Shown here: positions 1 through 64,000 of the stretch, piece by piece | Numbering within the stretch: position 1 is the stretch's first letter | How the letters are laid out: every line of letters starts with the position of its first letter | NCBI RefSeq assembly: GCF_030758345.1 | Contig: NZ_JAVAMO010000005.1 | Coordinates: 62,001-126,000, forward strand | Direction of reading: 5' to 3' | Origin: Ruegeria discodermiae | Lineage (GTDB): Bacteria > Pseudomonadota > Alphaproteobacteria > Rhodobacterales > Rhodobacteraceae | Length of the DNA: 64,000 bases | Made by a program: the position numbers and the translations under genes | The notes under the pieces: generated by a model | Told to the model about the DNA's origin: nothing | Databases searched by the model: none | What the model saw: the letters and a program-made list of their open reading frames with translations, nothing else

Positions 1-8
1 CGGATAGT

Positions 9-40
9 GAGGGCTGACGCGGGCCCAAGGCCTCTTTTTT
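9..40 (+). terminator. Possible terminator of a gene left of the window
   Basis: A GAGG/CCTC pairing (9-12 with 31-34) encloses a self-complementary GGGCCC block and is followed directly by six T (35-40). The stem is imperfect, so this is a weak intrinsic-terminator call. It would end transcription entering from the left. Confidence 0.3.
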
Positions 41-168
41 GCGTCTCGATACCTGCCATCCAAGAAAATTCACATGATTAGGCCTCGTGCCATCTTTTTG
101 AACGATTCTACCCGTTAAAGGAGAGTCGTCTGCTGCATTTACTGAAATAACTATCTGGGGACTCTTCC

Positions 169-585
169 ATGAAACGGATTGCTTTGGCTGCGGTCACGCT
201 GCTGTCGGCCTGTGGCCAATTGCCGGGACCTTCTGTGCCTTACCAGCCGGGTCAAAACCTCGACAGCGCGCGCGCCGCATTCCAGGCTTGCGCACCAACC
301 GCGCCACAATCGGGGCGCAACGCCGTTGTGGGTGGATATGCCGGAGGGTTCGTTCTGGGCGGGCTCGTTGGTGTCGTCATCGTTGCCGCCAATGAGCAGG
401 ATATCCGGACCAATGGCGAATATAACGGCATCGACCGGTGCCTGTCGCGGCGCGGCTTCGAGCGGCGCGAGCTTACGGCAGCCGAGCTGCAGCAGCTCAA
501 CACCAGCAGCCCCGAGCAACGGTGGGTTCTGCTGGATCAGCTGGTCGGCGGCGGGTTGCAGCAGACGGAGGCAAATTCGTTCTGA
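169..585 (+). CDS. Small glycine-rich lipoprotein, function unknown
   Basis: A 138-residue protein. It begins with a basic N-terminus and a hydrophobic stretch ending in a lipobox, LSAC, with the lipidated cysteine at residue 15, so it should be a membrane-anchored lipoprotein in the periplasm. Residues about 49-75 form a Gly/Val-rich hydrophobic segment (GGYAGGFVLGGLVGVVIV) like the glycine-zipper segments of small envelope proteins. The rest is polar and ends in a Gln-rich tail. I recognise no enzyme domain. The ATG at 169 is the only start that keeps the signal sequence. The gene stands alone, 130 bp before the next gene on the same strand. Confidence 0.7.
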   Translation: MKRIALAAVTLLSACGQLPGPSVPYQPGQNLDSARAAFQACAPTAPQSGRNAVVGGYAGGFVLGGLVGVVIVAANEQDIRTNGEYNGIDRCLSRRGFERRELTAAELQQLNTSSPEQRWVLLDQLVGGGLQQTEANSF

Positions 586-714
586 TTACAGCGCCAGGGA
601 TAGGGCCGGACGCGCCAACCGCGCGCGACTGGCCATGCCAAAATCGCCTGTTGCCGCAGAACGCCACGGCTGTGTAAGCTCAGCCCACAGAAATAACCGA
701 GGGACAGGGAAGCC

Positions 715-1047
715 GTGGCTGCAAAATTCGAACTCTACACTGACAAATCCGGTGAATTCCGTTTTCGACTGAAGGCGGGCAATGGCGAAAACATTCTGGC
801 CAGCGAGGGCTATAAGCAAAAGGCCAGCGCTGAAAACGGCATCAAATCGGTCAAAGAAAACGCCGGTGACGATGGGCGCTATGAGCGCAAGGAAACCGCC
901 GCCGGCAAGCATATGTTCAATCTCAAGGCCAGCAACGGTCAGGTGATCGGCACCTCGCAAAGCTATGCCAGCGCCTCGGGGCGCGACAATGGCATCGAGT
1001 CGGTCAAAAAGAACGCGCCTGAGGCCGATACCGACGACCAGACCTGA
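715..1047 (+). CDS. YegP family (DUF1508/UPF0339) protein
   Basis: A 110-residue protein made of two tandem copies of the DUF1508 unit: residues about 4-50 (FELYTDKSGEFRFRLKAGNG... KQKASAENGIKSVKENA) and about 55-102 (YERKETAAGKHMFNLKASNG... SYASASGRDNGIESVKKNA). Each unit has the aromatic-rich strand, the K/R-A-x-N-G turn and the NGI-x-SVK-x-NA helix of the family. Two-unit members are common and about this length. The molecular role of the family is unclear. The start is GTG at 715, preceded by a GGGACAGGGA purine stretch; no ATG fits. No signal peptide is seen, so it is probably cytoplasmic. Confidence 0.85.
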   Translation: MAAKFELYTDKSGEFRFRLKAGNGENILASEGYKQKASAENGIKSVKENAGDDGRYERKETAAGKHMFNLKASNGQVIGTSQSYASASGRDNGIESVKKNAPEADTDDQT

Positions 1048-1284
1048 ATCGTCAATCATGCGGGCCCTGCCATGGTCGGGGCCTCTTGATCTGTGGCGCA
1101 TCTGCTCTTATACACCGCTGGCCGGGGCTCAGAGACGAGTCGCCCGGCTTGGGTTTATTGGTTTGCCTGTTTCTTCGACAGGTCGATGGCCACAGATCCG
1201 AAAACCGAAGAAATGACGACCTGATCTCTGGCGGGCGCTACGGCGGACTCGGTGAAGACCAAGAGCTCTGAGGCGACACCACCT

Positions 1285-1301
1285 TCGTGGATCAACCACG
1301 A
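1285..1301 (+). promoter_or_regulatory. Small hairpin just upstream of the rplS ribosome binding site
   Basis: TCGTGG (1285-1290) pairs with CCACGA (1296-1301) across a 5-nt loop. It ends five bases before the TAGGAG Shine-Dalgarno sequence (1307-1312) of rplS. It could affect initiation on the L19-L31 message. Whether it is regulatory is inference; the stem is short. Confidence 0.3.
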
Positions 1302-1320
1302 GCAGATAGGAGTAGATCAG

Positions 1321-1704
1321 ATGGACCTGATCGCACAGCTTGAAGCGGAGCAGATCTCCGCTCTTGGGAAGGACATTCCCGATTTCAAACCCGGCGACAC
1401 CATTCGCGTCGGCTACAAGGTGACCGAAGGCACACGCTCGCGCGTGCAGAACTACGAAGGCGTCTGCATCAGCCGCAAGAACGGCAATGGCATTGCCGGG
1501 TCGTTCACCGTTCGCAAGATTTCCTTTGGCGAAGGCGTGGAACGTGTGTTCCCGCTGTTCTCGACCAATATCGACAGCATCACTGTTGTTCGCCGTGGCC
1601 GCGTCCGTCGCGCCAAACTGTACTATCTGCGCTCGCGCCGCGGTAAATCCGCCCGTATCGCAGAAGACACCCACTACAAGCCCAAGGCTGGCGCCCAGGC
1701 GTAA
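1321..1704 (+). CDS. rplS: 50S ribosomal protein L19
   Basis: A 127-residue L19, a large-subunit protein at the 30S-50S interface. The family signature is seen throughout: [18 protein letters not shown] near residue 20, [10 protein letters not shown], and the C-terminal [20 protein letters not shown] block. The reading frame is open further upstream, but ATG 1321 is the start because it begins the conserved [11 protein letters not shown] sequence and has TAGGAG eight bases before it. rpmE follows after 11 bp, so the two are cotranscribed. The usual partners rpsP, rimM and trmD are not next to it here. Confidence 0.97.
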
Positions 1705-1715
1705 GGAGCGGACCC

Positions 1716-1937
1716 ATGAAAAAAGACACTCATCCCGACTATCACGTGATCGACGTCAAAATGACCGACGGCACGGTTGTGCAGATGCGCTCGACCTGGG
1801 GCAAAGAAGGCGACCAGATGGCGCTGGATATCGACCCCTCGGTGCACCCGGCCTGGACCGGCGGCAACACCCGCCTGATGGATGCCGGCGGCCGCGTATC
1901 GAAGTTCAAGAAGAAATACGAAGGCCTGGGCTTCTAA
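1716..1937 (+). CDS. rpmE: 50S ribosomal protein L31
   Basis: A 73-residue L31. It starts [10 protein letters not shown] and carries the family's [20 protein letters not shown]-terminal part. It lacks the CXXC pair, so it is the zinc-free (C-minus) type found in many alphaproteobacteria. It lies 11 bp after rplS with an AAGGAGCGG ribosome binding site and is followed by a strong terminator, so rplS-rpmE is a two-gene unit. Confidence 0.96.
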
Positions 1938-1959
1938 ACGCTCACCGCCTCGCAGATTC

Positions 1960-1986
1960 AAGGCCGTCCTTCGGGGCGGCCTTTTT
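1960..1986 (+). terminator. Rho-independent terminator of rplS-rpmE
   Basis: AAGGCCGTCC (1960-1969) pairs with GGGCGGCCTT (1974-1983) through a TTCG tetraloop, with one G-T pair, and is followed by a run of T to 1986. A textbook intrinsic terminator 22 bp after the rpmE stop. Confidence 0.92.
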
Positions 1987-2151
1987 CATTTCGTGTCGTT
2001 GACTGCCTTGTGGAGTTGAGCCGTGACATTGACACAGAGCTCTACTAGTTTTCGCAGCAGTGGACCAAAAAAGCGAGCTGGCAAGAGTGCGGAGAAATAG
2101 CAATCTGAGCGGGAGTACTCTGGCACGTCTCGGGCGGGGCACTTCCCAGTC

Positions 2152-3168
2152 ATGATACTGCATAACGGCATCAGCGTCAGACGCATGCTGAAAGACTCTC
2201 GCGGGTTCATTTTCGTAGTGCTCGCTTGGACCGCAATTGTGGTGATGGTCGATGACTTTGTTACGGTCGATCTCAGCCCGCCTGTCACCGTGCTTGGCTT
2301 GACGGTGGCCTTCTTCCTCGGGTTCAAAAACACGTCCGCCTTCGCCCGGTGGTGGGAAGCCCGAAATATTTGGGGTGAGGTTGTCAACGCAAGTCGAGAT
2401 TGGGGTAATGTGATCTCAAATCTGGTCGGCAAAGATGGCACGCCGGTCGACGAGGAAATCCGGCGCGCACTGATCGAACGACATATCGCCTGGCTGAATA
2501 TGCTGGCCTACCAGCTCCGTACCTCCTCTCGCGTTAGTCGTGGCCGAAAACCCTGGATGTTTGGCCACGAGTGGCAGAGCAATCGCCTCGAATTACATCA
2601 AACGACCGAAAGCTGGCGCGCAAAGCAGCTGGGCGAAGACCTGCCGCTTTTGGTAGACAAAGACAACAAGGCGGTTTTCCTGCTCAAGCGGCAAGGCGAG
2701 ATGGTTTCATCGCTTGCCCAGACCGGAAAAATTGAACCCTATTGGCAAGTGGCGTTGATGGAACGTTTGGCGCGCCTTGCAGATGCCCAAGGTCGATGTG
2801 AGCGCATCAAGAACACACCTTTCCCGCGCCAAATCGCCGAGGTTGGGCGTATTTTCAGCTGGATTTTCATTTTTTTGCTCCCGTTTGCCTTTCATGATCA
2901 ACGAGACATAGGGTGGGAGTTCAACGTCACGTTCCTGCTTTCGGCATTCCACGATTGGTTGAGCCTTGCACCTATCGGCGGGCTGGTCTGCTGGGTGTTT
3001 TACGTGACAGAGCAGGTCAGCGCCTCGATGGAAGACCCGTTTGACGGCGGCGTGACCGATGTGCCGATTTCAACGCTCTGCCGGAACATTGAGATCGACC
3101 TGCGCCAGATGACCGGCTGGGGTATGGTGCCCAGCCCGACCCAGCCGATTGAAAGGGCGCTTTACTAA
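2152..3168 (+). CDS. Bestrophin-family (UPF0187) ion channel protein
   Basis: A 338-residue inner-membrane protein of the bacterial bestrophin family, which form pentameric ion channels. Residues about 20-60 hold two hydrophobic helices with the family's FLGFKNTSAFARWWEARNIWGEVVNASRDW motif. Later hydrophobic segments (IFSWIFIFLLPFAFHD near 240 and GGLVCWVFYVTEQVS near 275) precede the conserved MEDPFDGGVTDVPISTLCRNIEIDLRQM tail. Length and order match the family. The transported ion cannot be told from the sequence; an anion or cation channel is possible. The gene is convergent with the alanine symporter, with 24 bp between stops. Confidence 0.88.
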   Translation: MILHNGISVRRMLKDSRGFIFVVLAWTAIVVMVDDFVTVDLSPPVTVLGLTVAFFLGFKNTSAFARWWEARNIWGEVVNASRDWGNVISNLVGKDGTPVDEEIRRALIERHIAWLNMLAYQLRTSSRVSRGRKPWMFGHEWQSNRLELHQTTESWRAKQLGEDLPLLVDKDNKAVFLLKRQGEMVSSLAQTGKIEPYWQVALMERLARLADAQGRCERIKNTPFPRQIAEVGRIFSWIFIFLLPFAFHDQRDIGWEFNVTFLLSAFHDWLSLAPIGGLVCWVFYVTEQVSASMEDPFDGGVTDVPISTLCRNIEIDLRQMTGWGMVPSPTQPIERALY

Positions 3169-3179
3169 CCTTCCCGTCC

Positions 3180-3191
3180 CCTTGGCCAAGG
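3180..3191. other. 12-bp palindrome between two convergent stop codons
   Basis: CCTTGGCCAAGG is a perfect palindrome lying between the stop of the bestrophin gene (3168) and the stop of the symporter (3193). It has no T run, so it is at best a weak bidirectional stop signal. Confidence 0.25.
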
Positions 3192-3192
3192 A

Positions 3193-4632
3193 TCAGCCGC
3201 CATCCGCATCGCGCACGCCTGACCATGCAGCGCGGTCGATATCGAGATCGGGAAATGCCTCGGGATCGAAAACCGGTCGCTCTACCCCGGAATTCAACTG
3301 CTTGCGGAAATCCCCGAGCAGTCGCAGTGCAATGGGCATCAGCATCATCAACGCCACCAGATTGACCACCGCCAGCAGCCCCATCAGCGGATCCGAGAAG
3401 AAGAAGACCGCCGTGGCGCCGGGTGCAATCGCCCCCAGCAGCACCACGAGGATCACTCCGACCCGCAGGATGGGAAGTGAGTTGCGCGCCTTGGTGATGA
3501 AGCTCAGCGCGTTTTCACCCAGATAGTAGTTGTAGATGATCGAACTGAAGGCAAAGAGCAGCAGCATGAAGGACAGCAGATATTGCGACCATGCGCCCAG
3601 ATGCGACGCCAGCGATTGCTGGGTCAGGGCAATGCCGTCCACCCCTTCCGCACCCGGCACATAGATATCGCCCAACAGCACCACAAAAGCGGTGCAGCTG
3701 CATATGAAGATCGTATCGATGAACACCGAGAAGGACTGGGTGATGCCCTGGCTGATCGGGTGACGCACATCCGCTGTCGCCGCCACGTTTGGGGCCGAAC
3801 CCAGCCCCGCCTCGTTGGAAAACAGCCCGCGCTGCAAGCCTTGCGCAAGTGCCGCGCCCATGCCGCCGCTGACCGCTTCTTCGATACCGAAGGCATTTGC
3901 CACGATCGAGACGATCACGCCCGGAACCTCACCGATATTGAGCAGGATCACCACCAGTGCCATCGCGATATAGGCCACGGCCATGATCGGAACCACCACA
4001 TCGGCAACCTTGGTGATCCTGTGAATGCCACCAAATACGATAAAGCCCGAAATCCCCGCCAGCAGCAGCCCGGTCCAAACCCGGTCGATCCCCATGCTGT
4101 CCTGCACCGCGCCGGCCACGGTATTGCCCTGAAACGCGTTGAAGCCAAATGCAAAAGACGCGATCAGGCAGACCGCATAGACCAGCGCCAGCCAGCGATA
4201 CTCGCGGCCCAACCCATGGATGATGGTGCGCGCCGGGCCGCCCCGGAACATCCCGTCGGGTTGCCTTTGTTTGTAAAGCTGCGCCAGCGAGCATTCCACC
4301 AGACTGGTCGCCATGCCCAGCAGCGCAATCGCCCACATCCAGAACACCGCGCCCGGCCCGCCAAGGCTGATCGCCACGGCGACGCCCGCGATATTGCCGC
4401 CACCGACGCGCCCCCCAACCGACAACAGCAGCGCCTCGCGCGCCGAGATCGCATTGGGGTCGCCGGGTTTATTCTTGCCTGACAGCACGCGGAACATGCG
4501 AGTGAAGTATTCGAGCTGCACAAAGCGGGTCATCAGGGTGATGAACACACCAAACACCACGAGCATCGGGATCAGGGCAAATCCCCAGGTCAGATCACCG
4601 ATCAGTCCGAAGATATTATGAAAAATCGACAC
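3193..4632 (-). CDS. Sodium:alanine symporter family (AGCS) transporter
   Basis: A 479-residue integral membrane protein with about eleven hydrophobic segments. It has the AGCS family motifs GGRVGGGNIAGVAVAISLGG (near residue 75) and the later ALAQGLQRGLFSNEAGLGSAPNVAA motif (near 270), which form the amino acid and sodium sites. It should take up alanine or glycine with sodium. The frame is open further upstream, but the start is GTG at 4632 (MSIFHNIFGLIG), because GAGGAG stands just before it and the upstream residues are unlike the family. Substrate choice within the family is not determined by sequence alone. Confidence 0.9.
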   Translation of the reverse strand: MSIFHNIFGLIGDLTWGFALIPMLVVFGVFITLMTRFVQLEYFTRMFRVLSGKNKPGDPNAISAREALLLSVGGRVGGGNIAGVAVAISLGGPGAVFWMWAIALLGMATSLVECSLAQLYKQRQPDGMFRGGPARTIIHGLGREYRWLALVYAVCLIASFAFGFNAFQGNTVAGAVQDSMGIDRVWTGLLLAGISGFIVFGGIHRITKVADVVVPIMAVAYIAMALVVILLNIGEVPGVIVSIVANAFGIEEAVSGGMGAALAQGLQRGLFSNEAGLGSAPNVAATADVRHPISQGITQSFSVFIDTIFICSCTAFVVLLGDIYVPGAEGVDGIALTQQSLASHLGAWSQYLLSFMLLLFAFSSIIYNYYLGENALSFITKARNSLPILRVGVILVVLLGAIAPGATAVFFFSDPLMGLLAVVNLVALMMLMPIALRLLGDFRKQLNSGVERPVFDPEAFPDLDIDRAAWSGVRDADGG

Positions 4633-4971
4633 GAGGCGTCTCCTCTTAGGCAGAACGCACGCATTGCGCGCTGAAGGAGCGAGGAGGGGCACGGATCATT
4701 GCCGTCCCAACTCACCCGGCACTGAAATACAATTTCTTGTAAGCCCATGAGGTTACCAGTTTCGCATGAATTATAAAACTTTTGTATCGCTCTGGCTGTG
4801 GGGTGAATGGCGGGTGCAGTTTGCCCTTCGACAAGCCGGATGCCTTGATTGTTCGCCAAGCAACATTGCCGATACAAACAGGTGCGACACCGCTTCCCTT
4901 TGCAAGGCACACAACATATAGTGCGGCCCAACAGCGCGGAGACAATCGCGCGGAATGTGGGACACACAGGC
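4633..4971. other. Divergent intergenic region between the alanine symporter and mipZ
   Basis: A 339-bp spacer holding the promoters of both flanking genes. An AT-rich patch at about 4765-4790 stands out against the GC-rich surroundings and is the most likely promoter zone. No supportable ORF, RNA gene or strong inverted repeat was found. Confidence 0.4.
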
Positions 4972-5781
4972 ATGGCACATATCATTGTCGTCGGAAACGA
5001 AAAAGGCGGCGCGGGGAAATCGACGGTATCGATGCATGTGGCCACCGCCCTTGCGCGGATGGGATACAAGGTCAACACGCTGGACCTTGATCTTCGCCAG
5101 CGCAGCCTCGGGCGCTATTTCGAAAACCGCCGCAGCTTTCTGCGCGATGCCGAGATCGACCTGCCCGGCCCGGTTAACCACGACCTGCCCGAGATCGACC
5201 CGCAGACGCTGAAACCGGGCGAGAACATCTATGACCACCGCCTGTCCGCCGCTGTTGGCTCACTTGAAACCGACAGCGACTATATCCTGATCGACTGTCC
5301 CGGCTCGCATACACGGCTCAGTCAGGTGGCGCACTCGCTGGCCGATACGCTGGTCACGCCGCTGAATGACAGCTTCATCGATTTCGATCTGCTGGCGCGC
5401 ACGGATTCCAAGGGCGAGGCTATCGTCGGTCCTTCGGTCTATTCCGAGATGGTCTGGAACGCCCGCCAGTTGCGCGCGCAGGCCGGGTTGAAACCGATCG
5501 ACTGGGTCGTGTTACGCAACCGTGTCGGCACCCAGCGCATGGTGAACAAGGAAAAGATGGAACGCGCGCTCAAGATGCTGTCCGACCGGATCGGTTTCCG
5601 CATCGCGCCGGGCTTTTCCGAGCGGGTTATCTTCCGCGAATTGTTCCCGCGCGGCCTGACCCTGCTGGACCTCAAGGATATCGGCGTCAAGCAGCTCAAC
5701 ATCTCGAATGTCGCCGCCCGGCAGGAGCTGCGCGACATGATGAAAGCCCTCAGCCTGCCCGGCGTCGAGATCGACTTCTGA
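4972..5781 (+). CDS. mipZ: Division-plane positioning ATPase MipZ
   Basis: A 269-residue ParA/MinD-type ATPase. Residues 1-20 hold the deviant Walker A loop, NEKGGAGKSTVS, followed by the family's TLDLDLRQRSLGRYFENR (Walker A-prime region). ILIDCPGSHTRLS near residue 105 is Walker B. The later DSFIDFDLLAR and WVVLRNRVG blocks are typical of MipZ rather than generic ParA. MipZ binds ParB near origins and blocks FtsZ assembly away from midcell in alphaproteobacteria. ATG 4972 is chosen because it begins the conserved core and follows an ACACAGG sequence; the frame is open upstream. Convergent with mdeB. Confidence 0.93.
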   Translation: MAHIIVVGNEKGGAGKSTVSMHVATALARMGYKVNTLDLDLRQRSLGRYFENRRSFLRDAEIDLPGPVNHDLPEIDPQTLKPGENIYDHRLSAAVGSLETDSDYILIDCPGSHTRLSQVAHSLADTLVTPLNDSFIDFDLLARTDSKGEAIVGPSVYSEMVWNARQLRAQAGLKPIDWVVLRNRVGTQRMVNKEKMERALKMLSDRIGFRIAPGFSERVIFRELFPRGLTLLDLKDIGVKQLNISNVAARQELRDMMKALSLPGVEIDF

Positions 5782-5884
5782 GCGCGGTCCGAAAAGTGTC
5801 ATGCGGTATTTGGACCAGATTGCGCCCTTGCCGCCTCTAAACACGGTGCCTCACCGGCAAGATCCGACCATTTGGAAGTGATTT

Positions 5885-8278
5885 TTAAGGTTTGACGAGA
5901 CCGAGGTCTCGACGGAATACCTGTTTCCCGATCGTCAGTGCGTTCACTTTCTCGACGATGGCGTCGGCATCGATACCATGATGGCGATAAAGATCGCCGA
6001 TCGTGCCGCTCTGACCAAAGTGCTCGACACCCATTGAGATAGTCTGATGCCCATGCACGCCGCCCAACCACGAAAGTGTCGCCGGATGCCCGTCGATGAC
6101 GGTGATCAGTTTGCAGTGAGGCGCGAGGTCCGACATCAACGTTTCGATATGGGATCGTGCCGCCTGATTGCCGCGCGAGCGTGCGCGTTGAGCGGCCGTC
6201 CATCCGGCGTTCAGCCGATCAGCCGAGGTGACAGCAAGCACACCGATATCCCGGCGGCCTTCCCCAATCATTCCGGCGGCCCTGATTGCCTCTGGCGCAA
6301 CGGTGCCTTGATAGGCGATCACAACTTCGCAATTCGGGCCCGGCTTGCGCAGCCAATAGGCCCCATCGATGGCCCCCTGGCGGAATTCATCGTCAACGCG
6401 CTTGCCCGGTTGCTCGATCGGGTTGGTGGTCAGGCGCAGATAAACCGAACCACCGGTTTCGTCTCGCAGCCAGGTGCGTTCGTCCGGTTGCCCCTCACCG
6501 TCGCGCTGAAGATAGTTGAAGGCCCATTCCATGATCACGGCCAATTCATCGGCAAAGGCGGGTTCAAAGGCGGCCAGCCCGTCCTGGCTCATGCCGATCA
6601 GCGGGGTGCCGACGGATTGGTGCGCACCGCCTTCCGGGGCCAGCGTCACACCCGAAGGCGTGCCCACCAACAGGAACCGCGCATCCTGATAGCAGGCGTA
6701 GTTCAGCGCATCGAGCCCGCGGCAGACAAAGGGATCATAGACCGTACCAATAGGGATCAGCCGCTTGCCGAACAAGGAATGTGACAGCCCGGCTGCGCCC
6801 AGAAGCAGCATCAGGTTCATTTCGGCGATGCCAAGTTCGATATGCTGCCCTTTGGGCGTAAACTCCCATTTTGCGGTCGATGGGATGCGATGCTCAATGA
6901 AAGCGTCGGCCTGTTCGGATCGGGAAAACAGCTTGCGTCGGTTCACCCAAGGGCCAAGGCTGGTTGTGCCGGTGACGTCGGGTGATGTGGTCACGATGCG
7001 CACGGCCAGTGCGCTATCCCCTTTGGACAGATCATCCAGGATCTTGCCAAAAGCCATCTGGGTCGAAACCTCACGGCTTGTGTCGATCCCGATGGATGGT
7101 ACGTCCAGCTTGTCATCTTGATAGCGCCGCGGCCCTTCGGCAAAAAATGGGACCCTCGAAAGAAAGCGCGTGAACGCCTCGGGATCAGGCACCGTGGCAA
7201 GAGGCTCCCATTCGTCGCCTGCGGCCACCCCCATATGAGCCTGCCACTGAGCAAATTGGCTGCTATTCATCAGCCCGCCATGATTGTCCTTGTGGCCGGC
7301 AATGGGTGTACCCCAACCTTTTACCGTATAGGCCAGAAAACAGGTCGGGCGATCATGATCAATCGCAGCAAATGCCTGGGCCATGGTCTCGACGCAGTTG
7401 CCACCAAGATTTTCCATCAGCGCCGCAAGTTCGGTATCCGTGCGCCGTTCAATAAGGGCTGTTACGTCCCCTTGATCGCCCAGATCATCCATCAGGCGCT
7501 GACGCCAGACTGCACCGCCCATGAAGGTCAGCGCTGAATAGTCCTGGTTGGGGCAGGCGTCGATCCAGTCGCGCAGTTGCTCCCCTCCGGGTTCTTCGAA
7601 TGCGGCGCGCTGCAGCACGCCGTATTTTACGCGCACGACGTCCCAGCCAAAGGCATCAAAGATCTTCTCGATCCTCTCAAACAACCCTTCGCGCACGATG
7701 CCGTCCAGTGACTGGCGGTTGTAATCGATGATCCACCACGTATTGCGCAGGCCATTCTTCCAGCCTTCCTGCAACGCCTCATAAATATTGCCTTCGTCCA
7801 GTTCGGCATCCCCGACCAGCGCCACCATGCGCCCCATCGGGGCATCGGCGCCCCAGCTTTTGGCCTTGATGTAATCCTGGATGATCGACGCAAATGAGGT
7901 GATCGCTACGCCCAGCCCCACTGACCCGGTCGAGAAATCCACGTCGTCGATATCCTTGGTGCGGCTGGGATAGCTCTGCACCCCGCCGAACCCGCGGAAG
8001 TTCTCCATCTTCTCGCGGGTCTGGTTGCCCATGAGGTATTGCATGGCGTGAAAGACCGGCGACGCATGGGGTTTGACCGCCACCCTGTCCTCTGGCCGCA
8101 GCGCCGAGAAATACAGGGCCGTCATGATCGACACCATCGACGCCGAGGACGCCTGATGCCCGCCGATCTTGATCCCGTCCACCTTGGGCCGGACATGGTT
8201 GGCATGGTGGATCATCCAATGCGACAACCACAGCAGCCGCTGCTCGACAATCTTCAGTTGGGCGGAGTCAGGATGCAT
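5885..8278 (-). CDS. mdeB: AceE-like homodimeric 2-oxoacid dehydrogenase E1, probably 2-oxobutyrate dehydrogenase (MdeB)
   Basis: A 797-residue thiamine-diphosphate enzyme of the transketolase/AceE superfamily. Residues about 30-50 (GGHQASSASMVSIMTALYF) match the AceE start. GDAELDE (156-162) through N187 is the ThDP/Mg motif, and FDAFGWDVVRVKYG follows as in AceE. The C-terminal half has the pyrimidine-binding domain (HIELGIAEMNLMLLLGAAGL). It is shorter than E. coli AceE (about 887). It lies 14 bp downstream of methionine gamma-lyase, and the pair faces an Lrp gene. That is the arrangement of the Pseudomonas putida mdeR-mdeAB locus, where MdeB is the E1 for 2-oxobutyrate. E2 and E3 partners must come from elsewhere. 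Databases often call such proteins transketolase. The start has CGGAGATCACC before ATG. Confidence 0.82.
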   Translation of the reverse strand: MHPDSAQLKIVEQRLLWLSHWMIHHANHVRPKVDGIKIGGHQASSASMVSIMTALYFSALRPEDRVAVKPHASPVFHAMQYLMGNQTREKMENFRGFGGVQSYPSRTKDIDDVDFSTGSVGLGVAITSFASIIQDYIKAKSWGADAPMGRMVALVGDAELDEGNIYEALQEGWKNGLRNTWWIIDYNRQSLDGIVREGLFERIEKIFDAFGWDVVRVKYGVLQRAAFEEPGGEQLRDWIDACPNQDYSALTFMGGAVWRQRLMDDLGDQGDVTALIERRTDTELAALMENLGGNCVETMAQAFAAIDHDRPTCFLAYTVKGWGTPIAGHKDNHGGLMNSSQFAQWQAHMGVAAGDEWEPLATVPDPEAFTRFLSRVPFFAEGPRRYQDDKLDVPSIGIDTSREVSTQMAFGKILDDLSKGDSALAVRIVTTSPDVTGTTSLGPWVNRRKLFSRSEQADAFIEHRIPSTAKWEFTPKGQHIELGIAEMNLMLLLGAAGLSHSLFGKRLIPIGTVYDPFVCRGLDALNYACYQDARFLLVGTPSGVTLAPEGGAHQSVGTPLIGMSQDGLAAFEPAFADELAVIMEWAFNYLQRDGEGQPDERTWLRDETGGSVYLRLTTNPIEQPGKRVDDEFRQGAIDGAYWLRKPGPNCEVVIAYQGTVAPEAIRAAGMIGEGRRDIGVLAVTSADRLNAGWTAAQRARSRGNQAARSHIETLMSDLAPHCKLITVIDGHPATLSWLGGVHGHQTISMGVEHFGQSGTIGDLYRHHGIDADAIVEKVNALTIGKQVFRRDLGLVKP

Positions 8279-8292
8279 GGTGATCTCCGGGT

Positions 8293-9492
8293 TCAGGCGG
8301 CGTTGCGCGCGGGGTAAGGCAGGGCTTGTTCCATATCTGCGAGGATATCCTCGACATCCTCAAGCCCGACCGACAGGCGGATCAGGCCATCACTGATACC
8401 ATGCTCGGCCCGTTCCTCGGGCGTATAGGTGGAGTGGGTCATCGACGCCGGATGCTGGATCAGGGTTTCTGCATCGCCCAGCGAGACGGCGCGCTGGATC
8501 ATGCTGAGACCGTTCATGAGGGCGATCCCACCGGTCAGGCCGGACTTAACCTCAAACGCGATCATCGCGCCGGATTGGGACATTTGCCGCAACGCGACAT
8601 CGTGCTGCGCAAAGCTCTCAAGCCCAGGGAAAGACACGGTTTCGACGGCGGGGTGAGCTTCGAGGAAATCGGCCACGACCCTGGCTGAGGCACAATGGCG
8701 GTCCATGCGGAGATTGAGCGTTTTCAACCCTCGCAGAATGAGCATCGCGTTGAAGGGCGCCATCACCGCCCCGGTCATGTCCTTCATGCCGACAAGACGG
8801 ATCTCGGCAATCTGCTCTGCGGTGCCTACGACAAGGCCAGCAACCACATCCCCGTGCCCACCGAGATATTTGGTGGCAGAATGCAGAACGATATCCGCAC
8901 CATGTTCGATCGGGCGGGTGAGATAGGGGCTGGCATAGGTATTGTCGACAACGACCTGCGCCCCGACCGAATGCGCGATCTCTGCATTGGCGGCGATATC
9001 GACAAGTCGCATATTCGGGTTGGCCGGGGTTTCGAAATAGACCACGCGGGTTTTGTCCGACACCGCCGCGCGCAGGTTTTCGGGGTCCGTCATATCGACA
9101 TGTGTGATCGTGACACCCCATTTCGCCAGACCGTGGCGCATGAAGGCAAAGGTACAGCCGTAGAGTGTCTTGTCGACGATCACCTCATCCCCGGGCGACA
9201 GCAGGGTCCACAACACGGCAGTGATCGCCCCCATGCCGCTGGAAAGGGCCAACCCGGCCTCGGCACCCTCAAGCGTGGCAATGCGACGCTCAAGAAGATC
9301 GCAGGTGGGGTTCGATATGCGGCTGTAGATATGTCCTTCGCGTTCGCCCGCGAACATCTCGCCACCGGCCTCGGCTGTTTCGAACGAAAAGGTCGAGGTC
9401 AAATGCAACGGCGGGGTCAGAGCGCCGCCATTTTCCAGCGGGTTGTAGGCATGATGGATGGCGCGGGTGGCAAAGCCGGTGGAACGGGTCAT
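8293..9492 (-). CDS. mdeA: L-methionine gamma-lyase
   Basis: A 399-residue PLP enzyme of the Cys/Met metabolism family, cleaving methionine to methanethiol, ammonia and 2-oxobutyrate. The PLP lysine is K208 in SATKYLGGHGD. TLYGCTFAF carries Tyr111 and the lyase-specific cysteine at 113 that separates methionine gamma-lyase from cystathionine lyases and synthases. YSRISNPT, VVDNTYASPY and QHPASMTHSTYTPEER are family blocks. The ATG at 9492 is chosen because AGGAGACAGCC precedes it. First gene of a two-gene unit with mdeB. In roseobacters this enzyme is a source of methanethiol; here the neighbouring E1 implies methionine used as carbon and nitrogen. Confidence 0.93.
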   Translation of the reverse strand: MTRSTGFATRAIHHAYNPLENGGALTPPLHLTSTFSFETAEAGGEMFAGEREGHIYSRISNPTCDLLERRIATLEGAEAGLALSSGMGAITAVLWTLLSPGDEVIVDKTLYGCTFAFMRHGLAKWGVTITHVDMTDPENLRAAVSDKTRVVYFETPANPNMRLVDIAANAEIAHSVGAQVVVDNTYASPYLTRPIEHGADIVLHSATKYLGGHGDVVAGLVVGTAEQIAEIRLVGMKDMTGAVMAPFNAMLILRGLKTLNLRMDRHCASARVVADFLEAHPAVETVSFPGLESFAQHDVALRQMSQSGAMIAFEVKSGLTGGIALMNGLSMIQRAVSLGDAETLIQHPASMTHSTYTPEERAEHGISDGLIRLSVGLEDVEDILADMEQALPYPARNAA

Positions 9493-9547
9493 GGCTGTCT
9501 CCTGAATCCTGTTGAAGACCAATTTACGCCCTTACGCCGAGCATTTA

Positions 9548-9582
9548 ATTGCCAATCATACCACAAGCGGTCTAATGATTAG
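9548..9582. promoter_or_regulatory. Two AT-rich inverted repeats between mdeA and mdeR, possible Lrp-type operators
   Basis: ATTGCCAAT (9548-9556) and CTAATGATTAG (9572-9582) are both perfect inverted repeats around one central base, with centres 25 bp apart. They lie in the 115-bp divergent gap, where an Lrp-family regulator would act on both genes. Binding is inferred from position and symmetry only. Confidence 0.4.
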
Positions 9583-9607
9583 CATAATCTGCCACATCGG
9601 GGATGTC

Positions 9608-10063
9608 ATGGACGACAAAGACAGACAGATCATACGCGCCCTTCAGCGGGACGGCCGCATGACCAATCAGGATCTTTCTGATGCTGTAAACCTGTCACCC
9701 TCGCCCTGCCTGCGCCGGGTCAAGAATCTGGAGGCCAAGGGGGTCATCAAGGGATACTGCGCCGACGTGGACCCTGCCGCTTATGGGATGGCCATTACCG
9801 TCTTCGTGCGCATTCGGCTGGAACGCCACAATGAAACGGATGTTCAGAATTTCGAAAAGCGGGTTCGAATGATCAATGAGGTTCTCGAATGCCATGTACT
9901 GACCGGGGCCATGGACTACCAGTTGCGGGTGCTCGTGTCGGACCTTGAGGCCTATGAGGGCTTCATCCGAAATCGCATTCATCCGATTGGAGGAATCGCC
10001 TCCATCGATACCAGTTTTGTTTACGGGACAGTCAAGAAGACAGCCGTTTTCCCAGCCGGTTGA
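9608..10063 (+). CDS. mdeR: Lrp/AsnC-family regulator, probable MdeR
   Basis: A 151-residue feast/famine regulator. Residues 1-60 are the winged helix-turn-helix (MDDKDRQIIRALQRDGRMTN... LSPSPCLRRVKNLEAKGVIKGY). The rest is the RAM ligand-binding domain, with ECHVLTGAMDYQLRVLVSDLEAYEGF and DTSFVYGTVKKTAVFP. It is transcribed away from mdeA-mdeB, and its counterpart in the P. putida mde locus activates those genes, so methionine or a product is the likely effector. ATG 9608 begins the conserved MDDKDRQ sequence; an in-frame ATG at 9575 is possible but would add unconserved residues. Confidence 0.88.
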   Translation: MDDKDRQIIRALQRDGRMTNQDLSDAVNLSPSPCLRRVKNLEAKGVIKGYCADVDPAAYGMAITVFVRIRLERHNETDVQNFEKRVRMINEVLECHVLTGAMDYQLRVLVSDLEAYEGFIRNRIHPIGGIASIDTSFVYGTVKKTAVFPAG

Positions 10064-10099
10064 TGACGCCTCACGTCTTGAGCGCCATGCCTCGCGAAT

Positions 10100-11206
10100 C
10101 TACGCCTTGGCCTCCGGCAGTTGGTTCGCAGCGTCGAGTTTCGCCCAGTCGAATGTGACGCCGATACCCGGCACATCTGGCGCAATTGCCAGATGATCTT
10201 CAACGACCAGAGGGCGCGTCGTATAGCTGTCGATGGGAAAGGAATGCACCTCGATCCAACCAGCGTTGGGGCGGGCCGAGACCAGGCTAACATGCAACTC
10301 CTGCATGCCGTGACTGCACACGGGCACACCATGCGATAGCGCGCGCTCGGCGACCTGAAGAAAGCCGGTAATGCCGCCGCAATTCGAAGCGTCGGGCTGA
10401 ATATAGCTGAGCTTGGCCTGCGCAAACGCGTAGTCGAATTCATGGATGGTATGCAGGTTCTCGCCCATGGCCAGCGGCATTCCGGTCGCGTCGGCGATTT
10501 GACCATACCCGGCGTAGTCATCCGGAATCGCCGGCTCTTCGAACCATAGCAGGTCGAACGGGGCAAACGCCTCGGCCGCCGCGATGGCCTGTGGCACCGA
10601 CATCGCATAATTCGCATCCACCATGAATGCGATATCGGGACCGATCAGGTCGCGTACAGCTTTGATGCGGTTCACGTCCTCGGCCAAGGTCGGCTGCCCG
10701 ATCTTGATCTTCACCCCGTTAAAGCCGCGATCCAGATATCCTTGTACCGACGACAGCAGCTTCGGCAGGTCGAACCCCAGGTCGATGCCGCCGCAATAGG
10801 CCTTGCAGGACCGCCCCGCCCCGCCCGCCATGCGCCAGAGCGGCTGGCCGGTCCGTTTTCCGCGCAGATCCCAGAGCGCGATATCAACGGCGGAAATCGC
10901 AAAAGAGGCGATGCCGCCGCGCGCGACGTAGTGCAGATGCCATTGCATCGCCTCATAGAGGTCTTCGATATTCTCCGCCGGCTGCCCAATCAGAAACGGT
11001 GTCAGATCGTAGTCGATCATCGCGACAATAGCATGCCCGCCCTTACCGCCGGTATAGGTATAGCCGGTCCCCTCGCTGCCATCGGCAAGACGTACCGTCA
11101 CTGTGATCAGCTCGAAAAAATGATGATCCCCGTGTTTCGCGTCGACCAGCACCTCAGCCAACGGAATGTGAAACATTCGCGTTTCGATGGCGGTGATGAC
11201 GGTCAC
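10100..11206 (-). CDS. Enolase-superfamily enzyme, mandelate racemase subgroup, substrate unknown
   Basis: A 368-residue MR/MLE protein with an N-terminal capping domain (about 1-125) and a barrel domain. Seen in the barrel are the KxK pair K166 and K168, metal ligands D197, E223 and E249, and the Asp-His dyad D272 (QPDASNCGG) with H299 (SHGMQELH). That dyad marks the mandelate racemase subgroup, which racemises or dehydrates 2-hydroxy acids and acid sugars through an enediolate. The sequence does not tell which acid. It is convergent with mdeR and stands alone, so there is no operon clue. Named precisely, it should be called an uncharacterised MR-subgroup enzyme. Confidence 0.85.
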
Positions 11207-11635
11207 GATGGCAGTCTATGGATGGCATCAAGCGCTTTGAGGCCGACTTTCCCAACCGCCGGTTCCCTTCGCCCGGGCAGAGCTGAGTGCAAGAGGCGGC
11301 CAAACATCTAAATTCTTCCACTTTGGTACGACAAAATACCGTGCAAAATAACAACGTTGGACAGCCCTATGTCAACATATTCTAAAAATATGCATACATC
11401 TTCGCTCCGAACTTGAGATGTCTCAAGCCCCATCGGCCATTTTGGTCCTATCAAAAGCGAAGATTTTTCGAAGCCACGCAAATCCACGGTGCGTATGGGT
11501 CAGGGAACAAAACCCTGATGCGGCTCCAAAACGTTCCGAATTCTTGGAAATACAGCACGCAAATAGGGCTAAAACCGGCCAAATGGGTGGATTATGAGTT
11601 GCGGCGGGGGGCAAGGGCGAGGCATCTTCGGCTGC
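11207..11635. promoter_or_regulatory. Glycogen operon control region with three inverted repeats
   Basis: A 429-bp gap without a supportable gene, AT-rich at about 11325-11400. It holds three inverted repeats. CATATT-CTAAA-AATATG lies at 11376-11392. CTTGAGA-TG-TCTCAAG (16 bp, perfect arms) lies at 11412-11427. A TCAGGG/CCCTGA hairpin with a 7-nt loop lies at 11500-11518. The first two look like operator sites and the third like a leader hairpin before glgP. The MR-family gene on the other strand also starts from this region. No core promoter is called. Confidence 0.45.
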
Positions 11636-14011
11636 ATGAAAAACGATATTCTTAAACGACTGCGATATTCTCTTGGGAAAGACTCGCAGACTGCCTCCCT
11701 CCAGGACTGGCGCATGGCGCTGTCACTGGTTCTGCGCGACCGTCTTGTCGATGTATGGATCGACAGCACCCGCACAACCGAAACGAATTCCTCCAAGCGC
11801 GTGTATTACCTGTCGATGGAGTTTTTGATCGGGCGTCTGATCGAAGACATGATCTCGAACCTCGGACTCGAAGCTGAGGCCCGAGACGCCATGGAAGCGC
11901 TCGGCCAGCAATATGATACGATCGTTCATGACGAGCCCGATGCGGCGCTCGGCAATGGCGGGCTTGGTCGTCTGGCGGCCTGTTTCATGGATTCTCTGGC
12001 GACGCTGGGTATCCCGGCCTTTGGCTATGGCATCCGCTATGAGCATGGCCTGTTTGAGCAGAGCTTTGTCGAAGGCGAGCAGGCCGAACAGCCCGAGACA
12101 TGGTTGTCCCAACGCCACGCCTGGGAATTCGAGCGCCCCGAAGTGCATCATTCCATCGGCTTCGGTGGCCATGTCAGCCACAGCGATGGGCGCGCCACCT
12201 GGCATCCCGACAGCGGTGTGGTCGCGACTGCGTTCGACACGCCTGTTGTTGGCTGGAAGGGTGAATGGGGCAACACATTGCGGCTTTGGTCCGCAAAACC
12301 GATCACCCCTTTCGATCTGGACAGCTTCAACCGGGGCGACTACCTCGCCGCCAGCCGGTCGGAGGCATTGGCGCGCACAATTTCGCGGGTGCTTTATCCC
12401 GATGATACGACAGAGAATGGTAAGGAGCTGCGGCTGAAGCAGGAATACTTCTTTACTGCGGCGTCGATCATGGATCTGTTGCGGCGCCATATGGACGAGC
12501 AATACGACATTCGCGCCCTGCCCGACCATGTTGCCATCCAGCTCAATGATACCCATCCCGCCATTGCCGGGCCGGAGCTCGTGCGGCTATTAGTGGACGA
12601 ACACGGGGTGCCGTTGCCCGAAGCGATCGCACTGGCGCGCCGCTGCCTTGCCTACACAAATCATACGCTGCTGCCCGAGGCACTGGAACGCTGGCCTGAG
12701 TCACTGTTCGCGCGCGTTCTACCTAGACATCTGGAGATCATCCGTGTCATCGAAGAGGCGCAGCAGACCGAATTCCCCGGCAGTCCCTGCATATTGGAGC
12801 ATGGCGAAATACGCATGGGAGAGTTGGCCTTTGTCATGGCGCATAAGGTTAATGGCGTCTCGGCCTTGCATACAGAGCTGGTCAAGGAAACGGTGTTTGC
12901 CGACCTGCACCGCATCCACCCCAAGCGCATCGTGAACCAGACCAACGGCATCACGCCGCGTCGGTGGCTGCATGGCTGCAACCCGGCGCTGCGCGGCTTG
13001 ATCAATGACCAGCTTGGCGAGGCCTGGGTTAGCGATCTGGAACAGCTTACGGCGCTAAAGGCCAAGCGCACGGATTCAGAGTTCATTGCGGCATTCCAGC
13101 AGGCTAAGCGCAGCAACAAGGTGGCGCTGTCCAACTGGATTGGCGAGACCTGCGGCGTCGCGCTGGACCCCGACGCGATGTTCGACGTGCAAATCAAGCG
13201 TATTCACGAATACAAACGGCAGCTGATGAACCTGCTGGAAACGGTCGCGCTTTGGAACGAGATGCGCGACGATCCCGACAGGGACTGGACGCCGCGCGTG
13301 AAGATCTTTGGCGGCAAGGCGGCACCGGGCTATGTCCTGGCCAAACAGATCATCCATCTGATCAACGATGTCGCCCGCGTGGTGAACGCCGACCCAGCCA
13401 CGAAGGGTCGGCTCAAGATCGTATTTCCGCCGAATTACAACGTTACGATGGCGGAACGTCTGATCCCCGCCGCCGATCTGTCAGAGCAAATCTCGACAGC
13501 CGGCAAAGAGGCGTCGGGCACGGGCAATATGAAATTTGCCCTGAACGGCGCTCTGACCATCGGCACACTGGACGGCGCAAATGTCGAGATCCGCGATCAT
13601 GTCGGCAGCGAGAACTTCTTTCTCTTCGGACTGACCGCCAGCGAGGTGGTGGATCGCCGCCGTCAGCACGGATTCTCACGCAACGCGATCGAGGCCAGCC
13701 CACGCCTGCAACGGGTGCTGGGACAGATATTCGAGGGCCTCTTCTCGCCCGAAGACCCCTATCGCTATCATGGCCTGATCGGGATGCTGTATGATCATGA
13801 CCATTTCCTGGTGACCTGTGATTTCGACAGCTATTACGACACCCAGCGCCGCGCCGATATCGTTTTTCAGAACCCGCAGAACTGGGCGTCGATGGCGCTG
13901 ATGAACACCGCCAGCATGGGGTGGTTCTCGTCGGATCGGACGATCCGGGGATATGCCAGGGACATCTGGCAGGCGGACGCACCAAGCTCGGCGCTGGAGC
14001 GTTCCGCATGA
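11636..14011 (+). CDS. glgP: Glycogen phosphorylase
   Basis: A 791-residue PLP-dependent GT35 phosphorylase that releases glucose 1-phosphate from glycogen ends. Conserved blocks: [21 protein letters not shown] near residue 50, [22 protein letters not shown] near 105, [18 protein letters not shown] near 300, and [25 protein letters not shown] with the PLP lysine at about 633. Start choice is uncertain. ATG 11636 begins the family-like [15 protein letters not shown]; an in-frame ATG at 11594 has a GGGTGG before it but adds a Gly-rich 14-residue stretch unlike the family. First gene of the glycogen operon, overlapping glgB by four bases. Confidence 0.96.
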
Positions 14012-16224
14012 ACATTGCGGCAGAGCTTGTCGACCCGGCCGACGCAACCGCGCTGGTGGCGGGGCAACATGGTGACCCGTTTGCCGTGCTCGGATTGCAC
14101 CGGCAGGATAACAGGCTGGTTCTACGCGCGTTGCGGCCAGAAGCGGACGGGGTCGATGTTCTGGATGCAAAGACGGGCCGTAAGCTCTGCACTCTTGACC
14201 CGGTGGCGGAGGGTCTGTTTGCCGCGGTGATCCCGCGCCGCAAGAACCGCTTTGCGTACAAGCTGCGCCTGAGCCGGGGCAGCGACGTTTGGGAAGAATA
14301 TGACGCCTATGGCTTTGGACCCAGGCTGGGCGATCTTGATGAACACCTGCTGGGTGAAGGCACTCATGGCGAACTCTGGCGCGCGCTTGGTGCCCATGTC
14401 GGAACCCATGAAGGGGTCGAGGGCACGCATTTTGCGGTCTGGGCGCCCAACGCGGCGCGGGTGTCTGTTGTCGGCGATTTCAACGGCTGGGACGGGCGGC
14501 GCCATGTAATGCGGCGGCGCGGAGCGACCGGAACACACGAGATTTTCCTGCCAGGCATCACCGACGGGATGAACTACAAATACGAAGTTCTCAGTGGCGA
14601 TCACGGCTTGCTGCCCCTTAAGGCGGACCCGGTTGGATTTGGCGCCGAGCATCCGCCAAAAACCGCCTCGGTCGTGCGGGATCTGCGCGGTTATGACTGG
14701 TCCGATGCAGGCTGGATGCAGGCACGCGGCGCGAAGCAGAAGATCGACCAGCCAATCTCGATCTACGAGGTGCATCTGGAAAGCTGGCGTCGCGTTCCCG
14801 AAGAGGGCAACCGCTCGCTCACCTATCAGGAACATGCCCAACAACTGGTTGGGTATGCAAGCGACATGGGCTTTACCCATATCGAATTGACGCCAGTTTC
14901 CGAATATCCCTTCGGCGGGTCCTGGGGCTATCAGCCGGTGGGGCTCTTTGCCCCGACCTCGCGGTTTGGCACGCCTGATGAATTTCGCGCCTTCGTCGAT
15001 GCCTGCCACAACGCGGGACTGGGGCTGATCATCGACTGGGTGCCGGGTCATTTCCCAACTGATGAACATGGCTTGGCCCGCTTCGATGGTACCGCGCTTT
15101 ATGAACATGCCGACCCCAAGGAAGGTTATCACCCGGACTGGAACACGCTGGTCTACAATTATGGGCGCAGCGAGGTGCAGAACTTTCTGATCGCCAATGC
15201 GCGGTTCTGGTTCGAGGAATATCATATCGACGGATTGCGGGTGGATGCGGTGGCCTCGATGCTCTATCGCGACTATTCCCGCAAAGAGGGCGAATGGGTT
15301 CCAAACCAGCATGGCGGGCGCGAGAACCTCGAAGCGATTGCCTTCATGCAGCGTATGAACGAGGTGGTCTACGGGGCTGATGACAGCATCCTGACTGCTG
15401 CCGAGGAATCCACCGCCTTTCCGGGGGTCAGCGCACCTACGGATAGCGGCGGACTTGGCTTTGGCTTCAAATGGAACATGGGGTGGATGAACGACACCCT
15501 GCGCTACATGTCCGAGGATCCGATCAACCGGAAATATCACCACGACAAGATGACCTTTGGACTGCATTACGCGTTCTCGGAAAACTTCATCCTGCCGCTC
15601 AGCCATGATGAGGTCGTGCATGGCAAAGGCTCGCTTCTGGGCCGGATGCCCGGGGATGACTGGCAACGCTTTGCCAATCTGCGCGCCTATTTCGGCTTCA
15701 TGTGGGGGCATCCGGGCAAGAAGCTACTGTTCATGGGCGGCGAGTTTGCCCAGGCGCAGGAATGGAACAACGAGACAAGCCTTGATTGGCACCTGCTTGA
15801 TCAAGAGCCCCATCGCTGCATGCAGGCTCTGGTGTGCGATCTGAACCACTTTTATGCCAAAACCCCGGCACTTTATCAGCGCGACAGCGATCCCGAAGGG
15901 TTCCAATGGGTCGATGGCGGCAATCAGGCGGATTCGATCCTGTCCTGGCTGCGTTTCGGCAAGGAGGGCGTTCGCCCGGTGCTTGTGGTGGCCAATTTTA
16001 CCCCCGTCCCGCGCGAGGGTTTCCGTCTGGGCGTACCGCATGCGGGCCACTGGGAGGAGCGCCTGAACTCTGACGCTGCAATCTATGGCGGCAGCGATAT
16101 CGGCAACCCGGGCGGCAGGTCCGCGCAGGACATTGGAGCACATGGGTTCTCACATTCCATCGAGATCACCGTGCCGCCACTGGCCACGGTATTTTTTGAA
16201 TTGGCGGAGAACCGGCACGCCTGA
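14008..16224 (+). CDS. glgB: 1,4-alpha-glucan branching enzyme
   Basis: A 738-residue GH13 enzyme that makes alpha-1,6 branches in glycogen. It has an N-terminal extension, a CBM48 domain (about 125-220, [25 protein letters not shown]) and the catalytic barrel. Catalytic regions: [25 protein letters not shown] (nucleophile Asp), [14 protein letters not shown] (acid/base Glu) and [25 protein letters not shown] 14008 overlaps the glgP stop as ATGA and begins the family-like [29 protein letters not shown], so translational coupling is likely. Confidence 0.97.
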
Positions 16225-16248
16225 ACCACAAGCCGGAGGGAGGCGATC

Positions 16249-17508
16249 ATGAAAGAAGACAGACTCGCATTGGCGCGACAGACCATGGCCTTTGTCCTGG
16301 CCGGGGGGCGTGGCAGTCGCCTCAAGGAGATGACAGATATTCGCGCCAAACCGGCCGTCTATTTCGGCGGCAAGACACGGATCATCGATTTTGCCCTGTC
16401 AAACGCCGTCAATTCCGGCATCCGCCGCATCGGTGTGGCGACGCAATACAAAGCGCACAGCCTGATCCGCCATATCCAGCGCGGGTGGAGCTTTTTTCGC
16501 GCTGAACGCAACGAAAGCCTGGATATCCTGCCGGCGTCGCAGCAGTTGGACGAAAACAACTGGTACAAGGGAACCGCCGATGCGGTGACCCAGAACATCA
16601 AGATCATCGAAGGTTATGGTCCAAAATACGTCCTGATCCTGGCGGGCGACCATATCTATAAGCAAGACTATTCGCTGATGATCGAGCAGCATGTGCGCTC
16701 AGGCGCGAAAGTGACCGTGGGCTGCATTGCCGTTCCGCGCGACGAAGCCAAAGGGTTCGGCGTGATGGCTGTGGACGAAAACGACAAGATTCTGGACTTC
16801 GTCGAAAAACCCGCCGAACCGCCGACCATGCCTGGCGACCCGACCAAATCGCTTGCCAGTATGGGGATCTATGTTTTTGAGGCCGAGTATCTCTATGAGG
16901 TTCTGAAAAAGGACGCCAAAAACCCGGCCTCAAGCAATGATTTCGGTAGCGACATCATCCCTGAAATTGTTGCGTCAGGCGGTGCGCAGGCCCATCCGTT
17001 CAGCCGCTCTTGTGTGATGTCGGGACTAGAGACCGAGCCCTATTGGCGCGATGTCGGCACGATCGATGCTTACTGGCAGGCCAATATCGACCTGACCGAT
17101 TTCAAGCCCGAGCTGGACATCTATGCCACCGACTGGCCGATCTGGACCTATTCGGAACTGACCCCACCGGCAAAGTTCATCCACAACGAAGAAGGGCGAC
17201 GGGGACAGGCTGTGTCTTCGATGGTGTCGGGTGGCTGCATCGTCTCAGGTTCGACGCTCTATCGGTGCCTTTTGTTCACGGGTGTCAGAACCCACTCCTA
17301 TTCACAGCTTGAAGGTGTCGTGGCGCTTCCTTATGCCGAGGTCGGGCGCCGCGCCTATTTGAAGAACGTCGTGATCGACCGTGGAGTGAAAATACCCCCC
17401 GGCTTGATTGTTGGCGAGGACGCAAAAAGCGATGCAAAGCGGTTTCGGCGCTCGGATAACGGGATATGTCTGATCACGCAGGACATGATCGACAAGCTGG
17501 AAGGGTGA
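16249..17508 (+). CDS. glgC: Glucose-1-phosphate adenylyltransferase
   Basis: A 419-residue ADP-glucose pyrophosphorylase, the committed and regulated step of glycogen synthesis. The N-terminal nucleotidyltransferase domain has [29 protein letters not shown] (about 9-40) and the [12 protein letters not shown] and [13 protein letters not shown] motifs. The C-terminal part is the left-handed beta-helix domain ([33 protein letters not shown]). A GGAGGGAGGCGATC ribosome binding site precedes ATG 16249. Allosteric control by glycolytic intermediates is a family property and is not shown here. Confidence 0.97.
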
Positions 17509-17509
17509 C

Positions 17510-18946
17510 ATGCAAGTCTTGATGGTCGCATCCGAATGCGCGCCTTTTGCCAAAACCGGCGGGCTGGCAGATGTTGTGGGCGCGCTGCCCGCCGCACTCG
17601 CACCCCTTGGCGTCGAAGCGCAGGTTCTGATGCCCGCTTACCCGGCCCTGTTCCCGCTGCTGCCTCAGGGCGAAGAGGTGGCAAGATTTGACGACCTGCC
17701 GGGCGGCACCGGGCGTCTGATCCGGGTCACCTCCGAAGGTGTGCCGTTGCTGCTGCTTGATGCACCGCAGCTCTTCGACCGGCCCGGTGGGCTTTATGTC
17801 GATGAAAGCGGACAGGACTGGCCAGATAACGATCTGCGCTTTGGCGCGCTATCACAGGCGGCAGCCCGGATCTGCATGAGGGCCATCGACGGATACCGGC
17901 CCGACATCCTGCACGCACATGACTGGCAGGCCGCTCTTGCGCCGGTCTATCTGAAAATGGAAGGCCGCCCAGAGCCTCGCACGGTCCTCACCATCCACAA
18001 TATCGCATTTCAGGGCCGCTACGGCCCGCAGGCACTTGGCCTATTGGGCCTCAAAGGCGACTGGTTCCATCCCGAAGCGCTCGAGTATCACGGCGATCTG
18101 AGCTTTCTCAAGGGCGGGCTGATGTTCGCCGACCGCATCACCACCGTTAGCCCGAGCTATGCACGCGAAATCCTGACACCGGAATTCGGCATGGGTCTCG
18201 ACGGTGTGCTGCGCGTCCGCAAAGACGTGCTGAGCGGATTACTCAACGGTATCGACCTGAACAGCTGGAACCCCGCTGACGACAACAAGATCACCCGCCC
18301 CTACAACGCCCGCAGCCTGAAGCGCAAATCGGAAAACCGGGCGACTATCTGCGACCGGATGGAGCTTGCCCCTGACGCGAGCGGCCCCTTGTTCTGCGTG
18401 ATCAGCCGGTTGACCCAGCAAAAGGGCCTGGACGCCCTGCTGAGCGCTGTGCCGCATCTGGTCGCGTGCGGTGCGCAGCTTGCCGTGCTGGGATCTGGAG
18501 AGCCCGAGTTGGAAGCCGGGTTCAGACAAGCGGTTCAAGACCATTCTGGCAGTGTCGGCGCGTTCATCGGGTATGATGAGCCCCTATCGCATCTGCTGCA
18601 GGCGGGTAGCGATGCGATCCTGATCCCCTCGCGGTTCGAACCCTGCGGGCTGACCCAGCTATACGGCCTGCGCTATGGCACCTTGCCAGTCGTCGCACGC
18701 ACCGGCGGACTTGCCGACACCGTGATCGACGCCAATGTCGCAGCCATCGCGGCCAAGGCAGCAACCGGGTTCGTCTTTGACAATGTCAGCGCCGAAGGGC
18801 TGGCGCAGGTGATCGATCGGGTGGTTGATACCCATGCCGATCCCCATCTCTGGCAAAACATGCAGCGCGCCGCGATGCGCCATCCGGTCGGTTGGGACGA
18901 TAGTGCCAAAGGCTATGCCGACCTCTATTCCGCGTTGGTCGCATGA
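17510..18946 (+). CDS. glgA: Glycogen synthase (ADP-glucose)
   Basis: A 478-residue GT5 enzyme that elongates alpha-1,4-glucan from ADP-glucose. The ADP-glucose loop KTGGLADVVGALPAALAPLG is at residues about 15-34. HAHDWQAALAPVYLK and LTIHNIAFQGRYGP follow. The C-terminal Rossmann half has FCVISRLTQQKGLDALL and the SRFEPCGLTQLYGLRYGTLPVVARTGGLADTV signature. Start one base after the glgC stop; its own end overlaps glgX by four bases. Confidence 0.97.
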   Translation: MQVLMVASECAPFAKTGGLADVVGALPAALAPLGVEAQVLMPAYPALFPLLPQGEEVARFDDLPGGTGRLIRVTSEGVPLLLLDAPQLFDRPGGLYVDESGQDWPDNDLRFGALSQAAARICMRAIDGYRPDILHAHDWQAALAPVYLKMEGRPEPRTVLTIHNIAFQGRYGPQALGLLGLKGDWFHPEALEYHGDLSFLKGGLMFADRITTVSPSYAREILTPEFGMGLDGVLRVRKDVLSGLLNGIDLNSWNPADDNKITRPYNARSLKRKSENRATICDRMELAPDASGPLFCVISRLTQQKGLDALLSAVPHLVACGAQLAVLGSGEPELEAGFRQAVQDHSGSVGAFIGYDEPLSHLLQAGSDAILIPSRFEPCGLTQLYGLRYGTLPVVARTGGLADTVIDANVAAIAAKAATGFVFDNVSAEGLAQVIDRVVDTHADPHLWQNMQRAAMRHPVGWDDSAKGYADLYSALVA

Positions 18947-21044
18947 CATTTCAGGCGCCTATTTCCACCCGGTTTGAGCCCGGCAACCCGCACCGTCTGG
19001 GCGCGCATTTCGATGGTGGCGGCACAAACTTCGCCGTGTTTTCCGAGAACGGGCAGCAAGTCTTTCTGTGTCTCTATTCGGCTGACGGGCGCCGTGATGA
19101 ACACCGACTGCCGCTGCCTGAGCGCACGGGCAGCATCTGGCACGGCTATCTGCCGGGCCTGCAACCCGGGGCGCTATACGGTTATCGCGTTGCAGGCCCT
19201 TATGATCCCGATCATGGGCATCGGTTCAACATCAACAAGCTGTTGCTTGATCCCTATGCGCGCGAGATGTCAGGTCGCTTCACCGACCATGAAGCAACAT
19301 TCGGCTATCAATTGTATGCGCCGCAGGCCGATCTGTCTTTCGACTCCCGCGACAGCGCGGCCTATGTGCCCAAATCGGTTGTCACCGACCCTGCGATCTA
19401 TACGCCCGATGCCAAGCCACTTGCACGTGGCTGGGACAACACGGTGATCTACGAGGCACATGTAAAAGGGAGCACAATCCGCAATCCCGCAGTCCCGGAA
19501 ACGCTGCGCGGCACGTTTGACGGGCTCGCCTCACCGCAGATGCTGGACCACCTGACCGCGCTGGGGATCACCACAATCGAACTACTGCCGGTGCAGGCCA
19601 TAAAATCCGAAAACGCACTGATCCGGCGCGGGTTGATCAATTACTGGGGCTACAACACGATCAACTTCTTCGCGCCCGAGCCGCGCTATCTTGGACCTGC
19701 CGGTGTGCGCGGCTTCCGCGCGATGGTAGAGCGGTTCCACGCCGCCGGGATCGAGGTGATCCTGGACGTGGTCTATAACCACTCGGCCGAGGGCGATCAC
19801 CTTGGCCCGACGCTGTCGTTCCGGGGCCTCGACAATGCTGCCTATTACCGGCTGCTGGACGGCCAGCCGCGCTATTATGTCAACGACACCGGATGCGGCA
19901 ACACGCTGGATGTGCGCCACCCGATCGTGACACGCCTGATCCTTGACAGCCTGCGGCACTGGGTTGAGGTCATGGGGGTCGACGGGTTCCGCTTTGATCT
20001 GGCCACCACGCTCTGCCGCGAGGATCACGGTTTTGATCGGCGCGGCGGGTTTCTGGATGCGCTGCGTCAGGACCCTGTTCTGAGCGCCGTCAAGCTGATC
20101 GCCGAACCCTGGGACATCGGCCCCGGAGGGTATCAGCTCGGCAGTTTCCCTGCCGAATTTGCCGAGTGGAACGACCGGTTCCGCGATACTGTGCGCCGGT
20201 TCTGGCGCGGCGACCGGCAGGGCGCACAGGATCTGGGATCGGCACTGCTGGGCTCGGCCGATATCTTCGATACCCAAGGCAGGCGGGTCTGGTCTTCGAT
20301 CAATTTCGCCGCTGCACATGATGGGTTTACCCTGACCGATACCACCCGTTACGTGCAGCGCCACAATCATGCCAATGGTGAAAACAACCACGATGGCCAC
20401 CATGCCAATTTCAGCGAGAATTTCGGCGTTGAGGGCCCAACCGACGACCCCGGCATCACCGCAGCGCGGCTCAGGCGACAGCGCAACCTGCTCGCAACCA
20501 CGCTGCTGTCGCAGGGCACGCCAATGCTGCTGGCTGGGGATGAGGGCGGTCATTCCAAGCGTGGCAACAACAACAGCTATTGTCAGGACAACGAGGTCAA
20601 CTGGATCGACTGGAACACGCTGGACACTGATCTGATCGCCTTCACCGCCGCCCTGACCCGGTTTCGCCGCGACCATCGGGTGCTGCGGCAAAGTAACTTC
20701 CTGCATGGGGCCACCAGAACCTCGGACAGCAAACCCGATGTGGAGTGGCGCGACTTTGACGGCAGCGCGCTGAACTGGCGCGATCCGGGGCTGGCCTGCC
20801 TGTGCCTGCACCTGCGTGGCAATGCCGAAACCCTGCACGGCGCCGCCGAAACGGATGAGGTCCTGCTGGCCTTCAACCGGACCGACGATCCGCAGGAGCT
20901 AATCCTGCCGCCTGCCCCACGAAGCTGGGTGCGCGAGATTGACACCTCGGTGATGCAGCAGCGGCGACTGTCCGTGCCGGGTGCCTCAATCGTGGTTCCG
21001 CCCCACGCGATTGCTGCCTTTTGTCTGTCCGAAGAGACAGCGGA

Positions 21045-21048
<4 letters not shown>
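18943..21048 (+). CDS. glgX: Glycogen debranching enzyme GlgX
   Basis: A 701-residue GH13 isoamylase-type enzyme that removes the short limit branches left by GlgP. CBM48 occupies about residues 10-110 (FDGGGTNFAVFSENGQQVFLCLYS). In the barrel are VILDVVYNHSAEGDHLGPTLSFRG, FRFDLATTLCRE (nucleophile), KLIAEPWDIGPGGYQ (acid/base) and INFAAAHDGFTLTD. ATG 18943 overlaps the glgA stop (ATGA), which fixes the start. Length is near the bacterial GlgX norm. Confidence 0.96.
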
Positions 21049-24664
<3,616 letters not shown>

Positions 24665-24669
24665 GGGGG

Positions 24670-24688
24670 AAGGTCCATCTCAGACCTT
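24670..24688. terminator. Possible weak bidirectional hairpin between pgm and the sulfonate operon
   Basis: AAGGTC (24670-24675) pairs with GACCTT (24683-24688) across seven bases. It overlaps the stop codon of the minus-strand gene at 24680. No long T run follows on either strand. Confidence 0.25.
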
Positions 24689-25780
24689 TGCGGCTTCCAC
24701 CGAGGTGGCCCCGATCTGGGCTAGGGCGATGGACATCTCATCGCTCAATACATCCCAGAGCTGGCCCAACCCCGCCTCTCCCCGCGCCGCAATCGCGAAT
24801 TGCATGATACGACCAAAAAAGACGAAATCCGCACCGGTAACGAGGGCCTTGAGCGCGTCCTCGCCCGAGCGCAGCCCGCTGTCGTAAAACAACGGATACC
24901 CGGCCCCGACCGCCTTGCGGATATCAGACAGGGCCGAAATGGGTGCTGGCGCGCTATCCAACTGGCGCGCGCCATGGCTTGAGACCTGAATGGCATCGAC
25001 GCCCGCCTCTTTCAGGGCCACGGCATCCTCGGGATCAAGCACACCTTTGACAACCAGATTGCCGCGCCACATATCGCGCAGCCGCGCGAGCGTGTCCCAA
25101 TTCGCTTTGGCCCGGCTTTCGGTCCGGTCGAAGCTGTAGCCCGCCATCTGGAAATTCGCCATCTGGGGACGCCCCTGCGCCAGCGTGGATAGTGACCAGC
25201 GGGGATGCAGGGCGAAATCCAGAAACTGGCGCGGACCGATGCGGAAGGGCATGGTGAACCCGTGGCGCAACTCGCGCGGGCGGCGACCCACCTCCGGTAC
25301 ATCCACTGTCAGGACCAGCGTTTCATATCCCGCATCCCGCGCCCGTTCCGCCAGCTTGAACGTGCCCGCGCCATCGCCGCTGAAATAAAGCTGGAACCAG
25401 GCATTGCCCTGCGCGACCTCGATCATCTCTTCCATGGGGGTTGAGGCAACGGTCGACACCCCCAGCGGCACCGAATACCGCGCCGCCAGACGGGCCAGCA
25501 TCAGATCGGCACCCGGGGAGGCAAGGTTGCACATGCCCATGGGCGCGATGCCAAACGGGCGCTGCGCGGGCTTACCAAACAGGGTCGTCGACAGCGATCT
25601 GTCACTGACATCGCGCAGGATGCGCGGGCGCAGGGTCAGGGCATCCAGCGCCGCGCGGTCGCGGGCTGCGCCCGCCTCTGCCCCTGCGGCACCGTCGATA
25701 TAGTCAAACACCATCCACGGCAGACGCCGCCGTGCAAGACGGCGGGCGTCTTCGGCGCTGTGGATAGCGCTGGTTGACAT
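24680..25780 (-). CDS. slcD: FMN-dependent alpha-hydroxyacid dehydrogenase, probable sulfolactate dehydrogenase (SlcD-like)
   Basis: A 366-residue (S)-2-hydroxyacid oxidase/lactate dehydrogenase family barrel. FDYIDGAAGAEAG near residue 25, PFGIAPMGMCNL near 75, WFQLYF near 128, K245 (FMN), H269 and R272 of the active site, and a C-terminal GADFVFFGRIMQFAIAARGEAGL are seen. The usual SNHGGRQLD signature reads SSHGARQLD (267-275), keeping the catalytic His and Arg. It is the last gene of an operon whose preceding genes decarboxylate sulfopyruvate, so its likely job is oxidation of sulfolactate to sulfopyruvate, passing electrons to the respiratory chain. The gene symbol rests on context. It overlaps comE by one base. 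Confidence 0.72.
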   Translation of the reverse strand: MSTSAIHSAEDARRLARRRLPWMVFDYIDGAAGAEAGAARDRAALDALTLRPRILRDVSDRSLSTTLFGKPAQRPFGIAPMGMCNLASPGADLMLARLAARYSVPLGVSTVASTPMEEMIEVAQGNAWFQLYFSGDGAGTFKLAERARDAGYETLVLTVDVPEVGRRPRELRHGFTMPFRIGPRQFLDFALHPRWSLSTLAQGRPQMANFQMAGYSFDRTESRAKANWDTLARLRDMWRGNLVVKGVLDPEDAVALKEAGVDAIQVSSHGARQLDSAPAPISALSDIRKAVGAGYPLFYDSGLRSGEDALKALVTGADFVFFGRIMQFAIAARGEAGLGQLWDVLSDEMSIALAQIGATSVEAAKV

Positions 25781-26334
25781 CAGGCCTGAACGGCCTTCAT
25801 GAAGCGGTCGCGGATCACCACCGGGTCCATGGTGATCACCGGGTTCTTGGCGTTGCCGCTATCGCATTTGACGACGATTACATGCATCTTGCCACTCTCC
25901 AGCGCCTTTTGCAGAACCTCACCGGTGTCCACATCCCGGCATTCGATGACATTCTCGCAACCGCAGGCCTCGGCCACCTTGGCGAGCGAGGTCTTGAGGC
26001 CCGCATAGGTCGGCTGATCGCCGGTCGAGCCATAAGACCCGTTATCGATGATCATCAGGATATAGTTGTCCGCCACATTGTTCGCGATGGTCGGCAGGGT
26101 ACCCATATTGGTCAGGATCGAACCGTCGCCATCGATGACGATCACCGGTTTGGGCTGCGCCAGCGCCAGCCCCAGCCCGATAGACGAGGCCAGCCCCATC
26201 GTGCCCAGCATGTAGAAGTTTGTGGGCTGATCGTCGATGGCGTGCAACTCTTGGCTCGGTATACCGATGTTACAGACAACCAATTGGTCGCGCAGGATCG
26301 GAGCAATTTCTTTCAAAATCTCGGAACGGATCAT
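25780..26334 (-). CDS. comE: Sulfopyruvate decarboxylase, beta subunit
   Basis: A 184-residue ThDP-binding subunit. It has the family start IRSEILKEIAPIL, GTMGLASSIGLGLALAQ, and the ThDP motif GDGSILTNMGTL (69-80) ending in N98. With ComD it decarboxylates sulfopyruvate to sulfoacetaldehyde. ATG 26334 overlaps the comD stop as ATGA; an upstream open stretch in this frame is the shadow of comD. Phosphonopyruvate decarboxylase is the close relative, and the DHPS genes upstream decide for sulfopyruvate. Confidence 0.88.
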   Translation of the reverse strand: MIRSEILKEIAPILRDQLVVCNIGIPSQELHAIDDQPTNFYMLGTMGLASSIGLGLALAQPKPVIVIDGDGSILTNMGTLPTIANNVADNYILMIIDNGSYGSTGDQPTYAGLKTSLAKVAEACGCENVIECRDVDTGEVLQKALESGKMHVIVVKCDSGNAKNPVITMDPVVIRDRFMKAVQA

Positions 26335-26837
26335 TGGTCGCCATAGCCTCCCCAGAAATTGGCATCGGTCAGGATCGCCACGGGCTTGTTGCACATAAAG
26401 GTGTATTTCAGGATGTTGTCGAGTTCCTCGACGTCCTTCTGCCAGTGGAAGTGATAGGTCGGGATATTCATCTGCGCCAAGAGCGCCTTTGTGTGGATCG
26501 CCATCTCGACCTGACAGGCAACCGGTTCGCGCAGCTCTCCGCGATAGGAAATCAGCATCGGCAGGGGCATGCGATAATACTGGATCAGCGTCGCCAACGT
26601 GTTGAACGTCACCCCAATAGCGGTGTTCTGCATGATGATCGCTGGGCGTTTGCCGCCCATCCAGGCCCCGGCGCAAAGCCCCATACCCTCGTCTTCCTTG
26701 TTCGAGGGGATATGATAGATGTCGTCGCGCTGATCAATCTCTTCGATCACGCCAGCCAGTTGCTTGCACGGCACTGTGGTCACGAACGAGATGTCATTGG
26801 CGACAAGATCATCGGCGATCTTCTTGTCGATATTCAT
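26331..26837 (-). CDS. comD: Sulfopyruvate decarboxylase, alpha subunit
   Basis: A 168-residue PYR-domain subunit. VTTVPCKQLAGVIEEI near residue 20, SNKEDEGMGLCAGAWMGGKRPAIIMQNTAIG with the conserved catalytic-type Glu, and LISYRGELREPVACQVEM match the ComD family. Start ATG 26837 begins MNIDKKIADDLV; the open frame upstream runs into the usp gene and is not conserved. Works with ComE, four-base overlap. Confidence 0.88.
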   Translation of the reverse strand: MNIDKKIADDLVANDISFVTTVPCKQLAGVIEEIDQRDDIYHIPSNKEDEGMGLCAGAWMGGKRPAIIMQNTAIGVTFNTLATLIQYYRMPLPMLISYRGELREPVACQVEMAIHTKALLAQMNIPTYHFHWQKDVEELDNILKYTFMCNKPVAILTDANFWGGYGDQ

Positions 26838-26881
26838 TGTCTGGTTTGCCTTTTCGGTTCGAGGCGCAAATCGCGCCTTCT

Positions 26882-27298
26882 TCAGGGTTGAGAATTGCGT
26901 TGGACATGCACCGCGCAATGGGCGTGCCGAACCACGCGCGCGGCGGTGGAGCCGAGGAAATAGTCGCTCAGGCCGGGTTTATGCGAGCCGATCACGATGC
27001 AATCGACCTCATTTGCGTTGGCGTAGTCGATGATGGTGCGCGCCGTGTGACCCTTGATGATCTCGGGCGTGATCCCTTCCGCGCCGCCAAGTTTTTCCTC
27101 CAGCAGTAGTCTTGCCTTTGCAAAGCCCTCGTTGACGAGGGTCTTGTCCAGATAGGCGCTCGCCGAGCCTTGCGGCGTCTCATAGACATGCAGCGCGATG
27201 ATTTCGCAGGCGCTGCCACCAAGGGCCCGCGCCACCTTGAGCGTATGTTGCGAAATGTCGTGATCCAGCGCCATCGGGACCAGAATTTTACTATACAT
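26882..27298 (-). CDS. Universal stress protein (UspA) family
   Basis: A 138-residue single-domain Usp. MYSKILVPMALD at the start and CIVIGSHKPGLSDYFLGSTAARVVRHAHCAVHV at the end match the ATP-binding G-x2-G-x9-G(S/T) type. It sits inside the sulfonate operon between hpsP and comD with GGAGACAGGAC before its ATG, so it is expressed with the pathway. A Usp gene in DHPS clusters is known from other roseobacters to my knowledge, but its part in the pathway is not known. Confidence 0.88.
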   Translation of the reverse strand: MYSKILVPMALDHDISQHTLKVARALGGSACEIIALHVYETPQGSASAYLDKTLVNEGFAKARLLLEEKLGGAEGITPEIIKGHTARTIIDYANANEVDCIVIGSHKPGLSDYFLGSTAARVVRHAHCAVHVQRNSQP

Positions 27299-27328
27299 GT
27301 CCTGTCTCCATCGGGTGTTCGGTGTTCT

Positions 27329-28309
27329 CTATGCCCATGGTGTTAACACGATTTTCGGGGCAGCGACCGCACCGGCGCGCAAATTCTGGAACGCTTCGAA
27401 CCCGTCGGAGAGCGGGCGTTCCTCGATCCAGTCCAGCGCGCCGAGCCGACCGTCAAAGATGGCCTGCGCGGTGTCGCGAAAATCCTGCGCCGTGTAGGTA
27501 TAGGTGCCGATGAAGCGGATCTCCTGCAGGGTCATCCGGCGGATGTCGAGCCCGCCACGATCCTCGCCAAGGCCCACATGGGCGATCACACCGCCCGGTG
27601 CGGTATGTTCCGAGGCCACCGCACGCGTCGCGGAATAGCCCACCGCGTCAATCACCACCTCATAGAGTCCTTCGGGCTGGGCCAGCACATCCTGTCCGCA
27701 GTGATCCTGCAAATAGGCGCGGCGCATCTCGTTGGGTTCGGTGATCACCACATCCTCGATCCCCATCGCTTTCAACGCCAGCGCAGCAGCAAGGCCGATC
27801 GCCCCGCCGCCGATCACCAGTGCGCGGGCCTGCGCGCCGCGGTGCAGGCTCTCCACAGCCAGTCTGACCGCGTGCCAGCTGACGGCCAGTGGTTCTGCCA
27901 GCGCGGCCTTGGCCAGTGAAATCCCTTCGGGCACTTCGACCAGATTGGTGTCGGGCATGGCAACGTATTGCGCAAACGCCCCCTCGCGCGGGGGCATCGA
28001 GATGATCTGGCGGTCCGGGCAGATATTCTCACGCCCCGACCGACACGCAGCGCAGATGCCGCAGCAGACCAGCGGGTTGATCGTGACACGGGTGCCATCG
28101 CGCGCACCGCCAACAATGACCCCCGCTGCCTCATGCCCGAGTATCAGCGGCGCAGGGCGGCGCGCGTCATGGCCCAGGTAAGCATGCATGTCCGAGCCGC
28201 AGATGCCAACAGCCTCGACCCGGATCAGATGCTCTGCCTCACGCGGAACTGCGTCCGGCACCTCGCGATAGCCCATCTGTTCCACACCATCATACACAAG
28301 CGCCTTCAT
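27329..28309 (-). CDS. hpsP: Zinc-dependent alcohol dehydrogenase, DHPS dehydrogenase HpsP
   Basis: A 326-residue medium-chain dehydrogenase. Catalytic zinc residues C37 (GICGSD), H59 and E60 (GHEAAG) and structural zinc cysteines C83, C86, C89 and C97 are all present. The Rossmann motif is VIGGGAIGLAAAL. By context it is HpsP, which with HpsO interconverts the DHPS enantiomers by oxidation and reduction at carbon 2, so that HpsN gets the (R) form. It overlaps hpsO by four bases. Confidence 0.85.
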   Translation of the reverse strand: MKALVYDGVEQMGYREVPDAVPREAEHLIRVEAVGICGSDMHAYLGHDARRPAPLILGHEAAGVIVGGARDGTRVTINPLVCCGICAACRSGRENICPDRQIISMPPREGAFAQYVAMPDTNLVEVPEGISLAKAALAEPLAVSWHAVRLAVESLHRGAQARALVIGGGAIGLAAALALKAMGIEDVVITEPNEMRRAYLQDHCGQDVLAQPEGLYEVVIDAVGYSATRAVASEHTAPGGVIAHVGLGEDRGGLDIRRMTLQEIRFIGTYTYTAQDFRDTAQAIFDGRLGALDWIEERPLSDGFEAFQNLRAGAVAAPKIVLTPWA

Positions 28310-29067
28310 TTCGCGGTGAACCCCCCGTCAACCATCAGGACCTGCCCGGTCACGTAGCTGGAGGCGTCCGAGCACAGGAACAGGATCGGCCCATCCATAT
28401 CCTCCATCCGCCCGTTGCGCTTCACGCAGGTTTGCGCCGCGTTGCGTGCCGCGCGGTCCGCGTCGTCAAAGACCGCCTGCGTCAACTCGGTCGGAAAGAA
28501 CCCCGGGCCGATTGCGTTGGCGGTGATGCCGTCGCCTGACCAGGCCTCGGCCATGGCGCGAGTCAGTTGAGCGATGCCCCCTTTGGAGGCGCCATAGGCC
28601 ACGCCGCCAGGAAAGGCCCGTGTGGTCTGCAAGGAGGCGAAGTTGACGATCCGGCCCCAGCCTTTTTCTTTCATCGCAGGCACCAGCGCCTGGCTCAGAA
28701 AAAACGGTGCGGTGAGGTTCAGCGCCAGCGTCTGATCCCAGCCTTTCGCACTCACCTCATCCGCCATCTCGCGCGTGTTCACCCCCGCCGCATGAATGAC
28801 GATATCCGGCGGGCCGAAGTTTGCGTCCACGTTCGCCACCAACCCATCCAGCCCGTCCCGATCAGACACATCCGCGACAACGCCGGCGGCATCCGGGCCA
28901 ATCTCGGCGCAGAGGCCATCCAGCGCATCCTGCCGCCGGGCGAGGCCAACGACGCGCGCCCCGGCCCGTGCCAGAACCAGCGCCGCGCGCCGCCCCAGGC
29001 CCGAGCTTGCCCCGGTCACAAGAGCCACCCGACCGGTCAGATCAAAGAGCGCCCTCGGGTCAGCCAT
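28306..29067 (-). CDS. hpsO: Short-chain dehydrogenase, DHPS 2-dehydrogenase HpsO
   Basis: A 253-residue classical SDR. VALVTGASSGLGRR is the NAD-binding loop, IVIHAAG replaces NNAG, and AYGASKGG carries the YxxxK pair; the C-terminus YVTGQVLMVDGGFTAK is typical. Start ATG 29067 begins MADPRALFDLTGR; the open frame upstream lies inside hpsN. It overlaps hpsN by eight bases. Substrate is assigned from the hpsN-hpsO-hpsP order. Confidence 0.85.
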   Translation of the reverse strand: MADPRALFDLTGRVALVTGASSGLGRRAALVLARAGARVVGLARRQDALDGLCAEIGPDAAGVVADVSDRDGLDGLVANVDANFGPPDIVIHAAGVNTREMADEVSAKGWDQTLALNLTAPFFLSQALVPAMKEKGWGRIVNFASLQTTRAFPGGVAYGASKGGIAQLTRAMAEAWSGDGITANAIGPGFFPTELTQAVFDDADRAARNAAQTCVKRNGRMEDMDGPILFLCSDASSYVTGQVLMVDGGFTAK

Positions 29068-30367
29068 CTGCGGACAGGTCGAATTGCTCGTCCGGAAAAT
29101 ACTTGGCCAGCCGCACATCAGCCGCGCGGGCATGCCCTTCCATGCCCTCCAGCCGCGAGATACGCGCGGTGGCTTCGGCGACCGACTTCGAGCCTTCGCG
29201 CGTGGCGCGCTGCCAGGTGACGATCTTCATATACTTGTGGACGCTCAGACCACCAGTATAGCTGGCCGCCCCCGAGGTCGGCAGCACGTGGTTGGTTCCC
29301 GTGGCCTTGTCGCCATAAGACACCGTCGTCTCCTCGCCCAAAAACAGCGAGCCATAGCAGGTCAGACGGTCCAGCCACCAATCCAGATCCTCGGCCTGCA
29401 CGGTCAGATGCTCGGGCGCGTAGTCATCCGAACAGGCCGCCATTTCCTCGCGATCCCCACACAGGATCACCTCGGCATAGTCGCGCCAGGCGGCAAAGGC
29501 GTTGTCGCGGTTCACCTCGGGCAGATCGTGGATCAGCGTCGGCACCAGTTCCATGACCTTCTCGGCCACTGCCCGGTCATCGGTCACCAGCCAGACCGGC
29601 GAGTTGTAGCCATGTTCGGCCTGGCTGACCAAATCGGTCGCCACCACAAACGGGTCCGAAGCTCCGTCGGCCAGAACAAGACTGTCGGTGGGGCCTGCGA
29701 TCATGTCGATGCCGACGCGGCCGAACAGGATGCGCTTGGCTTCGGCGACAAACTGGTTTCCGGGACCGACAAGGATGTTGGCCTTGGGCAGCCCGAACAG
29801 ACCATAAGTCATTGTGGCAACGCCCTGCACGCCACCCATCGCCAGGATCTTGTCGGCGCCGCAGATATGCGCGGCATAGACGATCGCCGGGGCAACCCCG
29901 ACGTCGGGCCGGGGCGGCGAACAGGCGGTGATATGGCGACAACCTGCAACCTTCGCCGTGGTCACCGTCATGATGGCGCTGGCGATATGGCTATAACGCC
30001 CGCCGGGCACGTAGCAGCCCGCCGCATCCACCGGGATGGCTTTCTGACCCGCGACAAAGCCCGGCACGATTTCCAGTTCGACATCCGACAGCGTTGCCTT
30101 CTGGGTTTCGGCAAAGCGACGGACATTGTCATGGGCAAAGCGAATGTCAGCCTTCAGCTTTTCGGGCACCAGCGCACAGGCGGCCTCGATCTCTTCGGGC
30201 GAAAGCAGGACGCTGCCCTCATAACGGTCAAATTTCTTGGCATATTCCAACGCCTTATCATCGCCGCCCGCCTCGATCTCTTCGAGGATCGTCTTCACTG
30301 TCTCATGGACTTCGGACGCATGGGATTGCGCGGTCAGGGTTGCCTTTTTCAGGTATTCACGAGGCAT
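29060..30367 (-). CDS. hpsN: Sulfopropanediol 3-dehydrogenase HpsN
   Basis: A 435-residue member of the histidinol dehydrogenase family. HpsN oxidises (R)-DHPS in two NAD-dependent steps to (R)-sulfolactate. Family residues are in place: Q249 and H252 (SQAEHG), catalytic E319 and H320 (YAPEHLTV), D353 (GDKATGTNHVLPT) and H377 (LSVHKY). It cannot be a biosynthetic HisD by context: it lies between a TRAP transporter and two more sulfonate dehydrogenases and is followed by ComDE. ATG 30367 has AGGACC eight bases before it; a TTG at 30373 is the alternative. Confidence 0.92.
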   Translation of the reverse strand: MPREYLKKATLTAQSHASEVHETVKTILEEIEAGGDDKALEYAKKFDRYEGSVLLSPEEIEAACALVPEKLKADIRFAHDNVRRFAETQKATLSDVELEIVPGFVAGQKAIPVDAAGCYVPGGRYSHIASAIMTVTTAKVAGCRHITACSPPRPDVGVAPAIVYAAHICGADKILAMGGVQGVATMTYGLFGLPKANILVGPGNQFVAEAKRILFGRVGIDMIAGPTDSLVLADGASDPFVVATDLVSQAEHGYNSPVWLVTDDRAVAEKVMELVPTLIHDLPEVNRDNAFAAWRDYAEVILCGDREEMAACSDDYAPEHLTVQAEDLDWWLDRLTCYGSLFLGEETTVSYGDKATGTNHVLPTSGAASYTGGLSVHKYMKIVTWQRATREGSKSVAEATARISRLEGMEGHARAADVRLAKYFPDEQFDLSADG

Positions 30368-30379
30368 ATTCAACAGGTC

Positions 30380-31708
30380 CTATTGGTAGATTTCTGGAAG
30401 CAAGGTGGTCGAAACCGCAGGAATATAGGCGATCAGAAGCACCACGATCAGCATAGTCAATACGAAGGGCACGGCCCGGGCGGCAATCTTCAGAATCGAC
30501 TCGCCGGTAATGCCAGATACGACAAACAGGTTCAGACCCAGCGGTGGTGTGATAAAGCCAACGCCCAGTGCGGTGATCATCATGATGCAGAACTGAATCT
30601 CGTTCATGCCGATATTGTCCGCCAGAGGTTTCAGGATCGGCGCCAGGATCACGATGTTTGGCGTCGTCTCCATCACGCAGCCCGCCGCGATCAGAATACC
30701 GATCATCAGCAGGATCAACAGATAGGGATCATCGGTCAGCGATGTGATCGAGGCCACGAAGCCCTGCGGCACACCCATGATCGCCAGTGCTTCAGCCAGC
30801 GGGGCCGAGAATGCGATGATCGGCAGGATGACGCCGTTCACTTTGGCCGAGCTCACCAGCATCGAGGGGAAATCCGCCAGCGTCAGCGTGCGCAGGATGA
30901 AACCCATCGCGATGGTGACGACCACCGCCGTGGCGCCCGCTTCGGTCGGGGTCAGGCGGCCCGAGAAGATACCGTAGAAAATGATGCCCGGCACGATGAA
31001 GGCATACCATCCGGATTTCAGCGCCTTGCCCAGATTGGCCAGCCATTCGCCCCAGGTCATCATGCCACCACCCTCATAAGCGTAGAGACGGTTCATGATG
31101 ATGTTGGTCACAAGGATCGATACCAGAATGGCCAGACCGGGAATCAGCGCCGCGAGGAACAATGTCGAAGCCGAGATGCCCAGAACCAGACCGATGATGA
31201 TATAGGCGATCGACGGCGGGATCAGGATGCCGGTACAGGCCCCCGCCGCCACCAATGCGCAGGCATAGGGGCGCGGATAGCCGCTTTCGACCAGACGGTC
31301 GATGGTCATGCGACCCACGGCGGCAGCGCCTGCCGCGTCAGAGCCCGAGATGGCGGCGAACATGCCGCAGACTAGAACCGTGGCCGAACCGAAACCGCCC
31401 TTGGCAAAGCAGGTCAGCGCCTCAGCCACGTCGAGAAACTTGCGCGACAGCCCAGTGCGGACCAGCACGTCGCCGGTCAGGATAAAGAGCGGCACGGCGG
31501 TCAGCGCAAAAGCGTCGATGCCGGTGAACAAGCTCTCGCCCACAAGGCTGAGCGGCAGATCGCCGGACATGATCAGCATAACAATCGCCGCCGAGCCGAT
31601 AGCAGCCCAGACCGGCACGGCCAGTGCGATCAGCGCCACGAACATCATGACCGGCACATAGAAATCCCAGCCGAGCTCGACCGTCTGATTCAGAGAATTC
31701 CAAAGCAT
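30380..31708 (-). CDS. hpsM: TRAP transporter large membrane subunit (DctM type), DHPS uptake
   Basis: A 442-residue membrane protein with about twelve hydrophobic segments, including VPLFILTGDVLVRTGLSRKFLDVAEAL near residue 75 and the FAAISGSDAAGAAAVG motif near 115, standard for DctM. It is the sodium-coupled permease of a tripartite ATP-independent periplasmic transporter. Gene order hpsK-hpsL-hpsM-hpsN gives the substrate. Ends 12 bp before the hpsN start. Confidence 0.9.
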   Translation of the reverse strand: MLWNSLNQTVELGWDFYVPVMMFVALIALAVPVWAAIGSAAIVMLIMSGDLPLSLVGESLFTGIDAFALTAVPLFILTGDVLVRTGLSRKFLDVAEALTCFAKGGFGSATVLVCGMFAAISGSDAAGAAAVGRMTIDRLVESGYPRPYACALVAAGACTGILIPPSIAYIIIGLVLGISASTLFLAALIPGLAILVSILVTNIIMNRLYAYEGGGMMTWGEWLANLGKALKSGWYAFIVPGIIFYGIFSGRLTPTEAGATAVVVTIAMGFILRTLTLADFPSMLVSSAKVNGVILPIIAFSAPLAEALAIMGVPQGFVASITSLTDDPYLLILLMIGILIAAGCVMETTPNIVILAPILKPLADNIGMNEIQFCIMMITALGVGFITPPLGLNLFVVSGITGESILKIAARAVPFVLTMLIVVLLIAYIPAVSTTLLPEIYQ

Positions 31709-31719
31709 TGCCTATCCTC

Positions 31720-32232
31720 TCAATCAAACAGCTTGTCGCCTTCGAAAACGGGCGTACCGTCTCGCAAGGACTTGAAATCACGTAAGAAAGACTGGATCAG
31801 CCGCCATATCATCAGGGCAAATCCGGCGGGCACCGCCATCAGGAACCAGACCTTGGACACCCGCAGCCCGTCGGTGACCGACCCGAACTTGGCCGAGACA
31901 TGCACCGCCTCGTAAGACCAGTAGAGCGCGATGATCGCGACCACGAACATTACCAGATCGCCGAAGATGTAGAGCAGCGCCTTGGGTCGGGGCGGCAGAT
32001 AGTGCATTACGACATCGATGCGGATATGCGCGCGTTCCTTGACCGCAGCCGCCGCACCGATCCAGGCGAGGTAAATGAAGGAATAGCGAACGATTTCTTC
32101 TCCCCAGATCGAGGAGTAGGCGAAGATTTCGCGCCGCAGCACTTCGATCGCCATGGTAATGACCAGCATGACGTAGAACACCAGCAGCAGCCAACGTTCG
32201 GCATCGCGGTCTATTTTCTGAAATAGAGTCAT
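31720..32232 (-). CDS. hpsL: TRAP transporter small membrane subunit (DctQ type)
   Basis: A 170-residue protein with four hydrophobic helices. LLLVFYVMLVITMAIEVLRRE, WGEEIVRYSFIYLAWIGAAAAVKERAHIRID and the later helices match DctQ. It bridges the binding protein and the permease. ATG 32232 starts MTLFQKIDRDAERW and has GAGGCAGAAG before it. hpsM follows after 11 bp; a hairpin stands between it and hpsK. Confidence 0.88.
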   Translation of the reverse strand: MTLFQKIDRDAERWLLLVFYVMLVITMAIEVLRREIFAYSSIWGEEIVRYSFIYLAWIGAAAAVKERAHIRIDVVMHYLPPRPKALLYIFGDLVMFVVAIIALYWSYEAVHVSAKFGSVTDGLRVSKVWFLMAVPAGFALMIWRLIQSFLRDFKSLRDGTPVFEGDKLFD

Positions 32233-32312
32233 CTTCTGCCTCGAATCCTGGCAACACCTCACGGCTCGACCCGAGATGCGGCCGATCTTTGGTGGTGCTG
32301 ATGGTGGTAGGA

Positions 32313-32335
32313 GCGGGCGCGCAATCGGCACCCGC
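32313..32335 (-). promoter_or_regulatory. Intercistronic hairpin between hpsK and hpsL
   Basis: An 8-bp arm (32313-32320) pairs with 32328-32335 across a 7-nt loop, with one wobble pair on the message. It starts ten bases after the hpsK stop. There is no T run. Such hairpins after binding-protein genes commonly protect the upstream message or cut down read-through, giving more binding protein than permease. Confidence 0.55.
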
Positions 32336-32345
32336 CCGGATGGCG

Positions 32346-33491
32346 TCAGGCGTCGTGGACGTAATATTTGCCCTGCGTGTCAGCCGCTTCGACCAACTTG
32401 TCGAACGCCTCCATCGACCCGGCCAGTTCGGTCTTGAACGGGTCCCATTCCGACCGCTGATAGCCACCGGCGTCTTTCCATTCCGCCAGCTGGTCATCGC
32501 TCAGCGAATGGAACTGGACGCCCGCCTTGTTGAGTTCAGCCATCGCATAAGCCCGCGCCGAGGGCACTTTGGATAGGTTCTGGTGGCTGGTCATTTCCGC
32601 CGCCCACATAATCCCGTCCTGCACATCCGCCGGCATCGAGTTGAACCATTCCAGATTGCAGGAATAGACCTGACTATCCGGCACTGCCTGGGTGAAGGTC
32701 ACGTTGCTCAGGATATCCTTGAAACCAAAGACAAAAAGTGCGCCCACCGAGGGGTCGAGCGCGTCGGCCACGCCCTGCTTGATGGCCGACGGCGTCTCGC
32801 CCCAGGCGACCGGCGTCGGGTTCGCGCCAACCATGCGATAATACTGCTGCAGCATTTTCGAGCCCGGAACACGGAACTTCACGCCGCTCATATCGGACGG
32901 CGTCAGGATGGCGTCTCCGCCCTGGCGCACCGCAACGACGCGGGGATCAATGACCACATAAAACAACGCCTTGAAGCCCGCCGCCTCGACCTTGGGATGC
33001 ACCTCATTCTTCCAGGTGTCCGAATGCACCAGATTGGTGAAGCGCTGGTTTGAGCCGCAGAGATAAGGCATGTTGATCAGATCGACGGTCGAGGCAAAGG
33101 GCGCGAAGTTCGACAGCGAATGCTGCGCCGCCTGAATGGTCCCACCCTGCACTTTCTGAACCAGCGAACCGCCGGCCCCTAACTGCCCGCCCGGCGCCAG
33201 CTTGACATAGACCTTGCCGTTGGTGGCGTTCTGGATGTTTTCCTTGAGGTCCAGTTGCATGATCGGATAGCTGCGCGAGGCGCCCAGAACATAAGCGGTC
33301 GCAACCGTCATGATGTGATCGGCGGCCTTTTCGCGATCCTTTTCCTCTTTCGCCGTCTGCGCCGCTGCCTCAGACGACCAAAGCACGCCGCCCGCCCCCG
33401 CCACGAGCGCCGCGGTGAACGCACCACCCGCGCTGAGTTTCAGAAAGTTCCGGCGTTCAGCCGAAGCAAGGTTTTGTTTTTCGTTGTCCAT
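32346..33491 (-). CDS. hpsK: TRAP transporter solute-binding protein (DctP type), Tat-type signal
   Basis: A 381-residue binding protein. The N-terminus has a twin-arginine motif, ERRNFLKLS, near residue 14, then a hydrophobic stretch and an AAA-Q cleavage region near 45, so export through Tat is likely. The mature part has the DctP features: GGQLGAGGSLVQKVQGGTIQAA, FKALFYVVIDPRVVAVRQGGDAI, and VKFRVPGSKMLQQYYRMVGANPTPVAWGE with the carboxylate-binding Arg region. ATG 33491 is chosen because GGAGG lies seven bases before it. It would bind DHPS in the periplasm. Confidence 0.88.
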   Translation of the reverse strand: MDNEKQNLASAERRNFLKLSAGGAFTAALVAGAGGVLWSSEAAAQTAKEEKDREKAADHIMTVATAYVLGASRSYPIMQLDLKENIQNATNGKVYVKLAPGGQLGAGGSLVQKVQGGTIQAAQHSLSNFAPFASTVDLINMPYLCGSNQRFTNLVHSDTWKNEVHPKVEAAGFKALFYVVIDPRVVAVRQGGDAILTPSDMSGVKFRVPGSKMLQQYYRMVGANPTPVAWGETPSAIKQGVADALDPSVGALFVFGFKDILSNVTFTQAVPDSQVYSCNLEWFNSMPADVQDGIMWAAEMTSHQNLSKVPSARAYAMAELNKAGVQFHSLSDDQLAEWKDAGGYQRSEWDPFKTELAGSMEAFDKLVEAADTQGKYYVHDA

Positions 33492-33514
33492 CAATTGTCC
33501 TCCCATTGGACAAA

Positions 33515-33700
33515 TCAGCTTCCGTCATTGGCGTTGCGGTCAGCTTCTTTCTTTAAGATTGCGACAACGAACAGGATCGACGCCGCGAACAGAACCAGCA
33601 TTTCCCCCACGTCGCCCAGAATGGCGCTGTCCGCGAAGGCACCCAGCGCCACGTTCCCGAAATAGATGGCAAACACGACGATCGATGCGACGAGATACAT
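33515..33700 (-). CDS. Small two-helix membrane protein, first gene of the DHPS operon
   Basis: A 61-residue protein with two hydrophobic helices (about 1-23 and 33-49), a short loop (ADSAILGDVGEM) and a charged C-terminal tail (KKEADRNANDGS). I do not recognise a family. ATG 33700 is preceded by GGAGCCCAGGAT. It is the first ORF after the tandem operators and lies 23 bp before hpsK, so it is under the same control. It could be an accessory of the transporter; that is a guess from position. Confidence 0.65.
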   Translation of the reverse strand: MYLVASIVVFAIYFGNVALGAFADSAILGDVGEMLVLFAASILFVVAILKKEADRNANDGS

Positions 33701-33737
33701 ATCCTGGGCTCCAGATGGATTCGGCTCTATGCTACTT

Positions 33738-33751
33738 TGTAAGCGCTTACA
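33738..33751. promoter_or_regulatory. LacI-type operator 1
   Basis: TGTAAGCGCTTACA is a perfect 14-bp palindrome with the central CG step typical of LacI/GalR operators. It lies in the divergent gap between the sulfonate operon and the LacI-family gene. Confidence 0.88.
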
Positions 33752-33758
33752 TTGAAAA

Positions 33759-33772
33759 TGCAAGCGCTTACA
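33759..33772. promoter_or_regulatory. LacI-type operator 2
   Basis: TGCAAGCGCTTACA differs from operator 1 at one base. Centres are 21 bp apart, two helical turns, so two dimers could bind the same face of the DNA. Confidence 0.88.
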
Positions 33773-33837
33773 TCGACAACTTTCAAACCTGCCGCAATGT
33801 GTTAGAAGTTAAGCAAATGCAAAGCACAGGTTTTGAA

Positions 33838-34863
33838 ATGTCGAAACTGAGATCCGCGCCCACGTTGGACGATGTCGCCCGCAAAGCGGGCGTCTCGACG
33901 GCCACGGTGTCACGGTGCCTCAACGCCCCGGACCGGGTTGTGGAAGCCACGCGCAAGCGCGTCATGTCCGCCGTCGACACGCTTGGATATACGCCGAACT
34001 TCGCGGCCCGTGTCATGGCGGCCAAGCGCAGCTTTACCATCGGCGCGATCATCCCGACCATGGAAAACGCGATCTTTGCGCGCGGCCTGCAGGCCTTTCA
34101 GGAAGAGTTGCATCAGCGCGGCTATACCCTGCTAGTCTCCAGTTCGGCCTATCGCCCCGAAGTTGAAGAAGAGCAGATACGCACCCTGGTCGCGCGCGGC
34201 GCCGACGGGCTTTTGCTGATCGGACACGACCGTGATCCGAAAATCTATGACTATCTTGAGCGCCAGAAAGTACCTGCCATGGTGGCATGGTCCTACATTC
34301 CCAACGCGCGCGCGCCCTCGATCGGATTTGACAACCGGCAGGCGATGCAGGCCTTGGCAGATCGGGTGATCGGGCTGGGACATACCCGGATCGCGATGAT
34401 CTCAGGCTTCAGCCAGGGCAATGACCGTGCACGGCTTAGGATAGAAGGCGTGCGGGATGCCCTGCGAAGGGGGGGCTTGCAGCCCGATGCTCTGACCGTG
34501 GTCGAAACCTCCTACGAGGTCGAAAGCGGGGCCGATGCATTTGCTCAGCTCATGTCACAGAACCCGCGCACCACCGCGATCTTGTGCGGCAACGACGTGC
34601 TGGCCGCCGGGGCGCTGCGGCAAGCCCAAAACATGGGGATGCGTGTGCCCGAAAATGTCTCTATCACCGGATTTGACGACATCGAACTTGCCCAAATTGT
34701 CAGCCCTGCCCTGACCACCGTACACGTGCCGCATCGCGAGATGGGCGGAAAAGCGGCGCTTGAACTGGTCGAAATGGTTGAAAAGAGCATTCCGGGAAGT
34801 ACCATCCGCCTGCAAACAGACATTGTCGAGCGCCACTCGCTGGGCCCGGCAAACAAAAGCTGA
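33838..34863 (+). CDS. LacI-family transcriptional regulator of the DHPS operon
   Basis: A 341-residue regulator. Residues about 8-30 are the LacI helix-turn-helix (TLDDVARKAGVSTATVSRCLN), then the hinge region with TPNFAARVMAAKRS, and the periplasmic-binding-protein-like sensor domain (IGAIIPTMENAIFARGLQAFQEEL, TTAILCGNDVLAAGALRQAQ, VSITGFDDIELAQIVSPALTTVHVP). It faces the sulfonate operon over two matching operators, so it probably represses that operon and itself, with DHPS or a product as inducer. ATG 33838 begins the conserved part; an in-frame ATG at 33817 would add seven residues. Confidence 0.9.
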   Translation: MSKLRSAPTLDDVARKAGVSTATVSRCLNAPDRVVEATRKRVMSAVDTLGYTPNFAARVMAAKRSFTIGAIIPTMENAIFARGLQAFQEELHQRGYTLLVSSSAYRPEVEEEQIRTLVARGADGLLLIGHDRDPKIYDYLERQKVPAMVAWSYIPNARAPSIGFDNRQAMQALADRVIGLGHTRIAMISGFSQGNDRARLRIEGVRDALRRGGLQPDALTVVETSYEVESGADAFAQLMSQNPRTTAILCGNDVLAAGALRQAQNMGMRVPENVSITGFDDIELAQIVSPALTTVHVPHREMGGKAALELVEMVEKSIPGSTIRLQTDIVERHSLGPANKS

Positions 34864-34898
34864 GGCTTCGCTTCGCGCGGGTAAGAGGATCAGATCAT

Positions 34899-36476
34899 AT
34901 GCGTGACTTTCAGGTGCCGGGCCGCTCCGAGGTGTTGGCGACAAACGGCATGTGCGCAACGTCGCACCCGCTGGCGGCACAAACCGCCATCGACATTCTC
35001 AAGCGCGGCGGCAACGCGATGGATGCAGCGATCTCGGCGGCGGTGCTGCTGGGCATATGCGAGCCGCAGATGACCGGTATCGGTGGCGATTGCTTTGTAC
35101 TCTATACCCGCCCCGGATCGCAGCAGGTCCATGCCCTGAACGGCTCGGGTCGCGCCCCCCGTGCGGCGGACCCGGTAGCCTTGCGCGCGACTGGCGTGGA
35201 CAAGGTCGATCCGGGCAGCGCCGAAGCGGTCACGATCCCCGGCGCGATCGACGCGTTCTGCCACCTGTCAGAGACCGAAGGCCAGATCGGTCTGGACACG
35301 ATCCTGCAACCGGCGATCCACTATGGCGAAACCGGCATACCAGTGGCGGCGCGGGTGGCGTTCGATTGGCAACGCGACGCCGCCCATCTGCAAGGCAGCG
35401 CGCGCGACCACTATCTGCTGGCGGGCGACGTCCCGCAACCCGGCCAGATATTCCGCGCCCCGCAACAGTCCGAGGTGCTGCGCCGGATAGCGCGTTCTGG
35501 ACGCGATGCGTTTTATTCCGGCGAGGTTGCTGAGGATATGGTGGCAACGCTGCGCTCGCTCGGCGGCACCCATGACATGGCGGATTTCGCCGATACTGGC
35601 TGCACGGAAACAACCCCCATCGACGGCGAATATAAATCCGTCGAACTGGTCGAACATCCGCCAAACGGCCAGGGCGCCACGGCGATCCTGCTGCTCAACA
35701 TCCTGAGCCAGTTCGACCTGCCGGCCATGGACCCGCTGGGCAGCCAGCGCGCGCATATCGAGGCAGAGGCCACGAAGCTAGCCTATGACGCGCGCAACCG
35801 GTTTCTGGCTGATCCCAACCACAGCCACCGCCTCGACCACATGCTGGACCCCAACACCGCCCGGGCGCTGGCAGCGCTGATTGATCCGCAGCGGGCGATG
35901 CCCGACCCTGCACCATTGAGCGAAGAGGTGCACAAGGACACCATCTATATCACTGTCGTGGACCGGGACGGGATGGCCGTATCGCTGATCTATTCAATTT
36001 TCCGCGGCTTCGGGTCCGGCATCGCATCCGAAAAGTTCGGCATCCTGTTCCAGAACCGCGGATCGGGCTTCACGCTGGAACCCGGCCATCCGAACGAGTT
36101 CGGCGGCGGCAAACGACCGATGCACACGATCATTCCCGGAATGCTGCGCCAGAATGGGCGGATCACCCTGCCCTTTGGCGTCATGGGGGGGGCCTATCAA
36201 TCGACCGGACACGCGCGTTTTGTTTCCAATCTGGTCGATTACGGCATGGGATTGCAGGCCGCTCTGGACGCCCCACGCTGCTTTTCCGATTCGGGTAAGC
36301 TGCTCGTAGAGCGTGGTTATTCGGACGCGGTACGGCAGGAACTGGCCGAGCTGGGGCACAGCGTCACCCTCCCCGACGTGGCCATCGGCGGCGCGCAAGC
36401 GATCCGGATCAGGGATGATGGCGTGCTGGAAGGCGCAAGCGATCCAAGAAAGGATGGCTGCGCCCTGGGATACTGA
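34899..36476 (+). CDS. Gamma-glutamyltransferase-family Ntn hydrolase, substrate unknown
   Basis: A 525-residue autoprocessing hydrolase. The nucleophile threonine that would start the small subunit is T348 (HKDTIYITVVDRDG). GNAMDAAISAAVLLGICEPQMTGIGGDCF near residue 38, GGKRPMHTIIPGM and GVMGGAYQSTGHARFV fit the family. No signal peptide, so cytoplasmic, unlike classic periplasmic GGT. The loop that carries the gamma-glutamyl-binding arginine in true GGT (FREMAP-like) reads NGSGRAP here (81-87), which points to amidohydrolase-like members such as oxamate amidohydrolase. It follows lacI by 35 bp on the same strand and may be cotranscribed. Confidence 0.82.
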   Translation: MRDFQVPGRSEVLATNGMCATSHPLAAQTAIDILKRGGNAMDAAISAAVLLGICEPQMTGIGGDCFVLYTRPGSQQVHALNGSGRAPRAADPVALRATGVDKVDPGSAEAVTIPGAIDAFCHLSETEGQIGLDTILQPAIHYGETGIPVAARVAFDWQRDAAHLQGSARDHYLLAGDVPQPGQIFRAPQQSEVLRRIARSGRDAFYSGEVAEDMVATLRSLGGTHDMADFADTGCTETTPIDGEYKSVELVEHPPNGQGATAILLLNILSQFDLPAMDPLGSQRAHIEAEATKLAYDARNRFLADPNHSHRLDHMLDPNTARALAALIDPQRAMPDPAPLSEEVHKDTIYITVVDRDGMAVSLIYSIFRGFGSGIASEKFGILFQNRGSGFTLEPGHPNEFGGGKRPMHTIIPGMLRQNGRITLPFGVMGGAYQSTGHARFVSNLVDYGMGLQAALDAPRCFSDSGKLLVERGYSDAVRQELAELGHSVTLPDVAIGGAQAIRIRDDGVLEGASDPRKDGCALGY

Positions 36477-36484
36477 CCGGATTG

Positions 36485-36498
36485 GGCGCCTATGCGCC
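36485..36498. terminator. Short hairpin between convergent GGT-family gene and hspQ
   Basis: GGCGC (36485-36489) pairs with GCGCC (36494-36498) over CTAT. It touches the hspQ stop. No T run; weak. Confidence 0.2.
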
Positions 36499-36824
36499 TA
36501 GTTCAACTGAAAATGCAGCGGATAAGAACCGTCTTCGAACGGGCCAAACATGTCTGGAATATCAGGATGTTGCACCGGTTCTCCGGAGTAATCGGCAACC
36601 AGATTCTGTTCCGAGACATAAGCTACATAGTAGCTTTGGTCATTCTCGGCCAGAAGGTGATAAAACGGTTGTTCCTTGCGCGGACGGCTGTCCTCGGGAA
36701 TGGCGAGATACCACTCCTCGGTATTTGAAAACTCCGGATCAACGTCGAAAACAACACCACGAAACGGGTGTTTTTTGTGACGCACGACCTGGCCCAAATG
36801 ATATCTGGCGCGTGTCTTTAACAT
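36498..36824 (-). CDS. hspQ: Heat shock protein HspQ (hemimethylated-DNA-binding YccV fold)
   Basis: A 108-residue protein. ARYHLGQVVRHKKHPFRGVVFDVDPEFSNTEEWY at the start, QPFYHLLAENDQSYYVAYVSEQNLVADYSGEPVQHPDI and FGPFEDGSYPLHFQLN at the end match HspQ over its full length. In enterobacteria HspQ is a specificity factor for the Lon protease. ATG 36824 starts MLKTRARYHLGQ; the frame is open upstream without conservation. Confidence 0.92.
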   Translation of the reverse strand: MLKTRARYHLGQVVRHKKHPFRGVVFDVDPEFSNTEEWYLAIPEDSRPRKEQPFYHLLAENDQSYYVAYVSEQNLVADYSGEPVQHPDIPDMFGPFEDGSYPLHFQLN

Positions 36825-37189
36825 TGTACTATTGCCCCTACTGCGTTCCAGTATCCCGAAACCGGCGCGTTTTGTCCAACAGAAGTCCCGGTTTAGCAAG
36901 GAAACAGACTGTGAACTTCATTCGGACAGTGACCGGATTTCCGGCATTGTTCGTCCTGCTTGGACCGGGTTTTACGCCCTTGCGCGCGGAAATCGAGCGA
37001 AAAATCCGACTGACGCCGCATCACTCCTGAACTCGGCGGCACCCCGCCTGCGCGCTTTAGGTCGCAGATCAGGACAGAAAAGGTCCCAAAACCGCCAGCT
37101 TGTTGAATCCCCCAACGATTTCATGGCGAATGTGATTTCCCATGCGCACGTTTTGCGGTATGATTGCCCAAAAAAATAGGCAAGAGCAG
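36825..37189. other. Intergenic region between hspQ and the SLT-domain lipoprotein gene
   Basis: A 365-bp divergent gap. It holds a small inverted repeat CCGGA-TT-TCCGG (36933-36944). ORFs seen in it are short and look non-coding. Promoters for both neighbours should be here, but none is called. Confidence 0.35.
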
Positions 37190-37768
37190 ATGAGCAGATA
37201 TCTCAGCGCATTGATGCTGGCGCTTCTTTTGGCGTCTTGCGGGGGTGGGTCCTCGACTCCGCCGCGCAATCTCGACAACGCCTGCAGCATCGCGAAGCAG
37301 CGCCCGGAATACATGAAGGCGTTCAAAAAGACCGAGCGCAAATGGGGCGTGCCGGTGCATGTGCAGATGGCGACGATCTATCAGGAAAGCCGCTACAAAT
37401 CGAACGCGCGCACGCCGCATAAATACGCGCTGGGCGTGATCCCGATGGGTCGCCAGAGCAGCGCCTATGGCTACAGCCAGGCGCTGGACGGAACGTGGGA
37501 CGAGTACAAACGCGAAACCCGCAAGCGCAGCGCCAAACGCAACCGCATGCGCGACGCCTCAGATTTCATCGGCTGGTACATGAACAAAAGCCTGAACCGC
37601 AACGGCATCCCCTTACATGACACGCGCAACCAGTATCTGGCCTATCACGAAGGCCATACCGGCTATGCGCGCGGGTCGCACAACTCCAAATCCTGGCTGC
37701 TGCGGGTGGCCAACAAGGTGGATGCGCGCGGCGAGATGTATCGCCAACAACTGGCCTTCTGTCGCTGA
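37190..37768 (+). CDS. Lytic transglycosylase (SLT) domain lipoprotein
   Basis: A 192-residue lipoprotein. The signal ends in LLASC with the lipidated cysteine at residue 17. From about residue 48, TERKWGVPVHVQMATIYQESRYK has the SLT-fold start with the likely catalytic Glu66. GYSQALDGTWDEYKRET and FIGWYMNKS...YLAYHEGHTGYARG complete the fold. It should cut peptidoglycan glycan strands from the membrane surface. ATG 37190 is chosen because the upstream part does not belong to a signal sequence. Convergent with lolA. Confidence 0.85.
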   Translation: MSRYLSALMLALLLASCGGGSSTPPRNLDNACSIAKQRPEYMKAFKKTERKWGVPVHVQMATIYQESRYKSNARTPHKYALGVIPMGRQSSAYGYSQALDGTWDEYKRETRKRSAKRNRMRDASDFIGWYMNKSLNRNGIPLHDTRNQYLAYHEGHTGYARGSHNSKSWLLRVANKVDARGEMYRQQLAFCR

Positions 37769-37783
37769 GCCATCAGGCTCAGC
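37764..37783. terminator. Hairpin spanning two convergent stop codons
   Basis: GCTGAGCC (37764-37771) pairs with GGCTCAGC (37776-37783) over a 4-nt loop. The TGA of the lipoprotein gene is in the left arm and the TGA of lolA in the right arm. No long T run on either strand, so efficiency as a terminator is uncertain. Confidence 0.45.
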
Positions 37784-38378
37784 GGTTATTGTCAGAGGTC
37801 ACCGAAAAGAAGCGCGTATTGTGCTTCTTGCCCTTCTCCAACTCGCCCAGCACCACGGTGGTCTTGGCGCCGCTGCTGTCATGCACCACCCATTTGCGCA
37901 GTTCCACCGGGTCGGCGGTAAACATCAGCTCGATCTTGCCGTATTCAGGGTTTTTGGGGTCCTGCGCCGTGACCACCGTGGCGGTTCCGTCAAACCCGTG
38001 ACCCACCACCATATTGGCGCGGCTCAGATCCACGTTGCGCGCCAAGATAAGCGATAACGGGGTTTTCCTGAGCGGGTATTGCTCGGGCGGTTGATTGGAT
38101 TTCTTGTCATCGACAAACACCGTACCCGCGCGCACCAGAACCAGCGCGCTGTCGGGCGGGTTATATTCGAACCGCATCTTGCCGGGGCGATCGATCCAGA
38201 CCTTGCCGGTGCTCAGCGAGCCATCGTCGTTGATCTGGGAAAAGCTCGCCTCGACGGTTTTCAATCCGTTGAGGTAGTTCGATATCGCGTTCAGCGGCAG
38301 TTTTTCCACCGCCCAGGCCGCTGGCGCGGCCAGGGCCAGAATCGGGGCGAGTGCGAGGGCAAAGGCAATCTGTTTCAT
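37779..38378 (-). CDS. lolA: Outer-membrane lipoprotein carrier protein LolA
   Basis: A 199-residue periplasmic protein. Signal peptide of about 23 residues ending AAWA. NYLNGLKTVEASFSQINDDGSLSTGKVWIDRPGKMRFEYNPPD is the LolA signature. It shuttles lipoproteins from LolCDE to the outer membrane. It follows ftsK by 38 bp, a pairing common in this bacterial order. Confidence 0.92.
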   Translation of the reverse strand: MKQIAFALALAPILALAAPAAWAVEKLPLNAISNYLNGLKTVEASFSQINDDGSLSTGKVWIDRPGKMRFEYNPPDSALVLVRAGTVFVDDKKSNQPPEQYPLRKTPLSLILARNVDLSRANMVVGHGFDGTATVVTAQDPKNPEYGKIELMFTADPVELRKWVVHDSSGAKTTVVLGELEKGKKHNTRFFSVTSDNNR

Positions 38379-38416
38379 ACCACCACAGATAAGGGCTCTG
38401 GCCCTGATGTGAACAC

Positions 38417-41296
38417 CTATTGCTGTTCGGGCACGAGGATTTCACGTTTGCCAACATGGTTGGCGGGCGACACGACACCTTCATCTTCCATCTGTTCAAC
38501 CAGACGCGCGGCCTTGTTATACCCGATGGCCAGTTTCCGCTGGATGTAAGAGGTCGAGCATTTACGATCCTTGATCACGATCGCAACAGCGGTGTCATAA
38601 AGCGCGTCCTCACCATCGGTATTGCCGCCGGTGTTCAGACCCAACACCGCATCGATATTGTCAGCCTTCTCGTCAGCAGGCCCCTCAACCACGCCACCAA
38701 CATAATCCGCAGGACCGAACTGTTTGAGGTGATTGACCACCTCTTCGACTTCCTCATCCGACACAAACGGGCCGTGACAGCGGGTAATCTTGGCCCCGCC
38801 CGCCATATAAAGCATGTCGCCCATGCCCAGCAGTTGCTCGGCCCCCATTTCGCCCAGAATGGTGCGGCTATCGACCTTGGAGGTGACCTGGAACGAGATC
38901 CGGGTTGGGAAGTTGGCCTTGATCGTACCGGTGATCACATCGACCGAGGGGCGCTGCGTGGCCATGATCAGGTGGATGCCGGAGGCCCGCGCCATCTGCG
39001 CCAAGCGCTGGATGCATGCCTCAATCTCTTTGCCCGCGACCATCATCAGGTCGGCCATCTCGTCGACGATGACGACTATGTAGGGCAGCTTCTCGGGCGC
39101 GAATTCTTCGGTCTCAAACACGGGTTCGCCGGTCTCGTCGTCAAATCCGGTCTGCACGGTACGGGAGAACATCTCGCCCTTGGACAGCGCTTCTTTGACG
39201 CGGCCGTTGAAGCCTTCGATATTGCGCACGCCCATCTTGGACATTTTGCGATAGCGGTCTTCCATCTCGCCCACGACCCATTTCAGGGCGACAACCGCCT
39301 TTTTCGGGTCGGTCACAACAGGGCTGAGCAGATGCGGGATGCCGTCATAGACGGAAAGTTCCAGCATCTTGGGGTCGATCATGATCAACCGGCATTCATC
39401 CGGCGTCAGCTTGTAGAGCAGCGACAGGATCATCGTGTTGATCGCCACCGATTTACCCGAGCCGGTGGTCCCCGCGATCAGCAGGTGAGGCATCTTGGCC
39501 AGGTTGGCCACAACCGACTCGCCGCCGATATCCTTGCCCAGCGCCAAAGGCAGGCTGAGGTTGCTGTCGCCGAAACCGCGGCTGGCGAGAATTTCGCGCA
39601 GTACAACCTTTTCTCGGTTTTCATTGGGTAGTTCGATACCGATCACCGAACGGCCCGGCACGGTCGACACCCGCGCCGAAAGGGCCGCCATCGAGCGGGC
39701 GATATCGTCAGCTAGGCCGATCACCCGGCTGGCCTTGAGGCCGGGGGCAGGCTCCAGCTCATACATGGTGACCACGGGGCCGGGACGGACCGAGGTGATC
39801 TCGCCCTTCACGCCGTAATCATCCAGCACGTTTTCCAGCATTCGCGCGTTTTCTTCCAGCGCCTCACCGCTCAGATGATGGCGTTGGATACCGGCAGGAT
39901 TGGTCAGCAGATTGAGCGGCGGCAGCTCAAACTCGCCACCATCCTCCTCAAAGGCCAGCGTCGGCTGCGCCTCGGCCTGAGCCCGGCGCGAGGGTTGCGG
40001 CGCCTTGCGCACGGGCTGCTCAACAACCGCCTTGCGTGGTTCGGCAACCGGAATCTGCGGAGCCATAGGCGCGGGTTCGGCCAAGGGCAAGGCTTCGATC
40101 GGGTCATGCGCGTCCATGTCGCCGGGGATGTCATGCAAGGTATCGACACCCTGCGGCGCCATCAGAGGCGGCTCGGGCGGCAATCCCATACTAGCGGTCA
40201 GCGGCGGCTCCGGCGGCAGGCCATTCGGCTCCCCCCTGTCGAGCACAAGCGGATCGGGACCACGGCCACGGCCCTTGGTCAGCGGGCGGGTCGGGTCGGG
40301 CGGTGGCGGTGCACCGGCGGCCTCTTTACGGCTGCGCACGGCGTCAGCGATCTTGGCACTGATCCGGTCGTCGCCCGGCATGTTGTCGAACTCGGCAACC
40401 GGCATCGCCTCGACCAGTTCGGGTTCCGGCATCGGATCGGCCCGGCGGATCAGCGAGGGCATACGGGCCAGCAAACCACCTTTAGGCTCGGGTGCAGGAT
40501 CCTCGAAAACAGGTTCTTCCAGCACCGGGTCAAGCTGATCCGGATAGGCGGCGTCGGGGGCATAATCAGCCATCAGGCGCGCATCGGCCTTGCGCTCAGC
40601 GCGCAGGGCCTGACGGTTGCGCGCCGCCTGCATGGTCGCGGCGGTCCCCCGGCCCAGAAGCGTCATCAGCGCGCCATACCCCATGATCAGGTTGATCCCG
40701 ACAAAGCGCAGGCCGCGTTTGACCTCCGGCCCGGTAAAGCCCATCACAAATGCGCCCAAAGTCACCATGCCCAATGCCATCACCAGTGACATCAGCTTGA
40801 CCATGAAATGCGAACCGATTGGCAGGAGCGTCAGCAACGCCCCCATCACCGTATCGCCAAAGAGGCCGCCCAGACCAAAGCTGTGCGTGGCCTTCCATTC
40901 GGCCCCGGGGACAAGGGTTGCCGCATAGATCGAGACCACGGCAATCCAGATCGGCGCAAAGATCAGCCGCGCAAGCGCGCGATCCTCGCCGGAATGGATG
41001 GCAAAGCGCAGGCCCCAGACGATCAACACCAGCGCGATCCCCCAACTGCCCCAGCCCACGATCATGAACAGCGGCGCGGCGATCGATGCCCCGAGACGAC
41101 CAGTCCAGTTCTGCACCGGCGCGTCGGTCGAGACCATCCAGTTGGGATCTTCAGGCGTATAGGACCCGATCATCGCCGCGGCCAGCAGCCCCAGCGCGAT
41201 CAGCGCGATTCCGATCAACTCCTTGCCCCGTTTCTCGATCGCTGCCTGCATATTGCTGTCCAGCAACGGATCGCGGCCCCGCGTGTTATATGCCAT
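38417..41296 (-). CDS. ftsK: DNA translocase FtsK
   Basis: A 959-residue protein. Residues about 25-210 hold four to five membrane helices. A proline-rich linker (about 250-460) follows, and then the motor: beta-domain FELPPLNLL, Walker [13 protein letters not shown] near residue 610, Walker [14 protein letters not shown], and the C-terminal gamma winged helix ([42 protein letters not shown]). It pumps DNA at the septum and activates chromosome dimer resolution. Start ATG 41296 has GAGGGTAGC before it. Confidence 0.96.
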
Positions 41297-41311
41297 GCTA
41301 CCCTCGTACCC

Positions 41312-42493
41312 TCATCCGTACACACAGTCGCGAAGCGTGATCAGCCCGCGCTGCAATTCTTCTTTTGGGGCCACCAAAGCGGCCCGGATATATGATGTGC
41401 CGGGATTGCCCCCGACCCCGTCCTGTGACAGGTAGGCACCCGGCAAAACCCGAACGCCGGTTTCCTGCCAGAGCTTCAGCGCCGTTTCTTCCCCGTTCTC
41501 GACCGGCAACCACAGGAAAAATCCGGCCTCGGGCGACATGTAGCCCTGCACATTGCCAAAGACCTCATCCGCGATTTTGTACTTCTCGCGATAAAGCGCG
41601 CGGTTTTCCTCCACATGTGCCTCATCGGCCCAGACCCGCGCGGCGGCAGCCTGCAGCGGCCCCGGCAAAGGTGCACCAGAATAGGCGCGCAACTGTTTGA
41701 CCCGCTTGATCGATTCCGGCCCGCCCGCGATCAGACCCGAGCGCAACCCGGCCAGGTTCGACCGTTTCGAGAGCGAGTTGAACAACGTGATGCGTTCAGG
41801 GTCCGCACCAAGCTCCTGCGCTACGGTCAGGATGCCGGTGGGGGCCTCATGCCGGTAGATCTCGGAATAGCATTCATCAGCGAAGATGCGGAAATCATAT
41901 TGCTCGGCCAGACGGATCAGATCAGCCCAGTAATCCCGGCTCGCCACCGCGCCCTGCGGGTTCGCGGGCGAGCAGATATAGGCCGCAGCGGTGCGGTTCA
42001 GGATGTCCGCGGGCAGGCTGGTGTAGTCCGGCAAATGCCCGGTCGCAGCCGTGGCCGCCACGAAATGCGGCTCCGCCACCACCGAAATCGCCGCCACCAT
42101 ATAGACCTGATAAAACGGGTTCGGGGTCAGGATGATCGGCTTCTGACCATTCTTCTCTTCCGGGCACAGCGCCATGGCCGCATTATAGAGCCCCTCGCGC
42201 GTGCCGTTCAGCGACATCACATGGGTATCGGCATCCAGCGTCACCCCATAGCGCCGCGCAATCCAATCGGTGATTGCCCCGCGCAGTTCGGGTGAGCCTT
42301 CATTGGGCGGATAGCCCTGAAACGTATGGGCGTTGTCGATGATGACTTGCGTGACCCAATCGGGAAAGGCATGTTTCGGCTCGCCAATGGTCATATGCAC
42401 AGGCTCACCGCCCGGCGTGTGATGGTCGAGCAAGGCGCGCAGGCGCGGGAATGCATAAGCCGGTAGGTTCGAAAACCGCTCGGGGAAATTCAT
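41312..42493 (-). CDS. Class I/II aminotransferase, possible N-succinyldiaminopimelate aminotransferase
   Basis: A 393-residue PLP aminotransferase. HMTIGEPKHAFPDWV near residue 35, YPPNEGSPELRGAI near 60, SPANPQGAVAS near 175, FADECYSEIYRH near 205 and the PLP-lysine motif SLSKRSNLAGLRSG near 245 are seen. Related proteins are annotated as DapC in this group, acting in lysine and diaminopimelate synthesis, but sequence motifs alone do not fix the substrate. It lies 15 bp upstream of ftsK on the same strand. Confidence 0.82.
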   Translation of the reverse strand: MNFPERFSNLPAYAFPRLRALLDHHTPGGEPVHMTIGEPKHAFPDWVTQVIIDNAHTFQGYPPNEGSPELRGAITDWIARRYGVTLDADTHVMSLNGTREGLYNAAMALCPEEKNGQKPIILTPNPFYQVYMVAAISVVAEPHFVAATAATGHLPDYTSLPADILNRTAAAYICSPANPQGAVASRDYWADLIRLAEQYDFRIFADECYSEIYRHEAPTGILTVAQELGADPERITLFNSLSKRSNLAGLRSGLIAGGPESIKRVKQLRAYSGAPLPGPLQAAAARVWADEAHVEENRALYREKYKIADEVFGNVQGYMSPEAGFFLWLPVENGEETALKLWQETGVRVLPGAYLSQDGVGGNPGTSYIRAALVAPKEELQRGLITLRDCVYG

Positions 42494-42601
42494 ATCAACT
42501 GCCTCAACACGGGATCATTGGCGTCCCGTTTTGAAGCCAAGTTACAGATGTGGCGCATGCCCGTCCAGACAAAGCATTGCCCGGGCTGGAAATTGTGGCA
42601 T

Positions 42602-43930
42602 TCAGGTCAGGGCCGCCTCAGCCGCCGCTCCCACCCGCAACAGCGCCTCTTCCTGGTTCGGCGGTGCCATAATCATCAGCCCGCAACTGGGCGTCCGGGT
42701 GGGCAGGGTCAGCGAGCAAAGCCCCATCAGATTGCCAACGCGCGTGTTGCGCAGGGCCAGAAGGTTCTCGGTGATGTAATAGTCGCGATCACAAAGCAAT
42801 CGCTCGCGATCCGGCGGCAGGATCGGCGCGGTCGGGGCCAGCACCGCATCGAACCCCGCTGTGGCCGCATCCCAGGCGGCGCGGCAAGCCTCAAGCCTGG
42901 CGCAGGCGGCGACGTAATCAGGGCCGGAGAAGCTCTTGCCCTGCCGGAAGCGTTCTAGGATTTCTGGAAACATCGCATCCGGGCGCGCCTCGATCACATC
43001 GCGCCACAGCCCGTAGGCCTCGGTGGTATAGAGCACGCCGCTCAACGCCATCGCGTCGGTCAACTCAGGCACTTCGAGTGGCACAAGCTGCGCACCAGCT
43101 TTCGACAGGGCCTGTAATGCGCCGTGAAACGCCTTGCTGGGCGCATCGCGGATATCGTCCATGACAACATTCTGCAGCACCGCAAAGCGGCGACCCTGCA
43201 AGGTGGCTCCGCGCAGATCGGCGGGGCGCCCGCCCTCCAGCAACGCCAGCATCTGCGCCGCATCCTCGACCGAGCGGGTCAGCGGCCCGATTGTGTCAAA
43301 CTTCAGACAGAGCGGCACAACGCCTTCAAGGCTCAGCCGCCCGGATGTGGTCTTGAGCCCCACAAGATCGTTCCAGGCCGCCGGAATACGCACGGAACCG
43401 CCAGTATCCGAGCCGACGGCAGAGGCCGCAAGATTGAACGCGACCGAGGCAGCAGCACCCGACGAAGAGCCGCCCGGCACCGCCGCTTCGACATTCACAC
43501 AGGGCGGTGTTGCGGTGATCGGGTTCAGGCCAAGACCGGAAAAGGCAAGCTCGCTCATATGCGTCTTGCCCAGACAGACGCTGCCCGTGGCGGTGGCATT
43601 GGCCAGCACCACGCCATCCTGATCGGGCACCCGGCCCTTGAGCAACGCGGAGCCGGATTCGGTCGCGACGCCCGCGCTATCCACCAGATCTTTCCAGCTG
43701 ATCGGCACCCCGTCCAGCTGCGACAGACGCTGGCCGGATTGGGCGCGCCTGCGGGCGGCTTCGGCCTCGGCCCGCACCCGGTCATGGGTCACGCAGGTGT
43801 AAATCCGGTCGCGATGGGGATGCGCGTCGATGGCCTCCAGATAGCACTCCGCAAGCGCCACCGGGTCGATCTCGCCCGCGGCGATGCCTCGCCCCAGATC
43901 GCTTGCCGTCATCGTAAGCCAGTCCTGCAT
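42602..43930 (-). CDS. Amidase-signature family protein
   Basis: A 442-residue amidase. The Ser-Ser-Lys triad is K80 (ISWKDLVDS), S155 (PGGSSSGAAA) and S179 (DTGGSVRIPAAW). Length fits single-domain amidases. The substrate is not evident; GatA is unlikely because gatB and gatC are absent. ATG 43930 has AAGGAG six bases before it; the frame is open further upstream. Divergent from the UbiH-type gene. Confidence 0.88.
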   Translation of the reverse strand: MQDWLTMTASDLGRGIAAGEIDPVALAECYLEAIDAHPHRDRIYTCVTHDRVRAEAEAARRRAQSGQRLSQLDGVPISWKDLVDSAGVATESGSALLKGRVPDQDGVVLANATATGSVCLGKTHMSELAFSGLGLNPITATPPCVNVEAAVPGGSSSGAAASVAFNLAASAVGSDTGGSVRIPAAWNDLVGLKTTSGRLSLEGVVPLCLKFDTIGPLTRSVEDAAQMLALLEGGRPADLRGATLQGRRFAVLQNVVMDDIRDAPSKAFHGALQALSKAGAQLVPLEVPELTDAMALSGVLYTTEAYGLWRDVIEARPDAMFPEILERFRQGKSFSGPDYVAACARLEACRAAWDAATAGFDAVLAPTAPILPPDRERLLCDRDYYITENLLALRNTRVGNLMGLCSLTLPTRTPSCGLMIMAPPNQEEALLRVGAAAEAALT

Positions 43931-43978
43931 CGCGTGCTCCTTCTCGTGGTGAACGTGACGGTAGCGACAGGACCGCAC

Positions 43979-45241
43979 ATGGACAATCCCGATCAGGCGC
44001 GCATAGTGCAACGCATGACAAAGACGCAAGATATCCTGATCGTGGGCGGCGGGCTGAACGGCCCGGTTCTGGCGCTTGCGCTGGCACAAGCCGGGCACAA
44101 GGTGGCGGTCATCGACGCCCTGCCAGAGCAAGCCCGCGCCGAGGAAGGCTTTGACGGGCGCGGCTATGCGCTGGCGCTGGCCTCGCAGCGGTTAATGGCC
44201 GCCATCGGTGTCTGGGGCCGCGTCGCCGATCACGCCCAGCCGATGCTGGAAATCAAGGTCACTGACGGTCATGCTGGTGCCGGGCCATCGCCATTCTTCC
44301 TGCATTTCGATCATGCCGAGATCGAAGAAGGCCCGATGGGATACATGGTCGAGGATCGTCATCTGCGCCCCGCCCTGCTGGCCGCGATGGGCGAGACTGA
44401 CGGGATCGACATCATCAATGAACGCCGTGTTGTTGCCCAGAGCACGGATCACACCGGGGCCGTCGCCGTTCTGGACGACGGTTCCGAGCTGCGCGGTGAA
44501 CTGCTGGTCGGTTGCGATGGGCGCGCCAGCGGTACGGCTGCGCGTGCGGGCATCAAACGCACCGGTTGGGATTACGGCCAGACCGCGCTGGTCTGCGCCA
44601 TCGAACACGAACTGCCCCATCACGGGATCGCGCATCAGTTCTTCATGCCGCCAGGCCCCTTGGCGATCCTGCCACTGACCGGTAACCGCAGCTCCATCGT
44701 CTGGAGCGAACGCACCGAACAGGCCAAGCGCATCAATGCCCTGCCTGAGGCAGACTATCTGCAGGTCCTGCGCCCGCGCTTTGGCGACTTTCTAGGGGAT
44801 ATCCGGCTGCGGGGCGGCCGCTTCACCTATCCGCTGAACCTGACCATTGCCAATTCCTTTGTTGGGGACCGGATGGCGCTGGTGGGCGATGCCGCCCATG
44901 GCATGCACCCGATCGCCGGCCAGGGCCTGAACGCCGGCCTACGCGATATCGGTGCGCTGGCGCAAGTGCTGACCGAAGCGCGCCGCCGGGGCGAGGATAT
45001 CGGCTTCGCTCCGGTGCTGGAGCGCTATCAGCAATGGCGGCGCTTCGATACCGCGACCCTGGCGATGGCGACCGATGCATTCAACAAGCTGTTCTCGAAT
45101 GACAATCCCGCGCTGAGACTGGCCCGCGATGTTGGCATGGGACTGGTTGGCTCCATCCCCGGCCTGCGCCGTGGCTTCATCCGCGAGGCGGCGGGGCTGT
45201 CCGGCGATCTGCCGCTGCTATTGCAGGGGCGGCAAATCTAG
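43979..45241 (+). CDS. UbiH/UbiF/VisC-type FAD-dependent hydroxylase
   Basis: A 420-residue flavoprotein monooxygenase. ILIVGGGLNGPVLALALAQAGHKVAVID is the FAD dinucleotide fold, LLVGCDGRASGTAARAGI the DG motif, and RMALVGDAAHGMHPIAGQGLNAGLRDIGAL the second FAD motif (GDAAH). It should hydroxylate the ubiquinone ring at one position, which cannot be told here. ATG 43979 has AGGACCGCAC before it; the in-frame ATG at 44015 (MTKTQDILIVGGG) lacks a ribosome binding site but starts nearer to the conserved part. Convergent with the MFS gene. Confidence 0.87.
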   Translation: MDNPDQARIVQRMTKTQDILIVGGGLNGPVLALALAQAGHKVAVIDALPEQARAEEGFDGRGYALALASQRLMAAIGVWGRVADHAQPMLEIKVTDGHAGAGPSPFFLHFDHAEIEEGPMGYMVEDRHLRPALLAAMGETDGIDIINERRVVAQSTDHTGAVAVLDDGSELRGELLVGCDGRASGTAARAGIKRTGWDYGQTALVCAIEHELPHHGIAHQFFMPPGPLAILPLTGNRSSIVWSERTEQAKRINALPEADYLQVLRPRFGDFLGDIRLRGGRFTYPLNLTIANSFVGDRMALVGDAAHGMHPIAGQGLNAGLRDIGALAQVLTEARRRGEDIGFAPVLERYQQWRRFDTATLAMATDAFNKLFSNDNPALRLARDVGMGLVGSIPGLRRGFIREAAGLSGDLPLLLQGRQI

Positions 45242-45242
45242 G

Positions 45243-45255
45243 CTGATCCGATCAG
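45243..45255. other. Inverted repeat between convergent ubiH-type and MFS genes
   Basis: CTGATC-C-GATCAG, 13 bp, contains the MFS stop codon (45252-45254). Too tight to form a normal hairpin loop and without T run. Confidence 0.2.
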
Positions 45256-46778
45256 GTCTTCGAGGATTGCAGCTTTTTCTCGTCCAGCAGGGCTGACAGC
45301 AGCAATCCGACAAGCGCGGACAGGCAGGCAAAGACAAAGGCCATATCCATCCCGCTGCCAAAGGCCGCGCCCAGCGCCTCTTTGATCTGAACGGCCTGCG
45401 CGGTGTCAAAGTGGCTTAGCACCGCCTTCGCCTGGTCGGTCGCCAAGGCACCGCCATTAATCACCCGCTGATCCGCCTCTGACATGTCGATCTTGTCGGC
45501 ACTCAGTTGCTGCGCCAGCCGGGACAGGCTGGACGTGTACATCAGCGCCGTTGCGAGGGCGACACCGATGGCGCCATAGACGAGATGGACCATGAAACTT
45601 AGCCCGCCCACCAGCCCCGCCCGCTCTGACTTCACCGCGCACATGGCCGCTGTCCCCGCAGGACCAATCGATAAGGTTGCGCCTATCCCAATCAGAATCA
45701 TCCCCGGCAGAATCTGGAAATACCCCAGCGCATTGGGAAGCAGCGCGATAGATACCGCACCCGCAGCACAAAGGGCAAAGCCGATAAGCAGAAGCCGCTT
45801 GGGCCCGAAATCGTTGTAAAACCTGCCGGACAGAACCGACCCGACACAGAGCAGGACCGTCAAAGGCAGCAGTCCCAGAGCGGATTGTAGCGACGACCAA
45901 CCCAGCGTTTTCTGCATGAATTGAGGGAAATAAAGAAATCCGATGAAAATTGCGGGAACCTGCAGCGCGTTCAGTGACAGGGTGATCATGAACTCGCGGT
46001 TGCGCATCATCTGCGGGATGATCAGCGGCTCTTTCACATGGTTTTCGATGACCGGAAACAGCAATACCATCAGGATGCTGACCCCGATCATCACCAAAAT
46101 CGGGGTCGAGGTCCAACCCAAATCGGCCCCAACATCGAGGCTGTAGAGCAACAAGAGCACGGCGATGGCCATCACGGCCACGCCCAGAAGGTCCAGATGC
46201 TCCTCCGGTTTGTGGGTGTCTTCTTTGGGCATCGTGGCACGAATGGCGATCGTCGATACAATGGCCAGAACAACGTTAGCGACAAAGAAGTACCGCCAGT
46301 CCCCAAAACTGATCGCGATGCCGCTGATCAGTGGACCAATCACATTGCCGATGGTCACACCACCCAAAATCAGCCCCATCACGAAGCCCTGTTCCTCTTC
46401 GGTTGCGATCCTTGTTGCGCCGAAGGCCAGCATGCAGGGCCAGATCAACCCCGCACCGATGCCTTGCAGGGCGCGGGCACCAATCAGAACCGTCAGATCC
46501 GGTGCGACCAGGCACAGGACCGAGGCCAGAAGGAAGATCACCAACCCGATCATCATCACCGGGCGGTGGCCATACATGTCGCCCAGCCGCCCACCCGTCA
46601 CCATGGTCATGGCAAAGAACAGCGCATAGATGTTCAGCACCCACTGGGTCGAGGTGATGTCGGTATCAAAGGACAGCTCGATCGCCGGGACCAGCAGCAT
46701 CGCGCCGGTGAAATCGATCCCGATCGCAAAGGCCGTCACCATCAGGGCGGCAATGCTCAATGTGCTTTTCTGATCCAT
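45252..46778 (-). CDS. MFS drug:proton antiporter, DHA2 (EmrB/QacA-like) type
   Basis: A 508-residue permease with about fourteen hydrophobic segments. The start MVTAFAIGIDFTGAMLLVPAIELSF and STQWVLNIYALFFAMTMVTGGRLGDMYGHRPVMMIGL carries motif A (GRLGDMYGHR). ARALQGIGAGLIWPC is motif B and GFVMGLILGGVTIGNVIGPLISG motif C of antiporters. The load exported is not known. No membrane fusion partner is adjacent. The lysR gene lies 61 bp upstream on the same strand and may regulate it. Confidence 0.9.
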   Translation of the reverse strand: MDQKSTLSIAALMVTAFAIGIDFTGAMLLVPAIELSFDTDITSTQWVLNIYALFFAMTMVTGGRLGDMYGHRPVMMIGLVIFLLASVLCLVAPDLTVLIGARALQGIGAGLIWPCMLAFGATRIATEEEQGFVMGLILGGVTIGNVIGPLISGIAISFGDWRYFFVANVVLAIVSTIAIRATMPKEDTHKPEEHLDLLGVAVMAIAVLLLLYSLDVGADLGWTSTPILVMIGVSILMVLLFPVIENHVKEPLIIPQMMRNREFMITLSLNALQVPAIFIGFLYFPQFMQKTLGWSSLQSALGLLPLTVLLCVGSVLSGRFYNDFGPKRLLLIGFALCAAGAVSIALLPNALGYFQILPGMILIGIGATLSIGPAGTAAMCAVKSERAGLVGGLSFMVHLVYGAIGVALATALMYTSSLSRLAQQLSADKIDMSEADQRVINGGALATDQAKAVLSHFDTAQAVQIKEALGAAFGSGMDMAFVFACLSALVGLLLSALLDEKKLQSSKT

Positions 46779-46839
46779 CCTGATCCTCCTGCGGGTTCAA
46801 TCGTTTAGCCGCGCTGCCTGCTTTGCAAGGAAAACGGAA

Positions 46840-47760
46840 TCACGGGGCTGGTCCGCGCGACTCCCAGACAGGCGCCTTGCCGATCCGGTTCAACAGGAAA
46901 TCCATGAAAACGCGTACTTTCGCCGACAGGACATTGGCCTTGGGATACACCAGCCAGAGAACCGAACGATCCGCCACCTCATGCTCGGGCAGCACGCGGA
47001 TCAACCTGCCTTGCGCGATCTCATCATGCACGCTCCAGAGCGAGTTAACCGAAATGCCCGCGCCAGCCAGCGTCGCCTGTTTTTGGCACGATCCATCATC
47101 CAGGATCAGCCGACAGGACGTGCCGCGCGGGTCAAAGCTGCCCTCCTGCCCCTGTGGTCCGATCAATGGGCGCGGGGATCGCCCTACGAAAGCTATCAAC
47201 TGGTGGGCACTCAGATCGTCTGGATGTTGCGGAATGCCATGCTGGTCCAGATATCCGGGCGCGGCACATAAGATGCGCCGGTCCTCGGCCAGCTTGCGAC
47301 CCTTGAGGCTGGTATCCTCAAGCGCGGAATTGCGCAGCGCCAGATCGAAGCTGCCCTCGATCAGATCGAAAGGTTTGTCCGACAGGCGCAGGTCCAGCGA
47401 AACACCGGGATGGGCCGCCAGAAACACCGGCAACAAGGGGGCGATATAGAGCTGCGCAAAACTGCTGGGCGCGGTAAAGCGCAGCGTGCCGGTCGCCTGC
47501 GGCGTTCGCTGGCCAAGCGCCGCCAGCCCTGCATCCTCCTGCGCCAGCATCTCGCGCGCGAAAGGCAGGAACTCGGCCCCCTCCAGCGATAGCGAGACCT
47601 TGCGGGTCGAGCGATGCAGCAGATCGGCACCCAGCGCCTTTTCCAGCTTTGCCAGTTTGCCGCTCGCCACTGCTGGGGCAAGCCCCAGAGCGCGGCCCGC
47701 AGCGCTGATGTTGAGCTTCTCTGCGGCAAGGACAAACAGGCGCAGGCCGTCAGTATCCAT
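46840..47760 (-). CDS. LysR-family transcriptional regulator
   Basis: A 306-residue LysR protein. Residues 1-60 are the winged helix-turn-helix (LRLFVLAAEKLNISAAGRALGLAPAVASGKLAKLEKALGADLLHRSTRKVSLSLEG). A linker helix and a substrate-binding domain (TGTLRFTAPSSFAQLYIAPLLPVFLAAHPGVSLDLRLSD) follow. It is close to the CrgA/AaeR-like subgroup. It is followed by the MFS gene and diverges from the DUF1330-SDR pair, either of which may be its target. Confidence 0.9.
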   Translation of the reverse strand: MDTDGLRLFVLAAEKLNISAAGRALGLAPAVASGKLAKLEKALGADLLHRSTRKVSLSLEGAEFLPFAREMLAQEDAGLAALGQRTPQATGTLRFTAPSSFAQLYIAPLLPVFLAAHPGVSLDLRLSDKPFDLIEGSFDLALRNSALEDTSLKGRKLAEDRRILCAAPGYLDQHGIPQHPDDLSAHQLIAFVGRSPRPLIGPQGQEGSFDPRGTSCRLILDDGSCQKQATLAGAGISVNSLWSVHDEIAQGRLIRVLPEHEVADRSVLWLVYPKANVLSAKVRVFMDFLLNRIGKAPVWESRGPAP

Positions 47761-47892
47761 TCAATTATATCCGTTATCTGAATTCTGAAGTCAGTATTGG
47801 ACTGTTTACCACAATATTACCCGCAAATATATGGGTGATACCTTTCAAGGGCCTTGCCTGCGAAGACCACACCAACAAAAAGGACGCGTAAA

Positions 47893-48195
47893 TTGGCATT
47901 CTACTCCGTGCTCGCCGTGACACCCACCACCGAAGATTGGATTCCTGATTACATTGGGCCCGCAAACGCTCTGGTCGCAGAACATGGCGGCAAATATCTT
48001 GCCCGAACCGCCAGCCATGAGCAGTTGGAAGGCAATGACCAGCCCTCCGCCCTGCGCATCGTCATCGAATGGCCCTCGCGCGAGGCCGCTTCTGGTTTTA
48101 TGAATGACCCACGCTACGTGCCGCATCTGAAGGCGCGCACGGCTGGCTCGACCAGCGTTCACTTCCTGATTGAAGGCAAGGACGATCTGGCCTGA
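47893..48195 (+). CDS. DUF1330-like small protein, TTG start
   Basis: A 100-residue protein with a ferredoxin-like dimeric alpha/beta pattern: [38 protein letters not shown]... [26 protein letters not shown]. This matches DUF1330 in order of strands and in the WPSREAA-F--DP-Y-P block. The frame is open to an ATG at 47854. The TTG at 47893 is preferred because AAAAGGA stands eight bases before it and the residues upstream are Lys/Thr-rich and unlike the family. Function not known. The SDR gene follows after 49 bp. Confidence 0.72.
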
Positions 48196-48244
48196 CCCGC
48201 AAGACCCAGCGCAGGACCATCGCCGAGGATTGAGGATACCATAT

Positions 48245-49027
48245 ATGCAAAAGACAATTCTGATCACAGGGGCGACCGACGGGATCGGGCTGGAAACCGC
48301 CAAAAAACTGGCCGCTGAGGGGCATCACGTGCTGCTGCACGGGCGCAACCCAGCGAAACTCGACGCCGCAGCCGCGGCGGTCGGTGGCAAGACAGAAAGC
48401 TATATCGCCGATCTGTCGCGCATGGCCGAGGTCGAGGCACTTGCCGAGGCGATCACTGAGAAACACAACCGTCTGGACGTTCTTATCAACAATGCCGGTA
48501 TCCTGAAAGCCGCCGATCCCATCACCGAAGCCGGCATGGACATACGTTTTGTCGTCAACACGCTGGCACCCTATGTGCTGACCCGCCGCCTGTTGCCCCT
48601 GATGCAGGGCAGCGGCCGGATCATCAACCTGTCCTCGGCGGCGCAGGCATCGGTGGACCTGCGGGCCCTGGCAGGGGCGACCCGTCTGACGGATATGGAG
48701 GCGTATGCCCAAAGCAAGCTGGCCATCACCATGTGGTCGCGGGAACTGGCGGGCGAATTGATCGAGGGGCCGGTGGTTGTGGCGGTCAATCCCGGCTCGC
48801 TGCTGGCCAGCAAGATGGTGAAAGAGGGCTTCGGGGTGGCCGGGAACGACATTGGCATCGGAGCCGATATTCTGCACCGCGCGGCGCTGTCAGAGGAGTT
48901 TGCAAGCGCGACCGGGACCTATTTCGACAATGATGCGGGCCGGTTCGCCACCCCGCATTCCGATGCGCTTGATGCGGCGAAATCCGCGGCAGTGGTGCGA
49001 GCGATCGAGGCTGCTCTGGCGAAATAG
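48245..49027 (+). CDS. Short-chain dehydrogenase/reductase
   Basis: A 260-residue [26 protein letters not shown] is the cofactor loop, LHGRNPAKL suggests NADP preference, [11 protein letters not shown] is the NNAG motif, and [16 protein letters not shown] holds YxxxK. It resembles the retinol dehydrogenase/protochlorophyllide reductase-like SDRs. Substrate unknown. Probably cotranscribed with the DUF1330 gene. ATG 48245 begins MQKTILITG. Confidence 0.87.
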
Positions 49028-49030
49028 GCG

Positions 49031-49231
49031 CTAGTCCAGCTCGCGCGCCTCGTCGATCAGCATCACTGGAATACCGTTGCGGATCGGAAAGGCGAGGCCC
49101 GCAGGTTTTGACACCAGTTCCTGGCGTTCGGCGTCATAGTGCAGGGTGGTCTGGGTCTGCGGGCAGACCAGCGCTTCGAGCATGTGGGGGTCGAAACCGG
49201 GCTCGGGGCGGTCTGTGCTGGCGTTACTCAT
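49031..49231 (-). CDS. Trm112/UPF0434-like small protein
   Basis: A 66-residue protein with [48 protein letters not shown], the Trm112-like fold. Only one cysteine of the zinc site remains (CPQT in place of CPxC, and ELVS in place of ELIC), as in many alphaproteobacterial members, so it probably does not bind zinc. ATG 49231 overlaps the stop of the upstream LON-domain gene by four bases. Confidence 0.87.
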
Positions 49232-49869
49232 TGCAGGATCTCCTCGCTTGTCCCGCCCCTTAGCGAATATTCGATCAAGGTGACAAGCGTTTCCCGACGC
49301 GTGGCCAGACAAGGTGCTTCCAGCAGGGCCTGTTTATCCTCCGGGTCGAAATCCAGCAGCATCGACAGCGAGTTGACCAGCAATTCGTCCTCCGCATCCT
49401 TCAGCGTGTCCCAGTCGGTCGACAACTCCCGAGCGCTGAAGAAGCGCTGCAGCAAGTCCAGAAAACCAGGGCGGTCGAATTGGTCATCCGATTCGGGGCG
49501 GCCCAGATCGCGGTCGAACCCAGTCCAGTTCACCGCGCAGCGGCGATAGGGGGTGAACCCTTCGATCTCTTCGCGGATGCGAAAGCGCGACACGCCCGAC
49601 AGCGTGATCATATAGCGACCATCCTCGGTTTCGGAAAACTGGGTCACCCGACCCGCGCAACCGATGCTGTGCAGCTTGCTGTCGTCTCTGGCGCAGGGGT
49701 TGGGCTGCACCATGCCGATTACCCGATGCGAGGATTTGAGTGTATCGTCCAGCATCTGCAGATAGCGCGGTTCGAAAATATGCAGCGGCAGGCGTGAACG
49801 CGGCAACAGAAGCGCCCCGGGAAGCGGGAACACGGCAATCGTGTCCGGCAGGTCAGCGGATTTTATCAT
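49228..49869 (-). CDS. LON substrate-binding domain protein
   Basis: A 213-residue protein equal to the N-terminal domain of Lon protease without ATPase or protease domains. [34 protein letters not shown] near residue 10, [30 protein letters not shown] and the helical C-terminal half are typical. Conserved in this order next to the thioredoxin-TPR gene. Role unknown, possibly substrate recognition or chaperoning. Confidence 0.9.
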
Positions 49870-49896
49870 GTCCAGAAGTGTAGCCCTGATCCCGCG

Positions 49897-50814
49897 TCAG
49901 GCAAATATCATCGAGCTCAGCTTGCGGCGACCGTTCAGAACCACCGGGTCATTGGGCTTGAGCGCGTCGAAGACGGTGAAGAGCTGCGCCTTGGCCGCGC
50001 CGTCATTCCACTCTCGATCCCGGCGGAACAGTTCCAGTAACTGGTCCACCGCCTCTTGTACCTGACCGCCCGCATGCAGCGCCTGCGCAAGATCGAACCG
50101 GGCCTGATGGTCGTCCGGATTGGCCTCGACCGCGGCCTGCAAGTCTCCAACGGGACCGGCATCAGCGGCCTGCTTGGCGAGTTCCAGCTGGGCAAAGGCG
50201 GCCTCAAGCTCGGGGCTGGTGGAAATCTCTGCCGGGGCGCCGTTCAGGATGGCTTCGGCCTGATCCAGATCGTCCAGTGCGATATGCGACCGTACCAGCC
50301 CGCCATAAGCCGCAGCGTGATTGGGGTCTTCGCCCAGGATCGCCGCAAAGGTCTGGGCGGCATCCACCGCTGCGCCCTGCGCCAGCATCTCTTCGGCGGC
50401 CTCGACCGCGTCGTCCAGCTGACCACCCGGGCTTTCGCCGCCCGCAGCCGCAATCACCTTATCAACAAAAGCCTTGATCTCAGACGCTGGCAAAGCGCCC
50501 TGAAACGCGTCGATCGGCTGGCCTTTATAGAACGCATAGACCGTCGGAATGGACTGAACCCGCAGTTGCGAGGCGATCATCTGCGCCTCGTCCACGTTGA
50601 TCTTGACCATCTTCACGGCGCCGCGCGCAGCGGTTACCGCCTCTTCCAGCAGGGGGCCGAGCGTCTTGCAGGGCCCGCACCAGGGCGCCCAGAAGTCAAC
50701 GATGACCGGGGTCCGCTGCGACGCCTCGACCACATCCGCCATGAAGGTCGCCTCGGACCCGTCCTTGATCAGATCGCCCGCAGGCGCTGCGCCTGCCCCG
50801 TTCAGAATGTCCAT
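49897..50814 (-). CDS. Thioredoxin-TPR co-chaperone (CnoX/YbbN type)
   Basis: A 305-residue protein. Residues about 15-125 are a thioredoxin domain with VIVDFWAPWCGPCKTLGPLLEE (C46 and C49), and the rest is TPR-like helices (AAEEMLAQGAAVDAAQTFAAILGEDPNHAAAYGGLVRSHI). E. coli CnoX hands clients to chaperones under oxidative stress. Here the CGPC site is intact, so it may also be redox active. It precedes the LON-domain gene by 27 bp. Confidence 0.9.
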   Translation of the reverse strand: MDILNGAGAAPAGDLIKDGSEATFMADVVEASQRTPVIVDFWAPWCGPCKTLGPLLEEAVTAARGAVKMVKINVDEAQMIASQLRVQSIPTVYAFYKGQPIDAFQGALPASEIKAFVDKVIAAAGGESPGGQLDDAVEAAEEMLAQGAAVDAAQTFAAILGEDPNHAAAYGGLVRSHIALDDLDQAEAILNGAPAEISTSPELEAAFAQLELAKQAADAGPVGDLQAAVEANPDDHQARFDLAQALHAGGQVQEAVDQLLELFRRDREWNDGAAKAQLFTVFDALKPNDPVVLNGRRKLSSMIFA

Positions 50815-50911
50815 GGCTCAGTGCTCCTGTCCTTCTTGCCGCATCTATATGGAATCAAAGCAGCGAAAGCCAAGTGCCGATTTGGCAATTCGCCCGATTC
50901 ACCTGCTGCCC

Positions 50912-51700
50912 TCAGAGATCGAACGTGGCAAAGACCGGCGCGTGGTCGCTGGGTTTTTCCCAACCGCGCGCGTCGCGCAGGATGCGGCTGGAATGAGCCG
51001 CGTTGCTGATATCGGGCGTGGCCCAGACATGATCCAGCCTGCGCCCCTTGTCTGCGGCATCCCAGTCTTTCGCGCGGTAAGACCACCAGCTATAGAGCTT
51101 GCCCTCGGGGATGTCGCGGCGGGTGATATCGATCCAGCCACCGGCCTCCTGTGTCTCGGCCAGTTGTTCGACCTCGATGGGTGTGTGCGAGACAACCTTG
51201 AGCAGTTGTTTATGCGACCAGACGTCATCCTCTTGCGGAGCGATATTCAGATCACCCACGAGAATGGATTTCTCGGGCGTCTCGGCGCGAAACCAATCGC
51301 GCATATCGGTGAGATAGTCGAGTTTCTGCCCGAACTTCTCGTTCACCTCGCGATCCGGCACATCACCGCCTGCGGGGACATAGAAATTGTGGATCACGGT
51401 GCCATTTTCCAGCCGCCCGGCCACATGGCGAGCGTGACCAAGACCGGCGAAATCCTTGTCGCCGATATCCTCGATCGGCAGGCGCGACAGGATCGCAACC
51501 CCGTTGTAACCCTTTTGCCCGCGCGCAATCAGGTGTGGATACCCCAGCGCAGCGAAACCTTCGGTGGGGATCTTTTCGACCGGGGATTTACACTCCTGCA
51601 GGCAGAGCACGTCAGGCCCTTCTTCCTTGAGCAATTGTTGCACGATCGGTTCGCGCAACCGGACCGAGTTGATGTTCCAGGTAGCAAGGGTAAAGGACAT
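50912..51700 (-). CDS. xth: Exodeoxyribonuclease III (AP endonuclease)
   Basis: A 262-residue EEP-family nuclease. FTLATWNINSVRLR, VLCLQECKSP (metal Glu), NFYVPAGGD, LVGDLNIAP (Asp-x-Asn) and RLDHVWATPDI plus the closing PSDHAPVFATFDL (Asp-His) are present. It repairs abasic sites. Start ATG 51700 begins MSFTLATWN; the few residues upstream in frame are unlike the family. Confidence 0.94.
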   Translation of the reverse strand: MSFTLATWNINSVRLREPIVQQLLKEEGPDVLCLQECKSPVEKIPTEGFAALGYPHLIARGQKGYNGVAILSRLPIEDIGDKDFAGLGHARHVAGRLENGTVIHNFYVPAGGDVPDREVNEKFGQKLDYLTDMRDWFRAETPEKSILVGDLNIAPQEDDVWSHKQLLKVVSHTPIEVEQLAETQEAGGWIDITRRDIPEGKLYSWWSYRAKDWDAADKGRRLDHVWATPDISNAAHSSRILRDARGWEKPSDHAPVFATFDL

Positions 51701-51792
51701 GGGAAAACTCTCGACAGGACGATTTCGGCGCACCCTATCGCGCTGCCCGACCCTGCGCCATCCCCAACCGCCCGGACAGTTGCTGCCCTATT

Positions 51793-51812
51793 AAGCCGGT
51801 TTAACCCGGCTT
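51793..51812. promoter_or_regulatory. Hairpin upstream of the NHLP-type precursor gene
   Basis: AAGCCGG (51793-51799) pairs with CCGGCTT (51806-51812) over six bases. It ends 37 bp before the precursor ATG, in the spacer shared with xth. No T run long enough for a terminator. It may be a leader structure or protein site. Confidence 0.3.
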
Positions 51813-51849
51813 TGGCCGCAAGATCAGGTTACACCCCCACCTTCTCTTC

Positions 51850-52179
51850 ATGAGAGCAGAAATTGAGATGATAAAGCCGCCCTTGAAATCGGACCTGCTG
51901 AACAGGGTCTGGACAGATAAGGCCTATCGCGCCCGGTTGCATGACAATCCGCATGCAGCCCTTGCGGAGGTCGGCGTACAGGTTCCGAACAGCATCCAGA
52001 TAAAGCTCGTAATGGATTGCGACCGAGTCCGGTATCTTCACATCCCGACCCCGCCACAACAGGGCGAAATCTCGGACCGTGATCTGCTCGACGCACAGGG
52101 CGGCACCACCCCGATCTGCGCGGCATCCGTGACCATCGTAACAACCCATATTGCAATTTCCGTCACGGCGCATGTCTGA
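51850..52179 (+). CDS. NHLP-type (nitrile-hydratase-leader) RiPP precursor-like peptide
   Basis: A 109-residue protein. Residues about 12-83 follow the NHLP leader pattern: SDLLNRVWTDKAYRARL, then DNPHAALAEVGVQVPNSI, a strand IKLVMDCDRVRYLHIPTPP, and EISDRDLLDAQGG. Gly84-Gly85 is a typical double-glycine cleavage site. The 24 residues after it carry no charge and hold 6 Thr, 4 Val, 4 Ile, 4 Ala, 2 Ser, 2 His, 1 Pro and one Cys (C90). The nitrile hydratase metal motif (CxLCSC) is absent, so it is not the enzyme. An in-frame ATG at 51868 may be the real start; neither has a strong ribosome binding site. No cyclase, radical SAM, lanthionine synthetase or peptidase-transporter gene is near, so any modification must act in trans. 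Confidence 0.7.
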   Translation: MRAEIEMIKPPLKSDLLNRVWTDKAYRARLHDNPHAALAEVGVQVPNSIQIKLVMDCDRVRYLHIPTPPQQGEISDRDLLDAQGGTTPICAASVTIVTTHIAISVTAHV

Positions 52180-52214
52180 GCAGCTGTCTCCGTAACCATC
52201 CCAAGGTTGCAGAC

Positions 52215-52240
52215 AAAAAAAGACCGGGCGCAAGGCCCGG
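52215..52240 (-). terminator. Rho-independent terminator of the CenR-like regulator
   Basis: On the minus strand a stem of GCCCGG/CCGGGC arms (52224-52229 with 52235-52240, loop of five) is followed by seven T (52215-52221 read in reverse). It lies about 110 bp after the regulator stop and 36 bp from the stop of the convergent precursor gene. Confidence 0.85.
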
Positions 52241-52351
52241 CCAGTCCAACAGGGAGGATGCATGTCGTAACCCGGACATGCGCGGGCTGAGTTAACATTA
52301 ACAGATTCGCCGGTCTCTCAATATGACATTTGTCACACAAGACCCGGGAAA

Positions 52352-53038
52352 TCAGGCCACCAGCCGATACCCGCCGGATTCGGTAACCAATAGGCGGGCA
52401 TTGGACGGATCGGGCTCGATCTTCTGGCGTAGGCGATAGATGTGGGTTTCCAGCGTGTGGGTGGTAACCCCGGCATTATAACCCCAGACCTCGTGCAACA
52501 GCACGTCACGCGCCACGACCCCATCGGTGGAGCGGTAGAGGAATTTGAGGATATTGGTTTCCTTCTCCGTCAGACGGATTTTGCGCTCATCATCGGTGAT
52601 CAGCATCTTCATCGCCGGTTTGAACGTGTAAGGCCCAAGCTGGAACACCGCATCCTCGGATTGCTCATGCTGGCGCAGCTGCGCGCGGATGCGTGCCAGA
52701 AGAACGGGGAATTTGAAGGGCTTAGTAACGTAGTCATTGGCCCCGGCATCGAGCCCCAGAATAGTATCAGCGTCGCCATCATGGCCGGTCAGCATCAGGA
52801 TCGGGCTTTTCACACCTTGCTTGCGCATCAGACGGCACAGCTCGCGACCATCTGTGTCAGGCAGGCCCACATCCAGAATGACAAGGTCATACAGCGCCTC
52901 TTTCACCCGCTCCATCGCGTTCTGGCCATCGCTGGCCTCGAACACATCGAAATCCTCGGTCATGACCAATTGTTCGCTGAGCGCTTCACGCAAGTCTTCA
53001 TCATCATCGACCAACAGGATTTTCTTGAGCTGTGCCAT
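52352..53038 (-). CDS. cenR: OmpR-family response regulator, CenR-like
   Basis: A 228-residue regulator. Receiver domain (1-120): KKILLVDDDEDLREAL, phosphoacceptor D56 in VILDVGLPDTDG, and DYVTKPF with the conserved Lys. The effector winged helix (about 130-228) has LTEKETNILKFLYRSTDGVVARDVLLHEVWGYNAGVTTHTLETHIYRLRQKIE. The linker ARIRAQLRQHEQSEDA and the VTTHTLETHIYRLRQKIE block are those I recall from CenR, the envelope-controlling regulator of alphaproteobacteria. No sensor kinase is adjacent. The symbol is a family match from memory. Confidence 0.8.
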   Translation of the reverse strand: MAQLKKILLVDDDEDLREALSEQLVMTEDFDVFEASDGQNAMERVKEALYDLVILDVGLPDTDGRELCRLMRKQGVKSPILMLTGHDGDADTILGLDAGANDYVTKPFKFPVLLARIRAQLRQHEQSEDAVFQLGPYTFKPAMKMLITDDERKIRLTEKETNILKFLYRSTDGVVARDVLLHEVWGYNAGVTTHTLETHIYRLRQKIEPDPSNARLLVTESGGYRLVA

Positions 53039-53200
53039 CGCGCTGTCCTCCTTGAACTTTCTCTGAACTTGAGACCGCAGCGGCGCAACGACAAGATATG
53101 GCGCCTTTTTTTCACGCCCTCGTGTCCGACACCGGGGAAATGTTTCACATTTGCAGCAAGCACGACTAAGCAGGGCATCAAACGTTACAGGAAATGACCG

Positions 53201-54295
53201 ATGAGTCTTCGCCCAGATATCACCGAACTGATGGCGCGCGCCCGCGCGGATCTGCGTATGGGCGTACCGGTCGTGATCTCGGACCCAGCGCGTGGAAGTG
53301 TCCTTGTGGCCTCGACCGAGACGTTGAGCCCTGCGCGGCTGGCGGGTCTGCGCGCGTTAGGCGGCGAGCTGTGCATTGCCATCACTGCGCGCCGGGCCGA
53401 GACGCTCAAGGCTCGGGCCTATGATGGCGATCTGGCCCGGATCGCGGTGCCCGACGATGCCGATCTGACCTGGATCGCCGCCATTGCCGACCCCGCAGAC
53501 GATCTGAACACGCCGATGAAGGGGCCGTTGCGCTCGGTGCGCGACGGGCAGGCCGATCTGCATCGGCTGGCGATCGTCCTGATGAAAGCCGCGCGCCTTT
53601 TGCCCGCAGCCGTAGTGGCCCAGATTCCAAAAGGACAGGTAACGGCAATTGCCGAGGGCCTGACCCGGATCGATCACAATGCCGCAGCCCGCCTTATGGC
53701 CGAACGCAGTCCCTTGCGCGAGGTGGTCGCGGCCCGGCTGCCGATGGAGGTCTCTGAGGCAGGGCGTCTGCACATCTTCCGCCCCGAGGATGGCGGCGAG
53801 GAGCATTACGCCGTGGAGATCGGGCGCCCGAATCGACAGGCACCGGTTCTGTCGCGGCTGCATTCGGCCTGTTTTACCGGCGACCTGATGGGCAGCCTGA
53901 AGTGCGATTGCGGGCCGCAACTGCGCGGGGCGTTGGCGCAGATGGGGGCCGAGGGGGCGGGCGTGCTGCTCTACCTCAATCAGGAAGGCCGCGGCATTGG
54001 ACTGGCCAATAAAATGCGCGCCTATTCGCTGCAGGATCAGGGCTTTGACACGGTCGAGGCCAATCACCGGCTGGGGTTTGAGGATGACGAGCGCGACTTC
54101 CGGCTGGGCTCGGATATTCTCAAGTCGCTTGGATTCTCCTCGGTCCGGCTGCTGACCAACAACCCCGCCAAGATCGCCATGATGGAGCGGACGGGCGTCG
54201 CGGTGACCGAGCGCGTGCCGCTCAAAGTGGGCGAAACCGCCCATAACCGGGGCTATCTGGCCACCAAGGCGGCAAAATCCGGTCATCTGCTGTGA
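53201..54295 (+). CDS. ribA: GTP cyclohydrolase II with a degenerate RibB-like N-terminal region
   Basis: A 364-residue protein. The C-terminal half (about 205-360) is RibA: zinc cysteines C224, C235 and C237 (SACFTGDLMGSLKCDCG), QEGRGIGLANK and LGFEDDERDF. It opens GTP to the first riboflavin precursor. The N-terminal 190 residues resemble the DHBP synthase scaffold but lack its clear active-site motifs, so the fusion partner is probably inactive. An AGGAAATGACCG ribosome binding site precedes ATG 53201. The next gene overlaps by four bases. Confidence 0.92.
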   Translation: MSLRPDITELMARARADLRMGVPVVISDPARGSVLVASTETLSPARLAGLRALGGELCIAITARRAETLKARAYDGDLARIAVPDDADLTWIAAIADPADDLNTPMKGPLRSVRDGQADLHRLAIVLMKAARLLPAAVVAQIPKGQVTAIAEGLTRIDHNAAARLMAERSPLREVVAARLPMEVSEAGRLHIFRPEDGGEEHYAVEIGRPNRQAPVLSRLHSACFTGDLMGSLKCDCGPQLRGALAQMGAEGAGVLLYLNQEGRGIGLANKMRAYSLQDQGFDTVEANHRLGFEDDERDFRLGSDILKSLGFSSVRLLTNNPAKIAMMERTGVAVTERVPLKVGETAHNRGYLATKAAKSGHLL

Positions 54296-54792
54296 GCCCG
54301 CATGATCTTGTTCTGACACCTACCGGACTGCGCTTTCGTGAGCGGCGGTTTCCCTGCTCGATCGGACGGGGTGGCTTGACCGCGCGAAAGCGAGAGGGCG
54401 ATGGCGCTACGCCGGTTGGAACCCACAGAATTGTAGGCATGTTCTATCGCCCCGACCGCATGAGTGCGCCCGCCTCCTGGTCACAAGCAGTGGGGCCGCA
54501 CGACCTGTGGTCTGATGATGTGAATGATCCAGCATATAATATGTGGGTCCGCACGCCGCACGGGTTCAGCCACGAGGCGCTGCGCCGCGCCGATCCGCTT
54601 TATGATCTGGTTCTGGTGATGGATTGGAATTGGCCCGATGCCGCGCCGGGCCATGGCTCTGCCATCTTCATCCATCAGTGGCGACGTCCGGGCTATCCGA
54701 CCGAGGGTTGCATCGCCCTGCGCCGTCAGCATCTGCACTGGATCGCCCAGCGGGTCGACTATGGGACCCGCGTGATCATCCCTGCGGCTTGA
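54292..54792 (+). CDS. L,D-transpeptidase (YkuD) fold protein
   Basis: A 166-residue protein with SIGRGGLTARKREGDGATPVGTHRI near residue 23, IFIHQWRRPGYPTEGCIALRRQHLHWI with His128 and the likely nucleophile Cys140, and a short C-terminal strand. It has no signal peptide, unusual for an enzyme acting on peptidoglycan, so its site is uncertain. GTG at 54292 overlaps the ribA stop (GTGA) and fixes the start. Its end overlaps the convergent yggS gene by 17 bp. Confidence 0.83.
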   Translation: MSPHDLVLTPTGLRFRERRFPCSIGRGGLTARKREGDGATPVGTHRIVGMFYRPDRMSAPASWSQAVGPHDLWSDDVNDPAYNMWVRTPHGFSHEALRRADPLYDLVLVMDWNWPDAAPGHGSAIFIHQWRRPGYPTEGCIALRRQHLHWIAQRVDYGTRVIIPAA

Positions 54793-55435
54793 CCCGCTCG
54801 CCAAAGATCGCCGACCCGACCCGGACATGGGTGGCGCCCAGCGCAATGGCGGTTTCGAAATCTTCGCTCATGCCCATCGACAAGCCCTCAAGACCATTGC
54901 GTGCTGCGATCTTGGCCAGAAGCGCAAAATGCAGCGCCGGTTCCTCATCAATGGGCGGGATGCACATCAGGCCTCGCACAGGAAGGTCGAGCGCCCTGCA
55001 CTCTGCCACAAACGCATCCGCCTCGCCGGGCAGCACACCTGCTTTCTGATCCTCCTCGCCGGTATTCACCTGAATGAAAAGGTCCGGGCACTTGCCCAGT
55101 TCCTGCGCCAGCCGCGCGATGGTTTTGGCCAGCTTGGGCCGGTCGAGCGAATGAATTGTATGGCCCAGCTCCATCGCCTGACGGGCCTTGTTGGTCTGCA
55201 GCGGGCCGATCAGATGCAGGTCGATATCCGGATACTGCCCGATGAAAGCGGGCCACTTGCCAGCCGCCTCTTGCACCCGATTCTCGCCAAAGACCCGGTG
55301 TCCCTGCTCCAGCACCGCCGCGACCCGGTCATTGGGTTGCACCTTGGACACGGCGATCAGCTTGACCGACCCCTCGGCCCGCCCTGCCGCACGCTCGGAT
55401 GCGTGAATTCTGCCGGTGATTTCCTGAAGTGACAT
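54776..55435 (-). CDS. yggS: YggS-family PLP homeostasis protein
   Basis: A 219-residue alanine-racemase-fold protein. KLIAVSKVQPNDRVAAVLEQGHRVFGENRVQEAAGKW holds the PLP lysine (AVSK). LHLIGPLQTNKARQAMEL, FIQVNTGEEDQKAG and LSMGMSEDFETAIALGATHVRVGSAIFGER are family motifs. It keeps free pyridoxal phosphate in balance. Start ATG 55435 begins MSLQEITGRIH; residues upstream are not conserved. Confidence 0.94.
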   Translation of the reverse strand: MSLQEITGRIHASERAAGRAEGSVKLIAVSKVQPNDRVAAVLEQGHRVFGENRVQEAAGKWPAFIGQYPDIDLHLIGPLQTNKARQAMELGHTIHSLDRPKLAKTIARLAQELGKCPDLFIQVNTGEEDQKAGVLPGEADAFVAECRALDLPVRGLMCIPPIDEEPALHFALLAKIAARNGLEGLSMGMSEDFETAIALGATHVRVGSAIFGERVKPQG

Positions 55436-55482
55436 GCGAGTCCCCGATCCGTTGCTGGCACCGAGAAACACCATGTGGGCGC

Positions 55483-55513
55483 AAAAGAAAAGGGCAGGTC
55501 CAAAGACCTGCCC
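55483..55513 (-). terminator. Rho-independent terminator of the porin gene
   Basis: GGGCAGGTC (55492-55500) pairs with GACCTGCCC (55505-55513), nine pairs and a 4-nt loop. On the minus strand it is followed by TTTTCTTTT. It begins 30 bp after the porin stop. Confidence 0.92.
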
Positions 55514-55542
55514 AAATCTGTAACCGTTAGGTCGTGATCAAC

Positions 55543-56508
55543 TTAGAAGTTGAACTGAACACCCAGGTCAGCAAATGTCTCGCTGGACTCGCCGCCGGGC
55601 TTGAAGGTACCAACGGCACCTTTCAGGTCAACACCGCCACCAAGATCCTGAACGAAACCAAGTGCGAAGGCTTGGGTATCAGCATCGCCAGCACCGTCAC
55701 CATAGGAGAACTGGATGTCGGTTGCCGTGCCAAGCTCGTAGTTGGCGGACAGACCCCAGAACGTGTCGAACGCACCGTTGTCGTTGTCGGCATCTTCGTT
55801 ACCAACCAGCAGCGTGCCGCTGAAGGCGCCGAAGGTTGCGCTTGCAGTCAGAGCAACAACAGATGTGGTACCCAGAGCGATCTGGTCGGCGTCAGGACCG
55901 CCAGTAGGATCGTTTTCCGAGTAAGTGACCGCGACAGCGAAGGTATCGCCAGCATATGCACCGCTGATGCCCCACTGCTCACCAGCACCGGTTTCCTCAG
56001 GCGAGAAGGAGCCCGAAACGGCGAAGTCGCCGATTGCATACTGAGCGAAAACACCGTTCACGCCAGCGCCGGTCGACGAGAACGCGTCGTCATCAAAGTT
56101 GAAGCCGGAGGTCTGGCCGGTGAACGCGGTCAGGCCGGGCTCGAAACCGTAGAAGTCGGGAAGGTTGTCGACCGTGCCCGAAATGTTGCCAACGTCAACA
56201 CGCAGGCCTTCATACTGGGTGGTGAAACGTGCGCCGCTCAGCGAAGCAGCACCGGCAGTACCGTCGGCATTGTCGTCGGCTTGAAGACGAACACGAGCCG
56301 AGAAGTCAACGCCACCGTCGGTGGTCGCGTTGGCGTCGATGTTAAAGCGGAAACGGCTTCTCAGGCGGGTTTCTTTTTCACCATCGGCTTCGTCGGCGCC
56401 GCTGTTGTATTGGATACCAAAGCGGCCATAACCGCTGAAGTTCACGTCTGCGGCTGCGACACTGGCGGTCGCGACAAGCGCAGTCGTTGCGAAGAGAATC
56501 TTTTTCAT
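55543..56508 (-). CDS. Outer-membrane porin, Rhodobacter type
   Basis: A 321-residue porin. Signal peptide MKKILFATTALVATASVAAA, then alternating amphipathic strands starting DVNFSGYGRFGIQYNS, acidic loop regions, and a C-terminal strand ending in Phe (DLGVQFNF), needed for outer-membrane assembly. It would form a trimeric general diffusion pore. Monocistronic, with its own terminator. The 279-bp upstream region holds the promoter. Confidence 0.93.
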   Translation of the reverse strand: MKKILFATTALVATASVAAADVNFSGYGRFGIQYNSGADEADGEKETRLRSRFRFNIDANATTDGGVDFSARVRLQADDNADGTAGAASLSGARFTTQYEGLRVDVGNISGTVDNLPDFYGFEPGLTAFTGQTSGFNFDDDAFSSTGAGVNGVFAQYAIGDFAVSGSFSPEETGAGEQWGISGAYAGDTFAVAVTYSENDPTGGPDADQIALGTTSVVALTASATFGAFSGTLLVGNEDADNDNGAFDTFWGLSANYELGTATDIQFSYGDGAGDADTQAFALGFVQDLGGGVDLKGAVGTFKPGGESSETFADLGVQFNF

Positions 56509-56787
56509 CGTTTTTCCCTCGGGTTTCCTTTAGTGCCTCAAGCTCATCGCAACCATAGCTTTGGCCTGAGCATGGGCATCGTGTCGCCCGTTTTGACCTG
56601 ATTGCGCAAGTATCGCGGCGTACGTTTAACCAAATGTCCCCCGACGTGGTGCAAGGATGCCACAGTGATCGCGGCGTGCCAGCAACGCCAAAGCAAAAAG
56701 ACTGAAATAACCACTTAAAATACAGCCTTGTTGCATCGCGGCGGCTTGTCTAAAACTCTGCCAACCGGATTATCAGGACTTAGCTCA

Positions 56788-57282
56788 ATGACCAGTGGCC
56801 CTTTTCGATTTGCAGTGCTTGGCGCAAGCCTTTTGGCCCTAGCATCTTGCGGTGGGCCATCTGCGCTAGATTCAAATACATCAAGCAATGACCGCTTTGT
56901 TGGAGGTGACCCTGACGACGTCGCGCTGAACGATCCCAACCGCTCTACGATTTGGGATGTCTTCAAGCCTGCCAACACCGAAAACATCGTCGATGTGAAC
57001 AAATACCTCTGGGCGGCGTCGCTGGATGTGCTCAACTTTCTACCCGTCGAAGCCGTTGATCCCTTCACAGGTGTGATCTCGACCGGTTACGGAACGCCGC
57101 CCGGTGGCGGGCGCGCCTATCGCGCGACAGTCCACATCAGCGATCCCGCGCTTGATGCGCGCTCGTTGAACGTGGCTCTGCAAACCCGGAACGGTCCGGT
57201 TAGTCAGGCCACCGCCCGCGCGGTCGAGGATGCGATTCTATCGCGGGCGCGTCAGCTACGCGTTGCCGATGGCAGGCTCTAG
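56788..57282 (+). CDS. DUF3576 lipoprotein
   Basis: A 164-residue lipoprotein. Lipobox LASC with Cys21. The body carries STIWDVFKPANTENIVDVNKYLWAASLDVLNFLPVEAVDPFTGVISTGYG, the DUF3576 signature. Function unknown; it often stands upstream of leuS in alphaproteobacteria. ATG 56788 begins the signal sequence; the ORF is open upstream. A terminator follows. Confidence 0.88.
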   Translation: MTSGPFRFAVLGASLLALASCGGPSALDSNTSSNDRFVGGDPDDVALNDPNRSTIWDVFKPANTENIVDVNKYLWAASLDVLNFLPVEAVDPFTGVISTGYGTPPGGGRAYRATVHISDPALDARSLNVALQTRNGPVSQATARAVEDAILSRARQLRVADGRL

Positions 57283-57310
57283 AAACTCGGCCCCATAGAC
57301 AGTATCAACG

Positions 57311-57336
57311 CGCCGGGCCAATCGCCCGGCGTTTTC
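57311..57336 (+). terminator. Rho-independent terminator after the DUF3576 gene
   Basis: CGCCGGGC (57311-57318) pairs with GCCCGGCG (57324-57331) over five bases, followed by TTTTC. It lies just before the leuS ribosome binding site, so it also separates leuS from the upstream gene or acts as an attenuator. Confidence 0.75.
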
Positions 57337-57357
57337 ATTGACCAAGGACCGCACCAC

Positions 57358-59910
57358 ATGTCGCGCTATTCCGCCTCTGATATCGAAGCAAAATGGCAAA
57401 ACGCCTGGGACAAGACCGGTATCTTCACCGCCAAACGCAGCGCGGACAAACCGAAATATTATGTGCTTGAGATGTTTCCCTACCCCTCGGGCCGTATCCA
57501 CATGGGGCATGTGCGCAACTACACGATGGGCGACGTGATCGCGCGCCACAAGCTTGCCACCGGCCATAATGTGCTGCACCCGATGGGTTGGGATGCTTTC
57601 GGCATGCCCGCTGAAAACGCCGCCATGGCGATCGGCGGGCACCCCAAGGACTGGACCTATGGCAATATCGCCGACATGCGCGGCCAAATGAAGCCGCTGG
57701 GCCTCAGCATCGATTGGTCGCGTGAATTTGCCACCTGCGATCCGGAATATTACGGCCAGCAGCAGGCGCTGTTCCTGGACATGCTCGATTCGGGCCTCGT
57801 CTATCGCAAGAATGCGGTGGTGAACTGGGATCCGGTCGATATGACGGTTCTGGCCAATGAGCAGGTTGAAAACGGTCGCGGCTGGCGCTCGGGCGCTTTG
57901 GTCGAGCGGCGCGAGTTGACGCAATGGTTCTTCAAGATCAGCGACTATTCCGAGGAATTGCTCGACGCGCTGGACACGCTTGAAAACTGGCCCGCGAAAG
58001 TACGCCTGATGCAAGAGAACTGGATCGGCAAGTCGCGCGGGCTGCAGTTCGCCTTTGAACGCACCGATGGTGGCGAGCCTATCACTGTCTACACCACGAG
58101 GCCCGACACGCTGCTGGGCGCGAGCTTTGTCGGCATCTCGCCCGACCATCCCATCGCGCGTGCGTTGGAGGCCGAGAATCAGGATATTGCTGATTTTGTC
58201 GCTGAATGCCGCAAGGGCGGCACCACCGAGGAAGCCATCGAAACCGCCGAGAAACTGGGCTATGACACCGGCATCCGGGTCAAACACCCGCTGAACCCGG
58301 ATTGGGAATTGCCGGTCTGGATCGCCAATTTCATCCTGATGGATTATGGCACTGGCGCGATCTTTGCCTGCCCGGCCCATGATCAGCGCGACCTCGATTT
58401 CTGTCGCAAATACGACTTGCCGGTGATCGACACCTTCTTTGCGCTGGACAATGACACGCCCGTCGCGAACGAGGCTTTCGTTCCTCCGAAAGAACAGAAA
58501 GTGCGCTGGGTCGATCACTTCGCCGGTCTGACCGAAGCAACCGGGCAAGAGGCCATCGACGCCACCATCGACTTTGCCGAAAAGGCTGGCTGGGGCGAGG
58601 GCGTCACCAAGTTCCGCCTGCGCGACTGGGGGCTGTCCCGCCAACGGTATTGGGGCTGCCCAATCCCAGTTGTTCACTGCAAAAAATGCGGCACGGTGCC
58701 CGAAAAGAAAGAGAATCTGCCGGTCCAATTGCCTTACGACGATGGTAACGGCAAACCCATTGACTTCTCGATCCCCGGCAACCCGCTGGACCGCCACCCC
58801 AACTGGCGTGACACGCCCTGCCCGTCCTGCGGCGCCCCGGCCAAGCGGGAAACCGACACGATGGATACCTTCGTTGATTCGTCCTGGTATTTCGCCCGCT
58901 TCACCGCTCCGCGCGCGGACACACCCACGGTGATGGAAGAGGCGGAATACTGGATGAATGTCGATCAGTATATCGGCGGCATCGAGCATGCGATTCTGCA
59001 CCTGCTCTATTCGCGCTTCTTTGCGCGGGCGATGAACATCACCGGCCACCTGCCCAAGAAAGCCATCGAGCCCTTCGACGCGCTCTTCACGCAGGGCATG
59101 GTGACGCATGAAATCTACCAGACCCGCGACGCCAATGGCCGCCCGGTCTATCACCTGCCCGAGGATGTGACTGACGGCAAATTGGCCGACGGCACCGAAG
59201 TCGAGATCATCCCCTCGGCCAAAATGTCGAAATCCAAGAAAAACGTGGTCGACCCGGTCAGCATCATCTCGGCCTTCGGCGCAGATACCGCGCGCTGGTT
59301 CGTGCTGTCCGATTCTCCACCGGAGCGTGACGTGGAATGGACCGAAGCGGGCGCCGAGGCTGCGCATAAGCACCTGTCCCGCGTCTATCGGATCGCCTCG
59401 GAGATTGCCGAGGCGAACGACCCGGCAAATGACCAGGACGAGACGCTGCTGCGCGAGATGCACAAGGCCATCCATGACGTGACGGTTGGTGTGGAAAGCT
59501 TCGGTTTCAACGCCTCCATCGCCAAGCTCTATGCCTTTACCAACACGCTGGCCAAATCCAAGGCCGGAACCGCCGCGAAGGCAAATGCGGCCAAGGTGCT
59601 GGCGCAGCTCATGTCGCCGATGACGCCCCACCTGTCGGAGGAGCTGTGGCAAATGCTCGGCGGCGAGGGTCTGGTGACGACTGCCCCCTGGCCCGTGGCA
59701 GATGAAGCCATGCTGATCGATGATACAGTTACCCTGCCGATTCAGGTCAACGGCAAGCGCCGCGCGGAAATCAGCGTTCCCAAGGATATGGACAAGGCAG
59801 AGGTTGAAAAGCGCGCCCTCTCGGAAGATGCTGTGCAACGGGTGCTGGACGGAGCCACGCCCAAGAAGGTTATCGTTGTCCCGGGCCGGATCGTGAATGT
59901 CGTCATTTAA
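57358..59910 (+). CDS. leuS: Leucyl-tRNA synthetase
   Basis: An 850-residue class I aminoacyl-tRNA synthetase. The HIGH site is [14 protein letters not shown] near residue 42, the CP1 editing domain occupies about 220-420 with [13 protein letters not shown], and KMSKS is [11 protein letters not shown] near 622. The zinc-like CxxC pairs (CKKCG and CPSCG) are present near 442 and 485. AAGGACCGCACC precedes ATG 57358. It overlaps lptE by 14 bp and leads the leuS-lptE-holA unit. Confidence 0.97.
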
Positions 59911-60382
59911 CCGCAGAACCCTGCTGATGCTGCCGCTGGCGCTTGCCGCCTGCGGATTCTCTCCCGTCTATGCACCGGGCGGCAATGGTGACGTGCTGGA
60001 TGGCAAGATTGAGGTGTCGGCCCCCGATTCACCGAACACTTACCTGCTGGTGCGCAACCTTGAGGGAAATCTGGGCCGCGCGGCGAACCCGGAATATAAG
60101 CTGAATGTCTCGCTTTCGACGCGAACCCAGGGTCAGGCGATCACCGCCGACAACTCAATCCTGCGTTATGCGATTGTGGGGCGCGTGAATTATGCGCTGA
60201 TCCGGGTTGCCACCGGGGATGTCATGTCCTCGGGCGATGTGTCGAATTTCGTGGGCTATTCGGCGACCGGCTCGACGGTCGAGACGCTGGCCAGCGAAAA
60301 GGACGCAAACAAACGCCTGATGGTGATTCTGGCCGATCAACTGACGACAGAGCTTTACAGCCTGCCGGACCTCACCACATGA
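59897..60382 (+). CDS. lptE: LPS assembly lipoprotein LptE
   Basis: A 161-residue lipoprotein. The signal has RR and the lipobox ALAAC with Cys19, followed by GFSPVYAPG, the common LptE start. The [38 protein letters not shown] strands match. It plugs LptD in the outer membrane. Its start lies inside the end of leuS; its own stop overlaps holA by four bases. Confidence 0.88.
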
Positions 60383-61407
60383 AGCTCAGCCCGCGCGACG
60401 CCGAGGGCTATTTCTCACGTCCCGACGCGACCAAGACCGGGATTCTGATCTATGGCGGGGATGCCATGCGGGTGGCGCTGAAACGTCAGCAGATTCTGGC
60501 CGCCCTGCTGGGACCCAATGCCGACGAAGAGATGCGGCTGACGCGTCTGTCCGGCTCCGATCTGCGGTCGGACCCGACCCTGCTGCGGGATGCAATCAAA
60601 GCGGTGGGGTTCTTCCCCGGACCACGCAGCGCATTTGTCGAAGAGGCAACGGATGCCGCCGCCCCTGCTGTACTGTCGGCGCTGTCGGATTGGGCCGAGG
60701 GCGATGCCCAGATCATCGTCACGGCGGGGCAGCTGAAGCCGTCCTCCAAGCTGCGCAAGGCGTTTGAGACCCATCCCAACGCCTATGCGGTTGGCATCTA
60801 TGACGACCCGCCAACACGCTCCGAGATCGAGCGCATCCTGTCCGAGGCCGGGATTCGCAACGTCCCGCGTGAACCGATGTCGGCGCTGGTCGATCTGGCG
60901 GGCGAGCTCGGACCCGGCGATTTTGCCCGCACCGTGGAAAAGCTGGCGCTTTACAAACGCGGCGACGAGGCTGAGCTGTCGCTGGACGATATCCAGACCT
61001 GCGCGCCGCAATCCAGCGAGGCGGGTTTGGATGATGTGCTCAATATTGTGGCCGAAGGGCGCCCGGGCGAGATCGGCCCTTTGATGCGGCGGCTTGTCGC
61101 GCAGGGAACCACCGCTGTTTCGCTGTGCATTGGAGCGACCCGGCATTTCCGCACACTTTATACCTGCGCCGCCGATCCCGGAGGCCCCGCGCAAGGGATT
61201 GGTCGATTGCGCCCGCCGGTTTATGGCAAGCGTCGCGATCGCATTCTGCGGCAGGCCCAGAGCTGGGGTGCGCCGAGGCTGGAAACCGCGCTGACGCTGC
61301 TGACTGATACCGATCTGCAGCTGCGCTCAGCCGGGCAGACAGCCCCGGCCATGGCCTTGGTGGAACGTGCCCTGATCCGGCTGGCGATGCTAGCGCGGGC
61401 GCGATAA
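60379..61407 (+). CDS. holA: DNA polymerase III, delta subunit
   Basis: A 342-residue clamp-loader subunit. ILIYGGDAMRVALKRQQILAALLG near the start, then a three-domain DNA pol III delta pattern, with the central ELGPGDFARTVEKLALYK and the C-terminal helical collar (GATRHFRTLYTCAADPGGPAQGIGRLRPPVYGKRRDRILRQAQSW). It opens the beta clamp. ATGA overlap with lptE gives the start. Confidence 0.92.
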   Translation: MKLSPRDAEGYFSRPDATKTGILIYGGDAMRVALKRQQILAALLGPNADEEMRLTRLSGSDLRSDPTLLRDAIKAVGFFPGPRSAFVEEATDAAAPAVLSALSDWAEGDAQIIVTAGQLKPSSKLRKAFETHPNAYAVGIYDDPPTRSEIERILSEAGIRNVPREPMSALVDLAGELGPGDFARTVEKLALYKRGDEAELSLDDIQTCAPQSSEAGLDDVLNIVAEGRPGEIGPLMRRLVAQGTTAVSLCIGATRHFRTLYTCAADPGGPAQGIGRLRPPVYGKRRDRILRQAQSWGAPRLETALTLLTDTDLQLRSAGQTAPAMALVERALIRLAMLARAR

Positions 61408-61473
61408 ATCGGATTTAGGCATGATCCGGCCCGGAACAGGCCAGAATCGGCTCAACTGAAAATAGGAACCGAC

Positions 61474-62064
61474 ATGTACAAGGTTTATGGAAAACCGACG
61501 ACCAGAGCCTTCCGGGTTCTGTGGATGTTGGAAGAGATCGGCGCAGATTATGAGCTGATCCCCGCCCCATCCCGCAGCCCCGAGGTCACGGCGGTGAACC
61601 CGTCCGGCAAGGTGCCGGTTCTTGGGGTCGACGGGGCTTTTATCAGCGACTCCGCAGCGATCCTGACCTTTCTGGCGGATCGGCATGGCGCATTGACTCA
61701 CCCGGCAGGCACGATTGAACGAGCCAAGCAGGATGCGGTGACGCATTTACTGCTCGATGAGTTGGACGCGGTTCTCTGGACCGCCGCACGGCACTCCTTC
61801 GTTTTGCCCCAAGAGCGGCGGACCCCGGAGGTCAAGGACAGTCTGAAATGGGAGTTCGAGCGCAATACGACCCGATTGGCCGAACGGATCAATGGTACCT
61901 ATCTCTGCGGGGATCAGATGACGATTGCCGATATCATCTGCGTGCATTGCCTGGACTGGGCGGTAAGCGCGAAATTCCCGTTCGAGAACCAGATACTCGC
62001 GGATTATGCCGAACCTATCCGCGCGCGGGCTGCCTTTCAGCGGGTCAAGGCGGTGGTCTCTTAA
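61474..62064 (+). CDS. Glutathione S-transferase family protein
   Basis: A 196-residue GST. The thioredoxin-like N-terminal domain has YKVYGKPTTRAFRVLWMLEEIGADYEL, NPSGKVPVL (the cis-Pro loop) and ISDSAAILTFLAD (the Glu/Asp-Ser glutathione site). The C-terminal helical domain has the TIADI capping motif. Substrate unknown. AGGAACCGAC precedes ATG 61474. Its stop overlaps the stop of the convergent flavoprotein gene. Confidence 0.9.
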   Translation: MYKVYGKPTTRAFRVLWMLEEIGADYELIPAPSRSPEVTAVNPSGKVPVLGVDGAFISDSAAILTFLADRHGALTHPAGTIERAKQDAVTHLLLDELDAVLWTAARHSFVLPQERRTPEVKDSLKWEFERNTTRLAERINGTYLCGDQMTIADIICVHCLDWAVSAKFPFENQILADYAEPIRARAAFQRVKAVVS

Positions 62065-63245
62065 GCCTGCGCATCAAGCTGCGCGGCAGCGGCGCAGCCC
62101 GCCCAGCGCCCCGTGGCAAGGCAGGCGGTCAGCAGGTAGCCGCCCGTGGGGGCCTCCCAATCCTGCATTTCTCCGGCACAATAAACGCCGGGCATGCGGG
62201 TCAGCATTAGCGTTTCGTCCAGAGCATCGCGGCGCACCCCACCGGCTGTGGAGATTGCCTGATCCATGGGCCGCAGCCCCGCATGCCGGATCGGCAACGC
62301 CTTGATCAACCCCGCAAGCAGCTGCGGATCATCCGGCAGCGGGCGTCCGAATTCCATCAGCAGCGCCAGCTTGGCCGCGTCCAGCCCCAGCCGTTTGCGC
62401 AAGTGATTGCGAAGGCTGGCTTTGCCGCGCGGCCCCGAAAGCCGCTTTTGAATGGCCTCTAAAGGGGAATTCGCCAACAGGTCGACACGCAACGCGGCGC
62501 CCTCGCGCACCGGTTTGCAGATTGTGTAGATTCCACCACCCTCAAGCCCCTGCGCCGACAGAACCGCTTCGCCGCGCGAGATGGTCTCACCCGCTTGCCA
62601 TGCCACATCTTTCAAGGGTTGCCCCAGGACGGCGGCCATATGCGGCGACCAGTCTACCCGCAGCCCGGCATTTGCCGGTGCAAAGGGGCTGAGCGCGACA
62701 CCATGGTCTCGCAAAATATCCGCCCAGGAGCCATCAGAGCCAAGCCGTGCCCAGCTTGCCCCGCCCAGCGCCAGGACTACCGCATCAGCTGGGACCATCT
62801 GCGGGCCGTCCGATGTCTCAAAAACAACCTGCCCGTCCTGCCATCCGGTCCAGCGCCAGCGGGTGCGGCGGGTCACGCCCAGCCCGTCCAGCCGCGCCAG
62901 CCAGGCCCGTAACAGCGGCGAGGCCTTCATCGCGGTTGGAAAGACGCGACCGGTGGAGCCGGTGAAGACCTCCTGATCCAGCCCCCGAGCCCATTCGATT
63001 ACACATGCAGCATCGAACTCGCTGATCATTGGGCGCAGCCAGCCCGCTGACTCACCATAGGCCGCCAAAAGCGTCTCCAGTGGTTCGTCCTTTGTCAGGT
63101 TCAGGCCCGATTTACCCGCCATCAGAAACTTGCGCCCGAAGGAGGGCTTGGCATCAGCCAGCAGCACTGCATGGCCCGCGCGCGCCAGTTCCTCGGCCGC
63201 CATCAGCCCGGCAGGACCCGCTCCAATCACCACGGCGTCAGCCAT
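62061..63245 (-). CDS. HI0933-like (TIGR03862-type) FAD flavoprotein
   Basis: A 394-residue flavoprotein. AVVIGAGPAGLMAAEELARAGHAVLLADAKPSFGRKFLMAGKSGLNLTKDEP is the FAD fold plus the family's GRKFLxxGKSGLN motif. GGVRRDALDETLMLTRMPGVYCAGEMQDWEAPTGGYLLTACLATGRWAG closes it. The reaction of the family is not known. ATG 63245 has AAGGGGGTGGC before it; the 16 residues upstream in frame are unlikely. Confidence 0.9.
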   Translation of the reverse strand: MADAVVIGAGPAGLMAAEELARAGHAVLLADAKPSFGRKFLMAGKSGLNLTKDEPLETLLAAYGESAGWLRPMISEFDAACVIEWARGLDQEVFTGSTGRVFPTAMKASPLLRAWLARLDGLGVTRRTRWRWTGWQDGQVVFETSDGPQMVPADAVVLALGGASWARLGSDGSWADILRDHGVALSPFAPANAGLRVDWSPHMAAVLGQPLKDVAWQAGETISRGEAVLSAQGLEGGGIYTICKPVREGAALRVDLLANSPLEAIQKRLSGPRGKASLRNHLRKRLGLDAAKLALLMEFGRPLPDDPQLLAGLIKALPIRHAGLRPMDQAISTAGGVRRDALDETLMLTRMPGVYCAGEMQDWEAPTGGYLLTACLATGRWAGCAAAAQLDAQA

Positions 63246-63313
63246 GCCACCCCCTTGCGCGATATCCCCGGCTCGCGGATGCTGCATGTTCAAAGCCAGT
63301 CAGTTGAGCCTTC

Positions 63314-63604
63314 ATGTCTGATCCCGTCTGTCCCCTGTGCGCGCGTCCGATACCACCCGGTTCCGGCAGCCTGCATCATCTGATCCCAAAACTGAAAGGG
63401 GGCAAGGGCGGACCGACGGTTTTCCTGCACGATATCTGCCATCGCGAAATCCACGCTACGCTGAGCGAAGCCAAACTCGCACGCTCCTTTGACACCATCG
63501 CCGCTCTGCGCGCCCATCCACGGTTGGCCAGGTTCATCAACTGGGTGGGCAAACGCCCGCCCGGTTTTCGCTCAAAAGTGCCGGGCAAGCGCCGGGTGCG
63601 TTGA
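63314..63604 (+). CDS. Small HNH-type zinc nuclease-fold protein
   Basis: A 96-residue protein. CPLCARPIP, then LHHLIPKLKGGKGGPTVFLHDICHREIHATLSE, carries a Cys pair, an H-H-L-x-P-K motif and a later CHREIH, the pattern of compact HNH proteins. The basic tail (GKRPPGFRSKVPGKRRVR) could touch nucleic acid. Whether it cuts DNA is unknown. It ends one base before the stop of the convergent VOC gene. Confidence 0.75.
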   Translation: MSDPVCPLCARPIPPGSGSLHHLIPKLKGGKGGPTVFLHDICHREIHATLSEAKLARSFDTIAALRAHPRLARFINWVGKRPPGFRSKVPGKRRVR

Positions 63605-64000
63605 TCAACCCGGCAGGACAGGTATGCCCGAGGGATCGGTTTCGGCGCTGTCCTGCCCCGAAACTTCGATCCCCAGCAGATCGGGCACCGGCGCAAAAAC
63701 CGCCTGTTCGATATGCTGGAATTCAAGCAGCGTATAGGGCCGCCGCCACAGCCATTCGCGATTGCCCGCCGCCCAGAGATCGAGCAGCGGCGGTTGTTCA
63801 TTGGTAAAGGCCAGGAAATGCAGATCGAACCCGTAGGCGCTGACATCCTGTAGCGACAGCAGTTGCATGCCCTGCTCTTTCCAATAGGCGGTATCGGCCT
63901 GAATATCGCCGCTGCGCAGGGTGATCTGGCCGATCCGCGCCTCAGCAAGGGGCGCATCCGCATCGCCTGCATCCGACACTCTGTTATCCTCGAAGTCCCA
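63605..64000 (-). CDS. VOC-family (glyoxalase-like) protein, 5' end outside the window
   Basis: Residues seen: ARIGQITLRSGDIQADTAYWKEQGMQLLSLQDVSAYGFDLHFLAFTNEQPP and EWLWRRPYTLLEFQHIE, the second half of a glyoxalase I-like beta-alpha-beta-beta-beta module with the metal Glu (LLEFQH). The frame stays open to the window edge, so the start at the GTG 63979 is not the real one; the gene most likely continues and holds a first VOC module. Activity cannot be named. Confidence 0.75.
   Translation of the reverse strand, partial: WDFEDNRVSDAGDADAPLAEARIGQITLRSGDIQADTAYWKEQGMQLLSLQDVSAYGFDLHFLAFTNEQPPLLDLWAAGNREWLWRRPYTLLEFQHIEQAVFAPVPDLLGIEVSGQDSAETDPSGIPVLPG

Follow-up and report, generated by a model that had tools for sequence, protein, structure and literature searches.

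Many prochlorosin precursors are encoded away from the enzyme that modifies them. Leaders of the nitrile-hydratase-like type (NHLP) serve TOMM and proteusin-type pathways, and lacticin 3147 and rodencin are two-peptide systems with several rings. One LanM can serve tens of precursors, 29-30 in the case of ProcM and 79 in the case of SyncM (PMC10783134 and PMC11667668). LanJ_A enzymes reduce Dha to D-Ala; LtnJ and RodJA form D-Ala from LanM products, and RodJA also converts Dhb to D-Abu (PMC11519912, in part). Loss of the zinc ligands was already reported for the LanM of Pseudanabaena galeata (section 3.6 of PMC11356792), and CcaM, the LanMbC of carnazolamide, was described as dehydrating without lanthionine formation (PMC10676384, in part). 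We analysed a precursor gene of Ruegeria discodermiae that shares features with these systems. We consider it rather probable that the gene belongs to a dispersed, combinatorial class II lanthipeptide-type family matured in trans by a LanM and a LanJ. The predicted zinc-ligand-free LanM beside a LanJ_A-type dehydrogenase sets the family of this host apart from prochlorosin-like systems.

The precursor gene and its paralogues

The window, the whole stretch of 64,000 nucleotides that was analysed, carries the precursor gene between two housekeeping genes, xth and a CenR-like regulator, as the sequence-only reading had stated. The features were as follows.

51850..52179, + strand: RiPP precursor gene with an NHLP leader (109 aa if read from ATG 51850; 103 aa from ATG 51868, the probable start)
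51868..52104, + strand: leader peptide, nitrile-hydratase-alpha-like, ending in Gly84-Gly85 (TIGR03793; GG in 44/44 paralogues)
52099..52104, + strand: Gly-Gly, predicted C39-peptidase cleavage site (both Gly invariant; C39-peptidase exporter on contig C81)
52105..52176, + strand: 24-residue core, with a hypervariable Val/Ile/Ala/Thr/Ser tail after position 5
52105-52107, + strand: core position 1, Thr
52108-52110, + strand: core position 2, Thr
52117-52119, + strand: core position 5, Cys
51771..52209, no strand: 439-bp precursor-bearing stretch, with 48 bp in its place in congener G001
50912..51700, - strand: exodeoxyribonuclease III-like gene, housekeeping flank outside the pathway, named xth as in the earlier reading
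52352..53038, - strand: two-component response regulator (CenR-like, named from the earlier reading), flank outside the pathway

The open reading frame encodes 109 residues with Gly84-Gly85 followed by a core of 24 residues. The core contained Cys90, six Thr, two Ser and two His, with no Asp, Glu, Lys or Arg, which agreed with its first description. The NHLP leader proposed from the sequence was confirmed by TIGR03793 (leader_NHLP), which matched residues 12-84 with 53.6 bits (cut-off 50.9, E 1.5e-14). PF02979 (NHase_alpha) was also matched with 32 bits (cut-off 27.2). The nitrile hydratase equivalog TIGR01323 gave 31.6 bits, far under its cut-off of 249.85. The Nif11-type leader TIGR03798 was absent among the eight families listed for the frame at E ≤10, where filters drop most matches above 0.1. 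A Shine-Dalgarno-like stretch and the usual start of the family favoured ATG 51868 over ATG 51850, suggesting that the precursor probably starts at 51868 and has 103 residues. A structure predicted for the precursor by itself had a mean pLDDT of 45.5, too poor to be used.

The host genome (5.85 Mb, 81 contigs) was searched for relatives. A search with the single protein gave 47 matches, with the copies at about E 2e-14 or better. A family profile was built from 44 copies and run against the same genome. Of its 48 matches, 44 were full-length copies and two were C-terminal fragments; the last two were pieces of a single, separate nitrile-hydratase-like frame of 222 residues, which was weakly matched. 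The full-length copies, including the window frame, had E values from 4e-33 to 1e-44 with this profile made from themselves. Since 44 full-length copies share the genome, the window frame is not a chance frame; it is almost certainly a precursor of this family. The gene had been called an orphan, and this had to be given up in favour of one of 44 paralogues whose enzymes can be named. The reading as a RiPP precursor with a Gly-Gly cleavage site stood, with Gly-Gly in 44/44 paralogues and the leader over the NHLP cut-off.

All copies were inspected in 21 genome stretches and the window. They were spread over 11 contigs, single or in clusters of up to six, and 42 of the 44 were apparently intact; one had an early in-frame stop and one lacked its ATG. 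These two broken copies and the two fragments meant that some decay is under way in the family. GC content was 0.60-0.63 in the parts of the C81 cluster and 0.52-0.63 in the other copy-bearing stretches, and this overlap gave no compositional sign of contamination. One short copy (L039:8426-8641) had a leader of only about 35 residues with an intact GG-TTPVC core, and is either a remnant or a minimal leader. A duplicate of 612 bp (L028:8399-8767 and L033:8135-8572) was 87% identical over the upstream region and leader and only 39% identical in the tails, a pattern suggestive of a replaced core or of very rapid change.

We looked at the surroundings of the copies. A shared upstream motif was rejected as a promoter, because it was no more than the final coding part of the tandem precursor just before it. 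Carriage by mobile elements was also rejected, with 0/7 neighbouring proteins matching PHROGs. Pfam matches for nine neighbour proteins comprised one DDE transposase, two proteins hitting RTX repeats and a nucleotide cyclase, and one weak dirigent model. The DDE transposase (L025:9287-10219) lay about 0.3 kb from a precursor pair, one of which was start-less, and no dispersal mechanism is evident beyond it. Two gene families recurred near several of the copies, one at L026:7632-8201, L028:9070-9465 and L031:5314-5838, and the other at L031:8742-9329, L032:7713-8300 and L034:5069-5749. The members tested matched nothing in PHROGs, and none reached a Pfam cut-off. These families are possibly linked to the spread of the copies. 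Proteins with a DsbA fold were found beside precursors at two sites, L022:14001-14609 (PF01323) and L023:8140-8844 (by eye only).

The leader and core patterns were compared across the copies. Gly-Gly was invariant (44/44). Core position 1 was Ser or Thr in 44/44, position 2 in 40/44, and position 5 was Cys in 43/44, so that Ser/Thr1 and Cys5 occurred together in 43/44 cores. Exactly one Cys was present in 41/44 cores. The single core Cys of the window gene was consistent with the claim of at most one thioether ring. Each core had 5-12 Ser and Thr, and 39/44 cores had no charged residue or His ahead of the last six residues. The sole Cys-less core also lacked Ser/Thr2, but this co-loss says little because three Cys-bearing cores had lost Ser/Thr2 too. 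Over 946 pairs, the mean pairwise identity was 0.49 for the leader and 0.283 for the tail from position 6 on, compared with 0.244 for shuffled tails. Tail identity near the shuffled level meant that composition is constrained far more than sequence. The expected pattern of a conserved leader and a variable core was thus seen among the paralogues, and no orthologue was found for comparison. In the case of eight pairs with a leader identity of 0.7-0.8, the tail mean was 0.245. Two of the four pairs closer than 0.8 had near-identical tails, so some copies are recent. In 43 distinct tails, adjacent Ser/Thr were avoided (22 seen, 76 expected, z -8.5), as were adjacent Val/Ile/Leu (65 seen, 98 expected, z -4.9), these z-scores being not fully independent evidence because the copies are paralogues. 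Ser/Thr spacing of 4 was raised (z 3.6) and spacing of 2 was lowered (z -2.3). Strict L/D-style alternation of Ser/Thr was rejected, since parity was weak (z 1.8 with the number of adjacent pairs fixed, and 0.9 with five C-terminal residues trimmed).

The distribution of the family was narrow. At E ≤1e-10, with at most 12 candidates scored per genome, the profile matched 4/394 genomes of the taxonomic family, which were the host and three single hits, one in another NHLP protein and two in nitrile-hydratase-size frames. Of the 235 GTDB stretches that matched, 136 were confirmed and 80 of these were examined, in a scan from which records of the host or near relatives may be excluded. These 80 loci contained 84 profile-matching frames, none with GG[T/S][T/S]xxC; seven were at most 190 aa, and the longer remainder are probably mainly nitrile hydratase. 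A TTxxC-type core was found neither in the 393 other family genomes nor in the 80 GTDB loci. Congener G001 had no profile match at E ≤1e-6. Its xth-cenR flanks were 88-90% identical, and the site corresponding to 51771-52209 was empty of the precursor. The regulator lay beside xth in 6/11 further family loci (L166-L176), whose genomes had no profile match. The precursor was gained in the host or lost in the congener, and a gain seems likelier. Viral contigs contained neither a LanM nor a precursor relative, and on plasmids the only precursor match was a weak one to an NHLP peptide of Nostoc (28%). LanM was present in 7/394 family and 9/385 class genomes, the host counted. In one further alphaproteobacterium, which has two LanMs on other contigs, the profile gave seven hits of NHLP type whose cores differed markedly (L198, G092:C42:4000-19597).

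The C81 cluster, its LanM and its dehydrogenase

Enzymes were searched for in the host genome. PF13575 gave one match, PF03412 two and PF02624 one. The sole LanM (PF13575) and the stronger PF03412 match were both on contig C81 beside six paralogues, and the weaker PF03412 match was a C39_2/TPR protein. The gene order (C81:102001-122000) was an ABC2-like transporter cut at the stretch end, a C39-peptidase transporter, an HlyD-type protein, four precursors, the LanM, a dehydrogenase and two precursors on the opposite strand. The LanM scored 554 bits with TIGR03897 (cut-off 304), and the export proteins scored 920 bits with TIGR03796 (cut-off 853.3) and 217.5 with TIGR03794 (cut-off 156.2). TIGR03797 gave 477 bits against a cut-off of 709.4, the matching frame being cut at the stretch end.

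Maturation in trans had been proposed from the sequence, and a LanM and a C39-peptidase ABC transporter were indeed found elsewhere in the genome. Other enzymes that had been named fared differently. The YcaO, on contig C12, was paired with TfuA (L045:113-2658), and the closest precursor copy on C12 lay about 93 kb away. A PoyD-type radical-SAM epimerase (TIGR04517) had no match in the host genome and none in the control genomes either, so that this search was without a positive control. In terms of modification, dehydration was supported by the LanM, with Dha/Dhb reduction by the LanJ_A-type enzyme, and azole formation was not.

The LanM was compared with CylM by motif and spacing, with CylM not aligned. 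The dehydratase residues (Lys, DxHxxN, Asp, Arg/Thr) were conserved. The positions matching CylM Lys274, Asp347, His349, Asn352, Asp364, Arg506 and Thr512 were kept, which is seven of the nine named residues with Asp252 and His254 left out. The roles of these residues are given in PMC4550811 (in part). The cyclase domain was different, with all three zinc ligands replaced by Ala, Phe and Ala. Other alphaproteobacterial LanMs have the first zinc Cys where this enzyme has Ala, and Cys-Cys or Cys-His where it has Phe-Ala; the His of the GLxHG motif was retained. FAG takes the place of the CCG zinc motif known from the ProcM group. We took these alignment columns to be the zinc ligands by motif, and they agreed with three P. 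galeata residues named in PMC11356792. The cyclase domain fitted the class II model (185.8 bits) better than the class III model (74.3 bits) and therefore resembles a modified class II domain. In ThurKC, of class III, one zinc position is also Phe, and class III cyclases function without zinc (PMC10604976, in part). Some LanM-like proteins that lack zinc, such as CA_C0082, have no role in peptide maturation, which counts against a peptide-modifying role here, though dehydratase residues are lost in them too (PMC10301443, in part).

The gene next to the LanM was a LanJ_A-type dehydrogenase. On pMRC01, an MDR gene placed after the LanM-type genes matched it at E 1e-45, with 32.6% identity over 88%. 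We take this gene to be ltnJ and pMRC01 to be the lacticin 3147 plasmid. Among the best 30 of 955 plasmid records matched by tblastn, the top matches were from Azospirillum B510 and Pseudanabaena galeata (45% each), each gene beside a LanM, followed by Pediococcus and Staphylococcus aureus plasmids and then pMRC01. A homologue in Pediococcus pentosaceus pMD136 (L199:6878-7993) lay with a HopA1-family protein and ABC transporters, with no LanM annotated in the stretch. The P. galeata homologue (L162:8968-10068 of pPg_03) adjoins the zinc-free LanM, and section 3.6 of PMC11356792 is silent on LanJ. In Azospirillum sp. B510, an unannotated region of pAB510a (1245898-1265016) contained a zinc-altered LanM together with the LanJ homologue, as well as four frames for NHLP precursors, some of them hydrophobic in the core.

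In these LanJ-bearing clusters, the zinc ligands were altered in 3/3 positions in the host, 3/3 in P. galeata and 2/3 in Azospirillum. A strict link between LanJ and a zinc-altered LanM was contradicted by the sequences of two further cases. pMRC01 has LanJ together with a zinc-intact LanM (one pMRC01 LanM was read whole). The LanM of Nostoc UHCC 0926 had 2/3 ligands altered with no LanJ in the stretch read; the five NHLP and Nif11 precursors beside it with a visible core had no Cys. In the case of 15 other alphaproteobacterial LanMs, each with 12-20 kb, 15/15 kept both zinc motifs and none had a LanJ homologue (E ≤1e-5) in these stretches; some of the 15 were of the same genus, one was frameshifted, and a 16th partial match (G623) was left out. 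At E ≤1e-30, LanJ was found in the host only among 385 class genomes (at most four candidates scored per genome). A single origin of the zinc loss was rejected on a tree of 17 LanMs, where three changes are required to explain the four altered enzymes, well-supported branches force two of these changes, and the Nostoc and P. galeata enzymes group together. Several origins may tentatively be proposed from this tree, which has several long branches and sequences of differing letter make-up.

Proposed maturation and alternatives

The sole LanM and an NHLP-type C39 exporter lie on C81 beside six paralogues, which makes prochlorosin-like maturation in trans the best reading. Because the leaders are shared and no other PF13575 protein was found, one LanM would recognise all copies, and all of them are apparently processed by the one distant C81 cluster. 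That the window precursor is matured by these enzymes seems highly probable. The presence of a LanM and a LanJ_A-type dehydrogenase makes dehydration and Dha/Dhb reduction the likely chemistry, with dehydration of core Ser/Thr the quite probable part and reduction to D-residues a reasonably likely one.

The C81 LanM would bind each leader in trans, phosphorylate the Ser/Thr of the core and eliminate the phosphate to give Dha/Dhb. Since the cyclase domain has lost its zinc ligands, three options follow. It may close one ring from residue 1 or 2 to Cys5 without zinc, the ring may form spontaneously, or Cys5 may remain free. LanJ would reduce the leftover Dha/Dhb to D-Ala/D-Abu. The exporter would then cleave after Gly-Gly and secrete a peptide that carries no charge, is largely hydrophobic and has D-residues scattered between its L-residues; such a peptide would likely be membrane-active. 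The products would thus be hydrophobic, contain D-residues and have no more than one thioether ring, at the N-terminus.

An N-terminal (methyl)lanthionine in the product appeared evenly balanced. The strict retention of Cys5 and Ser/Thr1 argues for a ring. The lost zinc ligands and the Cys-less P. galeata core argue against an enzyme-made one. The zinc loss could mean a LanM that closes no ring, in tension with the strictly kept Cys5. The product may then be a linear peptide with D-residues, where the LanM is a pure dehydratase, LanJ reduces, no thioether forms and Cys5 has another use, for example in a disulfide dimer or in a lipid or metal contact. All three replaced ligands in the host are consistent with this, as are the two nearest LanJ clusters, which were zinc-altered (P. 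galeata 3/3, Azospirillum 2/3) and of which P. galeata has no Cys in its core and Azospirillum, in two clear frames, has one core with one Cys and one without. The authors of the P. galeata study deemed that LanM unable to cyclise (section 3.6 of PMC11356792), and CcaM dehydrates without lanthionine (PMC10676384, in part). However, Cys stands exactly at position 5 with Ser/Thr at 1 in 43/44 cores, and cyclisation without zinc is known from class III cyclases (PMC10604976, in part), so we regard the linear product as rather unlikely. Packing as beta-strands or in membranes, rather than chemistry, might be what the tail pattern serves.

The two weakest alternatives can be dealt with briefly. Azole/TOMM or proteusin-type maturation by YcaO or a radical-SAM epimerase could draw on the YcaO-TfuA pair on C12, but that pair is about 93 kb from the nearest copy there, one Cys in 41/44 cores leaves little to heterocyclise, PoyD (TIGR04517) had no match in a search without a positive control, and the enzyme cluster among the precursors is LanM/LanJ, which makes it very improbable. 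Equally far-fetched is a degenerate nitrile hydratase alpha subunit or a decaying family without product, which PF02979 over its cut-off, the two broken copies and the two fragments would suit, but the equivalog score (31.6 against 249.85) and the separate 222-aa frame speak against it, as do 42 copies in which a start is kept, the frame stays open past GG and Cys5 is almost always present although the tails are scrambled.

Maturation in trans by the LanM and LanJ of C81 would, if true, represent a large lanthipeptide system of an alphaproteobacterium in which one enzyme serves many substrates, with an NHLP leader and an unusual enzyme pair. It makes ring closure by a class II LanM without zinc testable, and likewise a LanM/LanJ pair that writes many D-residues into arbitrary hydrophobic peptides. 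If the pair writes D-residues broadly, peptide engineering would gain a useful tool that is guided by a leader. More speculatively, and with somewhat less than even confidence, the zinc-free class II synthetase and LanJ might act as a general Ser/Thr-to-D-residue converter for dozens of scrambled hydrophobic cores in trans. This would be a radical-SAM-free route to D-amino-acid peptides, operated by one alphaproteobacterial species as a combinatorial library. The cyclase would either be repurposed to close a single ring at the N-terminus without zinc or be retained solely as a support for dehydration.

Comparison with described systems

In the open literature, covered as listings and abstract openings with subscription papers outside the scope, no such alphaproteobacterial expansion is described, and the zinc-free LanM/LanJ pairing as such is undescribed. 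The prochlorosins and synechococsins are similar to the present family in having one LanM, tens of precursors, many of them in trans, and a conserved leader with a variable core. However, prochlorosins have Nif11 leaders where this host has NHLP leaders, and their hosts presumably belong to a different phylum. The ProcM group carries the CCG zinc motif (PMC10783134, in part), whereas every zinc ligand is replaced in the host LanM. The host also differs in its one fixed Cys in 41/44 cores and in its LanJ.

In the case of P. galeata pPg_03, cyanotin-like according to its authors, the zinc-replaced LanM, the adjoining LanJ homologue (45%), an NHLP-type secretion gene annotated nearby and the hydrophobic core are as in the host. 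It differs in its Nif11 leader, its one full precursor with a short Nif11 gene and its Cys-less core. Azospirillum sp. B510 pAB510a likewise has a LanJ homologue (45%) beside a LanM with replaced zinc ligands (2/3), and several NHLP precursors with hydrophobic cores. In contrast to the host, its cores lack the TTxxC start, and the stretch contains only four precursor frames, one cut at its end. In LanMbC of the dehydrazoles, a class III cyclase is fused to DUF4135 and acts after YcaO, whereas the host domain scores as class II and the only YcaO is unlinked, on another contig. Lacticin 3147 (LtnJ) and rodencin (RodJA) share with the host a LanJ_A dehydrogenase that accompanies a LanM (PMC11519912, in part). 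The zinc motifs are kept in the one LanM of the lacticin 3147 plasmid pMRC01 that was read whole, whereas they are replaced in that of the host.
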